Origin: Desulfobulbaceae bacterium BRH_c16a
Lineage (GTDB): Bacteria; Desulfobacterota; Desulfobulbia; Desulfobulbales; Desulfocapsaceae
Reading direction: 5' to 3'
Length of the DNA stretch: 64,000 bases
Assembly (NCBI GenBank): GCA_000961725.1
Contig: LADS01000038.1
Span: forward strand, 1-64,000
Every line of letters starts with the position of its first letter. Position 1 is the stretch's first letter. Both the position numbers and the translations under genes were made by a program. The notes beneath the pieces are model-generated. The model had not been told where the DNA came from. It searched no databases and saw only the letters and a program-made list of their open reading frames with translations. Below, one piece after another: positions 1 through 64,000 of the stretch.

Positions 1-399
1 TTTGCCATGGTGGGCGAAACCAAGCAGAAGTTCCCCACGTTACGTGCGGTCAGCATGGACAAAGGTTTTTATAGCCCAGCAAACCAGGAAGTACTGAAAC
101 CGCGTCTTGAATGTGTGGTGCTGCCAAAAAAGGGTAGGCTTTCTCAAGCTGACAAAGATCGCGAAAACGATCTTGAGTTTGTCAAGCTGCGCAAACAACA
201 CTCGGCAGTGGAATCGGCGATCAACGCCCTTGAAGTTCACGGCCTAGATAAATGTCCCGATCACGGTCTTCGTGGATTTAAACGCTACATCGCCATGGCG
301 GTGGTGGCACGTAACATTCAGCGCTTGGGTGCGGTGTTGCGTCAGCAGGAACAAGAGGCTGTTCAACGAAAACGCGGATCTTACAAGAAAGCAGCCTGA
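1..399 (+). CDS. ISNCY-like transposase, C-terminal part (cut by window edge)
   Basis: The frame is open from base 1, so this is the 3' part of a longer gene that begins outside the window. The visible 130 or so residues resemble the C-terminal catalytic end of DDE transposases annotated as ISNCY family. A conserved DKGFYSP block is followed about 50 residues later by a Q-H-S-A-V-E-S-A-I stretch, where the Glu would be the last acidic catalytic residue, and then by a basic tail. It is followed by about 170 bases of non-coding sequence and a candidate inverted-repeat end at 569-591, as expected for the right end of an insertion sequence. Family assignment is from recognition of the sequence, not a search. 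Whether the full element is intact cannot be seen. Confidence 0.6.
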   Translation, partial: FAMVGETKQKFPTLRAVSMDKGFYSPANQEVLKPRLECVVLPKKGRLSQADKDRENDLEFVKLRKQHSAVESAINALEVHGLDKCPDHGLRGFKRYIAMAVVARNIQRLGAVLRQQEQEAVQRKRGSYKKAA

Positions 400-568
400 G
401 AGAAGCGGGTTGGTCCTGCTGCAAGGTGTCGATGGCTGAGCTATGCCAACTCATCACAATACATGGGAATTATTATTGTTTCGGAAGCCTATAAAATTCA
501 AAATTAGCTGCCGGAGAAAAAACCTTACACATTAAAGATGTCTGCGGTGGTAAGAGTTTTTGAAAATT

Positions 569-591
569 GTGGGTTTTCTGCCAGGCACTAG
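569..591 (+). repeat. Probable right terminal inverted repeat of the ISNCY-like element
   Basis: This tract reads toward the element as CTAGTGCCTGGCAGAAAACC. It lies exactly where the IS256-type transposase reading frame on the minus strand loses its family resemblance (about base 592), so it marks the insertion junction. The matching left end is outside the window. Confidence 0.45.
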
Positions 592-820
592 TTAAGACAA
601 AATTGCCATTCAACGATTTGATCGTCTTCCGGCTCTTCCCATTACGTCGATTTGCCGTGATTTCTTGGCCGAGATGTGAGTCCAATTCTCCTTCGAGAGC
701 TGCTTCCGTAAGATTTTTAATGAGTGGGGTGAGAATGCCTTCTTTACCTAATAGCGGCTTTCCTTCCTGGATAGATCTCAGCGCTGTTTCAAAATCAAAT
801 CCATGGTTTTCTTCAGTCAT
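592..820 (-). pseudogene. IS256-family (mutator type) transposase, N-terminal fragment
   Basis: The first 75 or so residues match the conserved N-terminus of IS256/mutator transposases. There is an acidic start followed by a block ending G-K-E-G-I-L-T-P-L-I-K-N-L-T-E-A-A-L-E, then the D-S-H-L-G motif and the basic N-R-R-N-G-K-S-R-K-T stretch. After the T-I-K-S-L segment the frame runs into sequence of the neighbouring ISNCY-like element and stops at 473. Roughly 300 C-terminal residues, including the DDE catalytic domain, are missing, so this copy cannot be active. The start at 820 is preceded by a candidate element end at 859-886. Confidence 0.75.
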
Positions 821-858
821 GTCAGTTTCCTTTTTCGGGCTGATTATATCAGCTTTAA

Positions 859-886
859 GTTAACTGACACAGAATTCTGAACACCC
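859..886 (-). repeat. Candidate left end of the IS256-type element
   Basis: A GTTAACTGACACAGAATTCT tract lies about 40 bases upstream of the transposase start, the position of the terminal inverted repeat in IS256 elements. The interrupted AT-rich gene begins immediately after it. No partner end is left. Confidence 0.4.
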
Positions 887-1450
887 TCGAAATTCGAACA
901 AAAATGTGATAGATTCATTAGTGCTTTATTTCACAACAGTAAATACGAGTTATTATCAATTCGAAATGCTCTAAATGATGTATTTCCGAACAGTTTTGAT
1001 ATTAGCAATTCGACAAGAAATAAATCTATAACATTTTTTATGTTAATGGGAGTTAGTGTCGCCCACCTGCAATCCTCAGACACTTTAGTGCTAACACCAA
1101 ATGAAAGAAATGTTATAAAATATGAAGCTATTGAATCATATTTTAAATTAGTCAGAAATAATAATATTGGTCATGCACAAGTATTTGGTCTAGAATATTT
1201 CGAGTTTTACCTGAATCTGGCCAAAGAAGGACTTAACAAGGAAAATATAGTATTTCCGTATCCTTTTCAGAAAGTTGTAAAAAATTATATTTATGACATT
1301 ACACACGACCATGATCATCCAGCATTTATGCAGGACGAATTAGCTATAAAAATTGAAATGGATCATTATTCAATCAATTTTTTCCAGATACTTAATGATT
1401 TGATGCTGCTTACAACCTCAAATTTGCTGAAGCTATGGAATGAAGCTTAA
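887..1450 (+). pseudogene. AT-rich gene of unknown function, 5' end lost to IS256-type element
   Basis: The reading frame is open from 881 to the stop at 1450 but has no start codon with a ribosome binding site near its beginning. The first ATG (1040) lies inside apparently coding sequence. I therefore read it as the 3' remainder, about 185 residues, of a gene cut by the IS256-type element that ends at about 886. The product is rich in Asn, Ile, Phe and Lys and lacks a recognisable domain, signal peptide or membrane segment. Its AT content is well above that of all genes to the right, which suggests recent foreign origin. A helical, all-alpha fold is possible from composition, but I do not recognise the family. 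Confidence 0.45.
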
Positions 1451-1917
1451 CTATAATGGAACTTAGAAAGAATCGGTACATTAACTATTTTCGCTATTTT
1501 TTGTTCTTTGGCTCTTTATAGAGAACGGAAATCACTGTTTCAATTTATTTGCAACCGATATCTTTTTTCATCTTCAGGTACTCCTAAAGAGTATTAAGTA
1601 CTTTCAAACCATGCAGGAATCTCCATCGGCCTTCCTTTGGTATTCTACAGCAGCATCGCTCTTGACAGACACTTGGTCATCTTTTAGTAAAATAACTAAG
1701 CCATCTTTGAAAGTATCGACACCATGCAGGTACTGAAGTTCCCTCACTTTAAAGAGAGGGGGCCAATAGCGCACCTAAAGATACTATTGAATTCCAGTTG
1801 CAACTTGGAACACCTTTTCCCAGACTCTCCTACAGTTCCACAAAAAGGTATGTTCATTGCCATCTCTGATACTAGGGCAATTTTCGCTATGGTTGGAAGT
1901 ACGGTTGGAAAAGAAAA
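1451..1917. other. Gene-free stretch
   Basis: AT-rich sequence between the truncated gene and the tRNA terminator. I see no convincing coding frame. The 10-mer ACCATGCAGG occurs twice (near 1608 and 1722) in similar context, perhaps a small remnant duplication. Confidence 0.4.
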
Positions 1918-1947
1918 AGGCACTTAACGAAATATCGCTAAGTGCCT
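1918..1947 (-). terminator. Rho-independent terminator of tRNA-Gly
   Basis: Read on the minus strand, 9-base arms AGGCACTTA and TAAGTGCCT enclose a 12-base loop and are followed by a T-rich tract (TTTTTCTTTT). It lies 8 bases past the 3' CCA of the tRNA. Confidence 0.8.
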
Positions 1948-1955
1948 GAAATTTC

Positions 1956-2030
1956 TGGAGCGGGATACGCGATTCGAACGCGCGACTTTCAGCTTGGGAA
2001 GCTAACACTCTACCACTGAGTTAATCCCGC
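1956..2030 (-). tRNA. tRNA-Gly (anticodon CCC), CCA encoded
   Basis: The minus strand folds as a cloverleaf. The acceptor arms are GCGGGAT and ATCCCGC, the D-loop region contains AACTCAGTGGTAGAG, and the anticodon loop is TTCCCAA giving CCC. The T-arm contains GTTCGAATC, the discriminator base is T, and CCA is encoded. It borders the mobile-element debris at 1-1450, so its 3' end is a plausible integration point, although I found no second copy of the tRNA end that would define an att site. Confidence 0.92.
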
Positions 2031-2097
2031 TCATAAGCTCGCTCACTATAAAATCAGATACCGATTTTGTCAAAGCCTTTTCACGGTATCGCCACCG

Positions 2098-2238
2098 TCT
2101 AACACCCCACAAGAGAGTAACTCTTTTTCAGCCCCCCTTGTGGGGGACTCTTTTCAGTGCTCCCTTGAGGGGTATAAGTGTCTTTCGCAGATTGTTTTCT
2201 TGTTTCTTATGAACGAAAAATAATCTGCAAGGTATTTA
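2098..2238 (+). repeat. Dispersed intergenic repeat, copy A
   Basis: It starts GTCTAACACCCCACAAG, continues with a C-rich/G-rich CCCCCTTGTGGGGG palindrome and the shared ACTCTTTTCAGT core, and ends in a stem. The arms of this stem (GCAGATTGTTTTC and GAAAAATAATCTGC) differ from those of copies B and D but still pair. It lies downstream of phoR and may act as a terminator for it. Confidence 0.6.
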
Positions 2239-2272
2239 TCGGCAAAGAGAAGGCGGTTCGGCGGACATTCGC

Positions 2273-4117
2273 TCAGCTTGTCCGGCAACCATTGACAATA
2301 AGAGTAAATTCGGAACCTTTCCCCACCACGCTCTTCACCTCGACGCCGCCTTCGTGGGCCTGGGCGATGTGTCTGACAATGGCAAGTCCGAGCCCGGTAC
2401 CGCCGCCCTGAGCGCGGCTTCTCGCTTTGTCGCTGCGATAAAACCGTTCGAAGAGTCTCGGCAGGTGCTCGGCCGCGATACCGCACCCCGTATCCCGAAC
2501 GATAATCCGTACTTTCCCTTCCGGATCCTTTTCTCCGGTTTCGACCTGCACAGTTACCCGGTCCCCCTTTCTGCTGTAGGTGATGGCATTCACGAGAAGA
2601 TTGACTATAGCCTGTTCAAGCAGCGTGGGGTTCATCTCGACCACTATGTTTCCCGGGCATTCTATGGACACCGTTACCCCGGCCTGATCGGCCTTCAGCC
2701 GGCAAATCTGGACCGCCGCTTCAATAACCGGCAAAAGCACTTCTTTCTGCAGAACTCTATTGCCCTGCTTGGATTCCTCTTCAATTTTCGAAAGGGAGAG
2801 AAGGTCATCGATAATCGTACTTAAGCGAATGGAATGGTGAAGCACAATCTCGAGAAATTTGACGGCATCCTCCCGGATATCGATCGCCCCGTCGAGCAGT
2901 GTCTCAACATACCCGCGTATCGAGGTAATCGGTGTTCGCAGTTCATGGGAAACATTGGCAACAAAATCCCTTCGCACATTTTCAAGTTGCCGCAGTTTCG
3001 TCACATCGTTCATCACCACCAGCACACCGACATTTTCCCCGGCTCCGTTGCTGAGGGGAACCACATTAGTCTGCAGGAATCTCTCGCTTTTCTCTTCCTG
3101 GAGGATGATTTCATCGACCACCGGCTCTTTGGTGGTTAAAGTATGACCAATCTGCTGCTGCAGCTGCACATTTCTGACAATTTGCTGAACAATCCTGCCT
3201 TTTGCCGTCTGCCTTTCGACCGCAAAAATATGCGCGGCCGCAGCATTGATGCTGATGACCCGCTCCTCGACATCTATAGCTATAACCGCTTCGACCATAC
3301 TGGAGAAGACCGCCTCCAGCTGGTTGCGCTGGGTGAGTATCGCCTGGATTTTTTCGTCCAGCATTTCCGCCATGCGGTCCATGGACCCTGCGAGCGTTAC
3401 CACCTCCAGCGAGGCGGATTTTTTGACGAGCGGAAGCATCCTTTCGCTGAAGTCACCCCGGGAGAATTGTCCCGCGGTCCTGGTCATCTGCTCGAGCGGT
3501 CTGCTGATATTGCGCGATATAAGCATAATGACCGCTCCGGCCAGCACCAGACCCACCATGAAACCAAACAGGATGCGCATCCTGGTACGTTCCATGGTCT
3601 TATCCATTGAAGCGACGGAAACCGAGGTCCTGAGAACCGCATCGATTATCGTTTGCGGAGGGACATCGGCAAGCCGCGGAGCCACATTCGTCAGGGGAAT
3701 CGCGACATACAGCAGGTTTTCTTCTACCGTCCTGCTGTATCGTTTTGATTTCCCCGTAGAACCGGTAACAGCCTGAGCCACCTCCTGACGAAATCGATGG
3801 TTGTCCATAACCTCGGGATCCTCATTGGAATCGGCGAGCACCTTGCCGTCGGCTGCGATTACGGTGACCCTCGTCCCCGAAATCCTGCCGGCTCGAATAG
3901 AATAATCCCGCAAGCCGGCGATCCGGCCCTCGCGCAGATACTCTTTTACCTGCAGGCTGATAAGGTTTGCCCTCGCCTCTAGATCCGTTTCCTTCTCATG
4001 GAGATAGAATTCCTGAAGGGAAGCGGCGCCATACCAGCCGGCGGCCACGATTACGATAAGAATTGTCAGGACATTGGCGGGAAAAATCTGCCAGACAAGC
4101 TTTTTTGGTTTCAACAT
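2273..4117 (-). CDS. phoR: PhoR-type phosphate-regulon sensor histidine kinase
   Basis: A 614-residue membrane kinase. A transmembrane helix lies at about residues 10-32, a periplasmic sensor region at about 35-175, a second helix at about 178-200, a HAMP segment, and a PAS domain at about 260-370. A HisKA domain follows with H391 in the SHELRTP motif, and a HATPase_c domain with D-T-G-C-G-I and G-T-G-L-G-L-A-I-V boxes. It would phosphorylate the regulator encoded immediately upstream (3-base gap to phoB). Location beside phoU-pst identifies it as PhoR, which senses phosphate through the Pst transporter and PhoU rather than by binding phosphate itself (family knowledge). Extracytoplasmic sensing domains of this size are usual in Gram-negative PhoR outside the enterobacteria. 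A dispersed repeat (2098-2238) follows the stop codon. Confidence 0.93.
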   Translation of the reverse strand: MLKPKKLVWQIFPANVLTILIVIVAAGWYGAASLQEFYLHEKETDLEARANLISLQVKEYLREGRIAGLRDYSIRAGRISGTRVTVIAADGKVLADSNEDPEVMDNHRFRQEVAQAVTGSTGKSKRYSRTVEENLLYVAIPLTNVAPRLADVPPQTIIDAVLRTSVSVASMDKTMERTRMRILFGFMVGLVLAGAVIMLISRNISRPLEQMTRTAGQFSRGDFSERMLPLVKKSASLEVVTLAGSMDRMAEMLDEKIQAILTQRNQLEAVFSSMVEAVIAIDVEERVISINAAAAHIFAVERQTAKGRIVQQIVRNVQLQQQIGHTLTTKEPVVDEIILQEEKSERFLQTNVVPLSNGAGENVGVLVVMNDVTKLRQLENVRRDFVANVSHELRTPITSIRGYVETLLDGAIDIREDAVKFLEIVLHHSIRLSTIIDDLLSLSKIEEESKQGNRVLQKEVLLPVIEAAVQICRLKADQAGVTVSIECPGNIVVEMNPTLLEQAIVNLLVNAITYSRKGDRVTVQVETGEKDPEGKVRIIVRDTGCGIAAEHLPRLFERFYRSDKARSRAQGGGTGLGLAIVRHIAQAHEGGVEVKSVVGKGSEFTLIVNGCRTS

Positions 4118-4120
4118 GCG

Positions 4121-4843
4121 TCAGTCCCTGTTTTCAAGGGTCGATCGATAGCGGTAGCCGATACCCCTGACGGTTTCGATCATTTTTCCGTACTCACCCA
4201 GTTTTTTCCTGAGACCAAAGACCTGGACATCGATTGCTCTCGGAGTGATAAGAAAATCATAGCCTCGAACATAGTCGATAATCTGCTGCCGGGTAAAGAC
4301 CCAGCCCGGTTTTCCTGCAAGAAGGGACAGAATACTGAATTCAGTGGTGGTGAGCTGCACCTCGCTGCCGTTGATATTCACCTCATGCCTGCCCTTGTCG
4401 ATCTCCAGGCCATCGACGACAATGACGGTTTTCCGCGAATCGTCGCTGTCGGCCTGGTTCGAGGAAGACCTTTTGACGACCGCCTTAATCCTGGCAAGAA
4501 GCACCTTGGGACTGAAAGGTTTGGTGATATAGTCATCGGCTCCACCCTCGAGGCCCGCCACGACGTCCTCCTCCTCGCCCTTGGCGGTAAGCATGATAAC
4601 GGGAATGGCACGATAGATATTGCCCTCTCCTTTTCTCATCGCCTTGCAGACATCGATGCCGCTCATCCCCGGCAGCATCAGATCGAGCAGAACACAGTTG
4701 ATATCCTCAACCCGCAACCGTTCCAGCGCTTCCTCGCCGGAATCGGCACAGGTGACATGGAAACCGGCCCTGATCAGGTTATAGCTGACCAATTGCTGAA
4801 TATCCGCCTCATCCTCGACTACCAGAACATGTATCTTTGCCAT
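4121..4843 (-). CDS. phoB: PhoB-type response regulator
   Basis: A 240-residue OmpR/PhoB-family regulator. The receiver domain (residues 4-120) has the acidic pair E10-D11, the phospho-acceptor D54 in L-L-D-L-M-L-P-G and the conserved K in T-K-P-F. The C-terminal winged-helix DNA-binding domain carries the T-T-E-F-S-I-L recognition-domain start and a R-G-I-G-Y-R-Y wing. It is the first gene of the phoB-phoR pair, transcribed divergently from phoU-pst, and three 11-base-spaced CTTAA-like repeats lie between them at 4966-4998, consistent with autoregulation and control of the pst operon. Confidence 0.95.
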   Translation of the reverse strand: MAKIHVLVVEDEADIQQLVSYNLIRAGFHVTCADSGEEALERLRVEDINCVLLDLMLPGMSGIDVCKAMRKGEGNIYRAIPVIMLTAKGEEEDVVAGLEGGADDYITKPFSPKVLLARIKAVVKRSSSNQADSDDSRKTVIVVDGLEIDKGRHEVNINGSEVQLTTTEFSILSLLAGKPGWVFTRQQIIDYVRGYDFLITPRAIDVQVFGLRKKLGEYGKMIETVRGIGYRYRSTLENRD

Positions 4844-4965
4844 AACCCGTTATCTCGGAATTTTGCTCTTTCGCCTGAAAGGTAAACCTGTCGGCTCCAC
4901 CCTCCTTTTCACAGATGGTCCATATCCTGTATCATTTTCGCCCCCGCCGCAAGCCCTTTCCCGAT

Positions 4966-4998
4966 ACCTTAACCGTATCTTAATAATTTCCTAATCGA
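4966..4998. promoter_or_regulatory. Pho-box-like triple direct repeat
   Basis: Three consecutive 11-base units, ACCTTAACCGT, ATCTTAATAAT and TTCCTAATCGA, share a CTTAA/CCTAA core with the 11-base period typical of PhoB/PhoP operators. The site is between the divergent phoB and phoU genes, 85 bases before phoU. Function is inferred from position and spacing. Confidence 0.55.
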
Positions 4999-5082
4999 CC
5001 AAAAACAATCGAACTCTATCTTATCGGCTGTCTCCCGAATCGGCCGGGAGATTCTACCAACCTCAACCGGGACTACAGATCT

Positions 5083-5742
5083 ATGGAGCATCATTACACT
5101 TTCCTTCACGAACTCACGAAACTCAACAAAAAGCTGCTGAAAATGACGGCAATAGTGGAGGAACGTGTGCGCAAGGCGGCAAAGGTGATCGAAACAAAAG
5201 ATCCTGCCGTTATCCAATCGATTATCCTTTCGGATTACGAGGTGGATGACATGGAGATTGAAATCGAAGAGGACTGCCTGAAAATCCTCGCCCTGCACCA
5301 GCCTGTCGCCCGCGACCTGCGATTTCTCATTTCAGTTATCAAGATCAACAATGAATTGGAAAGAATCGGTGACATCGCCGTCAACATTGCTAAGCGCATT
5401 GACAATATATCGAAATTCAAACATCCAGCCGCAATCTCCTACGATTTTTCAAGAATGACAGACAAGGTATCGGCAATGTTGAAAAAAAGTATCGACTCTC
5501 TTGTCAACAACGACACCCGGCTGGCACGATCAATCTTTGTTGACGATGATTTTGTCGATCAGTGTCGAAACCGCTGTTACGAAGATATCAAAGTGCGGAT
5601 AAAGCAGGATCCCGAACACCCCGGCTATCATATCAACACGTATCTCCTCGCTCGTCATCTGGAGCGTATCGCCGACCGGGCCGTCAACATCGCCGAAGAG
5701 GTCATCTATTCGGTCGAAGGCACCATCACCCGACACAACTGA
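5083..5742 (+). CDS. phoU: Phosphate transport regulator PhoU
   Basis: A 219-residue cytoplasmic protein of usual PhoU length built of two PhoU three-helix repeats. It has the characteristic E-X-D-X-X-X-D/E metal-binding patterns, for example D-Y-E-V-D-D-M-E near residue 50 and H-L-E-R-I-A-D-R-A near residue 200. PhoU bridges the Pst transporter and PhoR and suppresses PhoR kinase activity when phosphate is plentiful. It is the first gene of the phoU-pstCASB unit, whereas in Escherichia coli phoU is last. The ATG at 5083 has no strong ribosome binding site but begins the conserved region. Confidence 0.93.
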   Translation: MEHHYTFLHELTKLNKKLLKMTAIVEERVRKAAKVIETKDPAVIQSIILSDYEVDDMEIEIEEDCLKILALHQPVARDLRFLISVIKINNELERIGDIAVNIAKRIDNISKFKHPAAISYDFSRMTDKVSAMLKKSIDSLVNNDTRLARSIFVDDDFVDQCRNRCYEDIKVRIKQDPEHPGYHINTYLLARHLERIADRAVNIAEEVIYSVEGTITRHN

Positions 5743-5791
5743 TGGAACGGAACGCAACTGTATTTCGGGGATTTTCCCCCAGGTAACGCTG

Positions 5792-7180
5792 ATGATATAT
5801 TCCTATTTATTCCCATGCATCGTGCTTCTCTCGGTGTCCGCCTATTTTCTTGGAGTTCATCGGGCACAGACAATTGCCGCCTCCTCCGGCGGCATGCGGG
5901 CAATGCATTCCCTGCCGACCCATTACGGCATGTTCACCGCCTTGAATTGCGCTCTTCCGGCGATTTTTGTTCTTTCCATATGGAAAATTATCGAGGGAAC
6001 AGTCATTTCATCGATGATTTCACGCAATCTGCCGCCTGAACTCCTGCAGCTTTCGGCAAACGAGTTCACCCTCGTCATGAATGAGATAAAAAATGTTGCT
6101 TTCGGGTGGGTCAACCAAAGCAGCACTCATCCGGCCATTGAGTCAGCAGCCGAACACTATCTCACCAGCCTGAATACAACCAGAAACCTTGTGAGCGGTG
6201 TGGTCCTCCTCAGCTGCATTATTCCCGCAGTTATTACCGGACGAATGATCAACAAGGATCTCCGGGCCAGAAACCTGGTGGAAGGAACCTTTAAAATCAT
6301 ACTGATTGCCTGTTCCGGCGTTGCCATACTCACCACCCTCGGCATCGTCCTGTCGGTGGTCTTTGAAGCCTTGCGCTTTTTTCAGGCTGTCCCGTTCACC
6401 GACTTTATTTTCGGCATGGAATGGAGCCCGCAAACAGCCATGCGGGCGGATCAGGCGGGGTCCTCGGGGGCCTTCGGAGCCATACCCGTTTTTGCCGGCA
6501 CTCTCCTCATTGCCTTGATTGCCATGTCGGTCGCCATTCCCATCGGCCTGCTCACCGCCATCTACCTCTCGGAATTTGCGAGCACTCGCCTTCGGACCTG
6601 GGCCAAACCGACTCTCGAGATACTTGCCGGAATTCCGACTGTTGTGTATGGCTTTTTCGCCGCACTGACCGTCGCCCCCATGATCCGCGATATCGGCAAC
6701 TGGGCGGGGCTTTCGGTCTCATCGGAAAGTGCTTTGGCTGCCGGGCTGGTGATGGGGATAATGATCATCCCGTTTGTCTCTTCGCTGTCCGACGATGTCA
6801 TCTTCGCCGTCCCCCAGTCTCTCAGGGACGGCTCGCTTGGCCTTGGAGCCACCCGCTTTGAGACCATCCGCCACGTCATCATTCCGGCTGCTCTGCCGGG
6901 GATAGTCGGCAGTATCCTCCTTGCCGTGTCCCGGGCCGTCGGCGAAACCATGATCGTCGTCATGGCAGCGGGTTTATCCGCCAATCTCTCGTTTAATCCT
7001 CTGACGGCGGTGACAACGGTTACCGTTCAGATTGTGACGCTGCTCGTCGGCGACCAGGAATTCGACAGCCCGAAAACCCTTGCGGCTTTTGCCCTCGGCC
7101 TGCTGCTCTTTGTCTTCACCCTCGTGCTTAACTTCATTGCCCTGCGGGTTGTCCGCCGGTACCGGGAACAATACGAATAG
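5792..7180 (+). CDS. pstC: Phosphate ABC transporter permease PstC
   Basis: A 462-residue inner-membrane protein. The C-terminal 270 residues are a binding-protein-dependent permease domain with the E-A-A-like loop (L-R-D-G-S-L-G-L-G-A-T-R-F-E-T) that contacts PstB. The N-terminal 190 residues hold additional membrane helices and a polar periplasmic segment, the extended N-terminal form that typically accompanies DUF3333-type PstA. The start is supported by AGGTAACG eight bases upstream of ATG 5792. It lies 49 bases after phoU and 40 before pstA and pairs with PstA to form the channel. Confidence 0.93.
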   Translation: MIYSYLFPCIVLLSVSAYFLGVHRAQTIAASSGGMRAMHSLPTHYGMFTALNCALPAIFVLSIWKIIEGTVISSMISRNLPPELLQLSANEFTLVMNEIKNVAFGWVNQSSTHPAIESAAEHYLTSLNTTRNLVSGVVLLSCIIPAVITGRMINKDLRARNLVEGTFKIILIACSGVAILTTLGIVLSVVFEALRFFQAVPFTDFIFGMEWSPQTAMRADQAGSSGAFGAIPVFAGTLLIALIAMSVAIPIGLLTAIYLSEFASTRLRTWAKPTLEILAGIPTVVYGFFAALTVAPMIRDIGNWAGLSVSSESALAAGLVMGIMIIPFVSSLSDDVIFAVPQSLRDGSLGLGATRFETIRHVIIPAALPGIVGSILLAVSRAVGETMIVVMAAGLSANLSFNPLTAVTTVTVQIVTLLVGDQEFDSPKTLAAFALGLLLFVFTLVLNFIALRVVRRYREQYE

Positions 7181-7220
7181 TACTTAACCGGATATTCGTT
7201 CATCAAATCTCTATTACAGT

Positions 7221-8498
7221 ATGAATACAATGAATACGTCGACAACCAATCTTCTCCAACCGACCAAAGATCTCAGACGGCGTTACCGCACCGAGAGATG
7301 GTTCAAGCGGCTGGGAGTGACCGCCATCAGCCTCTCCCTGGCATTTATCGGCTTTCTTTTCATAACCATTATCGCCGATGGCTATCCGGCTTTCACCCAG
7401 ACATATATCGAGCTTGAAATAAATTTCGCCGAACAGGCTTTCACCCGCGAAAACCTTGCGGCCGCCGATTACCCTGGGCTTGTGAAGAAATCGTTGCGCG
7501 AAATGTTCCCGGAGGTCGACAGCAGGCAGGATCTCAAACGTCTCTACAGCCTTGTCAGTCCGGCGGCGGCATACAAGCTGCAGCATATGGTCGAGGCGGA
7601 TCCCAGAATCATAGGCACCAGCCGGAAAATCTGGGTACTCGCCGATGACGATGTCGACATGCTCATGAAAGGCAAGATGGACCGCGAAATTGCCGAGGCG
7701 GACAGAAGAATTCTCGACAACCAGCTGGCATGGATAGACAAACTCGTGGCGGAAGACAAGCTCGAGAGAAGGTTCAATGCTGCCTTTTTCACCTCCGGCG
7801 ACTCCCGGGAGCCGGAACTTGCCGGCATCCTTGGCGGCATAAAGGGCTCGTTTCTGACGCTCCTCATCACCCTGTCGCTTTCTTTTCCGATCGGTGTCGC
7901 AGCCGCAGTGTATCTGGAGGAGTTTGCGCCCCAGAATGGCTGGACGGATATGATCGAGATCAATATCAATAATCTTGCTGCGGTGCCATCCATCATTTTC
8001 GGGCTTTTAGGTTTAGCCATCTTCATCAATTTCTTTGGACTCCCCAGGTCGACTCCCATTGTCGGAGGACTGGTTCTCAGCCTCATGACCCTGCCGACCA
8101 TCATTATTGCAGGGCGGGCCTCGCTGAAGTCGGTGCCACCCTCGATAAGAGAAGCGGCCCTTGGGATCGGCGCTTCGAAAATGCAAACCGTTACTCATCA
8201 TGTGCTGCCGCTGGCCATGCCGGGCATGCTCACCGGTACGATCATCGGCATGGCCCAGGCCCTTGGCGAGACGGCCCCTCTGCTGATGATCGGGATGGTT
8301 GCCTTTATCGTCGATATCCCCGGATCGGTTTCCGATCCGGCGGCTTTACTCCCGGTGCAGATCTACCTCTGGGCCGACAGTCCGGAACGGGCCTTCACCG
8401 AAAAGACCTCGGCGGCGATCATGGTATTACTGGCCTTCCTCATCGCCATGAACAGTCTTGCGGTATTTCTGCGAAAGAAATTTGAAATCAAATGGTAA
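7221..8498 (+). CDS. pstA: Phosphate ABC transporter permease PstA, DUF3333 type
   Basis: A 425-residue inner-membrane protein, longer than enterobacterial PstA (about 296). The first 200 residues match the DUF3333 layout: basic R-R-R-Y start, one membrane helix, then a long extracytoplasmic segment. The remaining part is a six-helix permease domain with the I-R-E-A-A-L-G-I-G-A-S-K coupling loop. It forms the PstCA channel. A 9-base-arm stem-loop follows at 8511-8545 before pstS, which could separate expression of the permeases from that of the binding protein. Confidence 0.93.
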   Translation: MNTMNTSTTNLLQPTKDLRRRYRTERWFKRLGVTAISLSLAFIGFLFITIIADGYPAFTQTYIELEINFAEQAFTRENLAAADYPGLVKKSLREMFPEVDSRQDLKRLYSLVSPAAAYKLQHMVEADPRIIGTSRKIWVLADDDVDMLMKGKMDREIAEADRRILDNQLAWIDKLVAEDKLERRFNAAFFTSGDSREPELAGILGGIKGSFLTLLITLSLSFPIGVAAAVYLEEFAPQNGWTDMIEININNLAAVPSIIFGLLGLAIFINFFGLPRSTPIVGGLVLSLMTLPTIIIAGRASLKSVPPSIREAALGIGASKMQTVTHHVLPLAMPGMLTGTIIGMAQALGETAPLLMIGMVAFIVDIPGSVSDPAALLPVQIYLWADSPERAFTEKTSAAIMVLLAFLIAMNSLAVFLRKKFEIKW

Positions 8499-8510
8499 CA
8501 AAACTCTAAC

Positions 8511-8545
8511 AATGGGGTGTTCTAATAGCCATCGTCCACCCCATT
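8511..8545 (+). other. Stem-loop between pstA and pstS
   Basis: Perfect 9-base arms AATGGGGTG and CACCCCATT with a 17-base loop and no T-tract. It is probably an RNA-stability or partial-attenuation element, giving more pstS than permease message (inference). Confidence 0.5.
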
Positions 8546-8581
8546 TCGGGTCAACACAAATTATTCATCCAGGAGAAAGAA

Positions 8582-9625
8582 ATGAAAGTAAAAAGTCTGT
8601 TAGCAGCGAGTGGTCTGACACTCATCATGAGCAGCCCGGCATTAGCCGCCCGCGACTATATCTCGATTGTCGGTTCATCCACCGTCTATCCCTTTTCAAC
8701 CGTCGTCGCCGAGCAGTTCGGCAAAACGAGCGGTTCGAAAACTCCCAAGATCGAATCCACCGGAACGGGCGGTGGCTTCAAACTGTTCTGCAGCGGCGTC
8801 GGGGTCGATTTTGCCGATATCACCAATGCCTCCAGGGCAATCAAGTCGTCGGAATTGAAGACCTGTGTCGACAATGGCGTCAAAGAAATTATTGAGGTAA
8901 AGATCGGTTATGACGGCATTGTCGTTGCCAATGTCAAAACCGCCGAACAGCTGGAACTGAGCCGCGCCGACCTTTTCCTGGCCTTGGCCAAAGAAGTTCC
9001 CGATCCGAAGAATCCGCAAACGCTTATCGCCAATCCTTACAAGAATTGGCAAGAAATAAACAGCTCTCTGCCGGCGATCGCCATCGAAGTTCTCGGCCCT
9101 CCCCCGACCTCGGGAACCCGTGACGCTTTTGTCGAACTGGTAATGGAAGAAGGCTGCAATAATTTCGACGTAATCAAGAACTTAAAAAAGAGCGATAAAA
9201 AGGCACATAAAACAGTCTGCCAGACCGTAAGGGAAGACGGTGCATTTGTTGAGGCAGGCGAAAACGACAACCTCATCGTCCAGAAACTTCAATCCAATCC
9301 CAAGGCATTCGGCATCTTTGGCTTCTCTTTCCTCGACCAGAATATCGATAAGCTGCAGGGTGCGGTGATCGAAGGCCATGCGCCTACTTTCGAGGCTATC
9401 GCCGACGGTTCCTATACGGTCTCAAGGCCGCTGTTCTTCTATGTGAAGAAAGCCCATGTTGAGGTAATTCCTGGAATGAAGGGATTTCTGGCTGAATTTA
9501 CCAGTGAGAAAGCATGGGGAACTGAAGGATATTTGGCCGACAAGGGGCTGATTCCGATGCCTGAAGCGGAAAGAAATCAGGTAGCCGCGGGTGTTGCCGC
9601 CCTCAAGGCCATGGAAGTGCAATAA
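8582..9625 (+). CDS. pstS: Periplasmic phosphate-binding protein PstS
   Basis: A 347-residue substrate-binding protein with a cleavable signal peptide (K-V-K, hydrophobic core, A-L-A-A at residues 20-23). The mature start carries I-V-G-S-S-T-V-Y-P-F, the S-S-T phosphate-contact motif, and near residue 176 T-S-G-T-R-D-A-F, the other phosphate-binding segment. It delivers phosphate from the periplasm to PstCA. It has a good ribosome binding site (AGGAGAAAGAA before ATG 8582). Stem-loops on both sides of the gene (8511-8545 and 9661-9695) bracket its message. Confidence 0.93.
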   Translation: MKVKSLLAASGLTLIMSSPALAARDYISIVGSSTVYPFSTVVAEQFGKTSGSKTPKIESTGTGGGFKLFCSGVGVDFADITNASRAIKSSELKTCVDNGVKEIIEVKIGYDGIVVANVKTAEQLELSRADLFLALAKEVPDPKNPQTLIANPYKNWQEINSSLPAIAIEVLGPPPTSGTRDAFVELVMEEGCNNFDVIKNLKKSDKKAHKTVCQTVREDGAFVEAGENDNLIVQKLQSNPKAFGIFGFSFLDQNIDKLQGAVIEGHAPTFEAIADGSYTVSRPLFFYVKKAHVEVIPGMKGFLAEFTSEKAWGTEGYLADKGLIPMPEAERNQVAAGVAALKAMEVQ

Positions 9626-9660
9626 TTCGACCGGCAACAGCAGGAATCGATGAACTTCTT

Positions 9661-9695
9661 TGGGGTTGAGCCGTGTTGCCTGCGTATCAACCCCA
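9661..9695 (+). other. Stem-loop between pstS and pstB
   Basis: 9-base arms TGGGGTTGA and TCAACCCCA with a 17-base loop, 35 bases after the pstS stop. It is the counterpart of the hairpin upstream of pstS and may protect the 3' end of pstS mRNA. Confidence 0.5.
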
Positions 9696-9740
9696 CACCC
9701 GTCATGTATGATCGATCAACAAACAATTGAGAGAATGACA

Positions 9741-10625
9741 ATGCAACTCGCAGCATCCAATCCATCCAACCCAGTTTTTCCCCTCCTCGGAGAGGAACTC
9801 GTCCGGGAATCGGAATTGGCCAATCAGTATAACGTCGGCAGAAAGACCGTCGGCAGCCCGTTTGTCGATAACCCTCGGATGACCTGCAGAAATGTCGAGG
9901 TCTACTACGGCGAGAAATGTGCTATCAACAATATCAGCATCGATGTGAGTCATAATGAGGTTCTCGCCATGATCGGACCCTCCGGTTGCGGCAAATCGAC
10001 CTTCCTGCGCTGTCTCAACCGAATGAACGATACGGTTCCTTCATGCCGGGTGGTCGGTGAAATCTGCCTGGACGGAATTAATATCTATCACCCTTCCGTC
10101 GATGTTGTGCCTCTGCGGGCAAAAGTCGGGATGGTGTTTCAGAAACCGAATCCTTTCCCTAAATCGATTTACGATAATGTCGCATACGGTCCACGAATAC
10201 ACGGACTGACAACCCATAAAGCGGAACTGGATGAAATTGTCGAGAACTCGCTGAAGAAAGCAGGCCTCTGGGAAGAAGCCAAGGACAGACTGCGCGAACC
10301 GGGCACCGGGCTCTCCGGCGGTCAGCAGCAGCGGCTGTGCATTGCCAGAGCCATTGCCGTAGGTCCCGAAGTGATTCTTATGGATGAACCCTGCTCCGCA
10401 CTCGACCCGATTGCCACGGCGAGAATCGAAGAGCTGATCGCCGAACTTCGCACCCAGTTTTCGATCGTCATCGTCACCCATGCCATGCAACAGGCCTCCA
10501 GGGTATCACAACGCACCGCTTACTTTCATCTGGGCGATCTCATCGAAGTCGGTCCGACCGAAAAGATCTTCACCAATCCGAAACACCGTCTCACCGAGGA
10601 TTATATTACCGGTCGATTCGGTTGA
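9741..10625 (+). CDS. pstB: Phosphate ABC transporter ATPase PstB
   Basis: A cytoplasmic ATPase energising PstCA. It carries Walker [10 protein letters not shown], a Q-loop in V-F-Q-K-P-N-P-F-P, the signature L-S-G-G-Q-Q-Q-R, Walker B V-I-L-M-D-E-P and the switch His in V-T-H-A-M-Q-Q-A. The frame is open from about 9660, but the ATG at 9741 is chosen because GAGAG lies 7-8 bases upstream; ATGs at 9735 and 9708 are alternatives. The product begins with an unusually long leader of about 45 residues before the ABC domain. Last gene of the pst operon, followed by a bidirectional hairpin. Confidence 0.92.
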
Positions 10626-10646
10626 TCGCCGTACCGAAACAAAAAA

Positions 10647-10674
10647 GGGAGCGAGTACCAACGCACTCGCTCCC
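10647..10674 (-). terminator. Intrinsic terminator shared by convergent pstB and cytochrome operons
   Basis: Perfect 10-base arms GGGAGCGAGT and ACTCGCTCCC with an 8-base loop. The six-A run at 10641-10646 makes a T-tract on the minus strand, so it is a full rho-independent terminator for the cytochrome operon and a hairpin for pstB. Confidence 0.85.
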
Positions 10675-10726
10675 CTGCTCACTGGCCCTTACCGTCAGCC
10701 GGAGGCTGCTGTTTTAGGAGACGCCT

Positions 10727-12157
10727 TTACGGCTCATCGTGACAAAGATCGCAACTCTGGGAAATGGTTTTACCAAAAGCTGTCTGGTGCTCGTCGTCAT
10801 GGCATCGAAAACAGCCGTATCCTTCGCTTTCATACTGATGTCCATTGTGGCCTTTGTAAGTGCCCCAGGTAACTTTCATTACCGGCCATACATTGTCCAT
10901 ATAGGTGTCGAGCAGATATGCTCCGGATGAAATCAGGGTCTGCTCATTTTTGGCGACAAAATCGGCCCCATGACGTTCCGCCTGCAAAGCGAGCAAAGTT
11001 GCTACAATCTGCTCCTTGGCCTCCTCCCGGGAAGCATATTCCTTCTGCAGTACCTTGAAGCTGTCTTCACGGATTCCTTCTATTTCCGGGTTGAGCTTCT
11101 TGCTTTGCAGACCGAAATCCACCCTCTCCTCGAGTTCGTCATACACGTGGGTCGGCCGGTTGTGACAATCGATGCAATCCATGGTCCGCCATTTTCCTCC
11201 AGCACCTTCACCGGTTGCACCATCCAGGGAATATTCTTCGGTGACCCCGGAAGGCTTGGTAACCTTGATGCGGCCGATGGATGTTCTCTTCTCGTCAAGA
11301 GATTCGTATTCCACTTTTACGTTATTGCTGACATGCCAGTGAATGCCTTCGAAAGAATCCGTCAACGGATTCCTGCCACCGATATGCAGCGAAATATCCT
11401 GAATTTCCGGATTGAGCTGATCGTCGTTGCTGTACCTGACGAATTGCTTAATTTTCTTGCCGTGAAACTTTTCCGGCCAGTGGCACTCTTCGCAGGTATC
11501 CTGGGCCGGACGGAGGTGCTCGACCGGGGCTGGTATCGGCGTGCTGTAACTTCCGTCGATCACAGCTTTCACCTGGCGCAAACCAGACAATTTCGCTTTG
11601 ACATACCATTCGGCGCCGGAACCGATGTGACAGGAAACGCAACCCACCTTGGCATGGGGGGAACGCTGATAAGCGGTATATTCGGGATCCATGACCGTAT
11701 GGCAGATGGCCCCGCAGAAAAAGTCCGATTCGGTGAAGTGGTATGCTTCGTAGATAACAAGGGAAAAAACCGCAATATTGACGACGGATAACACCAGGAA
11801 CAATACAACCGCTTTTCTGTGCGTCTTTTTCCCGAAGTCGATTAAGATATTGCCTTTATTGATATTCTCTCGAAACCATTTTTTTCGGCGAAAATATATC
11901 GAGGCCGGAATAAACAAAAGACCGAGGATCGCTCCGGCGGGAAACACCACAAATGTGACGATTGCCGCATAAGGATTTTCGATCAGACCGGTGATATGTC
12001 CCAAGAGACCAAGCACTGTCAAGGTAAAACAGACAGTGGTAAAACCAATGCCAAAAAGGCCAATGGGGGTTTTGGCCGAGAGACCAATTTGTTCCAGCCA
12101 AGTCTTTTTCCCATTTTCTGGAATATCCCCCTGAAGATCTGGTTGTTTTTCCGACAT
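10727..12157 (-). CDS. NapC/NirT-like membrane-anchored multihaem cytochrome c
   Basis: A 476-residue quinol-linked cytochrome. Two membrane helices lie in the first 100 residues and a third just before the first haem site, as in NapC/NrfH-type anchors. Five canonical CxxCH sites are visible (CVSCH, CEECH, CIDCH, CFRCH, CDLCH), and the first site is C-G-A-I-C-H, that is CX3CH, followed by T-V-M-D-P-E-Y-T-A-Y, the NapC-family environment. Six haems are predicted. NapC-type proteins take electrons from menaquinol and hand them to periplasmic partners; the partner here is unknown, since no reductase gene is adjacent. It starts 8 bases after the stop of the kinase-like gene and probably shares its transcript with ftsH. 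A terminator follows at 10647-10674. Confidence 0.85.
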   Translation of the reverse strand: MSEKQPDLQGDIPENGKKTWLEQIGLSAKTPIGLFGIGFTTVCFTLTVLGLLGHITGLIENPYAAIVTFVVFPAGAILGLLFIPASIYFRRKKWFRENINKGNILIDFGKKTHRKAVVLFLVLSVVNIAVFSLVIYEAYHFTESDFFCGAICHTVMDPEYTAYQRSPHAKVGCVSCHIGSGAEWYVKAKLSGLRQVKAVIDGSYSTPIPAPVEHLRPAQDTCEECHWPEKFHGKKIKQFVRYSNDDQLNPEIQDISLHIGGRNPLTDSFEGIHWHVSNNVKVEYESLDEKRTSIGRIKVTKPSGVTEEYSLDGATGEGAGGKWRTMDCIDCHNRPTHVYDELEERVDFGLQSKKLNPEIEGIREDSFKVLQKEYASREEAKEQIVATLLALQAERHGADFVAKNEQTLISSGAYLLDTYMDNVWPVMKVTWGTYKGHNGHQYESEGYGCFRCHDDEHQTAFGKTISQSCDLCHDEP

Positions 12158-12165
12158 GATTCCTC

Positions 12166-13071
12166 CTATTTAAGTTTCTGCCATTGCCCGGCGATGCGTG
12201 CACCGCCATCTATAATCTTCTGTATCATTTCCTTATGCTCCTCGGATATTGCATGATCCGTGGAATCATAAAGAAGCTGAGCGTAGTTTATTATGCCGTT
12301 GAGGCTGTTGGTGGTTTCATTTACAGCCTCCGCCAACAGCGCCTCGGCATATCTTTCATTGAGATCAGGCTGCCCCATCCCGGCAGAACGCCGGGAAAGT
12401 TGATCGATGGCAGTCGCCAAATCGGCGACTTCCCGAACAACCGGCTCACCAAGTTCAATACCTCTTTCCTCAAACTCTCTGGCCTGCACCTGCTGCGACA
12501 AACTGAGCAGTGGAGAAACGGTGTTTCGGTACAACAGGATAAGAGATAAACTGGCCAGGCTTATAATCAATCCCAGGGCTCCGATGACAACCATTTGAAA
12601 ATTAACGATCCGCTCCCTCGCCTGGCCGGCGATGATTCGGTCGTACTGGAGAAGATAGTCGGAAATGGTGCGCAGCTGCTCCTGCAGTTTCCTGCTCCGC
12701 TCCACCCTGTCCGCGCCGTTATTCTGCTGACGCACCAGAATAGCCAGCCCGGTGAGATCTATCTTGTCGACAAGGGCCAATTTCAGCTCCGCCGATAATA
12801 ATTTATCCTCCTTCAGTCTCGAGAGTTCCGAATTCAGCTTTTCGATATCGCCGAGTATCGATTCGAGCCTTCCCCAACTCCCGCTGATCAGAGCTTCGGT
12901 TATTGTTTCCCTGATGGTCATAAAATGAAAAAGTGTTCTCTCGTTACGGCTTATAACGATGTTATACTTGCCGGCCAAGCGGTACTGGTATCCGCCCAGG
13001 AAAACGATACCGGTAAGCAGAACGGCAACCACCAGAAAGGCAAGCCCGATGAGTCTTTTCAGTGAGTACAT
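12166..13071 (-). CDS. Membrane sensor resembling a histidine kinase without phospho-acceptor His or ATPase domain
   Basis: 301 residues if started at the ATG at 13071 (M-Y-S-L-K-R), which fits the first membrane helix; the frame is open further upstream, overlapping ftsH. The layout is a membrane helix (about 5-25), an extracytoplasmic helical segment (about 30-160), a second helix (about 165-185), a HAMP-like linker, and a C-terminal segment that aligns with the HisKA dimerisation helix of the nearby kinase at 17851-18999. Its NGIINYAQLL matches NGIINFAQLL there. The phospho-acceptor position in V-A-H-E-V is Asn in A-V-N-E-T, and the chain ends without a HATPase domain. It is therefore probably a dimerising sensor or decoy rather than a kinase. 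It is sandwiched between ftsH (5 bases) and the multihaem cytochrome (8 bases). Confidence 0.7.
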   Translation of the reverse strand: MYSLKRLIGLAFLVVAVLLTGIVFLGGYQYRLAGKYNIVISRNERTLFHFMTIRETITEALISGSWGRLESILGDIEKLNSELSRLKEDKLLSAELKLALVDKIDLTGLAILVRQQNNGADRVERSRKLQEQLRTISDYLLQYDRIIAGQARERIVNFQMVVIGALGLIISLASLSLILLYRNTVSPLLSLSQQVQAREFEERGIELGEPVVREVADLATAIDQLSRRSAGMGQPDLNERYAEALLAEAVNETTNSLNGIINYAQLLYDSTDHAISEEHKEMIQKIIDGGARIAGQWQKLK

Positions 13072-13076
13072 GTCAA

Positions 13077-14945
13077 TCAGGAAGCCGTATATTGAAGACA
13101 GTGGCCCTTTGCAGGACAAACACTGCACTCGGATACAACCTCGAGTGTGCCATCCGCTTCGGCCTTCTTGGTGATTGAACACTGGTAAATAATCTCGAAT
13201 TCCTCGGCATCGAGAGTTTCGACCTGATAAAGAATCTCGGCGAGGGCTTTCAAGAACAGTTGTTCGCGTCTCAGAATTTCAACCGCCTCTTTGTAACAAG
13301 CTGATAACAGGCTTTTGATTTCACGATCGATAAGACTCGCCGTGTCATTGCCCATCATCAATCTGCGTGCCGTCTCGGCGCCCAAAAATCCATTCTCGCC
13401 AACGGCATACGCCTGGGAGCCGAGGGCCTCGCTCATCCCCCAGCGGCAGACCATGGTTGTTGCAATCTCAGTTGCCTGGAGCAGATCGTTCTCGGTTCGG
13501 GTCGTCCGGCTGTTGAAGATGATTTTCTCCGCTGCCCGGCCACCAAGGAGGGTGGTAATTCGATTGATCAGATATTCCTTGCTGTATGCCGTTCTGTCGC
13601 CAAGGGGCAATTGCTGTGTTTGCCCGAGAGCCCGTCCCCTTGGAATTATCGAAATCTTATGAACAGGGTCGGAGTCAGGAAGCAGTTTGGCTATTATCGC
13701 ATGTCCCGCTTCATGATACGCCAGTACCAGCTTGTCTTTATCGGTAAGAATGACACCTTTTCGCTCGACCCCGAGCATCACTCGATCACGCGCTTGATCA
13801 AAATGGCTCCTGGTTATGGCATCGCAATTATCCCTGCCGGCCAGGAGAGCCGCTTCATTGACGAGACTTGCGAGTTCGGCCCCGGTAAAACCCGAAGTCA
13901 TCCTGGCTAATTTTTCGAGGTCGACCTCCGGTGACATGACTACCTTTTTGCTGTGCACCTTGAGAATTTTGACCCGGCCTTTGATATCCGGCGGCAGCAG
14001 GGTGATCCGTCGGTCGAATCTACCCGGCCGGCTCAAGGCAGGATCCAGAATATCCGGGCGATTGGTGGCAGCGAGTACAATAATATTATCGGTCGAATCG
14101 AACCCGTCCATCTCGACCAGCAAGGCGTTGAGGGTCTGTCCCCGTTCATCCTGTCCGTCGGTGGCTGCCGCCGCCCTGCTGCTGCCGACTGCATCGATTT
14201 CATCTATAAAGATGATACAGGGAGTATTTTTTTTGGCCTCATGAAAAAGATCCCTCACCCGGGATGCACCGACGCCGACAAACATTTCGACAAAATCCGA
14301 ACCGCTGAAACTATAAAAAGGAACTCCTGCCTCCCCGGCGATTGCCCTGGCCAACAGTGTTTTTCCCGTACCCGGAGGACCCTGAAGCAGCAGACCCTTT
14401 GGCATAATGGCACCAAGGTTATTGAATTGCTGCGGATTTTTCAGAAAGGATACAACCTCCTGCAATTCTTCCTTTGCCTCTGGAACACCGGCGACATCGT
14501 CGAAGGTTACCGGCTCCCGGGTACTGGTTGTCGCCATCAGTTTATCGCCGGCGAACCCGGTGTTCCGATCGGCATTTCGGGCGCTCGTGATGGAAATCCA
14601 GATGACAAAGGCCAAGGCCAGCCCAAATGCAAAGAGTCCCCCTTGAAAATAATAGAGAGTATAATCCTCATGAAAACTTATCCGGGCAGATGACGGGGGT
14701 ATATCTGCGACCAGTTTGGCCGCATCCGGAACTCTGGCCGAATAGCTGAAACCCGATTTCAAGGTAATTGATGCAAGATTGCCGGTAAACTGGATCTCGG
14801 CAATTTCTTTCTCCTGCAGGTTCTGAAGAACTTCACTATAGCCTCTTTCAGGCAACCGGGTTTCCAGGCTCAGAAAAACTCCGGCCAGGAATACACCAGA
14901 CAAGAAAATGAAGAAAATGAAAAGATTTCTGACGAGAAGGGCCAT
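13077..14945 (-). CDS. ftsH: FtsH-family membrane AAA+ zinc metalloprotease
   Basis: A 622-residue inner-membrane protease. Two membrane helices (about 5-27 and 103-122) flank a short periplasmic domain. An AAA+ domain follows with Walker A G-P-P-G-T-G-K-T, Walker B I-I-F-I-D-E-I-D and the second region of homology N-R-P-D-I-L-D-P-A-L. The M41 peptidase domain has the zinc site H-E-A-G-H. FtsH degrades misfolded membrane proteins and some regulators. Unusually, the C-terminus ends in a Cys cluster, E-C-S-V-C-P-A-K-G-H-C, a CX2CX5C arrangement with another Cys about 20 residues earlier. It is the first gene of an operon with a kinase-like sensor and a six-haem cytochrome, so it may be a specialised paralogue rather than the housekeeping FtsH. 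Confidence 0.92.
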   Translation of the reverse strand: MALLVRNLFIFFIFLSGVFLAGVFLSLETRLPERGYSEVLQNLQEKEIAEIQFTGNLASITLKSGFSYSARVPDAAKLVADIPPSSARISFHEDYTLYYFQGGLFAFGLALAFVIWISITSARNADRNTGFAGDKLMATTSTREPVTFDDVAGVPEAKEELQEVVSFLKNPQQFNNLGAIMPKGLLLQGPPGTGKTLLARAIAGEAGVPFYSFSGSDFVEMFVGVGASRVRDLFHEAKKNTPCIIFIDEIDAVGSSRAAAATDGQDERGQTLNALLVEMDGFDSTDNIIVLAATNRPDILDPALSRPGRFDRRITLLPPDIKGRVKILKVHSKKVVMSPEVDLEKLARMTSGFTGAELASLVNEAALLAGRDNCDAITRSHFDQARDRVMLGVERKGVILTDKDKLVLAYHEAGHAIIAKLLPDSDPVHKISIIPRGRALGQTQQLPLGDRTAYSKEYLINRITTLLGGRAAEKIIFNSRTTRTENDLLQATEIATTMVCRWGMSEALGSQAYAVGENGFLGAETARRLMMGNDTASLIDREIKSLLSACYKEAVEILRREQLFLKALAEILYQVETLDAEEFEIIYQCSITKKAEADGTLEVVSECSVCPAKGHCLQYTAS

Positions 14946-15061
14946 ATATGGTGTCCGGTTATAACGCTATAAAAAGAATTTCTTTATTTTTTATACAGCA
15001 CTTTCGGCAATAAAAGAAGATTCATCTCATCTGACGGCCCCTGTTTCCGAACAACGCCAAA

Positions 15062-15089
15062 AGGGCCAGGATTATACCATCCTGGCCCT
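15062..15089 (-). terminator. Intrinsic terminator of the small-membrane-protein pair
   Basis: Perfect 11-base arms AGGGCCAGGAT and ATCCTGGCCCT with a 6-base loop, followed on the minus strand by TTTTGG. It lies 40 bases beyond the stop of the 15129-15347 gene. Confidence 0.8.
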
Positions 15090-15128
15090 GCACAGATACT
15101 CGTTTTTCTTCTATTACGTTCGTATGAT

Positions 15129-15347
15129 TTACATTCCGCTCACAGCCTTGAACCAATTCCCGACAAATTGTAAAGGACCTCCGCTGGCGATCAGTCCGCC
15201 GACAATACAAGCGAGACTCCAGACGCCGACTGCAACTCCCAGGATTGCCACAAAGGTTATGCTTACCTTGGAAACCTCTGTTGAAACGTTGCCTTTTTCG
15301 ACAACTGCCGTTCCTGTCTTCCGTACTGCTCTTGTAGAATTAGCCAC
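15129..15347 (-). CDS. Small single-helix membrane protein, paralogue 1
   Basis: A 72-residue protein with a basic N-terminus, one hydrophobic segment at about residues 30-55 and a conserved C-terminal pattern G-G-L-I-A-S-G-G-P-L, then N-W-F-K-A. The same pattern occurs in the neighbouring gene at 15463-15675, so the two are paralogues. The start is GTG at 15347 with CAGGG/GAGG upstream. The pair lies behind a sigma-54 promoter (15760-15775) and ends at an intrinsic terminator (15062-15089). I do not recognise a named family. Gly-rich transmembrane segments of this sort often pack as oligomers, but no function can be assigned. Confidence 0.7.
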   Translation of the reverse strand: MANSTRAVRKTGTAVVEKGNVSTEVSKVSITFVAILGVAVGVWSLACIVGGLIASGGPLQFVGNWFKAVSGM

Positions 15348-15380
15348 ACCCTGCCTCGTCAGTTTATTGAAATTTCAGCC

Positions 15381-15474
15381 CAGCACCCCACAAGGGGGTA
15401 TAAGTACCTTCACGAAATTCATTCCTACTCCTTTCAACCCTTGAGGGGGTGAAAATGAATTTCTAAGGTACTAA
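15381..15474 (+). repeat. Dispersed intergenic repeat, copy B
   Basis: It starts AGCACCCCACAAGGGGGTAT, then AAGTACCTTCACGAAATTCA, and closes with AATGAATTTCTAAGGTACT, the complementary arm. It sits between the two small membrane genes and overlaps the stop codon of the 15463-15675 gene, supplying its last two codons and TAG. Confidence 0.65.
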
Positions 15475-15675
15475 AATCGCCTTAAGCCAATTGGCAGCGA
15501 GAGCGAGCGGACCGCCGCTTGCGACCATTCCACCAAGAAGACTTGCCAACGCCCAGATGCCAATGGCACACGAAGAAAGGCCGATTGCCGCAAATCCTAC
15601 TTTCAAAATCTGCTCATCGACTTTGCCATCGGTACGTACCACATTTCTTGTCTTTGCTGCTGTCTGAGTTCTCAT
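15463..15675 (-). CDS. Small single-helix membrane protein, paralogue 2
   Basis: A 70-residue protein, paralogous to the gene at 15129-15347. It has a basic start, a hydrophobic segment at about residues 28-55 with G-I-W-A-L-A, and the shared G-G-M-V-A-S-G-G-P-L and N-W-L-K-A motifs. The ATG at 15675 has a strong AGGAGAAAG ribosome binding site. The last codons and stop fall inside dispersed repeat copy B, so the C-terminal Val-Pro comes from repeat sequence. It is the first gene after a sigma-54 promoter at 15760-15775, and an extended inverted repeat about 200-265 bases upstream is a candidate enhancer. The adjacent two-component system is the likely regulator (inference). Confidence 0.72.
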   Translation of the reverse strand: MRTQTAAKTRNVVRTDGKVDEQILKVGFAAIGLSSCAIGIWALASLLGGMVASGGPLALAANWLKAILVP

Positions 15676-15759
15676 CTTCTTTCTCCTGCCTGAATTCTAT
15701 GACTCTCTGCCGGATAAGTCCTGCAACCGACTCCTGACCATCTCTTTACAATAATGAAA

Positions 15760-15775
15760 TGCACTTTACGTGCCA
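15760..15775 (-). promoter_or_regulatory. Sigma-54 (-24/-12) promoter
   Basis: The minus strand reads TGGCACGTAAAGTGCA: a perfect TGGCAC -24 box and GG to GC spacing of exactly 10 bases, with one mismatch to TTGCA in the -12 box. It lies 85 bases upstream of the small membrane protein gene at 15675. Confidence 0.72.
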
Positions 15776-15969
15776 GGGCACAAAAACCACCTCCAGAGAA
15801 TTCACTACAGATTGATATAACCCTGTTCTTACGTAAATTATACGCCAATACAACACATCAACAACACGCTGCTTCCAAGCATTCAACATGAGTTCATCAG
15901 ATGCCGTTATATAATTTATTACAATTATTTCTATACATTGCGTGGACGAACGATGCAGTGCAGGCCAAG

Positions 15970-16040
15970 AGTGTCGCATTTATGTTGCAGAACCACAACC
16001 ACATAAGCGTGCGACTGTTTTGCATCATTTATGCGACACT
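15970..16040. promoter_or_regulatory. Candidate enhancer: long inverted repeat upstream of a sigma-54 promoter
   Basis: AGTGTCGCATTTATGTTGCA at 15970-15989 is the near-perfect inverse (17 of 20) of the 20 bases at 16021-16040. Each half is itself a loose dyad of TGYNRCAT units, and a further TGCAACAT follows at about 16042. The site lies 200-265 bases upstream of the sigma-54 promoter, right after the NtrC-type regulator gene. Confidence 0.55.
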
Positions 16041-16075
16041 ATTGCAACATGCGGAAAAAAAGGGAAAGGGATGGC

Positions 16076-17851
16076 TCAGAAACGATACCGCTGCATTTTC
16101 CGGTAAAGGGTGCTTCGGTCGATTCCCAACAGCTTAGCGGCTTTTGCTTTATTGCCGCCGGTTGCTTTCAGAGCTTCGAGAATCTGCTGTTCTTCGCTGA
16201 TGTATGGACCAGACTGCTGTATTCTTGCGCCTGGATCTGCAAACATTCGTTGTGGAGGAGCATGATCCGGAAAATCCGCAGACTGTTTGGCAAACAGCAA
16301 TTCATTGGAAAAATGTTCTTTTAAAAGGGTCGCACCCGGGCACAGAACACATGCTCTCTCGATCACGTGACGTAATTCTCTCACATTTCCGGGCCAGGAA
16401 TACGCCTTCAGGATCTCCATGGCCTGATCGGAAATATTTATGATTTTTTTCCCGAGTTCATCGCGGAAGGTTACTAAAAAATTATGAACCAGCAAAGGAA
16501 TGCATTCTTTCCGTTCCCTCAGCGGTGGAAGAAGAATTTCGACTACTTTGAGTCGGTAATATAAATCCTCGCGAAAAGTTCCGTCTTTTACTTTTTTTTT
16601 CAGATCGACATTTGTCGCGGCAATGACCCGGACATCGACTCTGACAAAAGTATCCTGGCCAACCGGGTTAAAGGTTTTCTCCTGCAGAAACCGCAACAGC
16701 CGTAATTGCATTCGTGGGGTGATGTCACCGATTTCATCGAGAAAAAGAGAACCCTTGTCTGCCTGTAACAGCCTTCCCGGCCGATCCCTGTCAGCTCCGG
16801 TAAAAGATCCCTTTCTGTGGCCGAACAATTCACTTTCCAGAAGGTCTTCAGGCATCGCAGCGCAGTCGACCTTAACAAGTGGTTGATCCTTTCTTCTGCT
16901 CTCGGCGTGTAATGCTTCCGCTGCCAGTTCCTTGCCGGTTCCCGACTCACCGGTTATAAGAACGGCCGTATCCACCCGGCCGACATTTTCAATCAGCCGG
17001 TAAACATCCTGCATGACACTGCTCACCCCGATAAAGCGATGAAACCGGATCCTCGAATCCTTTTTGTCATCCGGCAATCCGAGGGTGATATCCCTGGCAA
17101 CGATGACCGCGCCGTTAAACTCATTCACTTCGTCTTTTATCGGTGCGGCATTGAGACTTATCATCCGGATAGTCCCATCCGGTTTACGACACTCGACCTG
17201 GTGCTCCCTGACCACCTCGCCGTTTTTGATAACCTGACCGGCATCATGCAGACAGGCCTTACCCATTTCGCCAGGCAGGGCATCGAGCTTTATCGCTTTC
17301 TGTGCATCGACTCCTCCCAGCCACATCTTCGCGGTATTATTGAGATTGGTGATTTCCATCCTTTCGTTGACGGTAATAATCGCATCGCTTACCGAGCTGA
17401 AAATCACCTCCAGATATCGGCGAAACTTTTCATTCTCCCGCTGCAATGCGCTCTTTTCTTTTTGCAGTTGCCAATGTTTCAGGGCCTGTCGGACAAACCG
17501 CAACAAAGTATCCTTGTTGACGGGTTTTGAAATATAATCGAATGCACCATGACGGACAGCCTCTGCTGCCGACTCAAGATTTGGAAATCCGGTTATCATG
17601 ACAACCGGACAGCGGACTCCTGTCTGTCGTATATAACGCAGGAGATCGGTCCCTTTTGCCCCTTCAAGGACAATGTCGCTGATAATGAGATCAAACCGCT
17701 GTTCATTTATGGCGAAGAGGGCTTCCTCAAAGGTAGCTGCCGTGGTAATCCTGCCATACCCTTCACGCTTGAGGAACATTTCGAAGGTGATGCGAATGCC
17801 CTCCTCGTCGTCGACAATAAGAATATGAATATCCTGCAAGGTTTCGTCCAT
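16076..17851 (-). CDS. NtrC-type sigma-54 response regulator with PAS domain
   Basis: 591 residues. The receiver domain (10-125) has D15-D16 and phospho-acceptor D59. A PAS domain at about 145-260 is unusual in this position for the family. The AAA+ sigma-54 activation domain at about 285-520 has Walker A G-E-S-G-T-G-K-E, the sigma-54-contact loop as G-S-F-T-G-A and Walker B F-L-D-E-I-G-D. A Fis-type helix-turn-helix occupies the last 40 residues. Its start overlaps the stop of the partner kinase gene by one base, so translation is coupled. The nearest candidate target is the small membrane protein pair immediately downstream, which has a sigma-54 promoter and a palindromic upstream site. PAS inside the regulator suggests that it senses a cytoplasmic signal as well as phosphorylation. 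Confidence 0.9.
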   Translation of the reverse strand: MDETLQDIHILIVDDEEGIRITFEMFLKREGYGRITTAATFEEALFAINEQRFDLIISDIVLEGAKGTDLLRYIRQTGVRCPVVMITGFPNLESAAEAVRHGAFDYISKPVNKDTLLRFVRQALKHWQLQKEKSALQRENEKFRRYLEVIFSSVSDAIITVNERMEITNLNNTAKMWLGGVDAQKAIKLDALPGEMGKACLHDAGQVIKNGEVVREHQVECRKPDGTIRMISLNAAPIKDEVNEFNGAVIVARDITLGLPDDKKDSRIRFHRFIGVSSVMQDVYRLIENVGRVDTAVLITGESGTGKELAAEALHAESRRKDQPLVKVDCAAMPEDLLESELFGHRKGSFTGADRDRPGRLLQADKGSLFLDEIGDITPRMQLRLLRFLQEKTFNPVGQDTFVRVDVRVIAATNVDLKKKVKDGTFREDLYYRLKVVEILLPPLRERKECIPLLVHNFLVTFRDELGKKIINISDQAMEILKAYSWPGNVRELRHVIERACVLCPGATLLKEHFSNELLFAKQSADFPDHAPPQRMFADPGARIQQSGPYISEEQQILEALKATGGNKAKAAKLLGIDRSTLYRKMQRYRF

Positions 17852-18999
17852 TACTTCTCCGAGGCGGGAATTTCGATTATCATATCCGTGTATTTCTTCA
17901 GAATCGAGTCAACCCTTAAGGTCCCCGCATGATTCTTGATTATGCCGTAGCTGATGCTGAGCCCGAGGCCCGAGCCCTGACCGGCTGGCTTGCTGGTAAA
18001 AAAGGGATCGAAAAGTTTTTCCAGGATCCCTTGGGGAATGCCGGTACCGCGATCACGAACAACAAGACGGAAGTAATTCCTGCCATCGATGACCACCGGC
18101 ACCGTGGAAAAATGGATCGATTTATCAGGCGAAACGGTATCCCGCCATCTTTCTTTCAGGGCAAAACGACTGTTGCTGATAAGATTGAGAACCACCTGCA
18201 TCAGCTGCAGATGATTGCCGATAATCAGGCATGACGGTTGAAAGAGATCGGTGCTTACGGATATCCCGTCATTTTTTAACTGATGCTCAACAAGGGAAAT
18301 ACTATCCAAAACCACTTCATTCAAGTCGACGAGAGTCCGTTCGTTTTCATTCTCCCTGGCAAATGACAGCAGGTTGTAGGTGATCGATGCGATACGTTCT
18401 CCTTCCCGGACTATCCTCTTCAGGAGCATTGCCTGTTCGCTGTCTTTTTCACAATCATCGAGGAGAAGCTGGGCGAAGTTGATTATTCCGTTGATTGGAT
18501 TGTTCACCTCGTGGGCCACTCCTGCTGCGAGTTCGCCGATAGCCGCCAGCTGGGCGGTGCGGATGGAATCGACTTTTCTCACTTCATCCTGGGTGAGTTT
18601 TCTTGCGATAAGAAGAATCAGTTCTTTATCTTCCGGCCCTTGCTCCACCGGCACGATACTCAGGCTGTATTCACCGCCCAGTCCGGGCAACCGGGTATCT
18701 TCCACCTTATAGGCGCTGGTAAGCAGAAATTCCTCGAGAGGACACTTGATGTGAGGCCAGCGGCCGCCATGGATTATTTCACAAACCCCTTTGCCGATAA
18801 CCTCGGCAGCGGACTTCCGGGTTGCCTTCAACAGGGCGGAGTTCACCTGGATAATCTTTCCCTGCGGGGTCACCACAATCATGGGATCCTGATGGGAATG
18901 AAAAAGCTCGACGCCAACCCCCTTGCAGAGGGTCCGCGGAAGAACCTGGCAATCGGCTTTCACCGAAGAACCGGGATGAGACGGGCAGTCGCTATGCAT
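17851..18999 (-). CDS. Cytoplasmic PAS-domain sensor histidine kinase
   Basis: A soluble kinase with no membrane segment. An N-terminal PAS domain at about residues 35-140 contains a C-E-I-I-H...H-I-K-C-P-L motif. The HisKA domain has the phospho-acceptor His in V-A-H-E-V-N-N-P-I-N-G, and the HATPase_c domain has N-L-I-S-N-S, D-R-G-T-G-I-P and G-S-G-L-G-L-S boxes. Cognate kinase of the NtrC-type regulator whose start overlaps its stop. ATG 18999 is preferred because GGAG lies about 8 bases upstream; the frame also has an ATG at 19023. The Cys/His pattern in PAS recurs in Desulfobacterota sensors and may bind a metal or respond to redox (inference). It is divergent from the four-PAS activator. 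Confidence 0.88.
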   Translation of the reverse strand: MHSDCPSHPGSSVKADCQVLPRTLCKGVGVELFHSHQDPMIVVTPQGKIIQVNSALLKATRKSAAEVIGKGVCEIIHGGRWPHIKCPLEEFLLTSAYKVEDTRLPGLGGEYSLSIVPVEQGPEDKELILLIARKLTQDEVRKVDSIRTAQLAAIGELAAGVAHEVNNPINGIINFAQLLLDDCEKDSEQAMLLKRIVREGERIASITYNLLSFARENENERTLVDLNEVVLDSISLVEHQLKNDGISVSTDLFQPSCLIIGNHLQLMQVVLNLISNSRFALKERWRDTVSPDKSIHFSTVPVVIDGRNYFRLVVRDRGTGIPQGILEKLFDPFFTSKPAGQGSGLGLSISYGIIKNHAGTLRVDSILKKYTDMIIEIPASEK

Positions 19000-19159
19000 A
19001 CTGGGCTCCGGAGGACAAATCATTCGATCTGCCGCTGACGATGGGATGCTCCCCTCTTCAGTGTATACACTGTGGCACTTGCTGCGTACGACAGTTAATC
19101 ATATAATGAAATATGCAAAATGTCCTTCCTTTGCTGGAAAGCCCATACAGGAGAAGAAC

Positions 19160-21550
19160 GTGTCATCTCAAATAGTACCAGAGTCGGAGCACCTGGCAAG
19201 TGGATTTGTCACCGTCGACCAAGATTGGATTGTCACTGCCTTCAACCAGAAGGCCGGGCTTATCCTTGGTCTTGAAGGCAAGGACATTGTCGGCAAGCAC
19301 TGCCGGGAAATTTTCTACAACGATCCGCGTTTTTCCTCGATTTGTGCCCACATTGCTCCGCTCACCAAACAAAAGGGCTGCCAAAACATTGAATTGACTC
19401 TCGGTAACCCGGTTTCCGGCGAAAAGAATGCAGTGCGGATGCGCATCATCACCATACCTGGAAAAACCGGTGCCATAGTCGGGGCGATTATCGGTTTTGC
19501 CGATCTCACCGAACCTCTTGCCGCCAGCCGACTGGCTCTGAACAGCATTGCCGAAGGCGTGTTTACGGTTGATAAGAGTTTTTGTATAACAAGCTTCAAT
19601 TCGGCAGCCGAAAAAATTACCGGCTGGCACGAATATGAGGTTCTCGGCCGCTGCTGCCGGGAAATATTCAAGGCCAGCATCTGCCGTTCCTCCTGTTCCC
19701 TTCTCGAATGCATCAAAAACAAGTTATTAATCTCCGATCGCATTGCCTATATCGAAAGCAAGGACGGCCTCTCCATCCCGATCAAACTGAGCGTGGCCCC
19801 CCTGCTCGACATGTACCGGAATGTCATCGGCGGAGTCGAGACATTTGTCGATATCACCGCCACCTTACAGTACGAATTGATTCTCGCTGCCGTTGCCGAC
19901 GGAGTGTTTACCGTTGACCCGCAAGGCAAGATTACATCCTTCAACAAGGCCGCTGAACAGATTACCGGCTACCTTGAGGAGGAAGTGATTGGCAAGATCT
20001 GCAGTGAAGTGTTGTTTTCCAGCAACAGCGCTCTCAGCTGTCCTCTCACCTCCTGCATGACGGAAAAGCACTCCATTGTCGACCAGGAACTCTTTATAAT
20101 CGGCAAGGACGGCTATTCCATCCCTGTGAGTGTCAGTGCGGCCCCCCTGATCGGCCACAATCAACAGATTCTTGGAGGAGTTCAGTCATTTAGAAACAAT
20201 ACTCATAACCTGCAGAAGGCTTTGATCCTCGATTCGGTTGCCGACGGAGTTTTCACTGTCGACCGCGACTGGCGCATCACCTCTTTCAATCTCTCCGCAG
20301 AACTCATCACCGGCTGGCGTCGGGAAGCGGCGATAGGATCCTACTGCAGCGATATCTTCTGCTCTTCCGTATGCGGCAAGAACTGCGCCGTTGCCGAAAG
20401 CCTGTACTCCGGTCAGCCGGTGGCCAACAGATCGATCACCATTAAAAACCGCAACGGCAAAGATGTTTCGGTGAGCATCAGCGCGGCCCCCCTTGTGGAC
20501 CACGACGGCAACGTCCTTGGCGGGGTCGAAACCTTCCGCGACCTCAGTGTGGAGATGAGTCTTCGCCTGCAGCTGACCCAGAAGTATACCTTTGAATCAA
20601 TAATCAGCAAGAGTCCTTCAATGCAGCGAATTTTCCAGATAATGCCGGATATCGCCAAAAGCGAAAGCAACGTCCTGATTCTGGGAGAGAGCGGCACCGG
20701 CAAAGAGCTGGTGGCCAGTGCACTGTATCATGCCTCGGCCAGGAAGAACCGGCCGTTTGTTGTGGTGAATTGCGGCGCCCTGCCGGACACCCTGCTCGAA
20801 TCGGAACTTTTCGGTTACAAGGCCGGGGCTTTTACCGACGCGAAAAAGGATAAGATCGGACGCTTTGCCGCGGCCGAAGGTGGGACGATTTTCCTCGATG
20901 AGATTGGCGACATTCCTCAATCCCTGCAGGTAAAACTGCTCCGGGTCCTCCAGAACAAAGTGTATGAACCACTCGGCTCAAACGTTCCGGTTAAGGCCGA
21001 TGTCAGAATTATTGCCGCGACCAACAAGGACCTCCTCGAGCTGGTCAAACAAGGGGCGTTCAGGGATGATCTGTATTATCGCCTGAATGTGGTCAACATC
21101 CTGTTGCCGCCGCTCAGGGAGAGGATTGAGGATATACCTCTTCTAGTGGAACATTTCGTCGAAAAATTCGGCGCGGAAAAACAAAAGGATATCGTCGGTG
21201 TCAGCGATGAAGTTCTGACCCTTCTTATGAAATATCATTTTCCCGGCAACATCCGGGAACTGGAGAACATCATTGAATATGGGTTCATCCTCTGTCCCGG
21301 CGGGTACATCCAGCTGCAGCACCTGCCCGATGCTTTCGTCCAGGAAGAGAACTTCAGCGACAGCCGGTTCCTTTCGGCTGCTGAAGGATTATCCCTCGAA
21401 GAAATTGAAAAGCTGGCTATTGAAGTCGCCTTAAGACGTAATAAATGGAAAAAGATGAAGACCTGCAGAGAGCTGGGTATCTCCAAAGACACCCTCCGCA
21501 GAAAAATCACCCACTATCGGATTACCGCGCCTCCCGGAGTGGACATGTAG
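19160..21550 (+). CDS. Sigma-54-dependent activator with four tandem Cys-rich PAS domains
   Basis: 796 residues from GTG 19160, chosen over upstream ATGs (19046, 19106) because AGGAGA lies five bases before it. Four tandem PAS domains (about 10-120, 125-235, 237-345, 348-460) each begin with a variant of G-V-F-T-V-D and each carry a Cys cluster after the F-alpha region: C-x2-I-F/V-L, then further Cys pairs such as C-R-S-S-C and C-G-K-N-C. An AAA+ domain follows with Walker A G-E-S-G-T-G-K-E, the loop G-A-F-T-D-A in place of G-A-F-T-G-A, and Walker B F-L-D-E-I-G-D. A Fis-like helix-turn-helix ends the protein. There is no receiver domain, so it is signalled through PAS. It sits upstream of the NrfD cluster, whose second operon has a sigma-54 promoter (26044-26059), and is the best candidate regulator for it. 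Confidence 0.88.
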   Translation: MSSQIVPESEHLASGFVTVDQDWIVTAFNQKAGLILGLEGKDIVGKHCREIFYNDPRFSSICAHIAPLTKQKGCQNIELTLGNPVSGEKNAVRMRIITIPGKTGAIVGAIIGFADLTEPLAASRLALNSIAEGVFTVDKSFCITSFNSAAEKITGWHEYEVLGRCCREIFKASICRSSCSLLECIKNKLLISDRIAYIESKDGLSIPIKLSVAPLLDMYRNVIGGVETFVDITATLQYELILAAVADGVFTVDPQGKITSFNKAAEQITGYLEEEVIGKICSEVLFSSNSALSCPLTSCMTEKHSIVDQELFIIGKDGYSIPVSVSAAPLIGHNQQILGGVQSFRNNTHNLQKALILDSVADGVFTVDRDWRITSFNLSAELITGWRREAAIGSYCSDIFCSSVCGKNCAVAESLYSGQPVANRSITIKNRNGKDVSVSISAAPLVDHDGNVLGGVETFRDLSVEMSLRLQLTQKYTFESIISKSPSMQRIFQIMPDIAKSESNVLILGESGTGKELVASALYHASARKNRPFVVVNCGALPDTLLESELFGYKAGAFTDAKKDKIGRFAAAEGGTIFLDEIGDIPQSLQVKLLRVLQNKVYEPLGSNVPVKADVRIIAATNKDLLELVKQGAFRDDLYYRLNVVNILLPPLRERIEDIPLLVEHFVEKFGAEKQKDIVGVSDEVLTLLMKYHFPGNIRELENIIEYGFILCPGGYIQLQHLPDAFVQEENFSDSRFLSAAEGLSLEEIEKLAIEVALRRNKWKKMKTCRELGISKDTLRRKITHYRITAPPGVDM

Positions 21551-21589
21551 AAGCGTTACCAGGGATACGCACGGCAGGCTCGCCTGAAT

Positions 21590-22048
21590 TCAGCGAGCCT
21601 TTCGATCTTTTGCTTTTTTTTCTTCATCCGTCGGCAGTGTTTGCCGGCGAGCCGCAACATCCCTTTCCTTGGCCTTTCTCTCCCCTTCCGCATCGCCGGC
21701 AAGATGGAGGCTTCGCGGAATAGCCCGATCGACGACCGCGTCACAGGTGCATTGGGTTTCCTTCGGGCAGTCGGCTATCTCATGGCACGTTGCATAACGT
21801 AAGAGCTTCTTGATTCCGGGGATGGAGATTCCCTCATCATGGATCAGTCGGCGCAGACAGCCGATCCAGGTCAGATCATTGGCTGAATACAATCTTCTGT
21901 TTCCAATCCTGGTTGGCTTGATCAGCCCTTCATCCTCATAAATCCGCAGGGTGCGCGGGTGAACGTCCAGCAGTTTAGCCGCCACCCCTATGGGATAAAC
22001 AGGCATCTCTTTTTTTATTGGCTCAACATTCGGCTTTTTTCTTACCAT
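21590..22048 (-). CDS. MerR-family regulator with Cys-rich tail (first of two)
   Basis: 152 residues from the ATG at 22048, which has a GGAGGAG upstream; a GTG at 22084 is an alternative. The N-terminal MerR winged helix contains I-G-V-A-A-K-L-L-D-V-H-P-R-T-L-R-I-Y-E, close to HspR-type MerR regulators. After the dimerisation helix comes a Cys pattern C-H-E-I-A-D-C-P-K-E-T-Q-C-T-C, then a highly charged Lys/Arg/Glu tail. The second MerR gene at 24092-24451 has the same C-x5-C-x6-C spacing. Each lies 80-95 bases downstream of an nrfD gene, suggesting feedback control of these operons, perhaps with a redox or metal cofactor on the Cys (inference). Confidence 0.82.
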   Translation of the reverse strand: MVRKKPNVEPIKKEMPVYPIGVAAKLLDVHPRTLRIYEDEGLIKPTRIGNRRLYSANDLTWIGCLRRLIHDEGISIPGIKKLLRYATCHEIADCPKETQCTCDAVVDRAIPRSLHLAGDAEGERKAKERDVAARRQTLPTDEEKKAKDRKAR

Positions 22049-22141
22049 GCAGGAAATCTCCTCCAGTATTGCGTTTCCCGCCACATTACCCGATTTTGCA
22101 ACGTACCACGAGAAAGAAAGATCTCTATGAATGTTATGTCT

Positions 22142-23335
22142 TCAATGCTGCTCAGTGAGATGTCCGCGAAAGAGCTTCTCGCCCATCAGGAAGATCAGTC
22201 CGCAAAAGGCAACCCCGCCCAAAACCACCAGATTCTCGTGGAGACTGGGCGCATAGGTGAGAAGGTCGGGATAATCGACCAGGCCCATGCCGTGAAAAGC
22301 GGGAACCAGCTGACCGACAATCACCAGATCGTAGCGCATGAAGAATATCCCGATCATTCCGGCAAGTGAGGCGATGAACAGGGCGTTCATGTTCCGGCCT
22401 TTGACCGCCATGATGACGACAAAAGGGATTACCATGCCCAGCAGCACCTCGCCCAACCAGAAATTCGGCGCGTACGATCCGGTCAGAAGGAGCTGCATTG
22501 CTTCATATTTGCCGGGAGGGTTGCCCGTTATTCCGGTTATCATCTTCCAGCTGGTAAAGAAAATGATCACCGCCATCATCAAGGCGCCAAGTTTTGCAAC
22601 GCCCTCCAGGGATTTCTTCATCTCTTCGCTCATCTTCCAGCCGTTGAACCGGTAGGCGATATAGGTGAAAAAGATAATGGCCACACAGCCCGACATCGCC
22701 GCCGAGGTAATGAAATAGATCGGCATGTACGGCCCGTGCCAGAACTCCCGGCCGTTCAAAAGGCCAAATACCGCGCCCAGGTTCGAATGCGCCACAATAC
22801 CGGTCAACAGCCCCGCCAGACCAAAAGCCGTGGCTATTTTATGCTGCTCCTTCTGCAGCATCACAAATTCGATCATCATAAAGAACAGATAAGCTCCATA
22901 TAAAGTGCCCATCCACCAGATGTTCGAGGTCGGATTGGCGCCGATCACGTTGCCGACCGGCATGCGCCAGGAGTTTTCAATCTCGAAGGCGATCACCAGA
23001 AATCCGGCGACAATAGTTGCGATCGATAAAAACACCGCCCGCTTGGCAATCGGATTGAAATTCTTAAAGCCGAAAACATGCCCAACCGCGGAAACAATGC
23101 ACAGCCCGGTCGAGGTCACCACGAAGAAAACATAGGCGGCAATCAGAATTCCCCAGGGGACTCCGCGGCTCACCCCGAAGGTGTGCTCATGCCCCACGTA
23201 CAGCGAATGTACTCCCGCCGCAACCCCCACTACACTGAGTAGTGCCAAAATTCCCATCGCAATATTGTACTTCCCCGATCCGGTCGCAACCAGACCGCCT
23301 TCCTGCGGTAGTATTCCTGCCAGCCCATTGTTCAT
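22142..23335 (-). CDS. NrfD-type integral membrane subunit, near-identical copy 1
   Basis: 397 residues, about ten membrane helices, the NrfD/PsrC fold that exchanges electrons with menaquinone and may support charge translocation. Conserved signs include the early H-S-L-Y-V-G-H, the E-I-E-N-S-W-R-M-P-V-G block and the S-N-I-W-W-M-G-T-L-Y-G turn. It differs from the copy at 27884-29077 at only five residues, at the N-terminus, one Val/Ile change and the last five positions. GGAGG seven bases before ATG 23335 fixes the start. A 37-residue membrane peptide is encoded just upstream, and no ferredoxin is adjacent to this copy, so it may share partners with the downstream cluster or replace the other copy under different conditions. 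Confidence 0.9.
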   Translation of the reverse strand: MNNGLAGILPQEGGLVATGSGKYNIAMGILALLSVVGVAAGVHSLYVGHEHTFGVSRGVPWGILIAAYVFFVVTSTGLCIVSAVGHVFGFKNFNPIAKRAVFLSIATIVAGFLVIAFEIENSWRMPVGNVIGANPTSNIWWMGTLYGAYLFFMMIEFVMLQKEQHKIATAFGLAGLLTGIVAHSNLGAVFGLLNGREFWHGPYMPIYFITSAAMSGCVAIIFFTYIAYRFNGWKMSEEMKKSLEGVAKLGALMMAVIIFFTSWKMITGITGNPPGKYEAMQLLLTGSYAPNFWLGEVLLGMVIPFVVIMAVKGRNMNALFIASLAGMIGIFFMRYDLVIVGQLVPAFHGMGLVDYPDLLTYAPSLHENLVVLGGVAFCGLIFLMGEKLFRGHLTEQH

Positions 23336-23383
23336 ATTGTGCCTCCTTGTCCGGTTCCCTCGGACATTGTCTCAGATAAATGA

Positions 23384-23497
23384 TCAGTTTCCCGAATCTC
23401 TCCGGAACTGCTCCAGATACCGTTTCACTTTCAGTTCATACAACGTGTGTACAGTTGCAGCCCCAATCCACAACACCAGAAAATATACAGCTTCCAT
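23384..23497 (-). CDS. 37-residue single-helix membrane peptide upstream of nrfD
   Basis: A short frame with a strong GGAGGG ribosome binding site five bases before ATG 23497. The product starts M-E-A-V-Y-F-L-V-L-W-I-G, one membrane helix, then a basic, helical C-terminus (K-V-K-R-Y-L-E-Q-F-R-R-D). It ends 48 bases before nrfD. Small one-helix subunits accompany NrfD-like proteins in several sulfate-reducer complexes (HmcD and TmcD are known cases), so it may be an accessory subunit. I cannot place it in a family. Confidence 0.6.
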   Translation of the reverse strand: MEAVYFLVLWIGAATVHTLYELKVKRYLEQFRRDSGN

Positions 23498-23578
23498 AAT
23501 CCCTCCATCATTCTGCTCGGATCTTGTCATCTGTTCCCGTCGACAACATCATACATTGCCTTATGAACATATTGAATA

Positions 23579-23607
23579 TATCTAAACCTTACATTTGCAA
23601 TTGTCAA
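23579..23607 (-). promoter_or_regulatory. Sigma-70 promoter of the small peptide-nrfD operon
   Basis: On the minus strand TTGACA is separated by 17 bases from TAGATA. Transcription would start near 23572, about 75 bases upstream of the 37-residue ORF. Confidence 0.6.
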
Positions 23608-23740
23608 TTAATTAGCATTATGTTTTATACATTTTGCCGTACAGACATGACAAAGAACAACTAATTCTCTTATAATCTACCGATATTTCTGATATTTATT
23701 CAATAAATTATAAAAAGAAGTTGTCCGATTTTTAATGGGT

Positions 23741-23793
23741 TTCAAGGCGCATTTTGCGCCATACATAGAAATAGACGCAGAATGCGCCTTGAA
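23741..23793. promoter_or_regulatory. Paired palindromic operators, GRCGCAWWWTRCGYC type
   Basis: GGCGCATTTTGCGCC at 23746-23760 and GACGCAGAATGCGCC at 23774-23788 are two 15-base dyads with centres 28 bases apart. Their outer halves together form a 13-base perfect inverted repeat (TTCAAGGCGCATT and AATGCGCCTTGAA). The same 15-mer recurs upstream of the second NrfD operon. They lie about 140-190 bases upstream of the sigma-70 -35 box. Confidence 0.6.
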
Positions 23794-23870
23794 GTAATCG
23801 TTATATAATTTTCTCAGGAGTTTGAAAGAGGGCAGACAAAAAGAAGAGAGGAAAAAACACGCAGGAATGT

Positions 23871-23988
23871 AGTACCTTAGAAATTCAACTCGAATCTAAA
23901 AAATCGATAGCGATAGCGATGGCGATGGTGAAGAGTACGCTCAAGTCGGATGAACACTGAAAAGAGTACCCCTTACGGGGTGTCAGAC
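23871..23988 (-). repeat. Dispersed intergenic repeat, copy C
   Basis: On the minus strand it begins GTCTGACACCCCGTAAGGGG, then TACTCTTTTCAGTG, and ends TTGAATTTCTAAGGTACT. The middle is replaced by a short GCGATA/GCGATG tandem tract, so the stem seen in copies A, B and D is incomplete. Confidence 0.55.
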
Positions 23989-24091
23989 GGGGAAGTGCAG
24001 CCAGCAAGGAAGAATCTTATTGGCGACACAATACGCGACTTAGCCAAGGAGGCGGTACAGCAGACAACGAAAGAAAGATCATCAACCGCCT

Positions 24092-24451
24092 TCAGGCGGC
24101 GAGATCATTCTTGTCAGGGGGCAGTACCAGTCTGGCAATCTTCTTTGGTACGAGAGTATTCGAAAAAAAGGCGGAACAACGCTTTCGTTTCTCAAAAGAA
24201 CAGTTGATAATATTCCAGCAGGGGGTGAATTTCAGAAGTTTCTTCACACCATTGAGGCTCACCCCGTGTTCATGAACCATCTCCCTGAGGCATTCGATCC
24301 ACTGAATATCACGTAACGAGTAGTATCGCCAGGCCCCTTTTCGCAAGGGACTGATCAGACCCGCCTCTTCATAGTTACGTAACGTCCGGGGGTGAACTTC
24401 GAGCATTTCCGCAGCCCTGCCAATAGTGAAAAATGCTTTATCTTCTTTCAT
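24092..24451 (-). CDS. MerR-family regulator with Cys-rich tail (second of two)
   Basis: 119 residues. The MerR winged helix has I-G-R-A-A-E-M-L-E-V-H-P-R-T-L-R-N-Y-E-E-A-G-L-I, and the dimerisation helix ends in K-L-L-K-F-T-P. A Cys pattern C-W-N-I-I-N-C-S-F-E-K-R-K-R-C then matches the spacing of the paralogue at 21590-22048. Last gene of the operon 25988-24092, 81 bases after the divergent NrfD. Its likely targets are the dyads around the NrfD operons, although the sigma-54 activator is a competing candidate for those sites. Confidence 0.82.
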   Translation of the reverse strand: MKEDKAFFTIGRAAEMLEVHPRTLRNYEEAGLISPLRKGAWRYYSLRDIQWIECLREMVHEHGVSLNGVKKLLKFTPCWNIINCSFEKRKRCSAFFSNTLVPKKIARLVLPPDKNDLAA

Positions 24452-24532
24452 CCGGCTTTCTCCTTCCGACTAGCAGCCTGAACGGGCATCAAGCTCGTCC
24501 AGGCTGTTTTGTCCGCACCTGATTGACAATCC

Positions 24533-25711
24533 TCAATGAACGTTTTCGGTAGTAAATGTTGTGTCGAGAAAACGCTCCCCGATAATGAATCCAAATCCGA
24601 CTATCCCCATTCCGGCGATAACAAGAAGATACTCGGCCGTTGTCGGCATATAAGGCAGATACTGGGGCACCCCGACAAAACCATGATCGTTCGGAATAAT
24701 CTGACCGGAGACCACCAGGTTATAGCGGGAAAAGAATTGCCCGACGAGAACCATTAAAGCCGCTGCCGACAGGGCTTGAATCGAATGCAACCGACTCGCC
24801 ACCAGGATCACGCAAGGTAAAACCAAGCCGATAGCTATCTCGAACACCCAGAAATGGGTCGCCAGGGGGCCTTTCACCATGGCATCCGCCGCCATGATCA
24901 TTTCTTCGGTGCCACAGTAGGCATTGACAAATTTCCATACGGTGGCGAGAGCCACCAGAAAGGTCATGAGTACCATAATTTTACCGGCGGTCTGCAAGCC
25001 CATAAAGGTGTTCCCGGCAATCTTTCGGCGTTGCAGGAGATGACTGTAGTGGGTGAACAACACCACCGCAGCCGCCCCGGACAGAACCGCACAAGCGAGA
25101 AAGAAAACCGGCAGCTGAGAACCGTACCAGAAGGGCCTCGAGTTCAAGGAAGCGAATACCGAACCGAGGTTGCTGTTTGCAAAGGATTCCGCCAGGGCTC
25201 CGATCACCCCCAAAACGATCGCCGCAGAAAAACGCTTCGTCACAATCAGGAAAAGCTCGAGAAACATTACCCCTACCGCCAAACCATAGAGCGTTCCCAT
25301 CCACCAGATGTTTGAGGTGACATTGGGGTGAAGAACTACGCCAAGCGGCATTCGCCATGGATTTTCGATTTCCAGACCGATAACCGTGAATGCCCCGAGC
25401 AGGGTAATTATCGAAAGCCAGACCATCCTGTTGGCAAGAGGTGACATCTGATTTCCGCCGAAGGCATGACTGAAAACTGCCAGCACGCAGAGCCCTGTTG
25501 AAATTATAGCAAAATAAGCATAGACCCCGATCAACATCCCCCACGGCATTTCACGGGTATTACCGAATGCATGATGATGGCCTGCCAGCTGGGCGTAAAC
25601 CGCGCCACCTACCCCCACAATGATCATCAACAAAAACAACCACATCAACTTGTTCGCCGGTAATTCTATTGCTCTCTCCGGCACAGCAGTCGCAGTCACA
25701 TTCCCTTTCAT
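24533..25711 (-). CDS. NrfD-type integral membrane subunit, divergent paralogue
   Basis: 392 residues with about ten membrane helices. It shares the layout and many motifs of the two near-identical NrfD copies (A-G-H-H-H-A-F-G near residue 43, E-I-E-N-P-W-R-M-P-L-G, S-N-I-W-W-M-G-T-L-Y-G), but most other residues differ. The ATG at 25711 is chosen because AAGGAGAAAAAT precedes it; the frame is open upstream. It is expected to interact with menaquinol. It lies between a small one-helix protein gene and a MerR regulator, in an operon with a strong sigma-54 promoter. Confidence 0.87.
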   Translation of the reverse strand: MKGNVTATAVPERAIELPANKLMWLFLLMIIVGVGGAVYAQLAGHHHAFGNTREMPWGMLIGVYAYFAIISTGLCVLAVFSHAFGGNQMSPLANRMVWLSIITLLGAFTVIGLEIENPWRMPLGVVLHPNVTSNIWWMGTLYGLAVGVMFLELFLIVTKRFSAAIVLGVIGALAESFANSNLGSVFASLNSRPFWYGSQLPVFFLACAVLSGAAAVVLFTHYSHLLQRRKIAGNTFMGLQTAGKIMVLMTFLVALATVWKFVNAYCGTEEMIMAADAMVKGPLATHFWVFEIAIGLVLPCVILVASRLHSIQALSAAALMVLVGQFFSRYNLVVSGQIIPNDHGFVGVPQYLPYMPTTAEYLLVIAGMGIVGFGFIIGERFLDTTFTTENVH

Positions 25712-25760
25712 ATTTTTCTCCTTCGAAGTTTTTTTCCAGTTCCAAATACAATCGCTGTCG

Positions 25761-25988
25761 CTATCCTGCGTTGACCGACTCCGGCTCACGATGTGAATTC
25801 TCTTCCAACCCCAGCTTCACCAGAACCATCAAGGCAACGGGCGCGCCGAACGGGCCAAGTACGACAAAGAGAACCAAACAGAGACAAAACCAGAACCATT
25901 CACTCACCCGCGCAACCAATGGTGCCAATCCGCTCCGAATATTTGAAACCGGAATCTCATACGTTTGTTTCTGTATTGTGATTGCCAT
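25761..25988 (-). CDS. Small single-helix membrane protein, first gene of the sigma-54 NrfD operon
   Basis: 75 residues from ATG 25988 with AGGAGGAAG upstream. The N-terminus is a polar A-I-T-I-Q-K-Q-T-Y-E segment, a strongly hydrophobic helix spans about residues 30-60 (W-F-W-F-C-L-C-L-V-L-F), and the C-terminus is short and charged. It precedes the divergent NrfD by 49 bases and probably serves as an accessory subunit of that complex, as the 37-residue peptide may do for copy 1. Not recognised as a known family. Confidence 0.62.
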   Translation of the reverse strand: MAITIQKQTYEIPVSNIRSGLAPLVARVSEWFWFCLCLVLFVVLGPFGAPVALMVLVKLGLEENSHREPESVNAG

Positions 25989-26043
25989 GACTTCCTCCTG
26001 CTCTAAGATTGGCACAACCTTGTTGTTAAGTTACTTCTTAAAC

Positions 26044-26059
26044 AGCAAGTCGTATGCCA
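26044..26059 (-). promoter_or_regulatory. Sigma-54 (-24/-12) promoter of the small protein-NrfD-MerR operon
   Basis: The minus strand reads TGGCATACGACTTGCT, matching TGGCAC-N5-TTGCW at all but one position, with exact GG-N10-GC spacing. The -12 element is about 55 bases upstream of ATG 25988. Confidence 0.82.
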
Positions 26060-26180
26060 TTGCACAAGAGAACAGAACGGACGCTACAAAATCATTCGTA
26101 TCCTTTTGTATATACTCGATATAATTGTAATCACATCGACTTAAAACAAACAGTTTCGCGTCATCAACCTTTCCATTGAG

Positions 26181-26228
26181 GACATATTCTGCGTCCAGCC
26201 TCCATACTATGCGGGCGCAAAATACGTC
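26181..26228. promoter_or_regulatory. Upstream operator pair, GRCGCAWWWTRCGYC type
   Basis: GGCGCAAAATACGTC at 26214-26228 and a half-matching GACATATTCTGCGTC at 26181-26195 have centres 33 bases apart. They are 120-185 bases upstream of the sigma-54 promoter, the usual enhancer distance. Confidence 0.55.
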
Positions 26229-26384
26229 CAACAGATGAACTTATATCTCATTGATTTAAATGGATATTTCTTGAATACAGGGTTCTTTGGACAAGGAAAA
26301 CAAGAAAAAATCGGCAGGAAGAAGTCAAAGAGGCAATAATTAGATATTGAGTTTCAATGTGTTACATGAATAAAAATAAAAAGA

Positions 26385-26399
26385 GACGCAATTTGCGTC
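26385..26399. promoter_or_regulatory. Perfect operator dyad GACGCAATTTGCGTC
   Basis: A perfect 7-base-arm palindrome in the cytochrome-side intergenic region, about 330 bases upstream of the sigma-54 promoter. It belongs to the same family as the sites at 23746, 23774 and 26214. Confidence 0.6.
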
Positions 26400-26544
26400 C
26401 AAAGACGGAAAATAATTGGGCAACCGAGGGAGGATATTGCTGAAGGAGAGGAGTTTTTTAAAAAAAGATAAGGACCGTCCGAGATGGGCGACCCTTATCT
26501 TTGCAGCAATAACGAGCGGAGGGAATGTTTCGATGGGCGGATTA

Positions 26545-26964
26545 TCAGTGGCTCTTTTCGGCGGAACCGCTGTCGCCACGTAATCGAGCATGGCCGCGCA
26601 CGCCGATGTGGCAGGCAGTGCAGCGGGTATTCGAGGCAAAGGCGGTGGATCCGTCGTGGCAGGCGCCGCAATAGCCGCCTTTGTAGAGTGTCTCCATGGT
26701 GAAGTCATCCTTTTCCTCGGCGACACCATTTTCCATCTCAAACAAATCGTCATGGCATGAGCCACAATCCAGTCCGGCATCCATGGTATGAACTTTGTGT
26801 TCAAATACTACGGCTTCAAGTGGCTTGACCCAGACGATAGGCGCTTCCGGACCGTAGGCTTCTTCATCGTACGCCTCCTGCTCCTTCACCTCGCCACTGG
26901 CAAATAGCACAGCGCCGGAAAACAAACACCCGCCGACAACCAACAATAACAAAATCTTCTTCAT
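26545..26964 (-). CDS. Periplasmic trihaem cytochrome c7-like protein
   Basis: 139 residues with an N-terminal signal sequence (K-K-I, hydrophobic core, about 20 residues). It has three CxxCH haem sites, CGSCH, CGACH and CTACH, with F-E-H-K-V-H upstream providing distal His ligands, as in cytochrome c7/c3-type domains. It would accept electrons in the periplasm from the ferredoxin subunit. It is the third gene of an operon NrfD (27884) - ferredoxin (27039) - cytochrome. Gene content matches NrfD/ferredoxin/cytochrome complexes such as Geobacter Cbc4 (CbcSTU), an analogy from family knowledge rather than shown orthology. The 74-base gap to the ferredoxin gene fits one transcript. Confidence 0.85.
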   Translation of the reverse strand: MKKILLLLVVGGCLFSGAVLFASGEVKEQEAYDEEAYGPEAPIVWVKPLEAVVFEHKVHTMDAGLDCGSCHDDLFEMENGVAEEKDDFTMETLYKGGYCGACHDGSTAFASNTRCTACHIGVRGHARLRGDSGSAEKSH

Positions 26965-27038
26965 TTTTTTCTCCTACCTATCAGCATCATCCCCGTAGGT
27001 ACTGGGATTAATTGAGTGAATCAAAGCACTTTGCCGTT

Positions 27039-27794
27039 CTATGAATTGATATAAAAAATATTCGGGATCGCGCCGGTTTCCGGCCGTAATACCCAGACCA
27101 TGGTTTCCGGGGAGTGAACCAGCTTGAAAACTCTGCTGGCCGGATCAGCGATATCACCGAAAACCCTCACATCGGCCGGACAGGCATCGGCACAGGCCGT
27201 AGTCGTTTCTCCTTTCGACAGGCGCGAGAGAAGGCAAAAATCGCATTTGTCAACCGCCCGCTCTTCCTCCTTGAAATACCTGGCGTTGTAGGGGCAGGCT
27301 GTCATGCAGGTCTTGCAGCCTATGCAACGGGCCGGATTCATGACAACGATGCCGGTCTTCTCATCTTTCCAGGTCGCGGTTGTCGGGCAGACTCTGACAC
27401 ACGGCGGTCGATTACAGTGGTTGCAGAGAACAGGCATAAAGGTCGTTTCGAACTTGTCTCCACTAAGGGAGCGGCGTTTTTCGAGGATGGTGGTCCTGAA
27501 CCCATACGCCGGCACATGGTTGGTCTTGACACAGGCATCCTTGCAGCGTTCACAGTCGATGCACAGTTTTTCCCTTATAACCATAGTGTAATGCGGGTTG
27601 TAAGGATATTTACCCACCTCGGGTACGACTCCTCCCGACCCGTAAGCATTTTGTACTGAAGTGAGAGAGAGCACGCTGCCACCCAGGTATATGCCGGTAA
27701 CGGCGAGACCCAATTTTAAAAATTTCCTTCTCTCGGCCGATGGCAGGGTGCTTAGATCCTCACTTCTCAACTGCTCGAAATCATCGATTCTCAT
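27039..27794 (-). CDS. Tat-exported 16-Cys ferredoxin subunit (DsrO/HybA/PsrB-like)
   Basis: 251 residues. A Tat-type signal, R-R-K-F-L-K-L-G at about residue 22, is followed by a hydrophobic stretch, indicating a periplasmic location. Four Cys clusters (C-I-D-C-E-R-C, C-N-H-C-N-R-P-P-C-V-R-V-C, C-I-G-C-K-T-C-M-T-A-C, C-D-F-C with a distal C-A-D-A-C) would hold four [4Fe-4S] centres. It links the NrfD quinol subunit encoded 89 bases upstream to the trihaem cytochrome downstream. No molybdopterin catalytic subunit is present, so the complex probably moves electrons between menaquinol and periplasmic cytochromes rather than acting as a terminal reductase (inference). Confidence 0.9.
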   Translation of the reverse strand: MRIDDFEQLRSEDLSTLPSAERRKFLKLGLAVTGIYLGGSVLSLTSVQNAYGSGGVVPEVGKYPYNPHYTMVIREKLCIDCERCKDACVKTNHVPAYGFRTTILEKRRSLSGDKFETTFMPVLCNHCNRPPCVRVCPTTATWKDEKTGIVVMNPARCIGCKTCMTACPYNARYFKEEERAVDKCDFCLLSRLSKGETTTACADACPADVRVFGDIADPASRVFKLVHSPETMVWVLRPETGAIPNIFYINS

Positions 27795-27883
27795 GCTGGT
27801 ACCTCTTGATTTTCTACAAAACCCTGATTTTGTGCAATCAGGGCATTGGATTGCTTATGATTAATGTGTTGCATCGAACGTGA

Positions 27884-29077
27884 TCAATGATCCTCCGAGA
27901 TATGGCCGCGAAAAAGCTTCTCGCCCATCAGGAAGATCAGTCCGCAAAAGGCTACCCCGCCCAAAACCACCAGATTCTCGTGGAGACTGGGCGCATAGGT
28001 GAGAAGGTCGGGATAATCGACCAGGCCCATGCCGTGAAAAGCGGGAACCAGCTGACCGACAATCACCAGATCGTAGCGCATGAAGAATATCCCGATCATT
28101 CCGGCAAGTGAGGCGATGAACAGGGCGTTCATGTTCCGGCCTTTGACCGCCATGATGATGACAAAAGGGATTACCATGCCCAGCAGCACCTCGCCCAGCC
28201 AGAAATTCGGCGCGTACGACCCGGTCAGAAGGAGCTGCATTGCTTCATATTTGCCGGGAGGGTTGCCCGTTATTCCGGTTATCATCTTCCAGCTGGTAAA
28301 GAAAATGATCACCGCCATCATCAAGGCGCCAAGTTTTGCAACGCCCTCCAGGGATTTCTTCATCTCTTCGCTCATCTTCCAGCCGTTGAACCGGTAGGCG
28401 ATATAGGTGAAAAAGATGATCGCCACGCAGCCCGACATCGCCGCCGAGGTAATGAAATAGATCGGCATGTACGGCCCGTGCCAGAACTCCCGGCCGTTCA
28501 AAAGGCCAAATACCGCGCCCAGGTTCGAATGCGCCACAATACCGGTCAACAGCCCCGCCAGACCAAAAGCCGTGGCTATTTTATGCTGCTCCTTCTGCAG
28601 CATCACAAATTCGATCATCATAAAGAACAGATAAGCTCCATATAAAGTGCCCATCCACCAGATGTTCGAGGTCGGATTGGCGCCGATCACGTTGCCGACC
28701 GGCATGCGCCAGGAATTTTCAATCTCGAAGGCGATCACCAGAAATCCGGCGACAATGGTTGCGATCGATAAAAACACCGCCCGCTTGGCAATCGGATTAA
28801 AATTCTTAAAGCCGAAAACATGCCCAACCGCGGAAACAATGCACAGCCCGGTCGAGGTCACCACGAAGAAAACATAGGCGGCAATCAGAATCCCCCAGGG
28901 GACTCCGCGGCTCACCCCGAAGGTGTGCTCATGCCCCACGTACAGCGAATGCACTCCCGCCGCAACCCCCACTACACTGAGTAGTGCCAAAATTCCCATC
29001 GCAATATTGTACTTCCCCGATCCGGTCGCAACCAGACCGCCTTCCTGCGGTAGTATTCCTGCTAACAGATTATTCAT
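27884..29077 (-). CDS. NrfD-type integral membrane subunit, near-identical copy 2
   Basis: 397 residues from the ATG at 29077; the frame also has an ATG at 29098, but 29077 matches the start of copy 1 and has GGAG upstream. It is almost identical to 22142-23335: five amino-acid differences, confined to residue 4, one Val/Ile site and the last five residues. First gene of the NrfD-ferredoxin-cytochrome operon, so this is the copy with dedicated partners. Flanking sequence is unrelated to copy 1, indicating a duplication or conversion limited to the gene itself. The two copies, in direct orientation 5.7 kb apart, could recombine and delete the intervening genes. Confidence 0.9.
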   Translation of the reverse strand: MNNLLAGILPQEGGLVATGSGKYNIAMGILALLSVVGVAAGVHSLYVGHEHTFGVSRGVPWGILIAAYVFFVVTSTGLCIVSAVGHVFGFKNFNPIAKRAVFLSIATIVAGFLVIAFEIENSWRMPVGNVIGANPTSNIWWMGTLYGAYLFFMMIEFVMLQKEQHKIATAFGLAGLLTGIVAHSNLGAVFGLLNGREFWHGPYMPIYFITSAAMSGCVAIIFFTYIAYRFNGWKMSEEMKKSLEGVAKLGALMMAVIIFFTSWKMITGITGNPPGKYEAMQLLLTGSYAPNFWLGEVLLGMVIPFVIIMAVKGRNMNALFIASLAGMIGIFFMRYDLVIVGQLVPAFHGMGLVDYPDLLTYAPSLHENLVVLGGVAFCGLIFLMGEKLFRGHISEDH

Positions 29078-30064
29078 CGACCCTTGCTCCTTGAACATGC
29101 TGAAAATAATTCCACTTCGCTACACCTTGTTCGACACAACCACCGGGCACAACCCGCACACCATTACGGTGTCTCCACCCTGGAAATAGCGCCGAACACC
29201 ATTCCGGCAACAGATAATTCACACCCCGGCATATCCTCCCAGGGAAAAGCTCCGATTCCGGGAGCCTGAGTTTGCAATGCAATTCATGACCAGATGATCG
29301 GCTATCTTCGACAGAGCAGTTTTCGCCCGCCAAAACGTTTTCAATTAATGGGACAAACAGAGAGAAAAAACAACTAAAAAAGCATTTCCTGACACGAATG
29401 GTGTTTAAATAAATCACGCAACATCGAGTATATACTACAAACGAGTACATTTGTGCATATGTTTACAAGTATTTCCTTTAATTCTTTATTTCATCAATTT
29501 TCTACCAGCCTGTCGAGTTCTTGTCAAGTGTTTTGCCGAGATCGTTTCCCCGCCCGCCAGGCCCATTTCGACAAAACAAAAAAACAACGGGAATATGATG
29601 AATAGTGTAGTATTACATTACGTTAGACTGTGGTTATCTTCTTGACTGGAAAAAAGAACATTATTTTTCAGCTCAAAGGCACATGCTTTACGCTTATTTC
29701 GCACAACATCTCTCCTTTTGATGTTTTTAAGGGGAGAGGAATGGAAGTGATAATTTGAGCTGCCGGTTTCGGGTTTTATCCCGGGTTCATCATTCGATCA
29801 TTACTATAAATCGAGTCAGTGCTGGACATGAGCCGGCTATGATGTACAATTTGAGGCAAGACAGGATTTCATAATGCGGGAGGCAATCGTTCACCGGTAC
29901 GCATCAAAAGACTGCATAACCCGGATTTGTAACCGTGTCGCTCCTGTGCCATCCTTGGCACTCGCGACACTAGGCCATCCTTGGCCGTCGTCATCCAGTG
30001 CTCCAGGTTCGTTCAAGATACCTGTAAGGCACTTAGGTACTCACTTCCGCAATCGTCGGGATCC
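29078..30064. other. Long gene-free divergent region between the NrfD operon and the ABC operon
   Basis: About 990 bases without a convincing gene. It must hold the promoters of both operons. I found no good sigma-54 site and no GRCGCA dyad here, unlike the other NrfD promoters. Near 29949-29992 the motif GCCATCCTTGGC occurs twice 25 bases apart, each able to form a short hairpin (GTGCCA/TGGCAC and GGCCA/TGGCC). The segment 29400-29700 is AT-rich. Confidence 0.4.
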
Positions 30065-32602
30065 ATGAAGGACTGGAGCATGAAGCACGGCAAGCCGCCT
30101 ACCCCTGTTACCGAAAAATCGTTGTTGTACTGGGCATTCAGCGGCAACCTCAAGCTGCAGCTCATACTCCTTGTGGTAATTATCCTGATTGTCGTGGCCC
30201 GGGTAATTCCGCTCGAAATGCAGAAGCGAATCATCAACGACTCGATCGCCCTGCAAAATCTGCAAGGCCTTTTTTTCTACTGCGCCATTTATATCCTGGC
30301 TATCACCGTAGCCAGCGCCTTGAAACTTGCGATCAACTACCTTCAGGCATTAATCGGCGAACGTGCCATGACGGCGATGCGCAAGACCCTCTACAACCAT
30401 ATTCTTACCCTTCCACTCAACTTCTTCCGCACAACCCAGCCCGGCACGGTCGTGTCTTCACTCATGACCGAACTCAGTACCGCCGGCAATTTCGCCGGAA
30501 TGGCCTTTGCCGTACCCGTCAGCAACATCCTTACCCTGGTCGCCTTCACCGGGTACCTGATCTGGCTGAACTCGAAACTGGCCCTGGCGACCCTGATCAT
30601 CTATCCGGCTGTGGTGTTCATCATCCCCTTACTGCAGAAAAAGGCTAACAAGGCCAATAAGAAAAGAGTCGATCTGTCGAGGGAAACCTCGAGCCAGATT
30701 GCCGAGTCGATCTCAGGTATCCACGAAATTCAGGTACACGGGGCATACAGCCAGGAAGGCAGTAAATTCGACCGCCTGGCCGAAAAACTGAAAAAGATCA
30801 GAATTCGCTGGTCGCTCTTTCGTTTCGGGATCAAAACGGCCAACAACTATTTTGTCGGCCTGGGACCGTTTGTGGTCTTTGTCTACGGCGGATACCTGGT
30901 CATGCATGGCCAGCTCGAGCTGGGGGCGATGGTCGCTTTCCTCTCCGCTCAGGAGAAGCTTTTCGACCCCTGGAAGGAGCTGATAGAATTCTATCAGGCA
31001 TATCAGGACGCCTCGGTCAGTTACACCCGCACCATGAACTGCTTTGACGCCACACCAGAGTTTGCCCTCGATTTCGCCGATTCTCCCGTGCTTCGGCTGA
31101 ACGGACGCATAGAAGTGCGCGATCTTGTTTACGATACCCCCGAAGGACTTCGGCTGCTGAACGGTGTCTCCTTCAGCTTGCAGACCGGCGAACACCTCGC
31201 CATCGTCGGGTTCTCCGGAGGGGGAAAAAGCACCCTGATCCAGTGTCTCGGCAAGATGTTCCCCTACTCCTCGGGCAGTATCCAGTTTGACGCGCTTGAA
31301 CTCTCAACTCTTTCAAAACAGACGATCATCGGCAATGTCGGCTATGTTTCACAGAATCCGTTCATCTTTACCGGAACGATCGAGGAAAACCTGCTGTACG
31401 CCCAGAAGGCCCTCGGCTCTCCAGCCATCCCACCAGAAGGCGGAGAGGCGAACATCGACCGCGACAGAATGATTCTGGTGCTCCAGCAGGTCGGTCTCTT
31501 CGTCGATGTCATGCGTTTCGGCCTCGACAGCCAGATCGGCTCGGACGATCGGCTGGTTATCGAAAAAATCATCCGCATCCGTCGGCGCTTCCATGAAAAC
31601 TTTGGAGAAAAGCTTGCCGATTACGTAGAGTTCTACAATCGGGACACCTATCATGTCAATTCCAGCGTGGCCGAGAATATACTTTTCGGAACCGGCAACA
31701 GGGCCGACTTCGACTACCCTCTGCTCCCGGACAACAACAGTTTCCGGTCTTTCCTCCTCTCCGTGAATCTGCTGGAACCACTCCTCACGCTGGGCATCGA
31801 ACTCGCCGGACAGGCGGTGGATCTTCTGGCGGGTGTAGACAAGGTCGATCTCTTTTTCAGGAACAGCCCGGTCCCCGCCGACCGAATAGAAGAATGTGAG
31901 AGGATACTCAACCGATTGAGAAAACACCCGGTGACCTCACTGCCGCGGGGCCAGCAATCCTTCCTCCTGTCGCTGGCCCTGAATTTTACGCCTGCCATTC
32001 ATACCATGACCAGACTGCCCGACAGTCTCAAGAAAAACATCCTCTCGGCCCGGCAGGCTTTTCCGAAGTGGTCTGAATCGATAGCTGAGGATCTTTTTAC
32101 TTTTTACAGTGATACCAGTTATATACCAGGACAATCAATCCTCAACAATATCTTTTTCGGCAGAATCCGACCGGCTCTCCCCCATGCCCAGGAAGTGATG
32201 AATCAAGCCATCATGCACCTTCTGGTTGAGGAAGACTTTCTTGAAAAAGTCGCCGCCATCGGCATGGCCTCTCAAGTCGGCAACATGGGTGATCGGCTTT
32301 CAGGAGGCCAGCGGCAGAAGTTGGCCATTGCCAGGGTTCTCATGAAACAACCAAAAATTATTCTGATGGACGAGGCGACCTCGGCTCTCGACAACAAATC
32401 CCAGGCGAGGATTCAGCGCCTGATGACAACCCGCTGGAGTGGCAACCGGACAGTGATTGCCGCAGTTCATCGTCTCGATATCATAAATACTTTTGATAAA
32501 ATTGCGGTAATGAAAGCAGGAAAACTGGTTGAGCTCGGCACCTACCGGGAACTCATAGAACAAAAAGGCATACTCCATGAACTCATCTACGGAAGAAAAT
32601 AA
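30065..32602 (+). CDS. ABC exporter (fused permease-ATPase) with a ~250-residue insertion in the ATPase domain
   Basis: 845 residues from ATG 30065 (30080 is an alternative with AAGGAC upstream). It has an N-terminal six-helix exporter domain (about 25-310) and a nucleotide-binding domain with Walker A G-F-S-G-G-G-K-S-T at about 381 and a Q-loop V-S-Q-N-P-F-I-F at about 427. The signature L-S-G-G-Q-R-Q-K is at about 743, Walker B K-I-I-L-M-D-E-A at about 762 and H-loop A-V-H-R at about 800. Normal Q-loop to signature spacing is near 60 residues; here it is over 300. The insert contains two more copies of the segment that normally follows the Q-loop: E-E-N-L-L-Y, then A-E-N-I-L-F-G (about 536) and L-N-N-I-F-F-G (about 694). 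Substrate is unknown. It overlaps a cNMP-binding gene and heads a four-gene operon. Confidence 0.85.
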   Translation: MKDWSMKHGKPPTPVTEKSLLYWAFSGNLKLQLILLVVIILIVVARVIPLEMQKRIINDSIALQNLQGLFFYCAIYILAITVASALKLAINYLQALIGERAMTAMRKTLYNHILTLPLNFFRTTQPGTVVSSLMTELSTAGNFAGMAFAVPVSNILTLVAFTGYLIWLNSKLALATLIIYPAVVFIIPLLQKKANKANKKRVDLSRETSSQIAESISGIHEIQVHGAYSQEGSKFDRLAEKLKKIRIRWSLFRFGIKTANNYFVGLGPFVVFVYGGYLVMHGQLELGAMVAFLSAQEKLFDPWKELIEFYQAYQDASVSYTRTMNCFDATPEFALDFADSPVLRLNGRIEVRDLVYDTPEGLRLLNGVSFSLQTGEHLAIVGFSGGGKSTLIQCLGKMFPYSSGSIQFDALELSTLSKQTIIGNVGYVSQNPFIFTGTIEENLLYAQKALGSPAIPPEGGEANIDRDRMILVLQQVGLFVDVMRFGLDSQIGSDDRLVIEKIIRIRRRFHENFGEKLADYVEFYNRDTYHVNSSVAENILFGTGNRADFDYPLLPDNNSFRSFLLSVNLLEPLLTLGIELAGQAVDLLAGVDKVDLFFRNSPVPADRIEECERILNRLRKHPVTSLPRGQQSFLLSLALNFTPAIHTMTRLPDSLKKNILSARQAFPKWSESIAEDLFTFYSDTSYIPGQSILNNIFFGRIRPALPHAQEVMNQAIMHLLVEEDFLEKVAAIGMASQVGNMGDRLSGGQRQKLAIARVLMKQPKIILMDEATSALDNKSQARIQRLMTTRWSGNRTVIAAVHRLDIINTFDKIAVMKAGKLVELGTYRELIEQKGILHELIYGRK

Positions 32603-33089
32603 CCGGATTCCGGTAATGCAGCAAAATCTGGAACTTTTGAAGGAACTGTCGTTTTTTCATTACTTTCCAGACAAGGCTATCAAACTCCTGGCCTTTCTGG
32701 CGACGAGGTCGACCCTTTCGGCAGGCGACCTGCTCTTTGAAGAGGGGGAGGACCACGGCCAGGCCTATTTAATCCTCTCCGGCCAGCTGGCACTTCTCAA
32801 GAAAAGCGAAAAAGAGTCCACGCTTGTGCGCCATTACAACACGGGGGATTTTCTCGGCTCATTCTCCCTTCTCGGCAATTTGCCCTCGCTTTTCGCCCTT
32901 CAGGCAACAACCAAATCGACTGTTTTGACGATAAGTCGTGAACACTTTGCAAAAATACTTGAACAATTTCCTGAAACGGGCAAACTTGTACTCAGAGCTT
33001 TCCTCAAAGAACTGCATCAATGGGAGAGAAAGAATCTGACTGAAACCGATACCGCCAATCTCAACCACATCGGAGCAACCGTGTTATAA
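32577..33089 (+). CDS. Stand-alone cyclic-nucleotide-binding domain protein
   Basis: 170 residues forming essentially one Crp-like cNMP-binding beta-roll: L-S-A-G-D-L-L-F-E-E-G-E-D near residue 48, Y-L-I-L-S-G, and the phosphate-binding-cassette position as G-D-F-L-G-S-F-S-L-L-G-N-L-P-S. The cassette lacks the canonical R-[ST]-A-A, so nucleotide binding may be altered or absent. There is no helix-turn-helix, so it is not a transcription factor. Its first 26 bases overlap the ABC exporter gene, indicating translational coupling. It probably regulates the exporter or the partner-switching pair downstream (inference). Confidence 0.82.
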   Translation: MNSSTEENNRIPVMQQNLELLKELSFFHYFPDKAIKLLAFLATRSTLSAGDLLFEEGEDHGQAYLILSGQLALLKKSEKESTLVRHYNTGDFLGSFSLLGNLPSLFALQATTKSTVLTISREHFAKILEQFPETGKLVLRAFLKELHQWERKNLTETDTANLNHIGATVL

Positions 33090-33092
33090 AGT

Positions 33093-33512
33093 ATGGATGT
33101 CTCTTTCCAGATAATGAACGATCTGTCCGAGCTGAACACTTTGCGGGTGCAACTTCAAGCCCTGCGGAGCGTCTGGCTCCTGACACCGAAAACTGTGGCG
33201 GAAATCAATCTCGTCCTGGAAGAGATCGTATCCAATATCATCGAACATGGCGACCGGACCAAAAAACACCCGATCCACATTACCCTGAAAAAAGAAGGAC
33301 TGGAACTGACAATGGTAGTCATAGATGAAGGGCCGTCGTTCGATCCGACGATCTGTGCCCCTCCGGATACTACACTTCCCTTGAAGAAACGACAATCCGG
33401 CGGACTCGGCATCCATCTCGTTCGTGCCCTTTGTCAATGTTGCAGTTATACCAGGGCAAATGACAGCAATATTCTCACCATGAAAAGAACATTACCCGAG
33501 GAGTGCAGGTAG
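33093..33512 (+). CDS. RsbW/SpoIIAB-like anti-sigma-type serine kinase
   Basis: 139 residues, a single HATPase_c_2 domain. N-box E-E-I-V-S-N-I-I-E-H-G near residue 45, G1-box D-E-G-P-S-F-D-P near residue 78 and G2-box G-G-L-G-I-H-L-V near residue 103 are all present, so ATP binding should be intact. RsbW-type kinases phosphorylate a STAS partner and sequester a target protein. The gene follows the cNMP protein by 3 bases and precedes the STAS gene by 14 bases (its frame overlaps if the upstream GTG is used). No sigma factor gene is nearby, so the target may be the exporter or its regulator rather than RNA polymerase. Confidence 0.87.
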   Translation: MDVSFQIMNDLSELNTLRVQLQALRSVWLLTPKTVAEINLVLEEIVSNIIEHGDRTKKHPIHITLKKEGLELTMVVIDEGPSFDPTICAPPDTTLPLKKRQSGGLGIHLVRALCQCCSYTRANDSNILTMKRTLPEECR

Positions 33513-33526
33513 TCCCCCTGCAAACA

Positions 33527-33898
33527 ATGAATACTATGGAAGTGACCATCAGCAAAGGGCAGCACGCCACCATCTTTACCCTGAAGGGGCGTCTCGATTC
33601 CAACACCGCTCCACAGTTTGAGAAACAGCTGCAGGATTTTCTTGTCTCACCGAACAGTCACCTGGTGTTTGATTTCGACAACCTGGAATATATCTCCAGC
33701 GCTGGCCTGCGGGTCATTCTCAATACCGCCAAGGCCTACAGTTCCGGCCCCTACCATTTCGCCGCCTGCGCCATGCAGGAGCATGTTCAGGAAGTCTTTG
33801 AGATTTCCGGATTCGACTCGTTTATCACCATTCACCGCTCCGTCGACGAATCGCTGTCGGCTCTGGACAAGGATCAAGAGTCAAAAAGCGAGGCTTAA
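33527..33898 (+). CDS. STAS-domain anti-anti-sigma-type protein
   Basis: About 123 residues; ATG 33527 is preferred, with 33536 and an upstream GTG at 33503 as alternatives. It is a single STAS domain: G-R-L-D-S-N-T-A-P-Q-F-E near the start, and the phosphorylation loop F-D-N-L-E-Y-I-S-S-A-G-L-R-V with the conserved acceptor Ser before A-G. It would be the substrate of the RsbW-like kinase just upstream. A phosphatase that could reverse the reaction is encoded elsewhere in the window (SpoIIE type, 52812-54614), but a functional link is only inferred. Last gene of the operon; convergent with selD. Confidence 0.87.
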   Translation: MNTMEVTISKGQHATIFTLKGRLDSNTAPQFEKQLQDFLVSPNSHLVFDFDNLEYISSAGLRVILNTAKAYSSGPYHFAACAMQEHVQEVFEISGFDSFITIHRSVDESLSALDKDQESKSEA

Positions 33899-33908
33899 GC
33901 CGCTGTGA

Positions 33909-33942
33909 AACAGTCCGGATAATCGCGATTTACTGGACTGTT
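33909..33942. terminator. Possible hairpin between convergent STAS and selD genes
   Basis: 8-base arms AACAGTCC and GGACTGTT with an 18-base loop. One arm overlaps the last codons of selD, and no T-tract is present, so terminator function is uncertain. Confidence 0.3.
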
Positions 33943-34982
33943 ATCCCTACAGCACCGGCGACAATCTCACCGATTCTCACAGCCTCTGAAACTCCAGCTT
34001 TCCGCAGATCGTCGACAAGGTTCCGCGCCTGGTCTTTCGGCAGAGCCAGAAGCAGTCCGCCCGAGGTCTGCGGGTCATACAGCAATTCCAGCTGACTTGA
34101 GGTCAGCGCTCTCTCCACCGTCAGAGGGTACCGTGCAACCAGGGCGCGGTTCGCTTTGTTGCTGCCGGTGGTCTGTCCCTTCCGGTACATCTCATATGCC
34201 CCCGAATAAAATGGCAGAGCATTATAATTCACCATTCCGTGAACCCCGCCACCGGCAGCCATTTCCAGGAGATGCCCCAGCAGACCGAAACCGGTCACAT
34301 CGGTACAGGCATGAAGGTCGTACTGCAGCGCCTTGGCCATTGCCGCGCCGTTGAGGGCAGCGACAATCGGCAGGACGGATTTTTCCAGTTCCTGCAGGTT
34401 GAATTTTCCGGCCCTGGTCGCATTGAACAGCACGCCCGAACCAAGCGGTTTGGTTAGAATCAGTGCGTCGCCCGGCTTCGCCCCGGCATTGGTGATTATA
34501 CGGTTCGGATGAACCACCCCGTTTACGCAGAGGCCGTATTTCGGCTCATTATCGTCGACCGTATGGCCGCCGGCCAGACAGGCCCCGGCCTCGACCACCT
34601 TATCGTTGCCGCCGCGAAGTATTTCCCGGAGAATCCCCATGTCCAAATGCTTTGCCGGATACATCACGACATTCAGCGCAGTGAGTGGTTTCCCCCCCAT
34701 TGAATAAATATCGGATATGGAATTGGCTGCGGAAATCTGTCCGAACCAGTAGGGATCATCGACCGGAGGGGTAATAAAATCAACGGTGTTGATCATCGCC
34801 AGTTCATCGGAAAGCCTGTATACGGCGGCATCGTCGGAAGTTTCAATACCGACGAGCAAATCAGGATTACGCTTGAACTCCAGGCCACTCAGTGCGTCCG
34901 ACAGATCCGCCGGACCGATTTTTGCCGCTCAGCCACAGGTTCTGGCCAGCCCTGTAAGCGTCTTCTTCTTGAACAACATCAT
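33930..34982 (-). CDS. selD: Selenophosphate synthetase, itself a selenoprotein (Sec at codon 18)
   Basis: SelD makes selenophosphate from selenide and ATP for Sec-tRNA synthesis. A conventional reading starts late (TTG 34859) and loses the N-terminus. Reading upstream in frame gives ATG 34982, preceded by GGAG, and 350 residues, the normal SelD length. The only interruption is a TGA at 34929-34931 in the context T-C-G-U-A-A-K-I-G-P, exactly the catalytic Cys/Sec position of SelD (C-G-C/U-A-A-K). A stem-loop of bacterial SECIS type begins 13 bases after the TGA. Further SelD signs are G-I-E-T-S-D-D-A-A-V-Y and A-G-G-H-T-V-D-D. The organism therefore decodes UGA as selenocysteine, although selA, selB and tRNA-Sec are outside this window. 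Confidence 0.95.
34896..34931 (-). promoter_or_regulatory. Sec codon TGA and bacterial SECIS element of selD
   Basis: TGA at 34931-34929 is followed by 13 bases and then a 7-base-pair stem (GTCCGGC with GTCGGAC, one G-U pair) closing a GGATCT loop. A loop beginning GG at this distance is the signature recognised by SelB. Confidence 0.8.
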
Positions 34983-35000
34983 TTTTTACTCCGTAACATG

Positions 35001-35021
35001 ACTAACACCCCACAAGGGGTA
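35001..35021 (+). repeat. Dispersed intergenic repeat, stub E
   Basis: Only the leading part, ACTAACACCCCACAAGGGGT, is present, about 20 bases upstream of the selD start. Confidence 0.4.
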
Positions 35022-35266
35022 AAAAACGTATATCCGCTATGGTCCTGCCGAAACTCACAATAACCAGATAAACCTGTCGGGCAAGGAAAAAAGAGTGCAG
35101 ACGTCCCCACCGCTCATAAAGAAAGTAATCTCTTCCCAGACGGGGTGAAGTCCTCCGACGACATGTTGACAAAAAGATCCGTGACAATTAAACAGAGAGC
35201 CGGCCCACGTGACAGAGTACCGGAAGATGTCTGCATTTTCTACAATTTTGCATCAGAGTTCAGCCT

Positions 35267-36217
35267 ATGAGATTTCTTATTTACGGAGCAGGAGCACTCG
35301 GTCAAGCGATAGGTTGCATGCTGGCTGCCGATGGCCGGCAAGTCGACTTTATTCTCCGCCGGCGTTTTATCGAAAGCATCTCTGCAAACGGCCTGGAAGT
35401 GACCGGCATACTCGGACAATTCACCGCCCCGAAGACGAACTGCAATTACCTGTCCGCCATCGCTCAGGCCACCGGAAACTATGACTATGTCCTTATAACA
35501 ACCAAGGCCTATGACACCGAAACGGCAATCGGCGATATTGCGACCCTGGGTGATCGAGCGGCTTACATTGTCTCCATGCAAAACGGCTGCGGCAACGTGG
35601 AACTCCTCGAGCATCGTTTCGGCCCGGAAAAAAGCCTTGGGGCCCGAGTTATCACCGGCTTCGAGATCACCCGGCCAGGCCTGATAACGATCACCGTTTC
35701 CGCCGATTCGATCCACGTAGGCGGCAGCCGTTGCGGCGTCATCCCGGATTCGGTCCGCAATCTTGCCGCAATGATTGCCGGCGCCGGACATCCGGCCTTG
35801 GCGGTGGAAGACATTCATCAGTCATTGTTCGCAAAACTCCTGTACAACTGCAGCCTCAACCCCCTGGGCGCCATCCTCGGCGTTCACTACGGCGCCCTGG
35901 TCGAGCAGAAAGAGACGAGGGAGTTGATGAATCGGGTAATCGAGGAGACCTTCGCGGTCATTGCCGCTCTCGGCGGCAGAACCCCCTGGCCTGATGCGGA
36001 GGCTTACAGGGAAGTATTCTACCACAAGCTCGTCCCAGTCACATACAATCACCGGCCGTCAATGCTTCAGGATCTGGAAAACGGCAAACCAACCGAAGTC
36101 GATGCCCTGGTCGGATTCGTCAGTCGCCAGGGAAAGCGGTTCGGCCTGCCAACTCCCACCTGCGAACTGCTTACCGCTCTGATGAAATTCAAGGAAAAGA
36201 GGAAGACCCGGCAGTAG
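35267..36217 (+). CDS. panE: 2-Dehydropantoate 2-reductase (ketopantoate reductase)
   Basis: 316 residues, usual for the family. The N-terminal Rossmann motif G-A-G-A-L-G-Q-A-I-G at residues 7-16 binds NADPH. T-T-K-A-Y-D near residue 82 and Q-N-G near 107 are ApbA/PanE-domain motifs. The catalytic Lys lies in F-A-K-L-L-Y-N near residue 190, followed by N-P-L-G-A-I-L-G, and the C-terminal domain has the S-M-L-Q-D motif. It reduces ketopantoate to pantoate for coenzyme A synthesis. Its 3' end overlaps the convergent phosphoesterase gene by 29 bases. Confidence 0.9.
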   Translation: MRFLIYGAGALGQAIGCMLAADGRQVDFILRRRFIESISANGLEVTGILGQFTAPKTNCNYLSAIAQATGNYDYVLITTKAYDTETAIGDIATLGDRAAYIVSMQNGCGNVELLEHRFGPEKSLGARVITGFEITRPGLITITVSADSIHVGGSRCGVIPDSVRNLAAMIAGAGHPALAVEDIHQSLFAKLLYNCSLNPLGAILGVHYGALVEQKETRELMNRVIEETFAVIAALGGRTPWPDAEAYREVFYHKLVPVTYNHRPSMLQDLENGKPTEVDALVGFVSRQGKRFGLPTPTCELLTALMKFKEKRKTRQ

Positions 36218-37133
36218 CGAGCTCAACTTTCCTTGCCCCTTCGCCATTCCAGACAAAGGGTTTGTCAAGACGCAATTCGAGATCGAGACTTCGGTCAAAC
36301 CGGCCTTTGCTATGATTTCTCGAACGGATCCGGACTCTGTCGGAGCCATCCTCAAAGATAAAAAATCGTGACTGGCTGTCCATAAAAGGCCCCTCACCGA
36401 TGGAACTGACATTGACAAAACAGGTGCCGCCGAACTCTTCCCGAAGACTCACCGTCCCCGGCAGCCCCTGAGGCAGATGGCTATGACCGGAAGCCCATAT
36501 CGCCACCCGCTGCGCCTTCAACACCTTCTCAAAACGCTCCGAACCGGCGATCTGCCGGCTGGGAACAGAGGAGCCGAGGAGACCGCTGCCTGAGAGCTGG
36601 CCATGGGTTACGGTTATGATGATGCGGGACTGGTACGCAATGACCATATCCCGCCACCACCTGAAGGTCTCGTCGGAGAGCTCCGTCCTTGAAGCCGGCG
36701 ATTCGTCGGAAATGAGCAGCAGCAGAACATTGCCGACCTCGACGGCATAGTGTGGCGGAGAGGTGAAATACCGGCGAAAACGCGCCCCGGAACGGACATC
36801 ATGGTTTCCGGCTATCTCATACCAGTCCGGCACCTTTGAGCGATTGCGGGTAGCCAGAAACCAGGCGAAGTCTTCTTCCCGGCTTCGCGATTTAAGAAGA
36901 TCTCCTGCAATGACTGCGAGATCGACCTGATCGACATGGTCATTGATATCGTCAATAGCCTGCTCGAACTGAACCCGTTCGGCAGGACTCGGGGGTTGTA
37001 TGTCCGAGAGCGTCCACACCACTAGCCTGCGACCTGTACCGATCGGTGCGCCATTGTCCAACTCACCGGTGGGGATCGTCGAACAACCGGTGAAGAAAAG
37101 GATAAAGAGGGTAATCCAGCACTGCCTGCCCAT
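36189..37133 (-). CDS. Calcineurin-like metallophosphoesterase, predicted lipoprotein
   Basis: 314 residues with a lipoprotein signal: hydrophobic start and lipobox F-T-G-C around residue 17. Metallophosphoesterase motifs are L-S-D-I-Q (the usual D-x-H His is Gln), A-G-D-L-L, G-N-H-D-V, T-H-G-Q-L and G-H-S-H. The first metal-ligand His is therefore missing, which could alter metal use. It is probably exported and membrane-anchored; the substrate is unknown. It lies 59 bases downstream of the DUF3060 gene on the same strand, so the two may be co-expressed cell-envelope proteins. The 3' end overlaps panE. Confidence 0.75.
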   Translation of the reverse strand: MGRQCWITLFILFFTGCSTIPTGELDNGAPIGTGRRLVVWTLSDIQPPSPAERVQFEQAIDDINDHVDQVDLAVIAGDLLKSRSREEDFAWFLATRNRSKVPDWYEIAGNHDVRSGARFRRYFTSPPHYAVEVGNVLLLLISDESPASRTELSDETFRWWRDMVIAYQSRIIITVTHGQLSGSGLLGSSVPSRQIAGSERFEKVLKAQRVAIWASGHSHLPQGLPGTVSLREEFGGTCFVNVSSIGEGPFMDSQSRFFIFEDGSDRVRIRSRNHSKGRFDRSLDLELRLDKPFVWNGEGARKVELATAGSSSFP

Positions 37134-37192
37134 GAACGCCTTATATTCCGGCCCGACAAGCGGGATACGATTCCTTGATGCGATCTGCGGCG

Positions 37193-37738
37193 CTAACCCT
37201 TCGGAAAGATGTTGTGTTCTCCGGTATCTTCAATTTCGGCATCGTCGTTTGGGAAAACGATACTGTTATTATTTCCGGTCACTACAACCCTCGCAACCTC
37301 GTCTTCCAGTTCAATTACATTATCGTTGCCGTGGACGGTCAGGGTCAGTACTCTTCCCGCTCCTTTCATTTTGTTATTACTGCCATTCACATACAGGTTC
37401 TGGTCGGATACCGATGTATTGATCTGCCCGCCATCGGAGGTGATCACCACTTCCCCGTCGCCACCGGCATCGCCGCTTCCCTGCTCGATCACAACACCCG
37501 GAGTTTCAATTCGTTCTGAATCAATCTCCACCCCCGGTACACTGATTTTTCCCGAATCGATTACAACACCGGGCGTTCGAACACTCCCGCCAGGTCCTAT
37601 CTCCACCCCGGGCGCGGAAACACTGCCATCGGCGCGAATTTCCACGCCCGGCACACCGACTATTACCTTTTCGCCGGCAAATGCTCCGGAAGTCAGAGCC
37701 AGCAAGACCCCCGCAGCCAAAAACATTATAATGTTCAT
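37193..37738 (-). CDS. Secreted DUF3060-like protein with tandem PGVEI repeats
   Basis: 181 residues with a clear signal peptide (A-F-A-G-E at residues 19-23). The mature N-terminal half is built of about five repeats of roughly 11-13 residues, each with P-G-V-E-I or P-G-V-V-I, suggesting rungs of a small parallel beta structure. The C-terminal half has N-G-S-N-N-K, V-H-G-N-D-N-V-I and V-T-G-N-N-N-S-I, the Asn-rich turns of the DUF3060 family. Function is unknown; it is probably periplasmic or surface associated. Between its start and the HDOD gene lies dispersed repeat copy D. Confidence 0.7.
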   Translation of the reverse strand: MNIIMFLAAGVLLALTSGAFAGEKVIVGVPGVEIRADGSVSAPGVEIGPGGSVRTPGVVIDSGKISVPGVEIDSERIETPGVVIEQGSGDAGGDGEVVITSDGGQINTSVSDQNLYVNGSNNKMKGAGRVLTLTVHGNDNVIELEDEVARVVVTGNNNSIVFPNDDAEIEDTGEHNIFPKG

Positions 37739-37793
37739 TGAATACCCCCAATATGTTTAACTGAAAACTTGACATTGCCCATACAACTCATTT

Positions 37794-37900
37794 AGTACCT
37801 TAGAAATTCATTTCTTGTTTTTTAAGAATGAATTTCGTGAAGGTACTTATCCCCCTCAAGGGGGGACTGAAAAGAGTACCCCCTAGTGGAGTGTTAGACC
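37794..37900 (-). repeat. Dispersed intergenic repeat, copy D (most complete)
   Basis: On the minus strand it begins GTCTAACACTCCACTAGGGG, then TACTCTTTTCAGTCCCCC and TTGAGGGGGATAAGTACC. It ends in a long stem with arms GAAATTCATT and AATGAATTTC, flanked by AGTACCTT and AAGGTACT. Confidence 0.65.
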
Positions 37901-38111
37901 TTCATACAAACAAAATACTATTTTAATCGATTTTACACAAGTAAGGTGGAAGGAGGAATTGTTACGTCATGACGTGACAAGGAACCTTGAAGAAAACCTT
38001 GAAAATTTGCACTCGCCAAAAGAATCCTTATCTTTATACATCGCAAAGGGATCCCTGTTCCAAGCTGCAAAACCGGCCAAACAATTGATCCCGACACTGA
38101 GAAAACCTATA

Positions 38112-38999
38112 ATGCATGATTCATCACCCGTCTCCATCGAAAAACAGATTGAATCGCTTCCGCCTTTGCCGATTACCGTTTCAGAAGTGCTTGCAGTAGT
38201 GAACAATCCGGAAAGCTCCGCAAACGATCTGGTCAAGGCTATCCTGCCCGATCAGACCATGTGCCTTGCCATTCTCAAAATCGCCAATTCCGCCTTATAC
38301 GGCCATCAAAAACAGGTCGGCTCCCTGGAAAGCGCCGTCATGGTCCTCGGTTTTAACGAGGTGCAGAATATAGTGCTGGCAAAAGCCGCGGTACAAGCCT
38401 TGAAACCTTCCCTGCAAGCGCGGGAGGATGAGCTTAAGCCGTTCTGGGATCACTCGTTTACCTGCGGTCTGGCAGCGAGGATAATCGGCGAGTCGATCAA
38501 TCTGCCTTCCGGCCAGTTTTTTGTTGCCGGATTATTCCACGACATCGGCAAAATAGCCATGATCCTGGCGTTGGGTGACAAATACGACAGCACCAAGTGG
38601 CTCCCCGGCTTCAGTACCGCGGCAAGGATGAAGGAAGAAAAGGAGACCTTCTCATTCAGTCACGATCAGATCGGCAGCCGGTTGCTCCAGCGCTGGCAGT
38701 TTCCCGATACGCTCGTCACCGCCCTGCATCATCACCACTGCCCCGGCCATGCAGCCAGGATGTCCGGTTATCCCCTGGTTATCCAACTCGCCGACTTCCT
38801 CTCCCATATGTACATCCAACCGGAATCTCCGGATGAACACACCCTCAAGACATCCCTCAAAACCTGGTTGCCCGACTTTGAAAGCCAATGGTTGAAAATG
38901 AATCTTCCGTGGGAGGATATTACCCTGGAATCCTGGTTCGCCTGGCTGAAGGTTGACCGGGGCAACGGCAGCGGAGTCCTGGACATTCTCGCCATGTAA
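38112..38999 (+). CDS. HDOD-domain signalling protein
   Basis: 295 residues from ATG 38112; the frame is open to a TTG at 37959 with AGGAGG only two bases away, too close to be convincing. The HDOD domain starts at L-P-P-L-P-I-T near residue 14 and includes L-K-I-A-N-S-A-L-Y-G, G-F-N-E-V-Q-N-I-V and an H-D-I-G-K motif near residue 145. The H-D-I-G-K pair is retained, which is often degenerate in HDOD proteins. A C-terminal helical extension of about 100 residues has H-H-H-H-C. HDOD proteins are signal-transduction scaffolds linked to chemotaxis, c-di-GMP and stress; the partner is unknown here. Confidence 0.85.
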   Translation: MHDSSPVSIEKQIESLPPLPITVSEVLAVVNNPESSANDLVKAILPDQTMCLAILKIANSALYGHQKQVGSLESAVMVLGFNEVQNIVLAKAAVQALKPSLQAREDELKPFWDHSFTCGLAARIIGESINLPSGQFFVAGLFHDIGKIAMILALGDKYDSTKWLPGFSTAARMKEEKETFSFSHDQIGSRLLQRWQFPDTLVTALHHHHCPGHAARMSGYPLVIQLADFLSHMYIQPESPDEHTLKTSLKTWLPDFESQWLKMNLPWEDITLESWFAWLKVDRGNGSGVLDILAM

Positions 39000-39058
39000 A
39001 AAACAGGAGAGACATATTCCTTAAGCCATGCAACGCTTGCGCGACCGAGGCACAGGTT

Positions 39059-40216
39059 TCAGACTGGGGCGGGTTCGTCGGCCGTCTTGATGAAGCTCAC
39101 CAGTGCGACACTCAGCAGTGGCGCCAGGGCCAGGATCCAGAAAGTCTGATACAGGCCGAACATGTCGGCGAGATACCCGGAAACCGCTGTCCCCAGCCCG
39201 CCCGTGCCGAAACCGAGGCCCAGCACCAGTCCCGAAGCCAGCCCCAGGTTGTTCGGCAACAATTCCTGGGCCAGAACGATCGTCACTGAGAAAGAAGCGA
39301 GCAGTGCTGCCCCCGAACATCCGGCCAGAAGCCAGATCCAGGGACCTTCGACCGAAAGCATCATGGCCGCCAGCACCGGAAAGATCAGGGAACTGGCGAC
39401 AATCACCACCTTTCGCCCGGCCTTGTCTGAAAGATGGCCCCCGTAAAGTCCGGCGACGGCACCGCAGGCGAGAAAAAGGGTCAGGATCAGACTGCCCGAT
39501 GCGAGCTGTATCCCCCGGCTCTGGAACAGCAGGGGCAGGTAGGTGATGGTACTCATATAGACCCAGGAGCGAAGGGTGACAATCAGACATAAAGCGACCA
39601 GAGAACCCCAGGGAATGCCGGCGGGTTCCGCGCCTGTCGCAACTGCCTGTGTTTTTATGGAATTTTCCCGCCGCAGAAAATCACCGGGATAGAAGATGAT
39701 GGCAAGAAAGAGGATTAAGCTGGGAGGGATCAACCAGAGAGTGGCATGCAGTCCTACACCCAGCACCAACAGGCTCCCCACCACCGGCCCCAGGGCAAAA
39801 CCCAGGTTGCCCCCGGTGGAAAAGATCGCCGCGCCGAGGCCGCGTTTGAAACCGCTGACCAGATACACCGCCATCATCGCCCGCGGATGAAACGCGGCAG
39901 TGCCCAGTCCGGCACATCCAACCAGCAGCATCGCCACGGCATAACTCGGCGACCAGCCGACCAGACCCATGGCAATGGCAGTCCACAGAATGCCGACAGG
40001 AACGAACCAGCCTGTACGGAACCGATCGGAAATGAGACCAAAAATCGGCTGGATCACCGAGGAAGTAAGGTTGAGCATCATCATCATGATGCCGACCTGG
40101 AAATAATTCAGCTCAAAAACTTCCTTGAGCCTTGCCAGCACTACCGGCAGGGTGCCTTGTGAGGTATCGACAGCAACATGGCCAAGAAACAACAGCAAGA
40201 GAGGAATTTTCCCCAT
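39059..40216 (-). CDS. MFS efflux transporter, fosmidomycin-resistance (Fsr) type
   Basis: 385 residues, 12 predicted membrane helices. The start G-H-V-A-V-D-T-S-Q-G-T-L-P-V resembles Fsr and related exporters, whose helix 1 has the G-H-x-x-x-D motif. The loop between helices 2 and 3 has G-L-I-S-D-R-F-R-T-G, and a second copy occurs as G-H-L-S-D-K-A-G-R-K. Probable small-molecule efflux across the inner membrane; substrate not determinable. It stands alone between HDOD and UspA genes. Confidence 0.82.
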   Translation of the reverse strand: MGKIPLLLLFLGHVAVDTSQGTLPVVLARLKEVFELNYFQVGIMMMMLNLTSSVIQPIFGLISDRFRTGWFVPVGILWTAIAMGLVGWSPSYAVAMLLVGCAGLGTAAFHPRAMMAVYLVSGFKRGLGAAIFSTGGNLGFALGPVVGSLLVLGVGLHATLWLIPPSLILFLAIIFYPGDFLRRENSIKTQAVATGAEPAGIPWGSLVALCLIVTLRSWVYMSTITYLPLLFQSRGIQLASGSLILTLFLACGAVAGLYGGHLSDKAGRKVVIVASSLIFPVLAAMMLSVEGPWIWLLAGCSGAALLASFSVTIVLAQELLPNNLGLASGLVLGLGFGTGGLGTAVSGYLADMFGLYQTFWILALAPLLSVALVSFIKTADEPAPV

Positions 40217-40408
40217 AGGAACTCAGCAAAAAGGATTGGTGGTCAATGCCTGAGCCAAATCATATTTACTGTTCTTCTTCCTCTACTTTCTCGGATCTTT
40301 CAAGGGAATTGGCAGGCGAACCGAGAGATTTCTCTTTTTAGACAACGCGGATACACTCGCCTTTTGAAGTAGTGCATCCCCGGGAGGTGTCGAACGATAA
40401 TGAGCCGC

Positions 40409-40846
40409 CTATTTTTTCTTCATTTTAACTATGAGCACCGGACACTTGGCACGCTTTATGATCCGTTCGGCCACACTTCCGAGCAATATCTTTTCAATGC
40501 CTCTCGCGCCGTGGGTTCCCATGACAATCAAATCGGATTCTTGAGAATATTCAAGAATGCTTTCGACAACATCACCTCTGCCGACCTGCCCCGAACACTG
40601 CATCCATTTATTTTTGCTGTCTTGCACCAGAGAGCTCATCTTCTGTTGTGCGTGCACAAAAGTCTCTTCCCTGTCCATGGAATAATTGGTGGGGATAAAA
40701 TCCGAGTAATACACCACATTCTCAACAACATGGTAAAAAACAACTTTTGCCTCCAATTTGGTTGCCAGTCCAAGAGCATATTCAGCTAATTCTTCAGTAT
40801 GTTGCTGAAAATCCACCGGAACGATAATCTGCCGAACTTCTTGCAT
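40409..40846 (-). CDS. Universal stress protein (UspA family)
   Basis: 145 residues, one UspA domain. It starts I-I-V-P-V-D-F near residue 7, with the ATP-binding loop G-T-H-G-A-R-G-I-E-K-I-L-L-G-S-V-A-E at about 108-125, the G-2x-G-9x-G-S pattern that indicates nucleotide binding. A stress-response protein of the cytoplasm. Followed by a separate small membrane protein gene on the same strand upstream. Confidence 0.9.
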   Translation of the reverse strand: MQEVRQIIVPVDFQQHTEELAEYALGLATKLEAKVVFYHVVENVVYYSDFIPTNYSMDREETFVHAQQKMSSLVQDSKNKWMQCSGQVGRGDVVESILEYSQESDLIVMGTHGARGIEKILLGSVAERIIKRAKCPVLIVKMKKK

Positions 40847-40882
40847 GGTGTTCCTCCTTGAAAACTTCGGGGTTCATACGTT

Positions 40883-41101
40883 TCAGCTATCACTTTTGCC
40901 TTTTCTATAGGAGCCGATCAACGGAATCAGGAAAAAAAAACAAGCCAGAAGAAAAAGAATACTCCCGACAAACACCAAAGGCTCTCTGTCGATTATACTT
41001 GCCGCAATGAACAAGATGGCGCAGACAATAAAAAGAATCCAGCCATACAGTTGATAGCGTGTTTTTCTTTCGAGGGCGATTTCCTTGTTGTTGTCGGGCA
41101 T
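40883..41101 (-). CDS. Small two-helix membrane protein
   Basis: 72 residues from ATG 41101, chosen because GGAAGGAAAAG precedes it; the frame extends upstream to 41143. Two hydrophobic helices (about 18-38 and 42-62) are joined by a short charged turn R-E-P. Basic residues at both ends suggest both termini in the cytoplasm. It may be co-transcribed with the UspA gene 36 bases downstream. No family recognised. Confidence 0.6.
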   Translation of the reverse strand: MPDNNKEIALERKTRYQLYGWILFIVCAILFIAASIIDREPLVFVGSILFLLACFFFLIPLIGSYRKGKSDS

Positions 41102-41579
41102 ATTTCTTCTTTTCCTTCCAAAAAAGCTCTCAACACTCTTCACCCACTCTTACCCGGATAAAAACCTCGCTTGAACATATCTGTTCACAGATGTTTTCAA
41201 CATAAAATGTGGATGAAATAAGCAGAAAAGGCAATACTGCAATAGAGAGAAAAATACGGTGAACAAACAGGGTATGGAATGTAATTATACTTATTATTTC
41301 AGCAACTTATTTGTATTGCTTGATCCCGAGTTTTTTTCTCATCGTTGTATTCGTTCTTCTTGTCCCAGGTTCTTTCCGGCCCCGGCCAGGACTCCATCGA
41401 AAAACTCAGGCGATAATCCCCTTCTCCTGCTGCATTCCAGGCAAGCTCAACGAATTAATCAGAGCAGATCCTGGCAGTAACCTGAATAACCTTGCATGAT
41501 GCGAGGAGTTCTGCTATCTGAGCAAGGAAAGCTCTTTCCGCTTCATTACACTTCAACAAATTCTTAAAAAGGGAGAAAC
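41102..41579. other. Gene-free region upstream of the HU gene
   Basis: No convincing coding frame. An imperfect palindrome AACATATCTGTTCACAGATG near 41174-41193 is the only dyad I noticed. Promoters for the divergent small protein and HU genes must be here. Confidence 0.35.
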
Positions 41580-41852
41580 ATGAACAAAAGTGATTTATTA
41601 GAGAAAGTAACAAAAGATTGCAACATCAGTAAATCCGCAGCCGATCAGGTTTTAACCAGCATCATTGGGGCAATTACCGATGCCGTTTCATCGGGCGACA
41701 AAGTTACATTGATCGACCTGGGAACATTTTCCGTTGCCGAGCGAGCCGCCCGTGAAGGACGTAATCCCAAAACCGGCGAAAGCATTGCTATTCCTGCCAG
41801 AAAGGTGGCAAAATTCAAAGCCGGTAAAAAATTTGCCGATGCCGTGAAGTAA
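41580..41852 (+). CDS. HU-family histone-like DNA-binding protein
   Basis: 90 residues, the full HU/IHF fold: M-N-K-S-D-L-L-E-K-V start, G-D-K-V-T-L-I-D-L-G-T-F near residue 40, and the DNA-binding arm G-R-N-P-K-T-G-E near residue 60. It bends and compacts DNA as a dimer. GGGAGAAAC before ATG 41580 is a strong ribosome binding site. A GC-rich hairpin follows the stop. Confidence 0.93.
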   Translation: MNKSDLLEKVTKDCNISKSAADQVLTSIIGAITDAVSSGDKVTLIDLGTFSVAERAAREGRNPKTGESIAIPARKVAKFKAGKKFADAVK

Positions 41853-41857
41853 AAGAG

Positions 41858-41898
41858 GAACTGCCGGATCACCCGCTTGTGCAGTGATTCGGCAGTTC
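41858..41898. terminator. Hairpin after the HU gene
   Basis: Arms GAACTGCCG-ATCAC and GTGAT-CGGCAGTTC (one mismatch) around an 11-base loop, between convergent HU and cupredoxin genes. There is no T-tract, so the terminator call is tentative. Confidence 0.45.
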
Positions 41899-41917
41899 AA
41901 CCGGTGAGATACAGTTA

Positions 41918-42454
41918 TCAGTGCTGATGTCCTTTCTGGCTATCGCTCTTTGTTTTCGATGCCGATGTCCCATCTGTTACGACCGACACAGCGCCCTTCA
42001 TGCCATCTTCGTAATGGCCCGGGATGAGACAGGCAAAGTCTATCTTTCCCGTACTGGTGAAATGCCAGACGACTTCGCCCACCTGTCCGGGGGCCACCCT
42101 GATCATATTCGGCTCCTCATGCGCCATTTCGGCATGTTGCTTCATCTGTTCAGAGTGTTCCAGTAATTCTTTTTCTGTTCCCAGAACAAACTCATGTTCC
42201 ATCTCACCTACGTTTTTCACCACAAATTTTATGGTTTCGCCTTTCCTGACCGTGAGCTTGTCCGGAATGAAGCGCATTTCGTCGTTCATCTCGATGTCCA
42301 CTGTGCGGTCGACCTCTGAGACCACCCCCGGTTTACCAGCCCCTTCATCATTACCATGCCCGTGCCCTCCGGGATGGTTTCCTGCGGCCGGCGCCACGCC
42401 GGTAACCACAATGAAATAAAAATATGATAAAAATAGGATCATTTTTGTTTTCAT
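41918..42454 (-). CDS. Periplasmic copper cupredoxin (CopI-like)
   Basis: 178 residues from ATG 42454, with AGGAGAAG upstream; the frame extends to 42550. It has a signal peptide and a His/Gly-rich linker (G-G-H-G-H-G), then a cupredoxin domain with type-1-like copper ligands: His in E-M-E-H-E-F, Cys in F-A-C-L-I-P-G-H and the following His and Met (H-Y-E-D-G-M). There is a Met/His insertion between them. Proteins of this layout confer copper tolerance in the periplasm. The Cus efflux operon and CopB ATPase within 18 kb support a copper role. Confidence 0.85.
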   Translation of the reverse strand: MKTKMILFLSYFYFIVVTGVAPAAGNHPGGHGHGNDEGAGKPGVVSEVDRTVDIEMNDEMRFIPDKLTVRKGETIKFVVKNVGEMEHEFVLGTEKELLEHSEQMKQHAEMAHEEPNMIRVAPGQVGEVVWHFTSTGKIDFACLIPGHYEDGMKGAVSVVTDGTSASKTKSDSQKGHQH

Positions 42455-42488
42455 AGTACTTCTCCTGATTATTTTTTGCAGGGGCAAG

Positions 42489-44843
42489 CTAGTAGCCTGA
42501 ATCCCCCTCGCGCTGCATCGCTTGACTCTCCTGAGATGCCTCGATATCACGAAACGCCGCCGCTCCGGTTGCTTTCAACTGCTCCGCGGACAGTTTATAA
42601 GTATCCGCTGCCGGGATATCGACAATTACTCGACGGTGGGCGTATTGAATACCTTTGGCGCACAGCGCCTCGGTAATCCTCTTGAAAGCTTCACGTCTGA
42701 TAACGAAATGAGCCCCCGGCTGAGCGGTAAATTTTACTCTGATAGTCATGACCGAATTTGCGATTTCTCTTACCCCCTGTGACTTAACCGGCTTGATAAA
42801 ATCCTTGCCCAGATTCTCGTCCGCAAGCATGGACTGGCCGACCTTTTTAATCACTTTGCGAATTTCGTCTATATCGGCATCATAGGGAAAATCGAGATTG
42901 AATTTTACAACGATACCTCCCCTCATGAAATTGGTAATTGCGCCTAAATCACTGTGCGGGACTATTTGCAGCATTCCCCGATGGTGCCGCAACATTACAT
43001 TGCGTAAGGTGATATTCTCAACAATGCCGGAAACTGTCCCGGCCTCAAGATATTCTCCCACCCTGAAAGCATCGTCAAGCAGGTAGAAAAAACCCGAGAA
43101 GACGTCGGCGACCAGCTTTTGTGCTCCGAATCCGATCGCCAGGCCGATGACGCCGGCACCGGCCAGCAATGGACCGATGTCTACCCCCATTGAGGACAAT
43201 ATTGTCATGGAAACCATAACTACCAGTATCGAACCGATAAACTTTCGCACCATCGGCAAAAGAGTGTAGGACCTGCCCTGGATTGCACTCCCCCATTCGT
43301 CATCGCCGGAGGTAATATCTTCTTCTACTTCCGGAGTTGATTCTGCAATCTTTCTCTCGATCCACGTGTTGATAAATTGCCAGAGCAGCAACGACAGGGC
43401 CAGAATGATCGATGCATCAAAAAATACCGATGTGAACCTGGAGACTAGAGGCGCTTGCATGCCCCACAGGCTTGCGACCCAGACCGTTAAGACAAAGACC
43501 AGGCAGATACGGGCAACGATGTTGCATCTGTTATACCACACTTTTCCCTGCTGCCTTTGCAAGGAGTTCATTTCCAAGGGATTCTTAACGTCTTGAGCAT
43601 CATCATGTATTTTAAGAGTTGCCATGAGAAATCTCACTACCCACTGGATGAACCGATCGGCGATCATCCAGATAGGCACTACAAAAAAACTGATGACAAA
43701 GGCTGCACGGGAATTGTTCTGCTGAGGTGAATCCATGGTATTGACCAGCAAGATCCAGAGCAGGAAGAGGTATAAAAGTGTCGGCACATGCCATAGGGAA
43801 GCAAATTTTATTCTTCCCCAGGTTGGTGTTCCGGGTGTTGCCTGCAGAATACCGGCTTCAATTCTCCTCTTGAAAAAAAGGACCAGCAGAGCAGACGCAA
43901 CGAGTAAGATTGTCGCAAAGAAAATTGCGAGCAGACTTATTGTGTTCCTTTCAGCGCCGAGCCGAAAGACTACGACCGTAAACATCAGAACCGATACAAT
44001 ATACACACCCGTTCCAACAAGAAAACGGTGTAAAATGACTGCATTTTGAGAAGATACCGAGAGAATGCGAAACCGGTCGTCGGCGGGCGAGAAGATAAGC
44101 TGGGAGAAAATGGATACGACGCGAATGAGGGTTATTGTCAACAGAATCGAGAGAAAGAGAAGTTGGAGGTAGGGGGACTTCGTCCAGATAAAGGTGAAAT
44201 AGGAAAAATACGCCGCTCCAAAAAAAACGAACAGGCCGATGACGTCAGGCACTGCTGTTACCAGTGCGGCAATGAGTTTGTCGACGTTGCTCATGCCGAG
44301 GAAATTCCCCCCTTCGGCTTTCACATCCATATCGCTAAAATAATTCCGCTTCAGGAAGGATTTGAATCCCTTTTCTGCAACTATTCCTATTGCAACAAAG
44401 AAAAGCACCCAAAGAATATTCCCAAGCGCCCCTTGGGTTGTATGATGCGGTCAGAGCGCAACCAGGACCTTGTTCAAGTCCGGCAACACATGTTGAATGC
44501 CCCCGAATAATTTTTTAATCCTGTCATCCGATCCGGCGGAGGAAGCAGCGAGTTGTCTGAGCATTATGCCGAGAAATGCCCCCGGTCCGGGTACATCTTC
44601 GATAAGACTTTCGGACGCCGCGTCTTCCCAGTTGCTCAACTCCTTGGAAAGAGCTGTGGCACGTGTCTCATCCGCCTGGATCGACGGGTTCTGCCGATGT
44701 ATTTCCGAGGAAAGCAAATCCTCTAAAGGAAGAACAACTATTGAAAAAATAGCTATTATCAGGACCTTACAGATCACGTTTATCGGGGTAATAAAGATAG
44801 GCAGGAAGCCCCACGCGCCATTGAAGATATTCATATGCCTCAT
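42489..44843 (-). pseudogene. MscS-family mechanosensitive channel, interrupted or recoded by one in-frame TGA
   Basis: Two frames in the same register, 44843-44451 (130 residues) and 44450-42489, make one about 784-residue MscS protein separated by a single TGA at 44451-44453. The upstream part is the N-terminal membrane and helical region. The downstream part has several membrane helices and the MscS pore and beta domain (G-P-L-L-A-G-A-G-V-I-G-L-A-I-G-F-G-A-Q, then D-A-F-R-V-G-E-Y). Thirteen bases after the TGA is a perfect 6-bp hairpin CCCAAG/CTTGGG with loop GGGCG, the same spacing as the SECIS in selD. Possibilities are a nonsense mutation, readthrough or internal restart (GTG 44408), or, less likely, selenocysteine insertion. 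Homologues are not known to have Cys here. Confidence 0.75.
44421..44453 (-). promoter_or_regulatory. In-frame TGA with SECIS-like hairpin in the mscS-like gene
   Basis: TGA at 44453-44451, a 13-base spacer, arms CCCAAG (44437-44432) and CTTGGG (44426-44421), loop GGGCG. The stem is shorter than in selD and the loop lacks the GGUC core, so recoding is a hypothesis only. Confidence 0.3.
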
Positions 44844-44912
44844 AGCAATAATCCTAAAAGCCCGATTCCGGATCTAGGCCGAACAATGCCGCGGGTTCCA
44901 TGATCGGAACAG

Positions 44913-46139
44913 TTAATTCAGATGATTCATGAAGAAATCCGTTTCCTTAAAATGTCTCAGCCGGGCAAGCATTTTATCCAGCCCGGAAAGTTCGAAGGAT
45001 CTGATTTTTTCGGTATATTGCCGGCGGTCGTTTAAAAGACAAAAAATGTTCTCTCTCAACTGCTGGGGGGTCGCTTCCTGCAATGGGATGAAATCCAGGA
45101 GCCCTTCGCTTTTAAGCCTTCTTGCCCGTATTATTTGTTCTTTTCGGGGAGTCTCTCTGGGGATAATCAGGGATGGGGTCTGCTGGGTGAGGATCTCGCA
45201 GATGGTGTTATATCCACCCATGGAAACAACCAGATCGGCGGCCGAGATCAACGCCTCGAACTTGGGATGAAAGGGAATGAGCTTTATGCCAAATCTTTTC
45301 GCCCTGCATTCCAATTGTTCTCTTTCCGCTTTCGGCATGAACGGTCCGGTAATGATAATGGTTTTGAATGGCAGGGATGTCGGGTAGTACTCATGCATCG
45401 CCAAATAACGATCAATCACTTCGTAACCGTCGCCTCCGCCGCCGGTGGTTACCAGGATGAAATTGTCTTCCTCCAGGACCCGGTACCGCTTTCTGATATT
45501 GATCTTCGTCTCCGGTTTGTGTTTTTTCCTGGGGATGTATCCGGTGAATTGAATCCTCTCATGGATCTGTTCAGGAATTGCATACATCTCAATCGGATCA
45601 TAGATGTTTTGATTGCCGTAGATCCAGATTTCATCATAGAGCCGGTCAAGATAGGAATAGACGTTTTTTTCCCGCCAATCGTTCCGGATAACTAGAGAAT
45701 CATCCAGAACATCGCGCAGCCCGAGAACAGTTACGGTGGATGGACTCGATTCCTTGAGCCATTCAAGAGTCGGCAGAACCTCCCGTTTTAAGCCAAGTGG
45801 TTCTTTATCGACAATAAAAAGATGTGGCTGGAAGGTTCTGGCGGTAGCAAGAATTATATTGGTCCTGATCGCCAGCGCTTTCTCCTGCTCAATACGGATA
45901 GAGAGCGATTGGTAGTCGTCGTTGGTCCGTTTAATCATGCCCGGGATTCTGACGAAATCGACTTGTCCGGGAAATTGAAATCGCCCGGCAATCGGCGAAC
46001 CGGTAAGAATGAGAACATTGGTGTTGGCATCCCGCAAATGGTTCGCTATCGCCATGGTTCTACGGATATGTCCAAGGCCATATGTATCATGCGAATACAT
46101 GAGAATGTTGTAGACCTGAGATTCATTGCGAGTGGTCAT
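44913..46139 (-). CDS. Predicted glycosyltransferase, COG4671 type
   Basis: 408 residues, MurG/GT-B-like fold. The N-terminus H-D-T-Y-G-L-G-H-I-R-R-T near residue 16 and the C-terminal donor-site segment V-V-S-M-G-G-Y-N-T-I-C-E near residue 310 are the COG4671 hallmarks, together with V-T-T-G-G-G-G-D-G-Y near 235. The product is probably a nucleotide-sugar-dependent transferase, but donor and acceptor are unknown. The gene is isolated between the MscS-like gene and cusA. Confidence 0.82.
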   Translation of the reverse strand: MTTRNESQVYNILMYSHDTYGLGHIRRTMAIANHLRDANTNVLILTGSPIAGRFQFPGQVDFVRIPGMIKRTNDDYQSLSIRIEQEKALAIRTNIILATARTFQPHLFIVDKEPLGLKREVLPTLEWLKESSPSTVTVLGLRDVLDDSLVIRNDWREKNVYSYLDRLYDEIWIYGNQNIYDPIEMYAIPEQIHERIQFTGYIPRKKHKPETKINIRKRYRVLEEDNFILVTTGGGGDGYEVIDRYLAMHEYYPTSLPFKTIIITGPFMPKAEREQLECRAKRFGIKLIPFHPKFEALISAADLVVSMGGYNTICEILTQQTPSLIIPRETPRKEQIIRARRLKSEGLLDFIPLQEATPQQLRENIFCLLNDRRQYTEKIRSFELSGLDKMLARLRHFKETDFFMNHLN

Positions 46140-46211
46140 GGTTCTTTACCGGCTGATGAGGGTATAATTTTCTATTGGTTGACGATGATTTTGACTATGT
46201 TGACCATAGCA

Positions 46212-49200
46212 TTACTCTGTTTTAACCCTCTTCAAAGCCCGGCTTTTCCAGATGAGAAAGATCGCCGGGTAGATGAGCAGCTCGAGGATAGTCGAAGTGA
46301 CGACCCCGCCGACCATCGGCGCGGCGATCCTTTTCATCACGTCGGAGCCGGTACCATGGCTGAACATAATGGGGATGAGACCGGCAAGAATGACGCTGAC
46401 GGTCATGATCTTTGGTCTGATCCTCTGCACCGCACCATGCATGATCGCATCTTTCAGGTCTTGTATGGAATGCAGGCGTCCCTCTTTCTTCCATTTAGCA
46501 TAGGCGAGATCGAGATATAGAAGCATGATGACCCCGGTTTCCGCATCGAGACCGGCGAGGGCGATTATGCCGACCCAGACGGCAATGCTCATATTGTAGT
46601 TGAGCAGGTAGAGGAGCCAGAAGGCGCCGACAAGTGAAAACGGCACCGCGAGCAGGACGATAAAGGTCTTGGTGACGGATTGGGTATTCAGGTAGATGAG
46701 TACGAAAATGATGAACAGGGTGAGCGGGATGACGATCTTCAGCCGTTCCGCGGTCTGGGCCATGTATTCGTATTCACCGCTCCACTCGAGCCGGTAACCC
46801 TCGGGGATCTTGAAATCGGCAACCCGCTGTTTCGCCTCTTCAACATAACCGCCGACATCGCGGCCGGAAAAATCGATGTAGACGTAGGAGGCGAGCAAGC
46901 CCTCCTCACTCTTGATCGCAGTCGGTCCTTTCACCACTTTAATGTCAGCGAGTTCACCCAATTGGACATTCTGCACCCGAGCCGGGGACTGAAAACTGAC
47001 CGGACTGGTAAATCCGCCCTGCGCGCCATCACCCGACATACCGCCACCAGCACCGGCGGGTGAGCCGCCGCCCATCGAGACCGGGACAAGTACTCGGGAC
47101 AGTTGATCGATATTACTGCGAAAATCTCGGGCATAGCGGATATTGACCGGATAACGCTCCCGTCCCTCGACCGTAACCGTGAGGTTCATGCCGCCGATGG
47201 CCGATTGAATCACTTCGTTGACTCCTTCGACAGACATGCCGTAACGGGCGATTGCTTCACGCTTGACGGTTATGTCGATGAAGTAACCGGTGGTTAAACG
47301 CTCGGCATAGGCACTCCGGGTGCCCGGCACATCCCGCAGCAGTTCCTCGAGTTCAAGACCAATCCGCTCGATTTCTTCGAGTTTGGGACCCAGCACCTTG
47401 ATGCCAACCGGCGTCCGGATGCCGGTTGCCAGCATATCGATCCGAGCCTTGATCGGCATGGTAAACGAGTTGGCTACTCCGGGGATGGTCAGAATCTCAT
47501 TCATCTCGTTTTTCAGGGCTTCAACAGTCATCCCAGGCCGCCATTCCGATTCCGGCTTGAGGGTGATGACCGTTTCGAACATCTCGAGCGGCGCCGGATC
47601 GGTTGCGGTGTCCGCTCGGCCTGCCTTGCCGAAGACCTGCGCCACCTCGGGGATCTGCATAAGCAGCTTGTCCTGAAGCTTCAGGAGCTTGGTAACTTCG
47701 GAAATGGATGCGGCAGGTACGGTTACCGGCATGTAAAAGAGCGAGCCTTCGTACAGCGGCGGCATGAACTCGGAACCCAGCTTTTTAAAGGGGATTACCG
47801 TCACGGCCATGATGACCAGCGCCAGGAATATAACCAGCCACTTGAAGTGCAAGGCGAAGTGGGCAAAAGGCTGATAGATCCAGCGGAGCAGCATGCTGAT
47901 CGGGTGACGTTCTTCGGGATACACCTTGAAGAGGGAACCGATCAGCGGAATTCTGCCGAGCACCGGCACCTTTTCGTGGATGAGCATGGTCATCAGCACC
48001 GGCGTTATTGTGATTGCCAGAAAGGAAGCAAACAGCATGGCAAAGGTCTTGGTATACGCCAGGGGTTTAAAGAGCCTGCCGGCCTGGGCCTGGAGGGTGA
48101 AGACAGGCAGGAAGGCGACGGTAATGACCAGCAGCGAGAGAAAAAGAGACGGTCCGACTTCTTTTGCCGCCTCGATGATGACATCGATGCGGTTACCCGG
48201 TCTGCCGGCTTTGACCCATTCCTCCAGTTTTTTATGGGCGTTCTCGATCATGATGATCGAGGCGTCGACCATGGCGCCGATGGCGATAGCGATGCCGGAA
48301 AGACTCATGATATTCGACGTGACGCCGAGGTAATACATGGCGATGAACGACATGAGAATCGCCAGCGGCAAGGTTAAAATAACGGCGAGCGCACTCGGCA
48401 GATGAAAGAGGAAGACGACACAGACGATGCTCACGGCAATCGACAGCCGGACGATCTCTTCCTTCAGGGTATCGATCGAGCGATGGATCAGATCGGTCCG
48501 GTCATAGGTGGTGACGATTTTAACGCCCGGCGGCAGGCTTGGGGCGATGTCGCGAGCGATTTTTTCCTTTACCCGCTCCAGCACGGACAGCACATTCTCG
48601 CCAAAGCGTACAATTACGATACCGGCCGCGACTTCACCCTTGCCGTCGAGTTCGGCAAGTCCTCTGCGGATGTCGGGGCCGAGTCGAACCTCGCCGATGT
48701 CGCGGACCAGAATCGGCGTGCCTGAGCCGTCCGTGCCGACGGCAACAAGCTCGATGTCCTTTACTTCCTTAATATATCCTCTCCCGCGGATCATATATTC
48801 AATACCGCTGAATTCGAGAACCCGGCCTTCGACGTCCTGATTGCTTTTACGGATGGCGTCCATCACCGTCGAAATCGGGATGTTATAGGCAAGGAGCCGG
48901 TTGGGATCGATTGTCACCTGGTATTGTTTGACAAAACCGCCTAGAGAGGCAACCTGAGAGACGCCGGGCACGCTTTCGAGGGCCAGCTTGATGTTATAAT
49001 CCTGAAGCGAGCGCAGTTGGCCAAGATTCTGCTGGCCGCTTTCATCAACCACGGCATAGGAGAACCCCCAGCCGACGCTCGTCGCATCGGGACCAAGCAC
49101 CGGATTGACATCGGCCGGCAGCTTGCTCCGGACCCCCTGGAGATATTCGAGAATCCGGCTGCGCGCCCAGTAGATATCGGTGCCTTCCTCGAAAATGACA

Positions 49201-49481
49201 TACACGAAAGAACTGCCCTGGTAGGAAAAGCCGCGGACTACCTGGACCTTGGGCGCGGCAAGGAGAGTCGAGGTGATCGGGTAAGTGATCTGGTCCTCGA
49301 CGAGATCGGGAGCCCGGCCCATCCACTCGGTATAGATGATGACCTGGGTTTCGCTCAGATCGGGAATGGCATCGAGCGGCGTGCGATTGAGAGCCCACCA
49401 CCCCCAGCCGGTGAAAAAACCGACCATCAGAAAAATGAGAAAGCGGTTACGGGCACTGAATTCGATAAATCGTGATATCAT
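46212..49481 (-). CDS. cusA: Heavy-metal RND efflux pump, CusA/CzcA family (Cu/Ag type)
   Basis: 1089 residues, usual RND size, with 12 membrane helices and two large periplasmic loops. N-terminal A-I-P-D-L-S-E-T-Q-V is the HME-RND signature. The segment F-T-M-P-I-K-A-R-I-D-M-L-A-T-G closely follows CusA, where Met residues bind Cu(I)/Ag(I). It exports monovalent copper or silver from periplasm or cytoplasm through CusC. A Gly/Ser-rich insertion (G-G-G-S-P-A-G-A-G-G-G) lies near residue 810. The start overlaps the cusB stop (TAATG), so translation is coupled. Last gene of the fixH-like-cusCBA unit. Confidence 0.93.
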   Translation of the reverse strand: MISRFIEFSARNRFLIFLMVGFFTGWGWWALNRTPLDAIPDLSETQVIIYTEWMGRAPDLVEDQITYPITSTLLAAPKVQVVRGFSYQGSSFVYVIFEEGTDIYWARSRILEYLQGVRSKLPADVNPVLGPDATSVGWGFSYAVVDESGQQNLGQLRSLQDYNIKLALESVPGVSQVASLGGFVKQYQVTIDPNRLLAYNIPISTVMDAIRKSNQDVEGRVLEFSGIEYMIRGRGYIKEVKDIELVAVGTDGSGTPILVRDIGEVRLGPDIRRGLAELDGKGEVAAGIVIVRFGENVLSVLERVKEKIARDIAPSLPPGVKIVTTYDRTDLIHRSIDTLKEEIVRLSIAVSIVCVVFLFHLPSALAVILTLPLAILMSFIAMYYLGVTSNIMSLSGIAIAIGAMVDASIIMIENAHKKLEEWVKAGRPGNRIDVIIEAAKEVGPSLFLSLLVITVAFLPVFTLQAQAGRLFKPLAYTKTFAMLFASFLAITITPVLMTMLIHEKVPVLGRIPLIGSLFKVYPEERHPISMLLRWIYQPFAHFALHFKWLVIFLALVIMAVTVIPFKKLGSEFMPPLYEGSLFYMPVTVPAASISEVTKLLKLQDKLLMQIPEVAQVFGKAGRADTATDPAPLEMFETVITLKPESEWRPGMTVEALKNEMNEILTIPGVANSFTMPIKARIDMLATGIRTPVGIKVLGPKLEEIERIGLELEELLRDVPGTRSAYAERLTTGYFIDITVKREAIARYGMSVEGVNEVIQSAIGGMNLTVTVEGRERYPVNIRYARDFRSNIDQLSRVLVPVSMGGGSPAGAGGGMSGDGAQGGFTSPVSFQSPARVQNVQLGELADIKVVKGPTAIKSEEGLLASYVYIDFSGRDVGGYVEEAKQRVADFKIPEGYRLEWSGEYEYMAQTAERLKIVIPLTLFIIFVLIYLNTQSVTKTFIVLLAVPFSLVGAFWLLYLLNYNMSIAVWVGIIALAGLDAETGVIMLLYLDLAYAKWKKEGRLHSIQDLKDAIMHGAVQRIRPKIMTVSVILAGLIPIMFSHGTGSDVMKRIAAPMVGGVVTSTILELLIYPAIFLIWKSRALKRVKTE

Positions 49482-50704
49482 TACTGCACCAGTCCCTTGA
49501 GCCGTGCTTCCGAATCGATGAGGAAGTTCCCCTCCGACGCCACCTTTTCGCCCGCTTCCAGGCCGGCCGTCACCTCGACAAAGCCTTCTGCTTTCATGCC
49601 GGTGGTCACCTCGCGCGGTTCGAACAATCCCTCGCCGTTATCGACATACACGAGACGGCGGTTGCCGGTATTGATCACTGCTTCCTCGGGAATGGCCAGC
49701 TTCTCGCCAAGGTCGATAAAGATCTCGACATCGCTGTACATCTGCGGCTTCAATTCGCCGCCGGGATTGGGGATGGTGAACCGCGCCTTGGCCGTTCGGG
49801 TTTCTCCGGCAAGGGTTGGATAAAGGTAATCGATAGTCGATTCGAATGTTTTGCCGGCAAAGTAACTGAGGTTGATCGTCGCTTTCTGTCCGGTTTGAAC
49901 AAATGGCAGATCATATTCATAGATGTCGGCGACAACCCAGACGGTTGAGAGATCGATGAGATCAAGAAGTTTCTCACCGGCCATGACCCGCATACCCTGG
50001 AGGGCGGCTTTCCGAAGGACATAACCGCCGGCCGGGCTGGAAATTGTCAAGGTTCGGATTGGCTTGCCGGTCTGTTCGATCTTTTTTATCTGGGCCGGAG
50101 AGATATCCCAGAGCCTGAGCCGTTGCCTGGCTGCTTCAAGCATCGACTCGGCGTCACGGTTCAGCATCTCTGCAAAATTGGAATCCTTGCCGTAATTGAG
50201 ACTGCGAGATGCGGCAGCATTCTTGTTTTTTTGGGTCCATTGCAGAACATTGAGAAATTCCTGCTGGGTGGCATAGAGCTCGGGGCTGTAGATTTCGGCA
50301 ACGGGTGCACCGCTTTCGACATAATCGCCGGTGGCGCTGACATAGAGTTTTTCGATCCAGCCCTCGATTTTAGTATTGACCGTCGTCAGCCGGCGCTCGT
50401 CATACTCGATCCGACCAATGGTACGGATAAGCCGGTGCAGAGGCTGAATCGCTGCGGTTGCCGTTTTCACGCCGATAAGCTGCTGCTTGTCGACCGGGAT
50501 CTCAATGGTGGTCGTATCCTCGAACTCGGCCCAAGGGTCGTCGGCGTCCGGCGCAGACGTCGGCGCTGCTGGTTCGGGCGGCGGTGTCCCACCATGTCCG
50601 GCGTGACCGCCCTGCGATTGCGCCGATGCCGGAGGGGTGCTGAAATTAAGGCTTACGGCCAGGAACAAAGAAAAAAAAATCATGAGAATTTTTTTGGCTA
50701 TCAT
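49481..50704 (-). CDS. cusB: RND periplasmic adaptor, CusB family
   Basis: 407 residues. Signal peptide, then a Gly/His/Pro-rich linker (G-G-H-A-G-H-G-G), then the membrane-fusion-protein fold with lipoyl/barrel hybrid segments: T-I-E-I-P-V-D-K-Q-Q-L-I-G near residue 70, G-W-I-E-K-L-Y-V near 120 and V-W-V-V-A-D-I-Y-E near 235. It connects the CusA pump to the outer-membrane channel and presents metal. Its start overlaps the cusC-like stop by 4 bases (ATGA). Confidence 0.9.
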   Translation of the reverse strand: MIAKKILMIFFSLFLAVSLNFSTPPASAQSQGGHAGHGGTPPPEPAAPTSAPDADDPWAEFEDTTTIEIPVDKQQLIGVKTATAAIQPLHRLIRTIGRIEYDERRLTTVNTKIEGWIEKLYVSATGDYVESGAPVAEIYSPELYATQQEFLNVLQWTQKNKNAAASRSLNYGKDSNFAEMLNRDAESMLEAARQRLRLWDISPAQIKKIEQTGKPIRTLTISSPAGGYVLRKAALQGMRVMAGEKLLDLIDLSTVWVVADIYEYDLPFVQTGQKATINLSYFAGKTFESTIDYLYPTLAGETRTAKARFTIPNPGGELKPQMYSDVEIFIDLGEKLAIPEEAVINTGNRRLVYVDNGEGLFEPREVTTGMKAEGFVEVTAGLEAGEKVASEGNFLIDSEARLKGLVQ

Positions 50705-52017
50705 TGGCTATCCTCCTGGCTCAAAGGGCGCGCAGCAGCTCTTGCCTCACTCCCGATTGCTGCCTCGATCCTGGCGATTGCCTTTCCCCTGTCCGTGAAC
50801 TTCTCCCAATACGCGAGTTCAAGATCGATGAGGGTCTTGAGACGATTGATCACCGTTAAGGCCTCGGATTTACCGTTTATATATCCGCTTAAGGCGAGCT
50901 CGAAATCCTGGTAGGTCTTGGGAATCAAACCACCCCTGTAAAGGTCCATGAGCTTTTTGGAACTCTCTGCCATTGCGTAGTTATCCTTTAAGGTCGCGGC
51001 GATCATGAGTTTTACCGCGGCGAAATCCTGTCGCGCCTCGGTGAGCTGCGCTTTGGCTTCGAAAACGGCCTCGCGCTGTTTGGTCTTGTAGTAGATCGGA
51101 ATGTTGATGCTGGTGGTGATACTCCACATGTCTTCGAAATCGGATCCTCTCTTGTCAATGCCCGCAGTGACGGTAAAGTCCGGGTAATATTCTTTTTCGG
51201 CCATTGCGACTTTTGCCTCAGCGGCGGCAATCATTCTTTCTCTTGCGGCTATGAGCGGCGAATTGACTGCGGCAAGGCTTAAGGCCTCGTCGGATGTGTA
51301 GGCGATCTCGCTGAAGAGTGGCTCCACCGGCACTCCCAGTGGTTCGCTGCCTGGTCTGCCGATGGCGTTATGCAGCATCGCCTCGAGACTGGCGATCTTC
51401 TGCCGCTGCATGGTCTCCTGTTCAAGCAGCATATATTTTTCGGTCTGCGCCATCACCACTTCCTGCAACGACCCCATGCCGGAGGCATATCGAGCGGATG
51501 CGGCATCCTCGAGCCGGGCAAACAGTTCGGCCCTGTCGCTGATGATATCGAGGTTTTTGTAGGTGAAAAAAAGATCGTAAAAAAGCTCTGTGATCACCCG
51601 AATGGCAGACAGGCGGGCTGTGGTGGTTGCGGCATTGAGGCTCTCGGCCTCCTGCTTGGCCATTTCTCCTTTCAGAGCCCTCTTGCCCGGATAGGGCAGC
51701 ATCTGCGAGAACGAGAACATGAACTGCGAATCAGCCATTTCCGAATAGGTGATATCGTCGAAGCCTTCGTTCTGGTAGCCGAACATGAACATCGGATCGG
51801 CGAGACTTTCCGCCTGCGGGATGCGGTGGCGGGCGGCGACAGTACGCGACTGGAACATCAGGACTTCCGGGCTGTTTTTCAGCGCCTCATCGATGAGATC
51901 GTCGAGGCGCAACGTCGCCTGGGCCGCCGCCTGGCCGGGAATCATCAGGAGACCGATGATTCCCGCCACAATCAGTCGAATGGCCATATCAAGATAGTTG
52001 TTAGCTGAAGCCGACAT
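50701..52017 (-). CDS. TolC-family outer-membrane efflux protein (CusC-like)
   Basis: 438 residues with a signal sequence (I-V-A-G-I-I-G-L-L-M then A-A-Q-A). The tandem outer-membrane-efflux repeats have L-I-D-E-A-L-K-N-S-P-E near residue 40 and a second copy at about 240. Long coiled-coil helices between form the periplasmic tunnel. It is the outer-membrane exit duct of the CusCBA pump. It starts 5 bases after the FixH-like gene. Confidence 0.88.
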   Translation of the reverse strand: MSASANNYLDMAIRLIVAGIIGLLMIPGQAAAQATLRLDDLIDEALKNSPEVLMFQSRTVAARHRIPQAESLADPMFMFGYQNEGFDDITYSEMADSQFMFSFSQMLPYPGKRALKGEMAKQEAESLNAATTTARLSAIRVITELFYDLFFTYKNLDIISDRAELFARLEDAASARYASGMGSLQEVVMAQTEKYMLLEQETMQRQKIASLEAMLHNAIGRPGSEPLGVPVEPLFSEIAYTSDEALSLAAVNSPLIAARERMIAAAEAKVAMAEKEYYPDFTVTAGIDKRGSDFEDMWSITTSINIPIYYKTKQREAVFEAKAQLTEARQDFAAVKLMIAATLKDNYAMAESSKKLMDLYRGGLIPKTYQDFELALSGYINGKSEALTVINRLKTLIDLELAYWEKFTDRGKAIARIEAAIGSEARAAARPLSQEDSQ

Positions 52018-52022
52018 AGCGG

Positions 52023-52421
52023 TTACTGAACATCGACATTAAATTTGGCTGTAACGATCTTTTTGTTCCGCAGAATCTTCGTGTTTATAAACCAGGGCCC
52101 GGCCATGGAGAACGTGAGTGGCGTCTTGTATATGCCGTCGCTCAATACTGCGTCTGCCTTATAATTCATCGCCGGCATACCGGGCATGGCCGGCATACCG
52201 AATTCCAGCCGGACTGAAGCATCGGTCACAGGTTGACCGCTGCCGTCTTTGATGGCGATAGTGGCATTGTTCTTGCCGACGACCGGCGGATTCTTGTCGA
52301 TGGTCAGCATAACCTCAAGATCTCCGGCCTTACTGGTTGCCTGGTATTCGGCGGCAATGGCAATACCGGTAAACAAAAAAACTGTGGCAATAAATGTTGT
52401 AAAGAACATTCTGGGATTCAT
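52023..52421 (-). CDS. FixH/YtkA-like periplasmic protein preceding the Cus genes
   Basis: 132 residues. Signal peptide (F-L-F-T-G-I-A-I-A-A-E), then a single immunoglobulin-like domain of the FixH/YtkA-like type with the Met/Pro-rich loop F-G-M-P-A-M-P-G-M-P-A-M near residue 80. Met-rich loops of this kind often bind Cu(I). It is the first gene of the cus operon and takes the place normally held by a CusF metallochaperone, which is not found here; a chaperone role is inferred. RBS-like sequence ATGGAG upstream is modest. Confidence 0.78.
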   Translation of the reverse strand: MNPRMFFTTFIATVFLFTGIAIAAEYQATSKAGDLEVMLTIDKNPPVVGKNNATIAIKDGSGQPVTDASVRLEFGMPAMPGMPAMNYKADAVLSDGIYKTPLTFSMAGPWFINTKILRNKKIVTAKFNVDVQ

Positions 52422-52811
52422 ACATTCTCCATGGATTTGAGTTGGGTTGATTGATGGAACTTATGACAATAACAGTATATGTTCCGGCCTTTAAACGCAA
52501 ATTTCTACATAATTTTTTTTATTATTCTTATTAATTGATGTTAGGTATGCCTATTCTCTGTTTTGTCCTCAAGGGGGTGCGACCAGTAATACTCAGCAAT
52601 TCTTATCTCTTTCGCCCAAGATTAAGCATAAATCATACCAATATTATTTCCAAATTGTAATCTACTGGTTTTACTAGATATACCTTCAAATAAAATATTC
52701 ACCTGTATTACTTGCATTCACATGAGTGTAAAATAATCGGACAGTACTTAAAAAACATGCTCGCCCTTTTGCCTCATTATTGTACAAACCCGTCTGCCCC
52801 GGGCAGCCATC
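52422..52811. other. Gene-free AT-rich region
   Basis: It contains the cus operon promoter region and the 3' side of the phosphatase gene. A CCTCAAGGGGGTG fragment near 52567 resembles part of the dispersed repeat. No gene seen. Confidence 0.35.
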
Positions 52812-54614
52812 TCAACCGATTTTGATCAAGGCAAGGGTGATGTCGTCATTTTGCGGATTCGCACCCCGGAATACAGCTATTTCCTGAACAATGGCCTGAA
52901 GAATTTTTTCCGGCTGAAGTGTGCAGTTATCGGCGAGTATCCTTTTCATGCGTTCCCTGCCGAATTGTTCACCAGCCTGGTTCTCGACCTCCCAGCCTCC
53001 ATCGCTGCCGATGAGGATAAGCTGAACTGCCTTCCCAACCGGCTTCTCATTGTATTCATACTTACAGGTTTCATCGACCCCCAAGGCTATCCCTTTCCCT
53101 TTGAGTTCCGAGAAATCCCCATTCTCCGGACAATAGACAATTGCCGGATCGTGACCGGCACGCACCCAGCTGACAGTTTTTCGCCCTCGGTCCACCTCCA
53201 GATAAAACAGGGTGACAAAATTTCCCGATTTTAACGTGTCCTGACAGAGGAGGCTGTTGACATCACCCATTATCTCGCCAAGATTACCCGGCTGGACCAC
53301 GCGGCCGCGGAGAAGTGCCCGGACAGTAGTCATCAGCAAAGCAGCGCCGATTCCATGCCCCACCACATCTCCCACAACAACTCCGACCTTTTGCTCGTTT
53401 CCGGGAAACCTGAGAATATCGAAGTAGTCTCCACCCGTCTCGTCGCAATAAAGGATGAGGCCATGGGCAACGATTCCCTTGATGGAGACAATATCGTGCG
53501 GCAAGAGGTTCTGTTGCACCTCTCTGGCGACATTCATTGCCTCCTTCAGCAATAGCCTTTGCTGAAGTTGATGGATCATTTTGTTAAAGCTTTTCGTCAG
53601 TTCCCCGACTTCGTCGCGCGATGCAACCGGGAGGGGTGGGCCGAAATGGCCATGGGCCAAATTGTCTGCCGCAGCGGAAAGATTCCTGATTCTTTCCGTG
53701 ATATTACTCGTTGTACCTCGAATGATCAGGAGAATTGCGACAATACCGATAGTAAGAGACAGGATATAAAACAATTTGAACTTGATAACAGGTTGCAGGA
53801 TTTTTTCACCCGGGGCAATAACCACCATGGTCCAGGGCGCTTCGGTGAGACGATAAAAACCGCTGATTTCTCCCGGTGGAGAACCTGGCCCGAATACCGT
53901 GCCGAATTCATTTTTCCCCATTGTTCTCAGGGTATCCCGCTGGAGTGCATCGGTGGATCCGAAAGCCTGCGGCGTAGAATTCCTCTCCGACTCAACAAGT
54001 GACGTGCCGGCCAAAACATTGCCAAAATCATCAATCAGATACGCCTTGTTGCTTTTCCACCAGGGAGCTTTGATTATCTCATTGATGAGGCTATCAAATG
54101 AAATCACCACCTCCACCCTTCCCACAGTCTGATCGTTTTTGCTTTTCAGCTCCGACTCCAGCGAAATAATCCGATTGTTTTCTTGACTGCTGTACCTGGG
54201 CGAACTGACCGTTAACTGATCCAGTTTAGAAAAGTGCATCTCGCCCATCATTGGCTGGTTTCGAATTCCGTAGGATTCGTTTCCGGGAACATTATCCGAC
54301 CACTCGATATTAACGCCGACAATCCCATCAAGCTCTTTTATCTCCTGAAGAATAAAGGAAAAAACCTCCGGGCTTATATCGGCGCCTTCCCTGTTATGCA
54401 AAAGAAGCAACAATTCCTTGGGTTTGCGCATACGCATATCCAGGTGATGGGCCGTGCGCTGCAGCTTGGCTATTGCCGTTTCGCCCCATTGGTTGAGTAG
54501 CACTGTTCGGACAAAGATATATCCGGCAACGGACATGCTCACCAGAAGCAGAAATATTGGCACCAGAATAAAAAATAAGGTCCGTTGTTGTAAGCTCCTG
54601 GGTTGGATCATCAT
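52812..54614 (-). CDS. Membrane sensor PP2C (SpoIIE/RsbU-type) serine phosphatase
   Basis: 600 residues. Membrane helix at about 12-35, an extracytoplasmic sensor region (dCache-like, about 40-280), a second helix at about 285-305, HAMP at about 305-360, a short linker and a PPM/SpoIIE phosphatase domain. Catalytic metal residues are intact: G-G-D-Y-F-D near residue 417, G-D-V-V-G-H-G near 440 and D-D-I-T-L-A-L at the end. Such enzymes dephosphorylate STAS proteins in partner switching. The only STAS/RsbW pair in the window is 19 kb away (33093-33898), so a functional connection is possible but unproven. Confidence 0.88.
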   Translation of the reverse strand: MMIQPRSLQQRTLFFILVPIFLLLVSMSVAGYIFVRTVLLNQWGETAIAKLQRTAHHLDMRMRKPKELLLLLHNREGADISPEVFSFILQEIKELDGIVGVNIEWSDNVPGNESYGIRNQPMMGEMHFSKLDQLTVSSPRYSSQENNRIISLESELKSKNDQTVGRVEVVISFDSLINEIIKAPWWKSNKAYLIDDFGNVLAGTSLVESERNSTPQAFGSTDALQRDTLRTMGKNEFGTVFGPGSPPGEISGFYRLTEAPWTMVVIAPGEKILQPVIKFKLFYILSLTIGIVAILLIIRGTTSNITERIRNLSAAADNLAHGHFGPPLPVASRDEVGELTKSFNKMIHQLQQRLLLKEAMNVAREVQQNLLPHDIVSIKGIVAHGLILYCDETGGDYFDILRFPGNEQKVGVVVGDVVGHGIGAALLMTTVRALLRGRVVQPGNLGEIMGDVNSLLCQDTLKSGNFVTLFYLEVDRGRKTVSWVRAGHDPAIVYCPENGDFSELKGKGIALGVDETCKYEYNEKPVGKAVQLILIGSDGGWEVENQAGEQFGRERMKRILADNCTLQPEKILQAIVQEIAVFRGANPQNDDITLALIKIG

Positions 54615-54638
54615 CTTTCCAAATGCCTGTCGCTATCC

Positions 54639-54676
54639 GACCTGACTGGCGCCCTGAGGAAGGAGCCAGTCAGGTC
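54639..54676. terminator. Strong hairpin between phosphatase and Gly-rich genes
   Basis: Perfect 12-base arms GACCTGACTGGC and GCCAGTCAGGTC, 14-base loop, 42 bases past the stop of the Gly-rich gene. No T-tract, but the stability makes it a likely transcript end. Confidence 0.55.
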
Positions 54677-54717
54677 CAGCCTGCTGCCGGAGGTTATTTT
54701 TGCCGATAAATGGAGAA

Positions 54718-55710
54718 TCACATCATTCCACCGCCGCCACCCGAGCCGCTGCCGCCACCCGAACCGCTGCCGCCGCCCATGCCACCGCCGCCGCCCATAC
54801 CGCCTCCCGAGCTGCTGCCGCTTCCCGAGCTGCTGCCGCTTCCCATGCCACCGGAACTGCCGCTGCCGCCGCTACTGCCACCGCTGCCCGAGGCACCCAT
54901 TCCGCCGCCCATACCTCCTCCCGTCGCACTGCCATGACCTTCCCCCTCGACACTTCCCATGCCATTGCTTAGGCCGCCGGCTCCGGACATCATCCCGCCA
55001 CTGCCGCTTCCTTGCACACCGGTCTGCATGCCTGTGCCGTGGCCCTCAGCCCATCCCGATTCGGTATTTCGGGCAGTGGCTGCCATAATTTCCGCTGATT
55101 GGGGATCCATCATTGAGCCTGTGCTCCCGCTATTTATCTGTTCACCCATGTTGCCCTGCTGCATGGTGCCCTGGCCGCTGCCGCCTGTCATTTGACCGGT
55201 ACCCATAGTCCCTTGGCCACCAGTTGTCATCTGGCCGTTCCCCATCCCACCTTGGCCGCTGCTTGCCATTTGTCCGCCGGCCGAATGCCCGCCGGCCGAA
55301 ACATTCATCCCCAGTTCACCGGCGACCTCAGCCCAGCCTGCACCGGCTGTGTGCATATCGCTGATATCCTTCTCCGATACCCCGGTCATATTGGAAAGCA
55401 TTCCAACATACTTGTCTTCAGCAGCATTAAGCGTCGTTTCAGCAGACATCATCCTGCTTTGATTACCGGACATTTGCACGCGATCCATCTGAATTTCGGC
55501 TTCATTGATATCCATAAGAGCCGCCTGCAGAGACGGATTTGCGGTAGTTGCTTCCTGTCCCGCCATATGTGCTGCCTGCCCTGCCTCGGCTGCATTCGAA
55601 TAGGTTGGCTGAACTTGTGAAATTTCCTGCGCTCCAGCCAGTGTCTGCATACACAGCCCCGAGACAGCAAGGGTTAAAATCATACTTTTGAAGTACCGTT
55701 TCGTTTTCAT
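54718..55710 (-). CDS. Secreted Gly/Ser/Met-rich low-complexity protein
   Basis: 330 residues from ATG 55710 with AGGAGAAAA upstream. Signal peptide M-K-T-K-R...T-L-A-G-A-Q, then a helical domain of about 110 residues containing M-T-G-V-S-E-K-D-I-S-D-M-H near residue 100. More than half the protein is Gly-Met-Gly-Gln and Gly-Ser-Gly-Ser repeats ending in G-G-G-G-G-M-M. The repeat DNA is strongly GC-rich. It could be a surface or matrix protein, or a Met-rich metal binder given the copper genes nearby. Family unknown. It is separated by 51 bases from the TPR lipoprotein gene upstream, so the two may be co-transcribed. Confidence 0.7.
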   Translation of the reverse strand: MKTKRYFKSMILTLAVSGLCMQTLAGAQEISQVQPTYSNAAEAGQAAHMAGQEATTANPSLQAALMDINEAEIQMDRVQMSGNQSRMMSAETTLNAAEDKYVGMLSNMTGVSEKDISDMHTAGAGWAEVAGELGMNVSAGGHSAGGQMASSGQGGMGNGQMTTGGQGTMGTGQMTGGSGQGTMQQGNMGEQINSGSTGSMMDPQSAEIMAATARNTESGWAEGHGTGMQTGVQGSGSGGMMSGAGGLSNGMGSVEGEGHGSATGGGMGGGMGASGSGGSSGGSGSSGGMGSGSSSGSGSSSGGGMGGGGGMGGGSGSGGGSGSGGGGGMM

Positions 55711-55761
55711 GTTTTCTCCTTTTATTGTAGTATTACCGACTGCATCTGACATACTTCGAGC

Positions 55762-56739
55762 TTATTTCCAGTCCGTCAGAAAAACCCGAACCGATTCGTT
55801 TTTAACGTAGGTTTTTTTGCCCTGGATGACTTTTTCCGGCGTGCCAAACCAGCTGATCCGGATGCGATCCGGGCCGATAGCCGGAAAAAGCTTATGCAAG
55901 GTCTCCTTGACTTCTATTGCCCGTTGTTTCGCGAGCTGTTTATCCTTGTCGACATAGACCACAACCTGCAGTGTTCCTCTATTGAGGTTGGAAACGATGG
56001 CCCCGATTAACCGCAATGAAGGATATACAGATATACTGACGCTGCCGGCCGACTGCTGAAACTTGATCTCGGCAAGAGTTACGGTGCGATTGCCGAGAAA
56101 ATGATTTTCATAAGAAAAATCTCCCAGGGCATTGAGATGGTCCGCCGCCTGGCGTGCATGTCGTCCGGCAGGGTACCATTTCAGGTATTCCAGCCAGGCC
56201 TTCTTTGCCGCTGTATCCTTCCCTTCCAGGTCGAGTATCAGGGCCCTGTTATAAAGAGCCGCCGCATTCGTCGGCACCTCTTTCAGGACTGCATCGTATG
56301 CCGTCTTTGCCTGCTTGAATTCCCCGTTTCTCAACCGGAGATGGCCCAGATAGAGATGCGCCTGCGGATGGCGGCCGTTCTGCCGCAAGGCTTTCTCATA
56401 GCTTATCCTTTCGGACTTCCTCTCTCCCAGTTCGCCATAGGAGACCCCCAGCCAGAAGTAATAGTCCGCATTCCCCGGATCAAGGGCGACTGTCTTCTGA
56501 AAATGGGGTAAAGCCTCGGCCGCTTTATTCTGGGCAAGGAGAAAACGTCCCAGGTAGTATTGAGCAATGTCGTTGTCAGGATGCTCTTGCACCACATTTT
56601 TAAAGTATCTTTCCGCCTGAATGTATTCCCCGGTTTCCATATAATGCCCCCCCTTCACCGTATTACTGAGGTCGGCCATACTGCAACCCGAGATAATGCT
56701 CGTCAGGAAGATGAGCGTTATCAGATTCCTGTACATCAT
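55762..56739 (-). CDS. TPR-repeat lipoprotein
   Basis: 325 residues. Lipoprotein signal with lipobox I-S-G-C near residue 19. About five tetratricopeptide repeats occupy residues 30-190 (A-L-P-H-F-Q-K-T-V-A-L-D-P-G-N, Y-N-R-A-L-I-L-D-L). A C-terminal alpha/beta domain has A-K-Q-R-A-I-E-V-K-E-T-L and I-R-I-S-W-F-G-T-P-E, reminiscent of OmpA-type peptidoglycan-binding folds but not clearly so. Likely an assembly or scaffold lipoprotein of the periplasm, upstream of and possibly functionally tied to the Gly-rich secreted protein. Confidence 0.75.
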   Translation of the reverse strand: MMYRNLITLIFLTSIISGCSMADLSNTVKGGHYMETGEYIQAERYFKNVVQEHPDNDIAQYYLGRFLLAQNKAAEALPHFQKTVALDPGNADYYFWLGVSYGELGERKSERISYEKALRQNGRHPQAHLYLGHLRLRNGEFKQAKTAYDAVLKEVPTNAAALYNRALILDLEGKDTAAKKAWLEYLKWYPAGRHARQAADHLNALGDFSYENHFLGNRTVTLAEIKFQQSAGSVSISVYPSLRLIGAIVSNLNRGTLQVVVYVDKDKQLAKQRAIEVKETLHKLFPAIGPDRIRISWFGTPEKVIQGKKTYVKNESVRVFLTDWK

Positions 56740-57091
56740 GTTAGCCTCCTTGATGGATATAAAAAATTGTATGAATCATTCTGGTTTCATACTTTATCTG
56801 CACAAACCGGGCCAGAATGCACTGCCCGCGTCTGTGCCAATCAACTCGTTGTTTTTTCGTAAAAACATTCCAACCGTCAGCTCCTGCAATGGATATTCTT
56901 TGATGTAGTGTAAAATAAATAGACAGTCAGCAAGGAATGACAAAGGCCATTGCGTCCTGTTAATGGACAAACATCATCCGCTTAAGCAGTGCCGGCCATT
57001 ACAGCCGGAGCCGGTCCGAATCACCTCATTATTGACAGATGTGTACCGGTGAACGATTACGATTGAAACCAGCGGAACTGAACCGCCCTGT
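56740..57091. other. Gene-free region next to the IS91 remnant
   Basis: It holds the promoter region of the TPR gene and the left boundary of the IS91-like debris. No gene recognised. Confidence 0.35.
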
Positions 57092-57520
57092 TTGTCGGAA
57101 CGACCGGGTTTTCATGGAATTCGTCTCAGTTGGAGGAAAGGCCGACTAGCCTTGGGGAGTAGCACCGGTCTGCCGGGCATCGATTCCCAGGTCCGGCAAG
57201 TCACCTTGAATGTCAGCTGCCTGGCGGTTGGCGATGCCGAGGCCTCGCTCAAGTATCTTGCCCCTTACGTCTTCCGGGTGGCCATCTCCGATAGCCGCAT
57301 TGTTGCCGCCGAAGGGCGGCAGGTAACATTCTCTTTATCGCAAATCCGGGAGCAACCGCACCAGAAAGATCACTCTCGATGCCATTGAGTTTCTCCGGCG
57401 CTTTCTCCAGCATGTGCTGCCGACCGGGTTCATGAAAGTCCGACATTACGGCTTCATGAACAGTGCCTGCAAACTGTCCCTTGTTCGGCTCCGGCTCCTG
57501 GTTCTCAATCCTTATTGGTT
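57092..57520 (+). pseudogene. IS91-family transposase remnant
   Basis: Two frames together give the C-terminal part of an IS91 transposase: A-S-L-K-Y-L-A-P-Y-V-F-R-V-A-I-S near 57247 in one frame, then L-R-R-F-L-Q-H-V-L-P-T-G-F-M-K-V-R-H-Y-G in another frame from about 57390. The frameshift near 57340-57390 and loss of the N-terminal HUH domain make it inactive. IS91 elements move by rolling circle and often carry neighbouring genes, so it may explain the arrival of the copper ATPase island next to it. Confidence 0.8.
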
Positions 57521-59660
57521 ATGGTTTTATTTTCAGCAACCGCGCATTGATAGCCACAATCACCGTGCTTGCAGACATCAACACCGCGCCCAGCGCAGGA
57601 GTGAGCAGCACGCCCCAGGCGTAAAGCGCTCCGGCGGCCAGCGGAATGGCGAAGGTGTTGTAGCCCGTGGCCCAGAGAAGGTTCTGGATCATCTTCCGAT
57701 ACGTGGCGCGGGAAAGTTGCACGATGGCCACGACATCCAGCGGATTGCTCCGCACCAGAATAACATCGGCGGTTTCCACTGCTACATCGGAACCGGCTCC
57801 AATGGCGATACCCACATCCGCCTGCGCCAGCGCCGGGGCATCGTTCACGCCGTCGCCGGTCATGGCCACCAACACGCCCCGGGACTGGACCTCTTTCACT
57901 TTGGCGGCTTTGTCCTGGGGAAGGACTTCGGCGAAGTATTCATCCAGCCCGACCTGGTCCGAGACCCATTTGGCCGTCGCTTTGTTGTCGCCGGTGAGCA
58001 TCAGGCAGCGGATGTTCAGCGCCTTGAGAGCATCGATGGCTTGCTTCGCCTCGGGTCGGACGATGTCGGCCAGGGCAATCGCTCCTTTCAGTTTCCCGTC
58101 CACGAGGACAAACACGACCGTCTTGCCTTGCGCTTGCAGGGGCTCGACGCGCTCATCGGTGAGCGCGATGTTCTGTTCGCGCAAGAAGCCCGGGCTGACC
58201 ACCTTGACATCCTTGCCCTCGACCCTGCCTTCGGCGCCTTTGCCCGGGATGCTTTTAAAGTTTTCAACGGGCAGCTTCTTTTCCGAAGCAGACGCGATAG
58301 CCCTGGCGATGGGATGTTCGGAATTCGCGTCCACGGAGGCCGCATACTTGCGCAGCGTTTCTTCGTCGATGTCCTCGCCCAGCACCAGGGTTTCGGTCAC
58401 GCCGAAGCGGCCCTCGGTAAGCGTGCCGGTCTTATCAAAAATGATGGCCTGCAGTTTTCTAGCGCCCTCGAAAGCAACCCGACTACGGATGAGCAGGCCG
58501 TTTTTCGCGGCCAAGGCGGTAGAGACGGCCACCACCAACGGCACGGCAAGACCCAGGGCATGCGGGCAGGCGATGACCATCACGGTGACGGTGCGTTCGA
58601 TGGCGAACGCGAACTCCTTGTTCATGAGAACCTGCCAGATCAAGAAGGTAATGACGCCACCTCCCAAGGCAACAATGGTGAGCCACAGCGCGGCGGTGTT
58701 GGCGAGGTCTTGGGTCTTCGATTTGCTTTCCTGGGCCTGTTTGACGAGATCGATGACCTGCGACAGAAACGAATCCTTGCCGGTGCCTTTGACCTCGATG
58801 GTCAACGATCCTTCGCCGTTGATGGCCCCGCCGATGACCTTTCCGCCTTTCTTTTTGCTTACCGGGGTTGATTCCCCGGTAAGCATCGCCTCATTGACCG
58901 AGCTCTCGCCCTCTACAATGACACCGTCCGCTGGAATCTTCTCACCCGGTTTAATTAGGACCTTGTCATCCAATGCCAGCTCGCTCAGCGGAACGTCCTT
59001 CACGCCGCCGTCGGGCATGAGTTTGTGAGCGTCGGAGGGCATGAGTTTGGCCAATTCCTCCAGGGCCTTTGAGGCACCCATCACCGACTTCATCTCGATC
59101 CAATGCCCGAGCAGCATGATGTCCACGAGGGAGGCCAGCTCCCAGAAGAACATCTTGCCGGCCAGGCCGAACACCACGGCGCTGCTGTAGAGATAGGCAG
59201 TGGCAATGGCGACGGCGACCAGCGTCATCATCCCGGGACGGCGGGATTTGAGCTCCTCGAACAAGCCTTTGAGAAACGGCCAGCCGCCATACCAGAAGAC
59301 CGCCGAGGCCAAGCCAAACAGGACGTAGACGTCGCCGGGAAAACGGATGGCTTCTCGCAGTCCCACCAGCGTTTGGAGCATCGGCGAGAGGACGAGAATC
59401 GGCAGGGTCAAGACCAGTGAGATCCAGAACCGTTTCCGGAAATCCGCCACCATGCGGGAATGATGGTCCTGATGGTCCTGATGGTCCGAAGGATCGGAGC
59501 CGGCGTGCTGCAATTGAGTTTCCGCCTCCAACCAATTCTCTTCGGCATGTCCTTGCGGATGGCCCTCCTTCTCATAGATGGCGTAGGCCTTCTTGGCCAC
59601 CTCGTCATGCGCCAACTCAGTTTCGTGGTTATTTTTGGTTTCGTGTTCGTGTTCCTTCAT
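57519..59660 (-). CDS. copB: CopB-type copper-exporting P1B ATPase with N-terminal His-rich DUF2934 segment
   Basis: 713 residues. The first 75 residues hold His-rich stretches and a DUF2934-like segment (V-A-K-K-A-Y-A-I-Y-E-K-E-G-H-P-Q-G). The core P-type ATPase follows: actuator T-G-E-S near residue 255, the ion-binding C-P-H motif in A-C-P-H-A-L-G-L-A of the CopB class, the phosphorylation site D-K-T-G-T-L-T and the hinge G-D-G-V-N-D-A-P-A. CopB enzymes expel copper from the cytoplasm. ATG 59660 has AGGAGATC upstream. The N-terminal His region may bind Cu; fusion of DUF2934 to this ATPase seems unusual. Convergent with the IS91 remnant. Confidence 0.92.
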   Translation of the reverse strand: MKEHEHETKNNHETELAHDEVAKKAYAIYEKEGHPQGHAEENWLEAETQLQHAGSDPSDHQDHQDHHSRMVADFRKRFWISLVLTLPILVLSPMLQTLVGLREAIRFPGDVYVLFGLASAVFWYGGWPFLKGLFEELKSRRPGMMTLVAVAIATAYLYSSAVVFGLAGKMFFWELASLVDIMLLGHWIEMKSVMGASKALEELAKLMPSDAHKLMPDGGVKDVPLSELALDDKVLIKPGEKIPADGVIVEGESSVNEAMLTGESTPVSKKKGGKVIGGAINGEGSLTIEVKGTGKDSFLSQVIDLVKQAQESKSKTQDLANTAALWLTIVALGGGVITFLIWQVLMNKEFAFAIERTVTVMVIACPHALGLAVPLVVAVSTALAAKNGLLIRSRVAFEGARKLQAIIFDKTGTLTEGRFGVTETLVLGEDIDEETLRKYAASVDANSEHPIARAIASASEKKLPVENFKSIPGKGAEGRVEGKDVKVVSPGFLREQNIALTDERVEPLQAQGKTVVFVLVDGKLKGAIALADIVRPEAKQAIDALKALNIRCLMLTGDNKATAKWVSDQVGLDEYFAEVLPQDKAAKVKEVQSRGVLVAMTGDGVNDAPALAQADVGIAIGAGSDVAVETADVILVRSNPLDVVAIVQLSRATYRKMIQNLLWATGYNTFAIPLAAGALYAWGVLLTPALGAVLMSASTVIVAINARLLKIKP

Positions 59661-59682
59661 AGGGGATCTCCTGTCGGTTTTT

Positions 59683-59880
59683 CTAGAGTTCTTGTTCTTC
59701 CATCAAACCTGAGCGACCGCGCTCCGCCATGCTTTCCCGCATCCGCGCCACTCAGGCGCCGGGGATACCCTGCGCGCCGCGGGTATAGAACTCGGGGATC
59801 ACCAGGCGCAGATTGTACGGAAAAAAGGCCTGTTGCGCTCCTTCCTTGCGCCAAACGATCTTTAAATGTAGAGACTCCTC
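59683..59880 (-). pseudogene. C-terminal fragment of an alpha-glucan phosphorylase
   Basis: A 66-codon frame reads Y-N-L-R-L-V-I-P-E-F-Y-T-R-G-A-Q-G-I-P-G-A, then TGA where the family has Trp, then V-A-R-M-R-E-S-M-A. This matches the conserved C-terminal segment of bacterial glycogen/maltodextrin phosphorylases. Everything upstream is missing and the tail is scrambled. It lies between copB and the decayed MFS gene and is a fossil of a carbohydrate-metabolism locus. Confidence 0.55.
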
Positions 59881-60903
59881 AGTCAAAATGCGGACCATCC
59901 TGTCGCCCTCTTTCCAGAAAAACTTTTGCCCCCAGAAAGATTGCGGTAGCCAGCAGAGGGACAGCAGTAGATAGATAAGGTATGTGGATTGACCAAACGA
60001 ATAAAAACCCTCCGGTTACAGGCCCGGCGAATTGGCCGAGGCTGTTGGCAGCGCTTTGAAGGCCCAAAGCGGTTCCCGTTTCAGATCTTCTACTCGCCAG
60101 CGTAGCAAGGGTTGGGATAAGCAAGGCCATGCCAAATGCCAGCACCCCAACCCAAATCAGGATGAAAGTCATGGTCTCTGTCAGCATCAATAAGATCAAC
60201 GCAACGCCAACCATGCCTGAACCGATTGCCAGCAAAAGAATTTCTTTCTTGTAGTCGATGAACCATCCGACTATGGCACCCTGACCAACCGCCATGACTA
60301 AGCCGCAAACTATGAAGACCATACCCATTTGCGCGGGGCCGAACTTCATGACTTGTTGGGCGTGGAGCGCACCACAACGCCGAGCCCGGTTGCAGCGCCA
60401 AGCCATGCCATGCTTTTGCCGCGGTCCGAATCAGAACTCGCGTCTGCAACATAGGCAGTGGCTGTCGGCAAAATGGCTGAGGAAAAAATCCCGCTAAGAA
60501 TTCTTGCAACGTAAAGGGTGACAAGATCTGAGCCTAAGCCGAAAAGGACATTAAAAACCGCATTGCCGCCCAGGCCGGCGAAAAACAGGGGCCGGCGGCC
60601 GATCCTGTCGGACATGGCGCCCCAAAGCGGCGCAAAGAAGAATTGCATCAAAGCAAATACACCGGTCAATGCGCCGACATGAACGGATATCTCCTTCGAA
60701 GTTGCTCCACCGCCCAACGCCATCCGCTCGATGTAGAAAGGCAGTACTGTGAGCGTTACCCCATAGCCGCTCATCACGATGAACATGGATGCAAAGAGAA
60801 TATAAAGGTTTTGTCTGCATTTCCGCTCCTGAAAGCATTCCCCTGCTTTTGCAGCTTTAGCATCTCCGGATATGGCTTTGCCCAATACACGAGCTTTGTT
60901 CAA
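59879..60903 (-). pseudogene. MFS drug/sugar exporter, internal deletion and frameshift
   Basis: The N-terminal frame (60903-60346) gives helices 1-5 with G-A-M-S-D-R-I-G-R-R-P, typical of TetA/DHA1 MFS pumps, and stops at 60346 after G-L-G-V-V-V. A second frame (60406-59879) resumes at H-A-Q-Q-V-M-K-F-G and gives helices 7-12. About 60-70 residues around helix 6 are missing and the frame shifts at the join near 60350-60370. The gene is almost certainly dead. Its neighbours (phosphorylase and HAD fragments) are also broken. Confidence 0.75.
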
Positions 60904-61181
60904 CCCTTGGGTTTGCCAACCCCAAAGTTATAGATGCTGGCTATGGTAGCGCCCGTCAGCCATCCGAGAATGAATATTTCCACCAGCCCCATGGCCATCT
61001 CCCACCACGGCATGTCGGTCCTGATGATGGATGTGACATCGATGCCGTGCATCAGGCTGTTGAAAAAAAGGATGCTCGCCTCTTTTCCCACTGTCCACAT
61101 TACAAACGCGCATCCCAGATAAAGGAGGGCGGATGTGAACCCGAAGGCCATTCCAAATTTTCTGATGTTAATGGTTTCCAT
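60900..61181 (-). CDS. DUF5676-type small membrane protein
   Basis: 93 residues from ATG 61181 with AAGGAGGTGG upstream. Three hydrophobic helices, with the M-H-G-I-D-V-T and F-I-L-G-W-L-T-G-A motifs seen in DUF5676 proteins. This family usually sits beside copper ATPases and similar metal genes, as here. Its start overlaps the end of the upstream small membrane gene (61168-61383) by 14 bases. Its 3' end overlaps the MFS pseudogene by 4 bases. Function unknown. Confidence 0.78.
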   Translation of the reverse strand: METINIRKFGMAFGFTSALLYLGCAFVMWTVGKEASILFFNSLMHGIDVTSIIRTDMPWWEMAMGLVEIFILGWLTGATIASIYNFGVGKPKG

Positions 61182-61383
61182 GATGTCCACCTCCTTTTCT
61201 GGATTCCTCGTCTCCATTTCCGTGGTTCTTGTGGCGTCCCATCATTAGCAAATGGGCGCCAAAAAAGAGAATGAGAAAAATAAATAAAAATCCACCGCCC
61301 CCGACGCCGAACAGGGGGAGAAAAAAGATGAGCAAAAGCGGCAGAACACACCCAATGATCATCCAGATATTGTGATTTTTCAT
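61168..61383 (-). CDS. Small DUF2933-like membrane protein with His-rich tail
   Basis: 71 residues from ATG 61383 (GAGG upstream; the frame is open to 61476). Two hydrophobic segments with G-V-G-G-G-G between, then a His/Gly/Lys tail ending G-G-G-H-H-G-N-H, suggestive of metal binding. It resembles the small inner-membrane proteins annotated DUF2933 in heavy-metal clusters. Translationally coupled to the DUF5676 gene. Confidence 0.65.
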   Translation of the reverse strand: MKNHNIWMIIGCVLPLLLIFFLPLFGVGGGGFLFIFLILFFGAHLLMMGRHKNHGNGDEESRKGGGHHGNH

Positions 61384-61472
61384 CAGATACCTCACGCTTG
61401 AATTGACGAAATATGGTGAATCATACACAGTCAAAATATCACAAGCTGCTAACGGAAGCTGCTTTGGGGAGC

Positions 61473-61670
61473 TCAAACCGCTAATTCAATGTCAAAAAGA
61501 TCCCATGACTCGCCTTTGCCGGCTGCCCGGCTTTTGAGGTATTCGTCAAAGAGCCTCTTCCAGGAATCGGCGTGCACCTTTGCGGTCTTCGTAACCACCC
61601 CGTCCAGGTCGAACAGGACGGCATCGTATTTTTCCCTGGTGATATCTATGGTAGGCGGTTTGCAAGCCAT
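61473..61670 (-). pseudogene. HAD-superfamily hydrolase, N-terminal fragment (beta-phosphoglucomutase type)
   Basis: 65 residues carrying the HAD motif I, A-V-L-F-D-L-D-G-V-V-T-K-T-A, and the cap-domain start W-K-R-L-F-D-E-Y-L-K, as in beta-phosphoglucomutase-type hydrolases attached to trehalose or maltose metabolism. The chain stops at the F-D-I position, where the family continues for another 150 or more residues including catalytic motifs II-IV. Truncated and presumably inactive. Confidence 0.75.
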
Positions 61671-61724
61671 TTTGCCTCTCCTTTGCAGTGGTGGCCTTAC
61701 ACGGATATCCGATTTGCTGCCATG

Positions 61725-62897
61725 TTAATCCCATTCGGCAGGCTCCTCAGCGCCTTTGAATCCTTCACACATGCATCTCTTGTGAGCATCATGCACAGCC
61801 CTTGCAGCCGAGTTTTCTCTTTCATCCGAAGGCCTAGGAAATGCAACTGTTTTGCCGGCGGTAAGAAAGTCGTTGGTAATCCCCAGAGACTGGTCCGTTT
61901 TTTTTATAGATTGCGATCCGTCTTTTTCGATACCTGCCAATGCGCGGATCGCGTCAACATTTTCGGGAATGGTAATCGCCTCGTTGTGCACCTGGTAGGT
62001 TAGGTAGATTTCGCCATTGTCAACCGCCATGCTGTCTTCCCAGACGGCGACTTCCCACATGTCGGCCCTGGGCCGGCCCAAATCCCGCATCAACTCAATC
62101 ACTGAGTTCAGCGCCACCAGATTGTCCCGGGCGCGAATGAAAGCGATGCGCGGCGCAAGCGTCAGTACTTCACGTACTTCGTCCAGGCTCGTTGCCTTTG
62201 TCGTCTCGATCATGGTGAAATGGATGTGGCTGAGATTGTGTGAACCGGCGCCCGCCATGGTAACGAGATTTAACTCGGGAATGACCGTTTTGACATCCGG
62301 ACCCTGATGGCTGGGGACTTTAGCTTCCGGGATCACGGTGTTGATGATGCCGCCTTTATGGCTCTCCCAGGGATCGGTCGCCCGACGGAGAATGACCGTC
62401 CGTGCCCGCTTAATCAGGCCGCGCTGATGAAAAGCGCCCAGCACCCGGACCAGAGCAGTGGTGTTACATGAGACCACCCGCGTGCTCTGCCTGCCGACTG
62501 CCCCCTCATAGTTTGCCTGGGCGACGAAGGAATAACCGGCGACTTCGTGTTTCTCGCCCCCTTCGTAGATTGCCTTCACCCCGGTTTTCTCGTACAAAGT
62601 CCGGTTTTTTGCCGCTACCTTCTTGGGCGTACAATCCACAACGACGTCGGCCTGTCCCAGCAGAGATTCAAAAGCTCCCTCGACAGGAATGCCGGCGGCT
62701 TTCATTTCGTCAAGCTTGTCGGAAGTGCCGGCAAACACCCGATAGCCCTTTTCCAATGCAACCCTGATCCGATAATCATGGATGACGTCGCAGATTCCGG
62801 CCAGTTCCATGTCGTCTTGCAAAACGACCGCATCAGCTACACGCTTGCCGATCACCCCGTAGCCGTTGATAGCGACCTTGACTTTTTTGTTCGGCAT
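61725..62897 (-). CDS. Type II (archaeal-type) phosphorylating glyceraldehyde-3-phosphate dehydrogenase
   Basis: 390 residues from ATG 62897, which has GGAGG upstream; the frame extends to 62948. N-terminal N-G-Y-G-V-I-G-K-R-V binds NAD(P). The catalytic Cys is in V-V-S-C-N-T-T-A near residue 144, and the A-D-M-W-E-V-A-V block follows near 300. The length and C-N-T-T-A motif fit the type II class (EC 1.2.1.59) better than ordinary GapA of about 335 residues with S-C-T-T-N. It acts in glycolysis or gluconeogenesis. The C-terminal 55 residues are a basic/acidic extension. It appears intact, unlike its neighbours. Confidence 0.88.
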   Translation of the reverse strand: MPNKKVKVAINGYGVIGKRVADAVVLQDDMELAGICDVIHDYRIRVALEKGYRVFAGTSDKLDEMKAAGIPVEGAFESLLGQADVVVDCTPKKVAAKNRTLYEKTGVKAIYEGGEKHEVAGYSFVAQANYEGAVGRQSTRVVSCNTTALVRVLGAFHQRGLIKRARTVILRRATDPWESHKGGIINTVIPEAKVPSHQGPDVKTVIPELNLVTMAGAGSHNLSHIHFTMIETTKATSLDEVREVLTLAPRIAFIRARDNLVALNSVIELMRDLGRPRADMWEVAVWEDSMAVDNGEIYLTYQVHNEAITIPENVDAIRALAGIEKDGSQSIKKTDQSLGITNDFLTAGKTVAFPRPSDERENSAARAVHDAHKRCMCEGFKGAEEPAEWD

Positions 62898-63157
62898 GAA
62901 AAACCTCCATTTTAATTTACAAATTGTGTCAGGATTCCGATTTCGCATTTTTCTTCTTTCCGGCAGAAGAACCTATCCGGTCGGCCCTGTGACACATTTG
63001 CTGTTCGTATTGGTTTGCATTTTTCCATCGATCACTTCGCCAAAATTTCCGCAAGCTGTCCTTCACCCAAAGGCACCTGATCATGAACCGGAAATATACC
63101 GCTTTCTTGTTGAGGAAGGCCAAACCTGCCTCTAAAGGATAGGTCAACCATCTCGAT

Positions 63158-63307
63158 TCAATCCCGCCACACCCAGTCGTTGGCAATCACCACGGCGTTA
63201 GCGGAAATCTCAGTTTCCCCCTGACAATGTATCTTGGATGTTTCATCAAGAGTGTTCCTGATGATGGAACCGTACCACAGGCTGATTCCCGACAAGCTGG
63301 ATATGGG
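63158..63307 (-). pseudogene. Possible coding remnant of unknown origin
   Basis: A frame without a start codon gives about 49 residues with L-W-Y-G-S-I-I-R-N, faintly like gamma-class carbonic anhydrase hexapeptide proteins, and ends W-V-W-R-D. Directly upstream in the same frame, beyond a TAG, is a Met-rich stretch. It overlaps the 63246-63401 ORF in another frame. Weak evidence; reported for completeness. Confidence 0.2.
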
Positions 63308-63401
63308 CTATTTCATCATCATTTCCTGTTGAACCATCATGCCATTCATCATCTCCATCATCATCGACATCTTTAACAGTGGGTAGGGTGAATTGTCTCA
63401 T
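63246..63401 (-). CDS. 51-residue acidic small protein
   Basis: ATG 63401 has AAAGGAGC seven bases upstream. The product is rich in Asp (V-D-D-D-G-D-D-E-W) in its first half and ends F-H-H-Q-E-H-S. In another frame the same DNA encodes a Met-rich peptide (M-S-M-M-M-E-M-M), but that frame lacks a ribosome binding site. No family recognised; it could be an artefact of a decayed region. Confidence 0.35.
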   Translation of the reverse strand: MRQFTLPTVKDVDDDGDDEWHDGSTGNDDEIAHIQLVGNQPVVRFHHQEHS

Positions 63402-64000
63402 GATCAGTGCTCCTTTATAAATGGGTAAGAGAGGAAGACGGTTTGAGTGCCGTCTCCATGAAAAAGATAGAGATCTTCTTCAAAGTCGCCCCCCTTTCGA
63501 TGAGGCGTCTACACTTTGCAGGGCTTCCAATCTATATGATGGGCAGTGATGGGAATAAAGTCAAAGGCATTGCTACCTCATATCATATGCTCCATTGAAT
63601 GATTATATTTGATCTTACCGACCGCTATTTTTCATACAGCCGATGGCCATGAGGTGGTAATGGTTTGCCAATCGGTAACAGCGATCGCCAAAACCCCTTG
63701 CAGCATCCCATGGACAAAGGAAGACAAAGAGATCTTTCGCCATGAATCGACATCACGTTAATTATTGTCCATACAGCCTGAAAAATAATACTTATGTTTT
63801 CTCTTTAAAGGCATAATGTGGCCGACCACTCGGGCCGATGTTATAGTGATACAAGGTCAGGTCAATTGAAATTCGTAAGGAATCCTTCCTCTTTAAAGAG
63901 GCAATAATTTATCCATATTCAATACGCTACTCGAAGCAAAATAGGTACAAGGCGAAGTAATAATGAAGATTGCTGCAGAATTGAGATAGGCGATCTGCGA
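63402..64000. other. Gene-free right edge of the window
   Basis: No convincing coding frame, RNA or repeat seen; moderately AT-rich sequence, consistent with the decayed island to the left. Confidence 0.35.

Follow-up and report, generated by a model that had tools for sequence, protein, structure and literature searches.

Does a kinase/STAS partner switch that is encoded directly beside an ABC exporter act on gene expression, or on the pump itself? The question is raised by four adjacent genes in the window (the whole 64,000-nucleotide stretch analysed here), among which the exporter and CNB-fold genes overlap by 26 bases and the RsbW-like and STAS genes by 10 bases (counting STAS from a GTG, although by the family alignment its conserved start is probably the ATG at 33537). 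The four genes carried, respectively, the Pfam domains ABC_membrane plus ABC_tran, cNMP_binding, HATPase_c_2 and STAS, all above cut-off, and the features considered below are as follows:

30065..32602, + strand: type IV ABC exporter half-transporter, 845 aa, with an enlarged nucleotide-binding domain (NBD) (Pfam, alignment, AlphaFold model)
31334..31612, + strand: copy 1, post-Q-loop module, residues 424-516 (true Q-loop, TIEENLLYA, helices, linker helix)
31613..32095, + strand: copy 2, residues 517-677 (strand, SSVAENILFG, helices, linker helix)
32096..32278, + strand: copy 3, residues 678-738 (strand, QSILNNIFFG, helices up to the LSGGQ signature)
32577..33089, + strand: CNB-fold (cNMP_binding) protein, 170 aa, with a degenerate ligand cassette (Pfam, family alignment)
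33093..33512, + strand: RsbW-type serine kinase (HATPase_c_2) with intact N, G1 and G2 boxes (Pfam, family alignment)
33503..33898, + strand: single-domain STAS protein, Ser66 in YISSAGLR (Pfam, family alignment)
52812..54614, - strand: HAMP plus SpoIIE-type PP2C phosphatase; some relatives encode a member of its family directly next to the exporter (candidate reset phosphatase)

The exporter combines ABC_membrane and ABC_tran domains with Walker A, Q-loop, LSGGQ, Walker B and H-loop motifs, as in type IV ABC exporters, and fifteen of its residues (G382, S384, G385, G387, K388, S389, T390, Q430, S746, G747, G748, Q749, D769, E770 and H802) were invariant among 68 sequences. It lacks the compact helical subdomain of MsbA/ABCB-type (type IV) exporters: 316 residues separate Q430 of the Q-loop from S746 of the signature, where two ordinary exporters encoded in this genome have 57. 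This spacing ranged from 307 to 338 residues across 114 family sequences, in which the insert is a conserved, undescribed region, and was 161 residues in the homologue at locus L229. Repeated segments begin at N442 (NLLYA), N538 (NILFG) and N695 (NIFFG), and profile comparison of copies 1-2, 1-3 and 2-3 with hhalign gave scores of 33.2, 35.2 and 53.5, against maxima of 17.8, 23.1 and 15.3 from 60 column shuffles each; the repeat within the insert exceeds chance. Segments at 560, 580 and 600, designated 'unrelated' controls, overlap copy 2 and are not valid controls for that copy; against those at 600 and 560, copy 1 gave 19.8 and 16.4. A linker helix common to copies 1 and 2 scored 19.9 (shuffle maximum, 12.4). 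A degenerate signature motif proposed in the tails of copies 2 and 1 was rejected, its scores (9.5 and 8.7) falling inside the range of 40 shuffles. When residues 508-690 were modelled alone, AlphaFold (used here for single-chain predictions) returned a fold with a mean pLDDT of 90.5. Together, sequence comparison and the predicted models demonstrate that tandem copies of the post-Q-loop module have enlarged the helical subdomain; the NBD is among the most conserved of protein modules, and here its helical subdomain is more than doubled through repetition. The L229 exporter has no copy 2, yet RsbW, STAS and a PP2C are kept at its locus, so the switch in L229 cannot depend on copy 2.

Both proteins of the neighbouring pair have the residues expected for partner switching. 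The window kinase has all of E44, N48, D78, G80, G103 and G106 in its N, G1 and G2 boxes, and these were kept in 75, 75, 74, 72, 75 and 75, respectively, of the 75 aligned RsbW family members; a 372-aa 'RsbW' in L165 was discarded as an artefact of a reading frame that crosses a masked stretch. The STAS acceptor, Ser66, which we take to be equivalent to SpoIIAA Ser58, was found in 82 of 82 family members. An initial annotation of this locus, made from the sequence alone, had described four overlapping or abutting genes, a kinase with intact boxes and a STAS acceptor serine, and all of these held in the ORF positions, Pfam domains and family alignments. Its estimate of over 300 rather than about 60 residues between Q-loop and signature, with N-x-L/F-F-G repeats at about residues 440, 536 and 694, was likewise borne out, and its proposal that the insert grew by internal duplication gained support from the profile comparison and AlphaFold models, with one further line of evidence weak.

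The same annotation had read the third component, the CNB-fold protein, as a cyclic-nucleotide sensor, which now appears doubtful. The usual ligand Glu and Arg, which presumably contact the cyclic nucleotide, are replaced by Ser95 and Ser104 in the window, so that the protein does not have the cassette of a CRP-type cNMP sensor, and both residues were present in just 1 of 105 family members. Because the cassette is degenerate, 'cNMP-binding' is a domain name only. Pfam found PF00027 alone in the 170-aa protein, with no DNA-binding HTH domain. Its gene lay directly 3' of the exporter gene in 103 of 119 loci (absent from that place in 16), and genes scoring above 140 bits occurred in 38 of 193 genomes, all within the 42 that have the exporter. 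The CNB protein is an older partner of the exporter than are RsbW and STAS, and from its near-constant, overlapping adjacency we infer that it is the exporter's original accessory subunit.

Gene neighbourhoods set the insert and the switch apart. Among the 86 loci with room on both sides, RsbW and STAS both lay within 3 kb of the exporter in 52 (44 downstream, 4 divergent upstream, 3 co-directional upstream and 1 mixed), positions that are rearranged yet remain close and so argue against simple synteny; 27 of the 86 kept the insert with neither RsbW nor STAS, so that serving this pair cannot be why it arose. These counts by locus type are not unbiased frequencies, because ten of the 11 sequences from which the patterns behind one 95-locus set were drawn have RsbW or STAS close by. 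In the three locus sets, flanking sequence was examined for 40 of 63 places, for the 80 loci kept of that 95 and for 20 of 36 places. In the rooted tree, RsbW and STAS were confined to one clade of 88 rows (seven of which, L123, L124, L131, L141, L159, L183 and L198, have room for the pair and neither gene), and the insert was present in all 27 family rows outside it, where no RsbW or STAS was seen (the available sequence reaches 3 kb on each side in 20 of these rows and is shorter in 7). The presence of the insert outside the clade suggests that it is older than these partners, and it seems to predate RsbW and STAS, although long branches (outgroups, L206 and L229) make the rooting and the placement of L229 unsure. 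Gene content and the reconstructed tree together establish that one large clade acquired the putative PP2C/RsbW/STAS partner switch. The tree label 'Myxococcota' on rows titled 'Deltaproteobacteria bacterium' seems to derive from titles, and mis-binning is possible for L169, a contig of 3.4 kb that has Aminicenantes in its title and branches next to L147.

A candidate phosphatase for the switch was recovered as protein cluster c2 (two members checked by Pfam as PP2C). A c2 PP2C lay within six listed ORFs in 29 of the 52 RsbW-plus-STAS loci, as compared with 2 of the 34 others (Fisher p 1e-6; this and the other association and co-occurrence p values ignore relatedness), leaving 23 of the 52 with none in that range. 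The window's own PP2C, the nearest there, is about 19 kb from the exporter cluster and not adjacent. Of seven PP2C frames in the same genome that were compared with c2, three matched at E < 1e-20, namely the window's (614 bits to L051), L210 on contig C22 (648 bits to L121) and L209 on contig C49 (824 bits to L196); because the latter two match at least as well, the window PP2C is only one candidate. The genome also has ten sigma70 region-2 places, none of which is on C71 or on C49, a contig that partly duplicates it, and a search with four of the ten sigma factors recovered one sigma-like ORF (L195) among the ORFs of 141 loci; within this range the kinase has no cognate sigma factor encoded with it, unlike in an RsbW/SpoIIAB sigma-factor circuit. 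Where it accompanies RsbW and STAS, the PP2C would complete a partner switch with no sigma factor adjoining. Of the initial interpretation, the duplication and a switch beside the exporter without a neighbouring sigma factor (now with a candidate PP2C) are supported. The tie between the insert and its partner genes is not, because the 27 insert loci with neither RsbW nor STAS are what the annotation had named first as refuting it, and cNMP sensing is doubtful.

Other genes co-occur with the exporter genome-wide. Across 193 genomes, a secreted protein (c3) and the exporter were shared by 40, with 2 having the exporter only and 1 having c3 only; 36 of the 42 exporter genomes encoded a 652-residue membrane protein, and 36 of the 193 shared c1 and the exporter. 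In a phylum sample of 395 genomes, all 25 with c3 fell within the 28 with the exporter (three are also in the order sample). The window's genome has c3 and the 652-residue protein near glycosyltransferase genes, on another contig than the exporter, with GT4, two GT28-like, DUF2334 and FtsX/MacB parts at the c3 locus, and in L255 the genes n3, n2, exporter, CNB, c3, c1 and c4 are contiguous. The exporter travels with genes that look like those for a sugar polymer, and the best reading of these gene contents is that it belongs to a conserved glycan (exopolysaccharide-like) system of Desulfobacterota; together, the exporter and its co-occurring genes suggest that this phylum has a glycan export system that has apparently not been described before.

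Bacillus RsbU/RsbW/RsbV and SpoIIE/SpoIIAB/SpoIIAA are likewise sets of a PP2C, a GHKL serine kinase and a STAS antagonist, but the window set has no sigma factor with it and its kinase scores far below the SpoIIAB and RsbW cut-offs (28.2 versus 135 and 25.5 versus 145). Mla is presumably another class of transporter than the window exporter. Excerpts of the MlaFB study describe a STAS protein, MlaB, paired with an ABC ATPase, MlaF, and bound to its helical subdomain (the part enlarged here), with T52E weakening binding; those excerpts name no kinase or phosphatase for MlaB (PMC7367683). In the present system the STAS-exporter pairing is known from genes. For Vibrio fischeri, partial texts describe a polysaccharide system under the control of SypE, in which kinase and phosphatase are joined in one protein, and of the STAS protein SypA, with no mention in those texts of an enlarged ABC exporter (PMC10120452, PMC8256260); SypA is there said to act below transcription on an unknown target (PMC10120452), and transcription of biofilm genes is also spoken of (PMC8256260).

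The explanation that we favour, tentatively and at not quite an even chance, is an MsbA-like exporter of a glycan system with a CNB accessory, on which, rather than on a sigma factor, the PP2C/RsbW/STAS switch acts. Because the gene for the repeat-enlarged pump adjoins the kinase and STAS genes and travels with sugar-polymer-like genes, the arrangement suggests that the pump itself, rather than gene expression, may be controlled by the switch. The membrane HAMP-PP2C would sense an envelope signal and dephosphorylate STAS, which could then attach to the enlarged helical subdomain, much as MlaB does to that of MlaF, and alter the coupling of ATP hydrolysis to transport; phosphorylation by RsbW would release STAS, the output being transporter activity and not a sigma factor. 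Docking of STAS, RsbW and CNB on the exporter, and its gating, are proposed from gene arrangement and by analogy. A complete switch with direct exporter output, in which STAS sits on the repeat-enlarged subdomain, phosphorylation gates glycan export without transcriptional change and a ligand-blind CNB is a second built-in subunit, is possible but somewhat doubtful. If true, it would show STAS gating of a transporter under kinase/phosphatase control, a possibility that the MlaFB authors themselves raise (PMC7367683), and would suggest what kind of target SypA-like STAS proteins may have, these being described in part of the SypA text as acting below transcription (PMC10120452).

The age of the insert bears on a further explanation, quite possible if short of even chances, in which the insert is a structural or assembly dock for a glycan-system member (CNB, c1, the 652-aa membrane protein or a DUF6785 protein) unrelated to STAS and RsbW. 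Such a dock is in keeping with the occurrence of the insert in 27 rows that branch outside the RsbW/STAS clade, with the sharing of the exporter with c1 and with the 652-aa protein (36 of 193 genomes each) and with the contiguity in L255, but it leaves the retention of RsbW, STAS and PP2C beside the exporter unexplained; it is compatible with control of the pump by the switch if STAS came to use a dock that was already there. In textbook cases, RsbW/STAS pairs control expression via a sigma factor or other regulator, and the switch could act in this way through a regulator encoded elsewhere, adjoining the exporter only through a common glycan pathway. The ten sigma70 region-2 places would allow this, and genomes of the order hold RsbW-STAS modules, most with a PP2C, with the insert exporter absent at the locus (L231, L232 and L235-L240); we consider it unlikely, though by no means negligible, given that L195 is the one sigma-like ORF in the searched loci and that the four window genes overlap or nearly abut, with relatives varying the order of the pair and keeping its proximity.

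Export of a modified peptide, rather than a glycan, would make the PqqD-like c4 a peptide-recognition element, and the CNB protein shares its fold with TIGR03896, a family linked by name to bacteriocin-type transport. That likeness is weak (37.3, far under the curated cut-off of 161.05, for a 170-aa protein much shorter than the 317-position model), and peptide export is very unlikely overall: Pfam detected no peptidase domain in the exporter, a scan of ten neighbour proteins turned up no maturase, and three glycosyltransferase genes lie at the c3 locus of the window's own genome.

The insert, an enlargement of the exporter's nucleotide-binding domain (NBD) between Q-loop and signature, was detected in 42 of the 193 order genomes with a single-sequence query and in 28 of the 395 phylum genomes with a profile search that scored at most six candidates per genome. 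A genome-collection search with exporter patterns returned 95 stretches with the insert, 80 of which were kept, and its closest named records were one Desulfobacterales, one Desulforhopalus and one Desulfopila genome. Flanks were read at 140 loci and the window, yielding 124 distinct exporters among 141; the 86 of these flanked on each side by 3 kb or more of sequence served as the denominator for partner counts. The window's own assembly (6.5 Mb, 72 contigs, 96.6% complete, 6.0% contaminated) is probably redundant, because the exporter region of contig C71, which holds the window, recurs identically on C49.

In the window, the genes for the exporter, a CNB-fold protein, an RsbW-type kinase and a STAS protein run together in that order, with the STAS start probably at ATG 33537, as judged by family alignment. 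The initial annotation had raised the co-occurrence of the insert with all three partners as a check; the full set accompanies the exporter at 47 loci, and the insert also occurs without RsbW or STAS.

Partner genes beside the exporter (loci of 86)
CNB, RsbW and STAS: 46
CNB, RsbW and STAS, CNB match not directly downstream: 1
CNB only: 22
CNB and STAS: 6
RsbW and STAS, no CNB: 5
No partner: 5
CNB and RsbW, contig masked: 1

The most faithful partner was the CNB protein, with matches above 140 bits in 38 of the 193 order genomes, all 38 among the 42 exporter genomes (weak matches of 75-78 bits occurred in four genomes without a listed exporter). Of the 119 loci whose sequence extends 700 bases or more past the exporter, 103 had the CNB gene immediately downstream, and in 101 of these the two genes overlapped. 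The cNMP sensing first ascribed to this protein is doubtful: among 105 aligned CNB proteins, the cassette Glu occurred in 18, the Arg in 67 and both in 1, with neither in the window protein, which suggests something other than an ordinary cNMP sensor.

A PP2C gene (cluster c2; the two scanned members each combine HAMP with a SpoIIE domain) lay within six listed ORFs at 29 of the 52 RsbW+STAS loci, versus 2 of the 34 others; its family includes the window PP2C (52812-54614) and two further PP2Cs of the same genome. That genome also holds a second pair, SpoIIE-domain and stand-alone HATPase_c_2, at G000:C33:346075-347039. In one subgroup (L125, L142, L148, L153, L155 and L157), an FHA-domain gene (cluster c19) directly follows STAS. 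At L233:1780-4311, the exporter is split into three frames by decay or sequencing error, beside RsbW, STAS and PP2C genes. At L237:5110-6714 and L239:4207-6654, loci with STAS genes in which no insert exporter was found, one and the same protein matches the RsbW profile as well as the PP2C profile.

A FastTree phylogeny was built for 117 rows from the columns outside the insert and rooted on two ordinary exporters, whose branches are long. All rows with RsbW or STAS fell within one 88-row clade (support 99), and the 27 family rows outside it, 7 of them on short contigs, had CNB only or nothing; we therefore infer that the insert and CNB came first and the switch later, with some losses afterwards.

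Repeats, conserved catalytic motifs, gene content and co-occurrence were observed directly, and no sigma factor lies beside the window operon. STAS may bind the exporter and gate it, a proposal supported mainly by analogy with MlaB/MlaF and SypA. According to PMC7367683, the helical subdomain of MlaF, an ABC ATPase, is where the STAS protein MlaB binds; the phospho-site position lies at the interface and T52E weakens binding. That contact is a feature of MlaFB, to which the proposed exporter-STAS contact here is likened. SypA is described in PMC10120452 as acting below transcription in a polysaccharide system, its target unknown; a review (PMC8256260) presents its effect as transcription of biofilm genes. 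Against gating, however, the insert appears to precede the switch and persists without it, one exporter (L229) has the switch but lacks copy 2 of the repeated module, and RsbW-STAS modules also exist without an insert exporter at the locus. Among the papers listed by literature searches for these combinations, titles and abstract openings did not describe an exporter as partner-switch output or an enlarged NBD of this kind; preprints and most subscription papers lay outside this scope, so absence is not proven.

Many exporters also lie near three further genes, c1, c3 and c4 (at 30, 27 and 24 of the 86 loci, respectively). The c3 protein (about 200 aa) has a start resembling a signal peptide and no Pfam match in two members scanned; c1 (about 293 aa) has an invariant CPxC in 22 sequences and no Pfam match in the one member scanned; c4 is PqqD-like. 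Among the 193 order genomes, c3 occurred in 41, 40 of them shared with the exporter (exporter only in G164 and G188, c3 only in G168); c1 in 39, 36 with the exporter; and n2, a 652-aa membrane protein (L243:6888-8852; 654 aa in the window's genome) without Pfam or NCBIfam match, in 38, 36 with the exporter, its matched pieces sharing 75-93% identity with the n2 of the window's genome. The phylum sample had 25 genomes with c3, every one of them among its 28 exporter genomes (exporter only in G217, G263 and G295), the two genes often on separate contigs. At locus L255, n3-n2-exporter-CNB-c3-c1-c4 are contiguous, and in the window's genome c3, c1 and n2 are all on contig C29, with these companions:

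DUF6785/6784 protein
1605-aa FtsX/M28 protein
ABC ATPase
small FtsX protein
DUF2334
two GT28-like glycosyltransferases and one GT4
histidine phosphatase

The nearest models for these glycosyltransferases were EpsE and WcaL, both below cut-off. Together with the exporter, these genes may form a system that assembles and exports a putative glycan. The 1605-aa protein (L258:917-5734) combines M28 peptidase-like and MacB/FtsX parts and lies beside the glycosyltransferase genes. Judged by appearance, similar ORFs to those of the C29 set occur at L259 and L260.

Just beyond the window operon lies:

33930-34982, minus strand, selD (AIRS domains), seemingly a selenoprotein

It is shortened in the ORF list because an in-frame TGA (34931-34929, within ARTCG-U-AAKIGP) precedes the called start.
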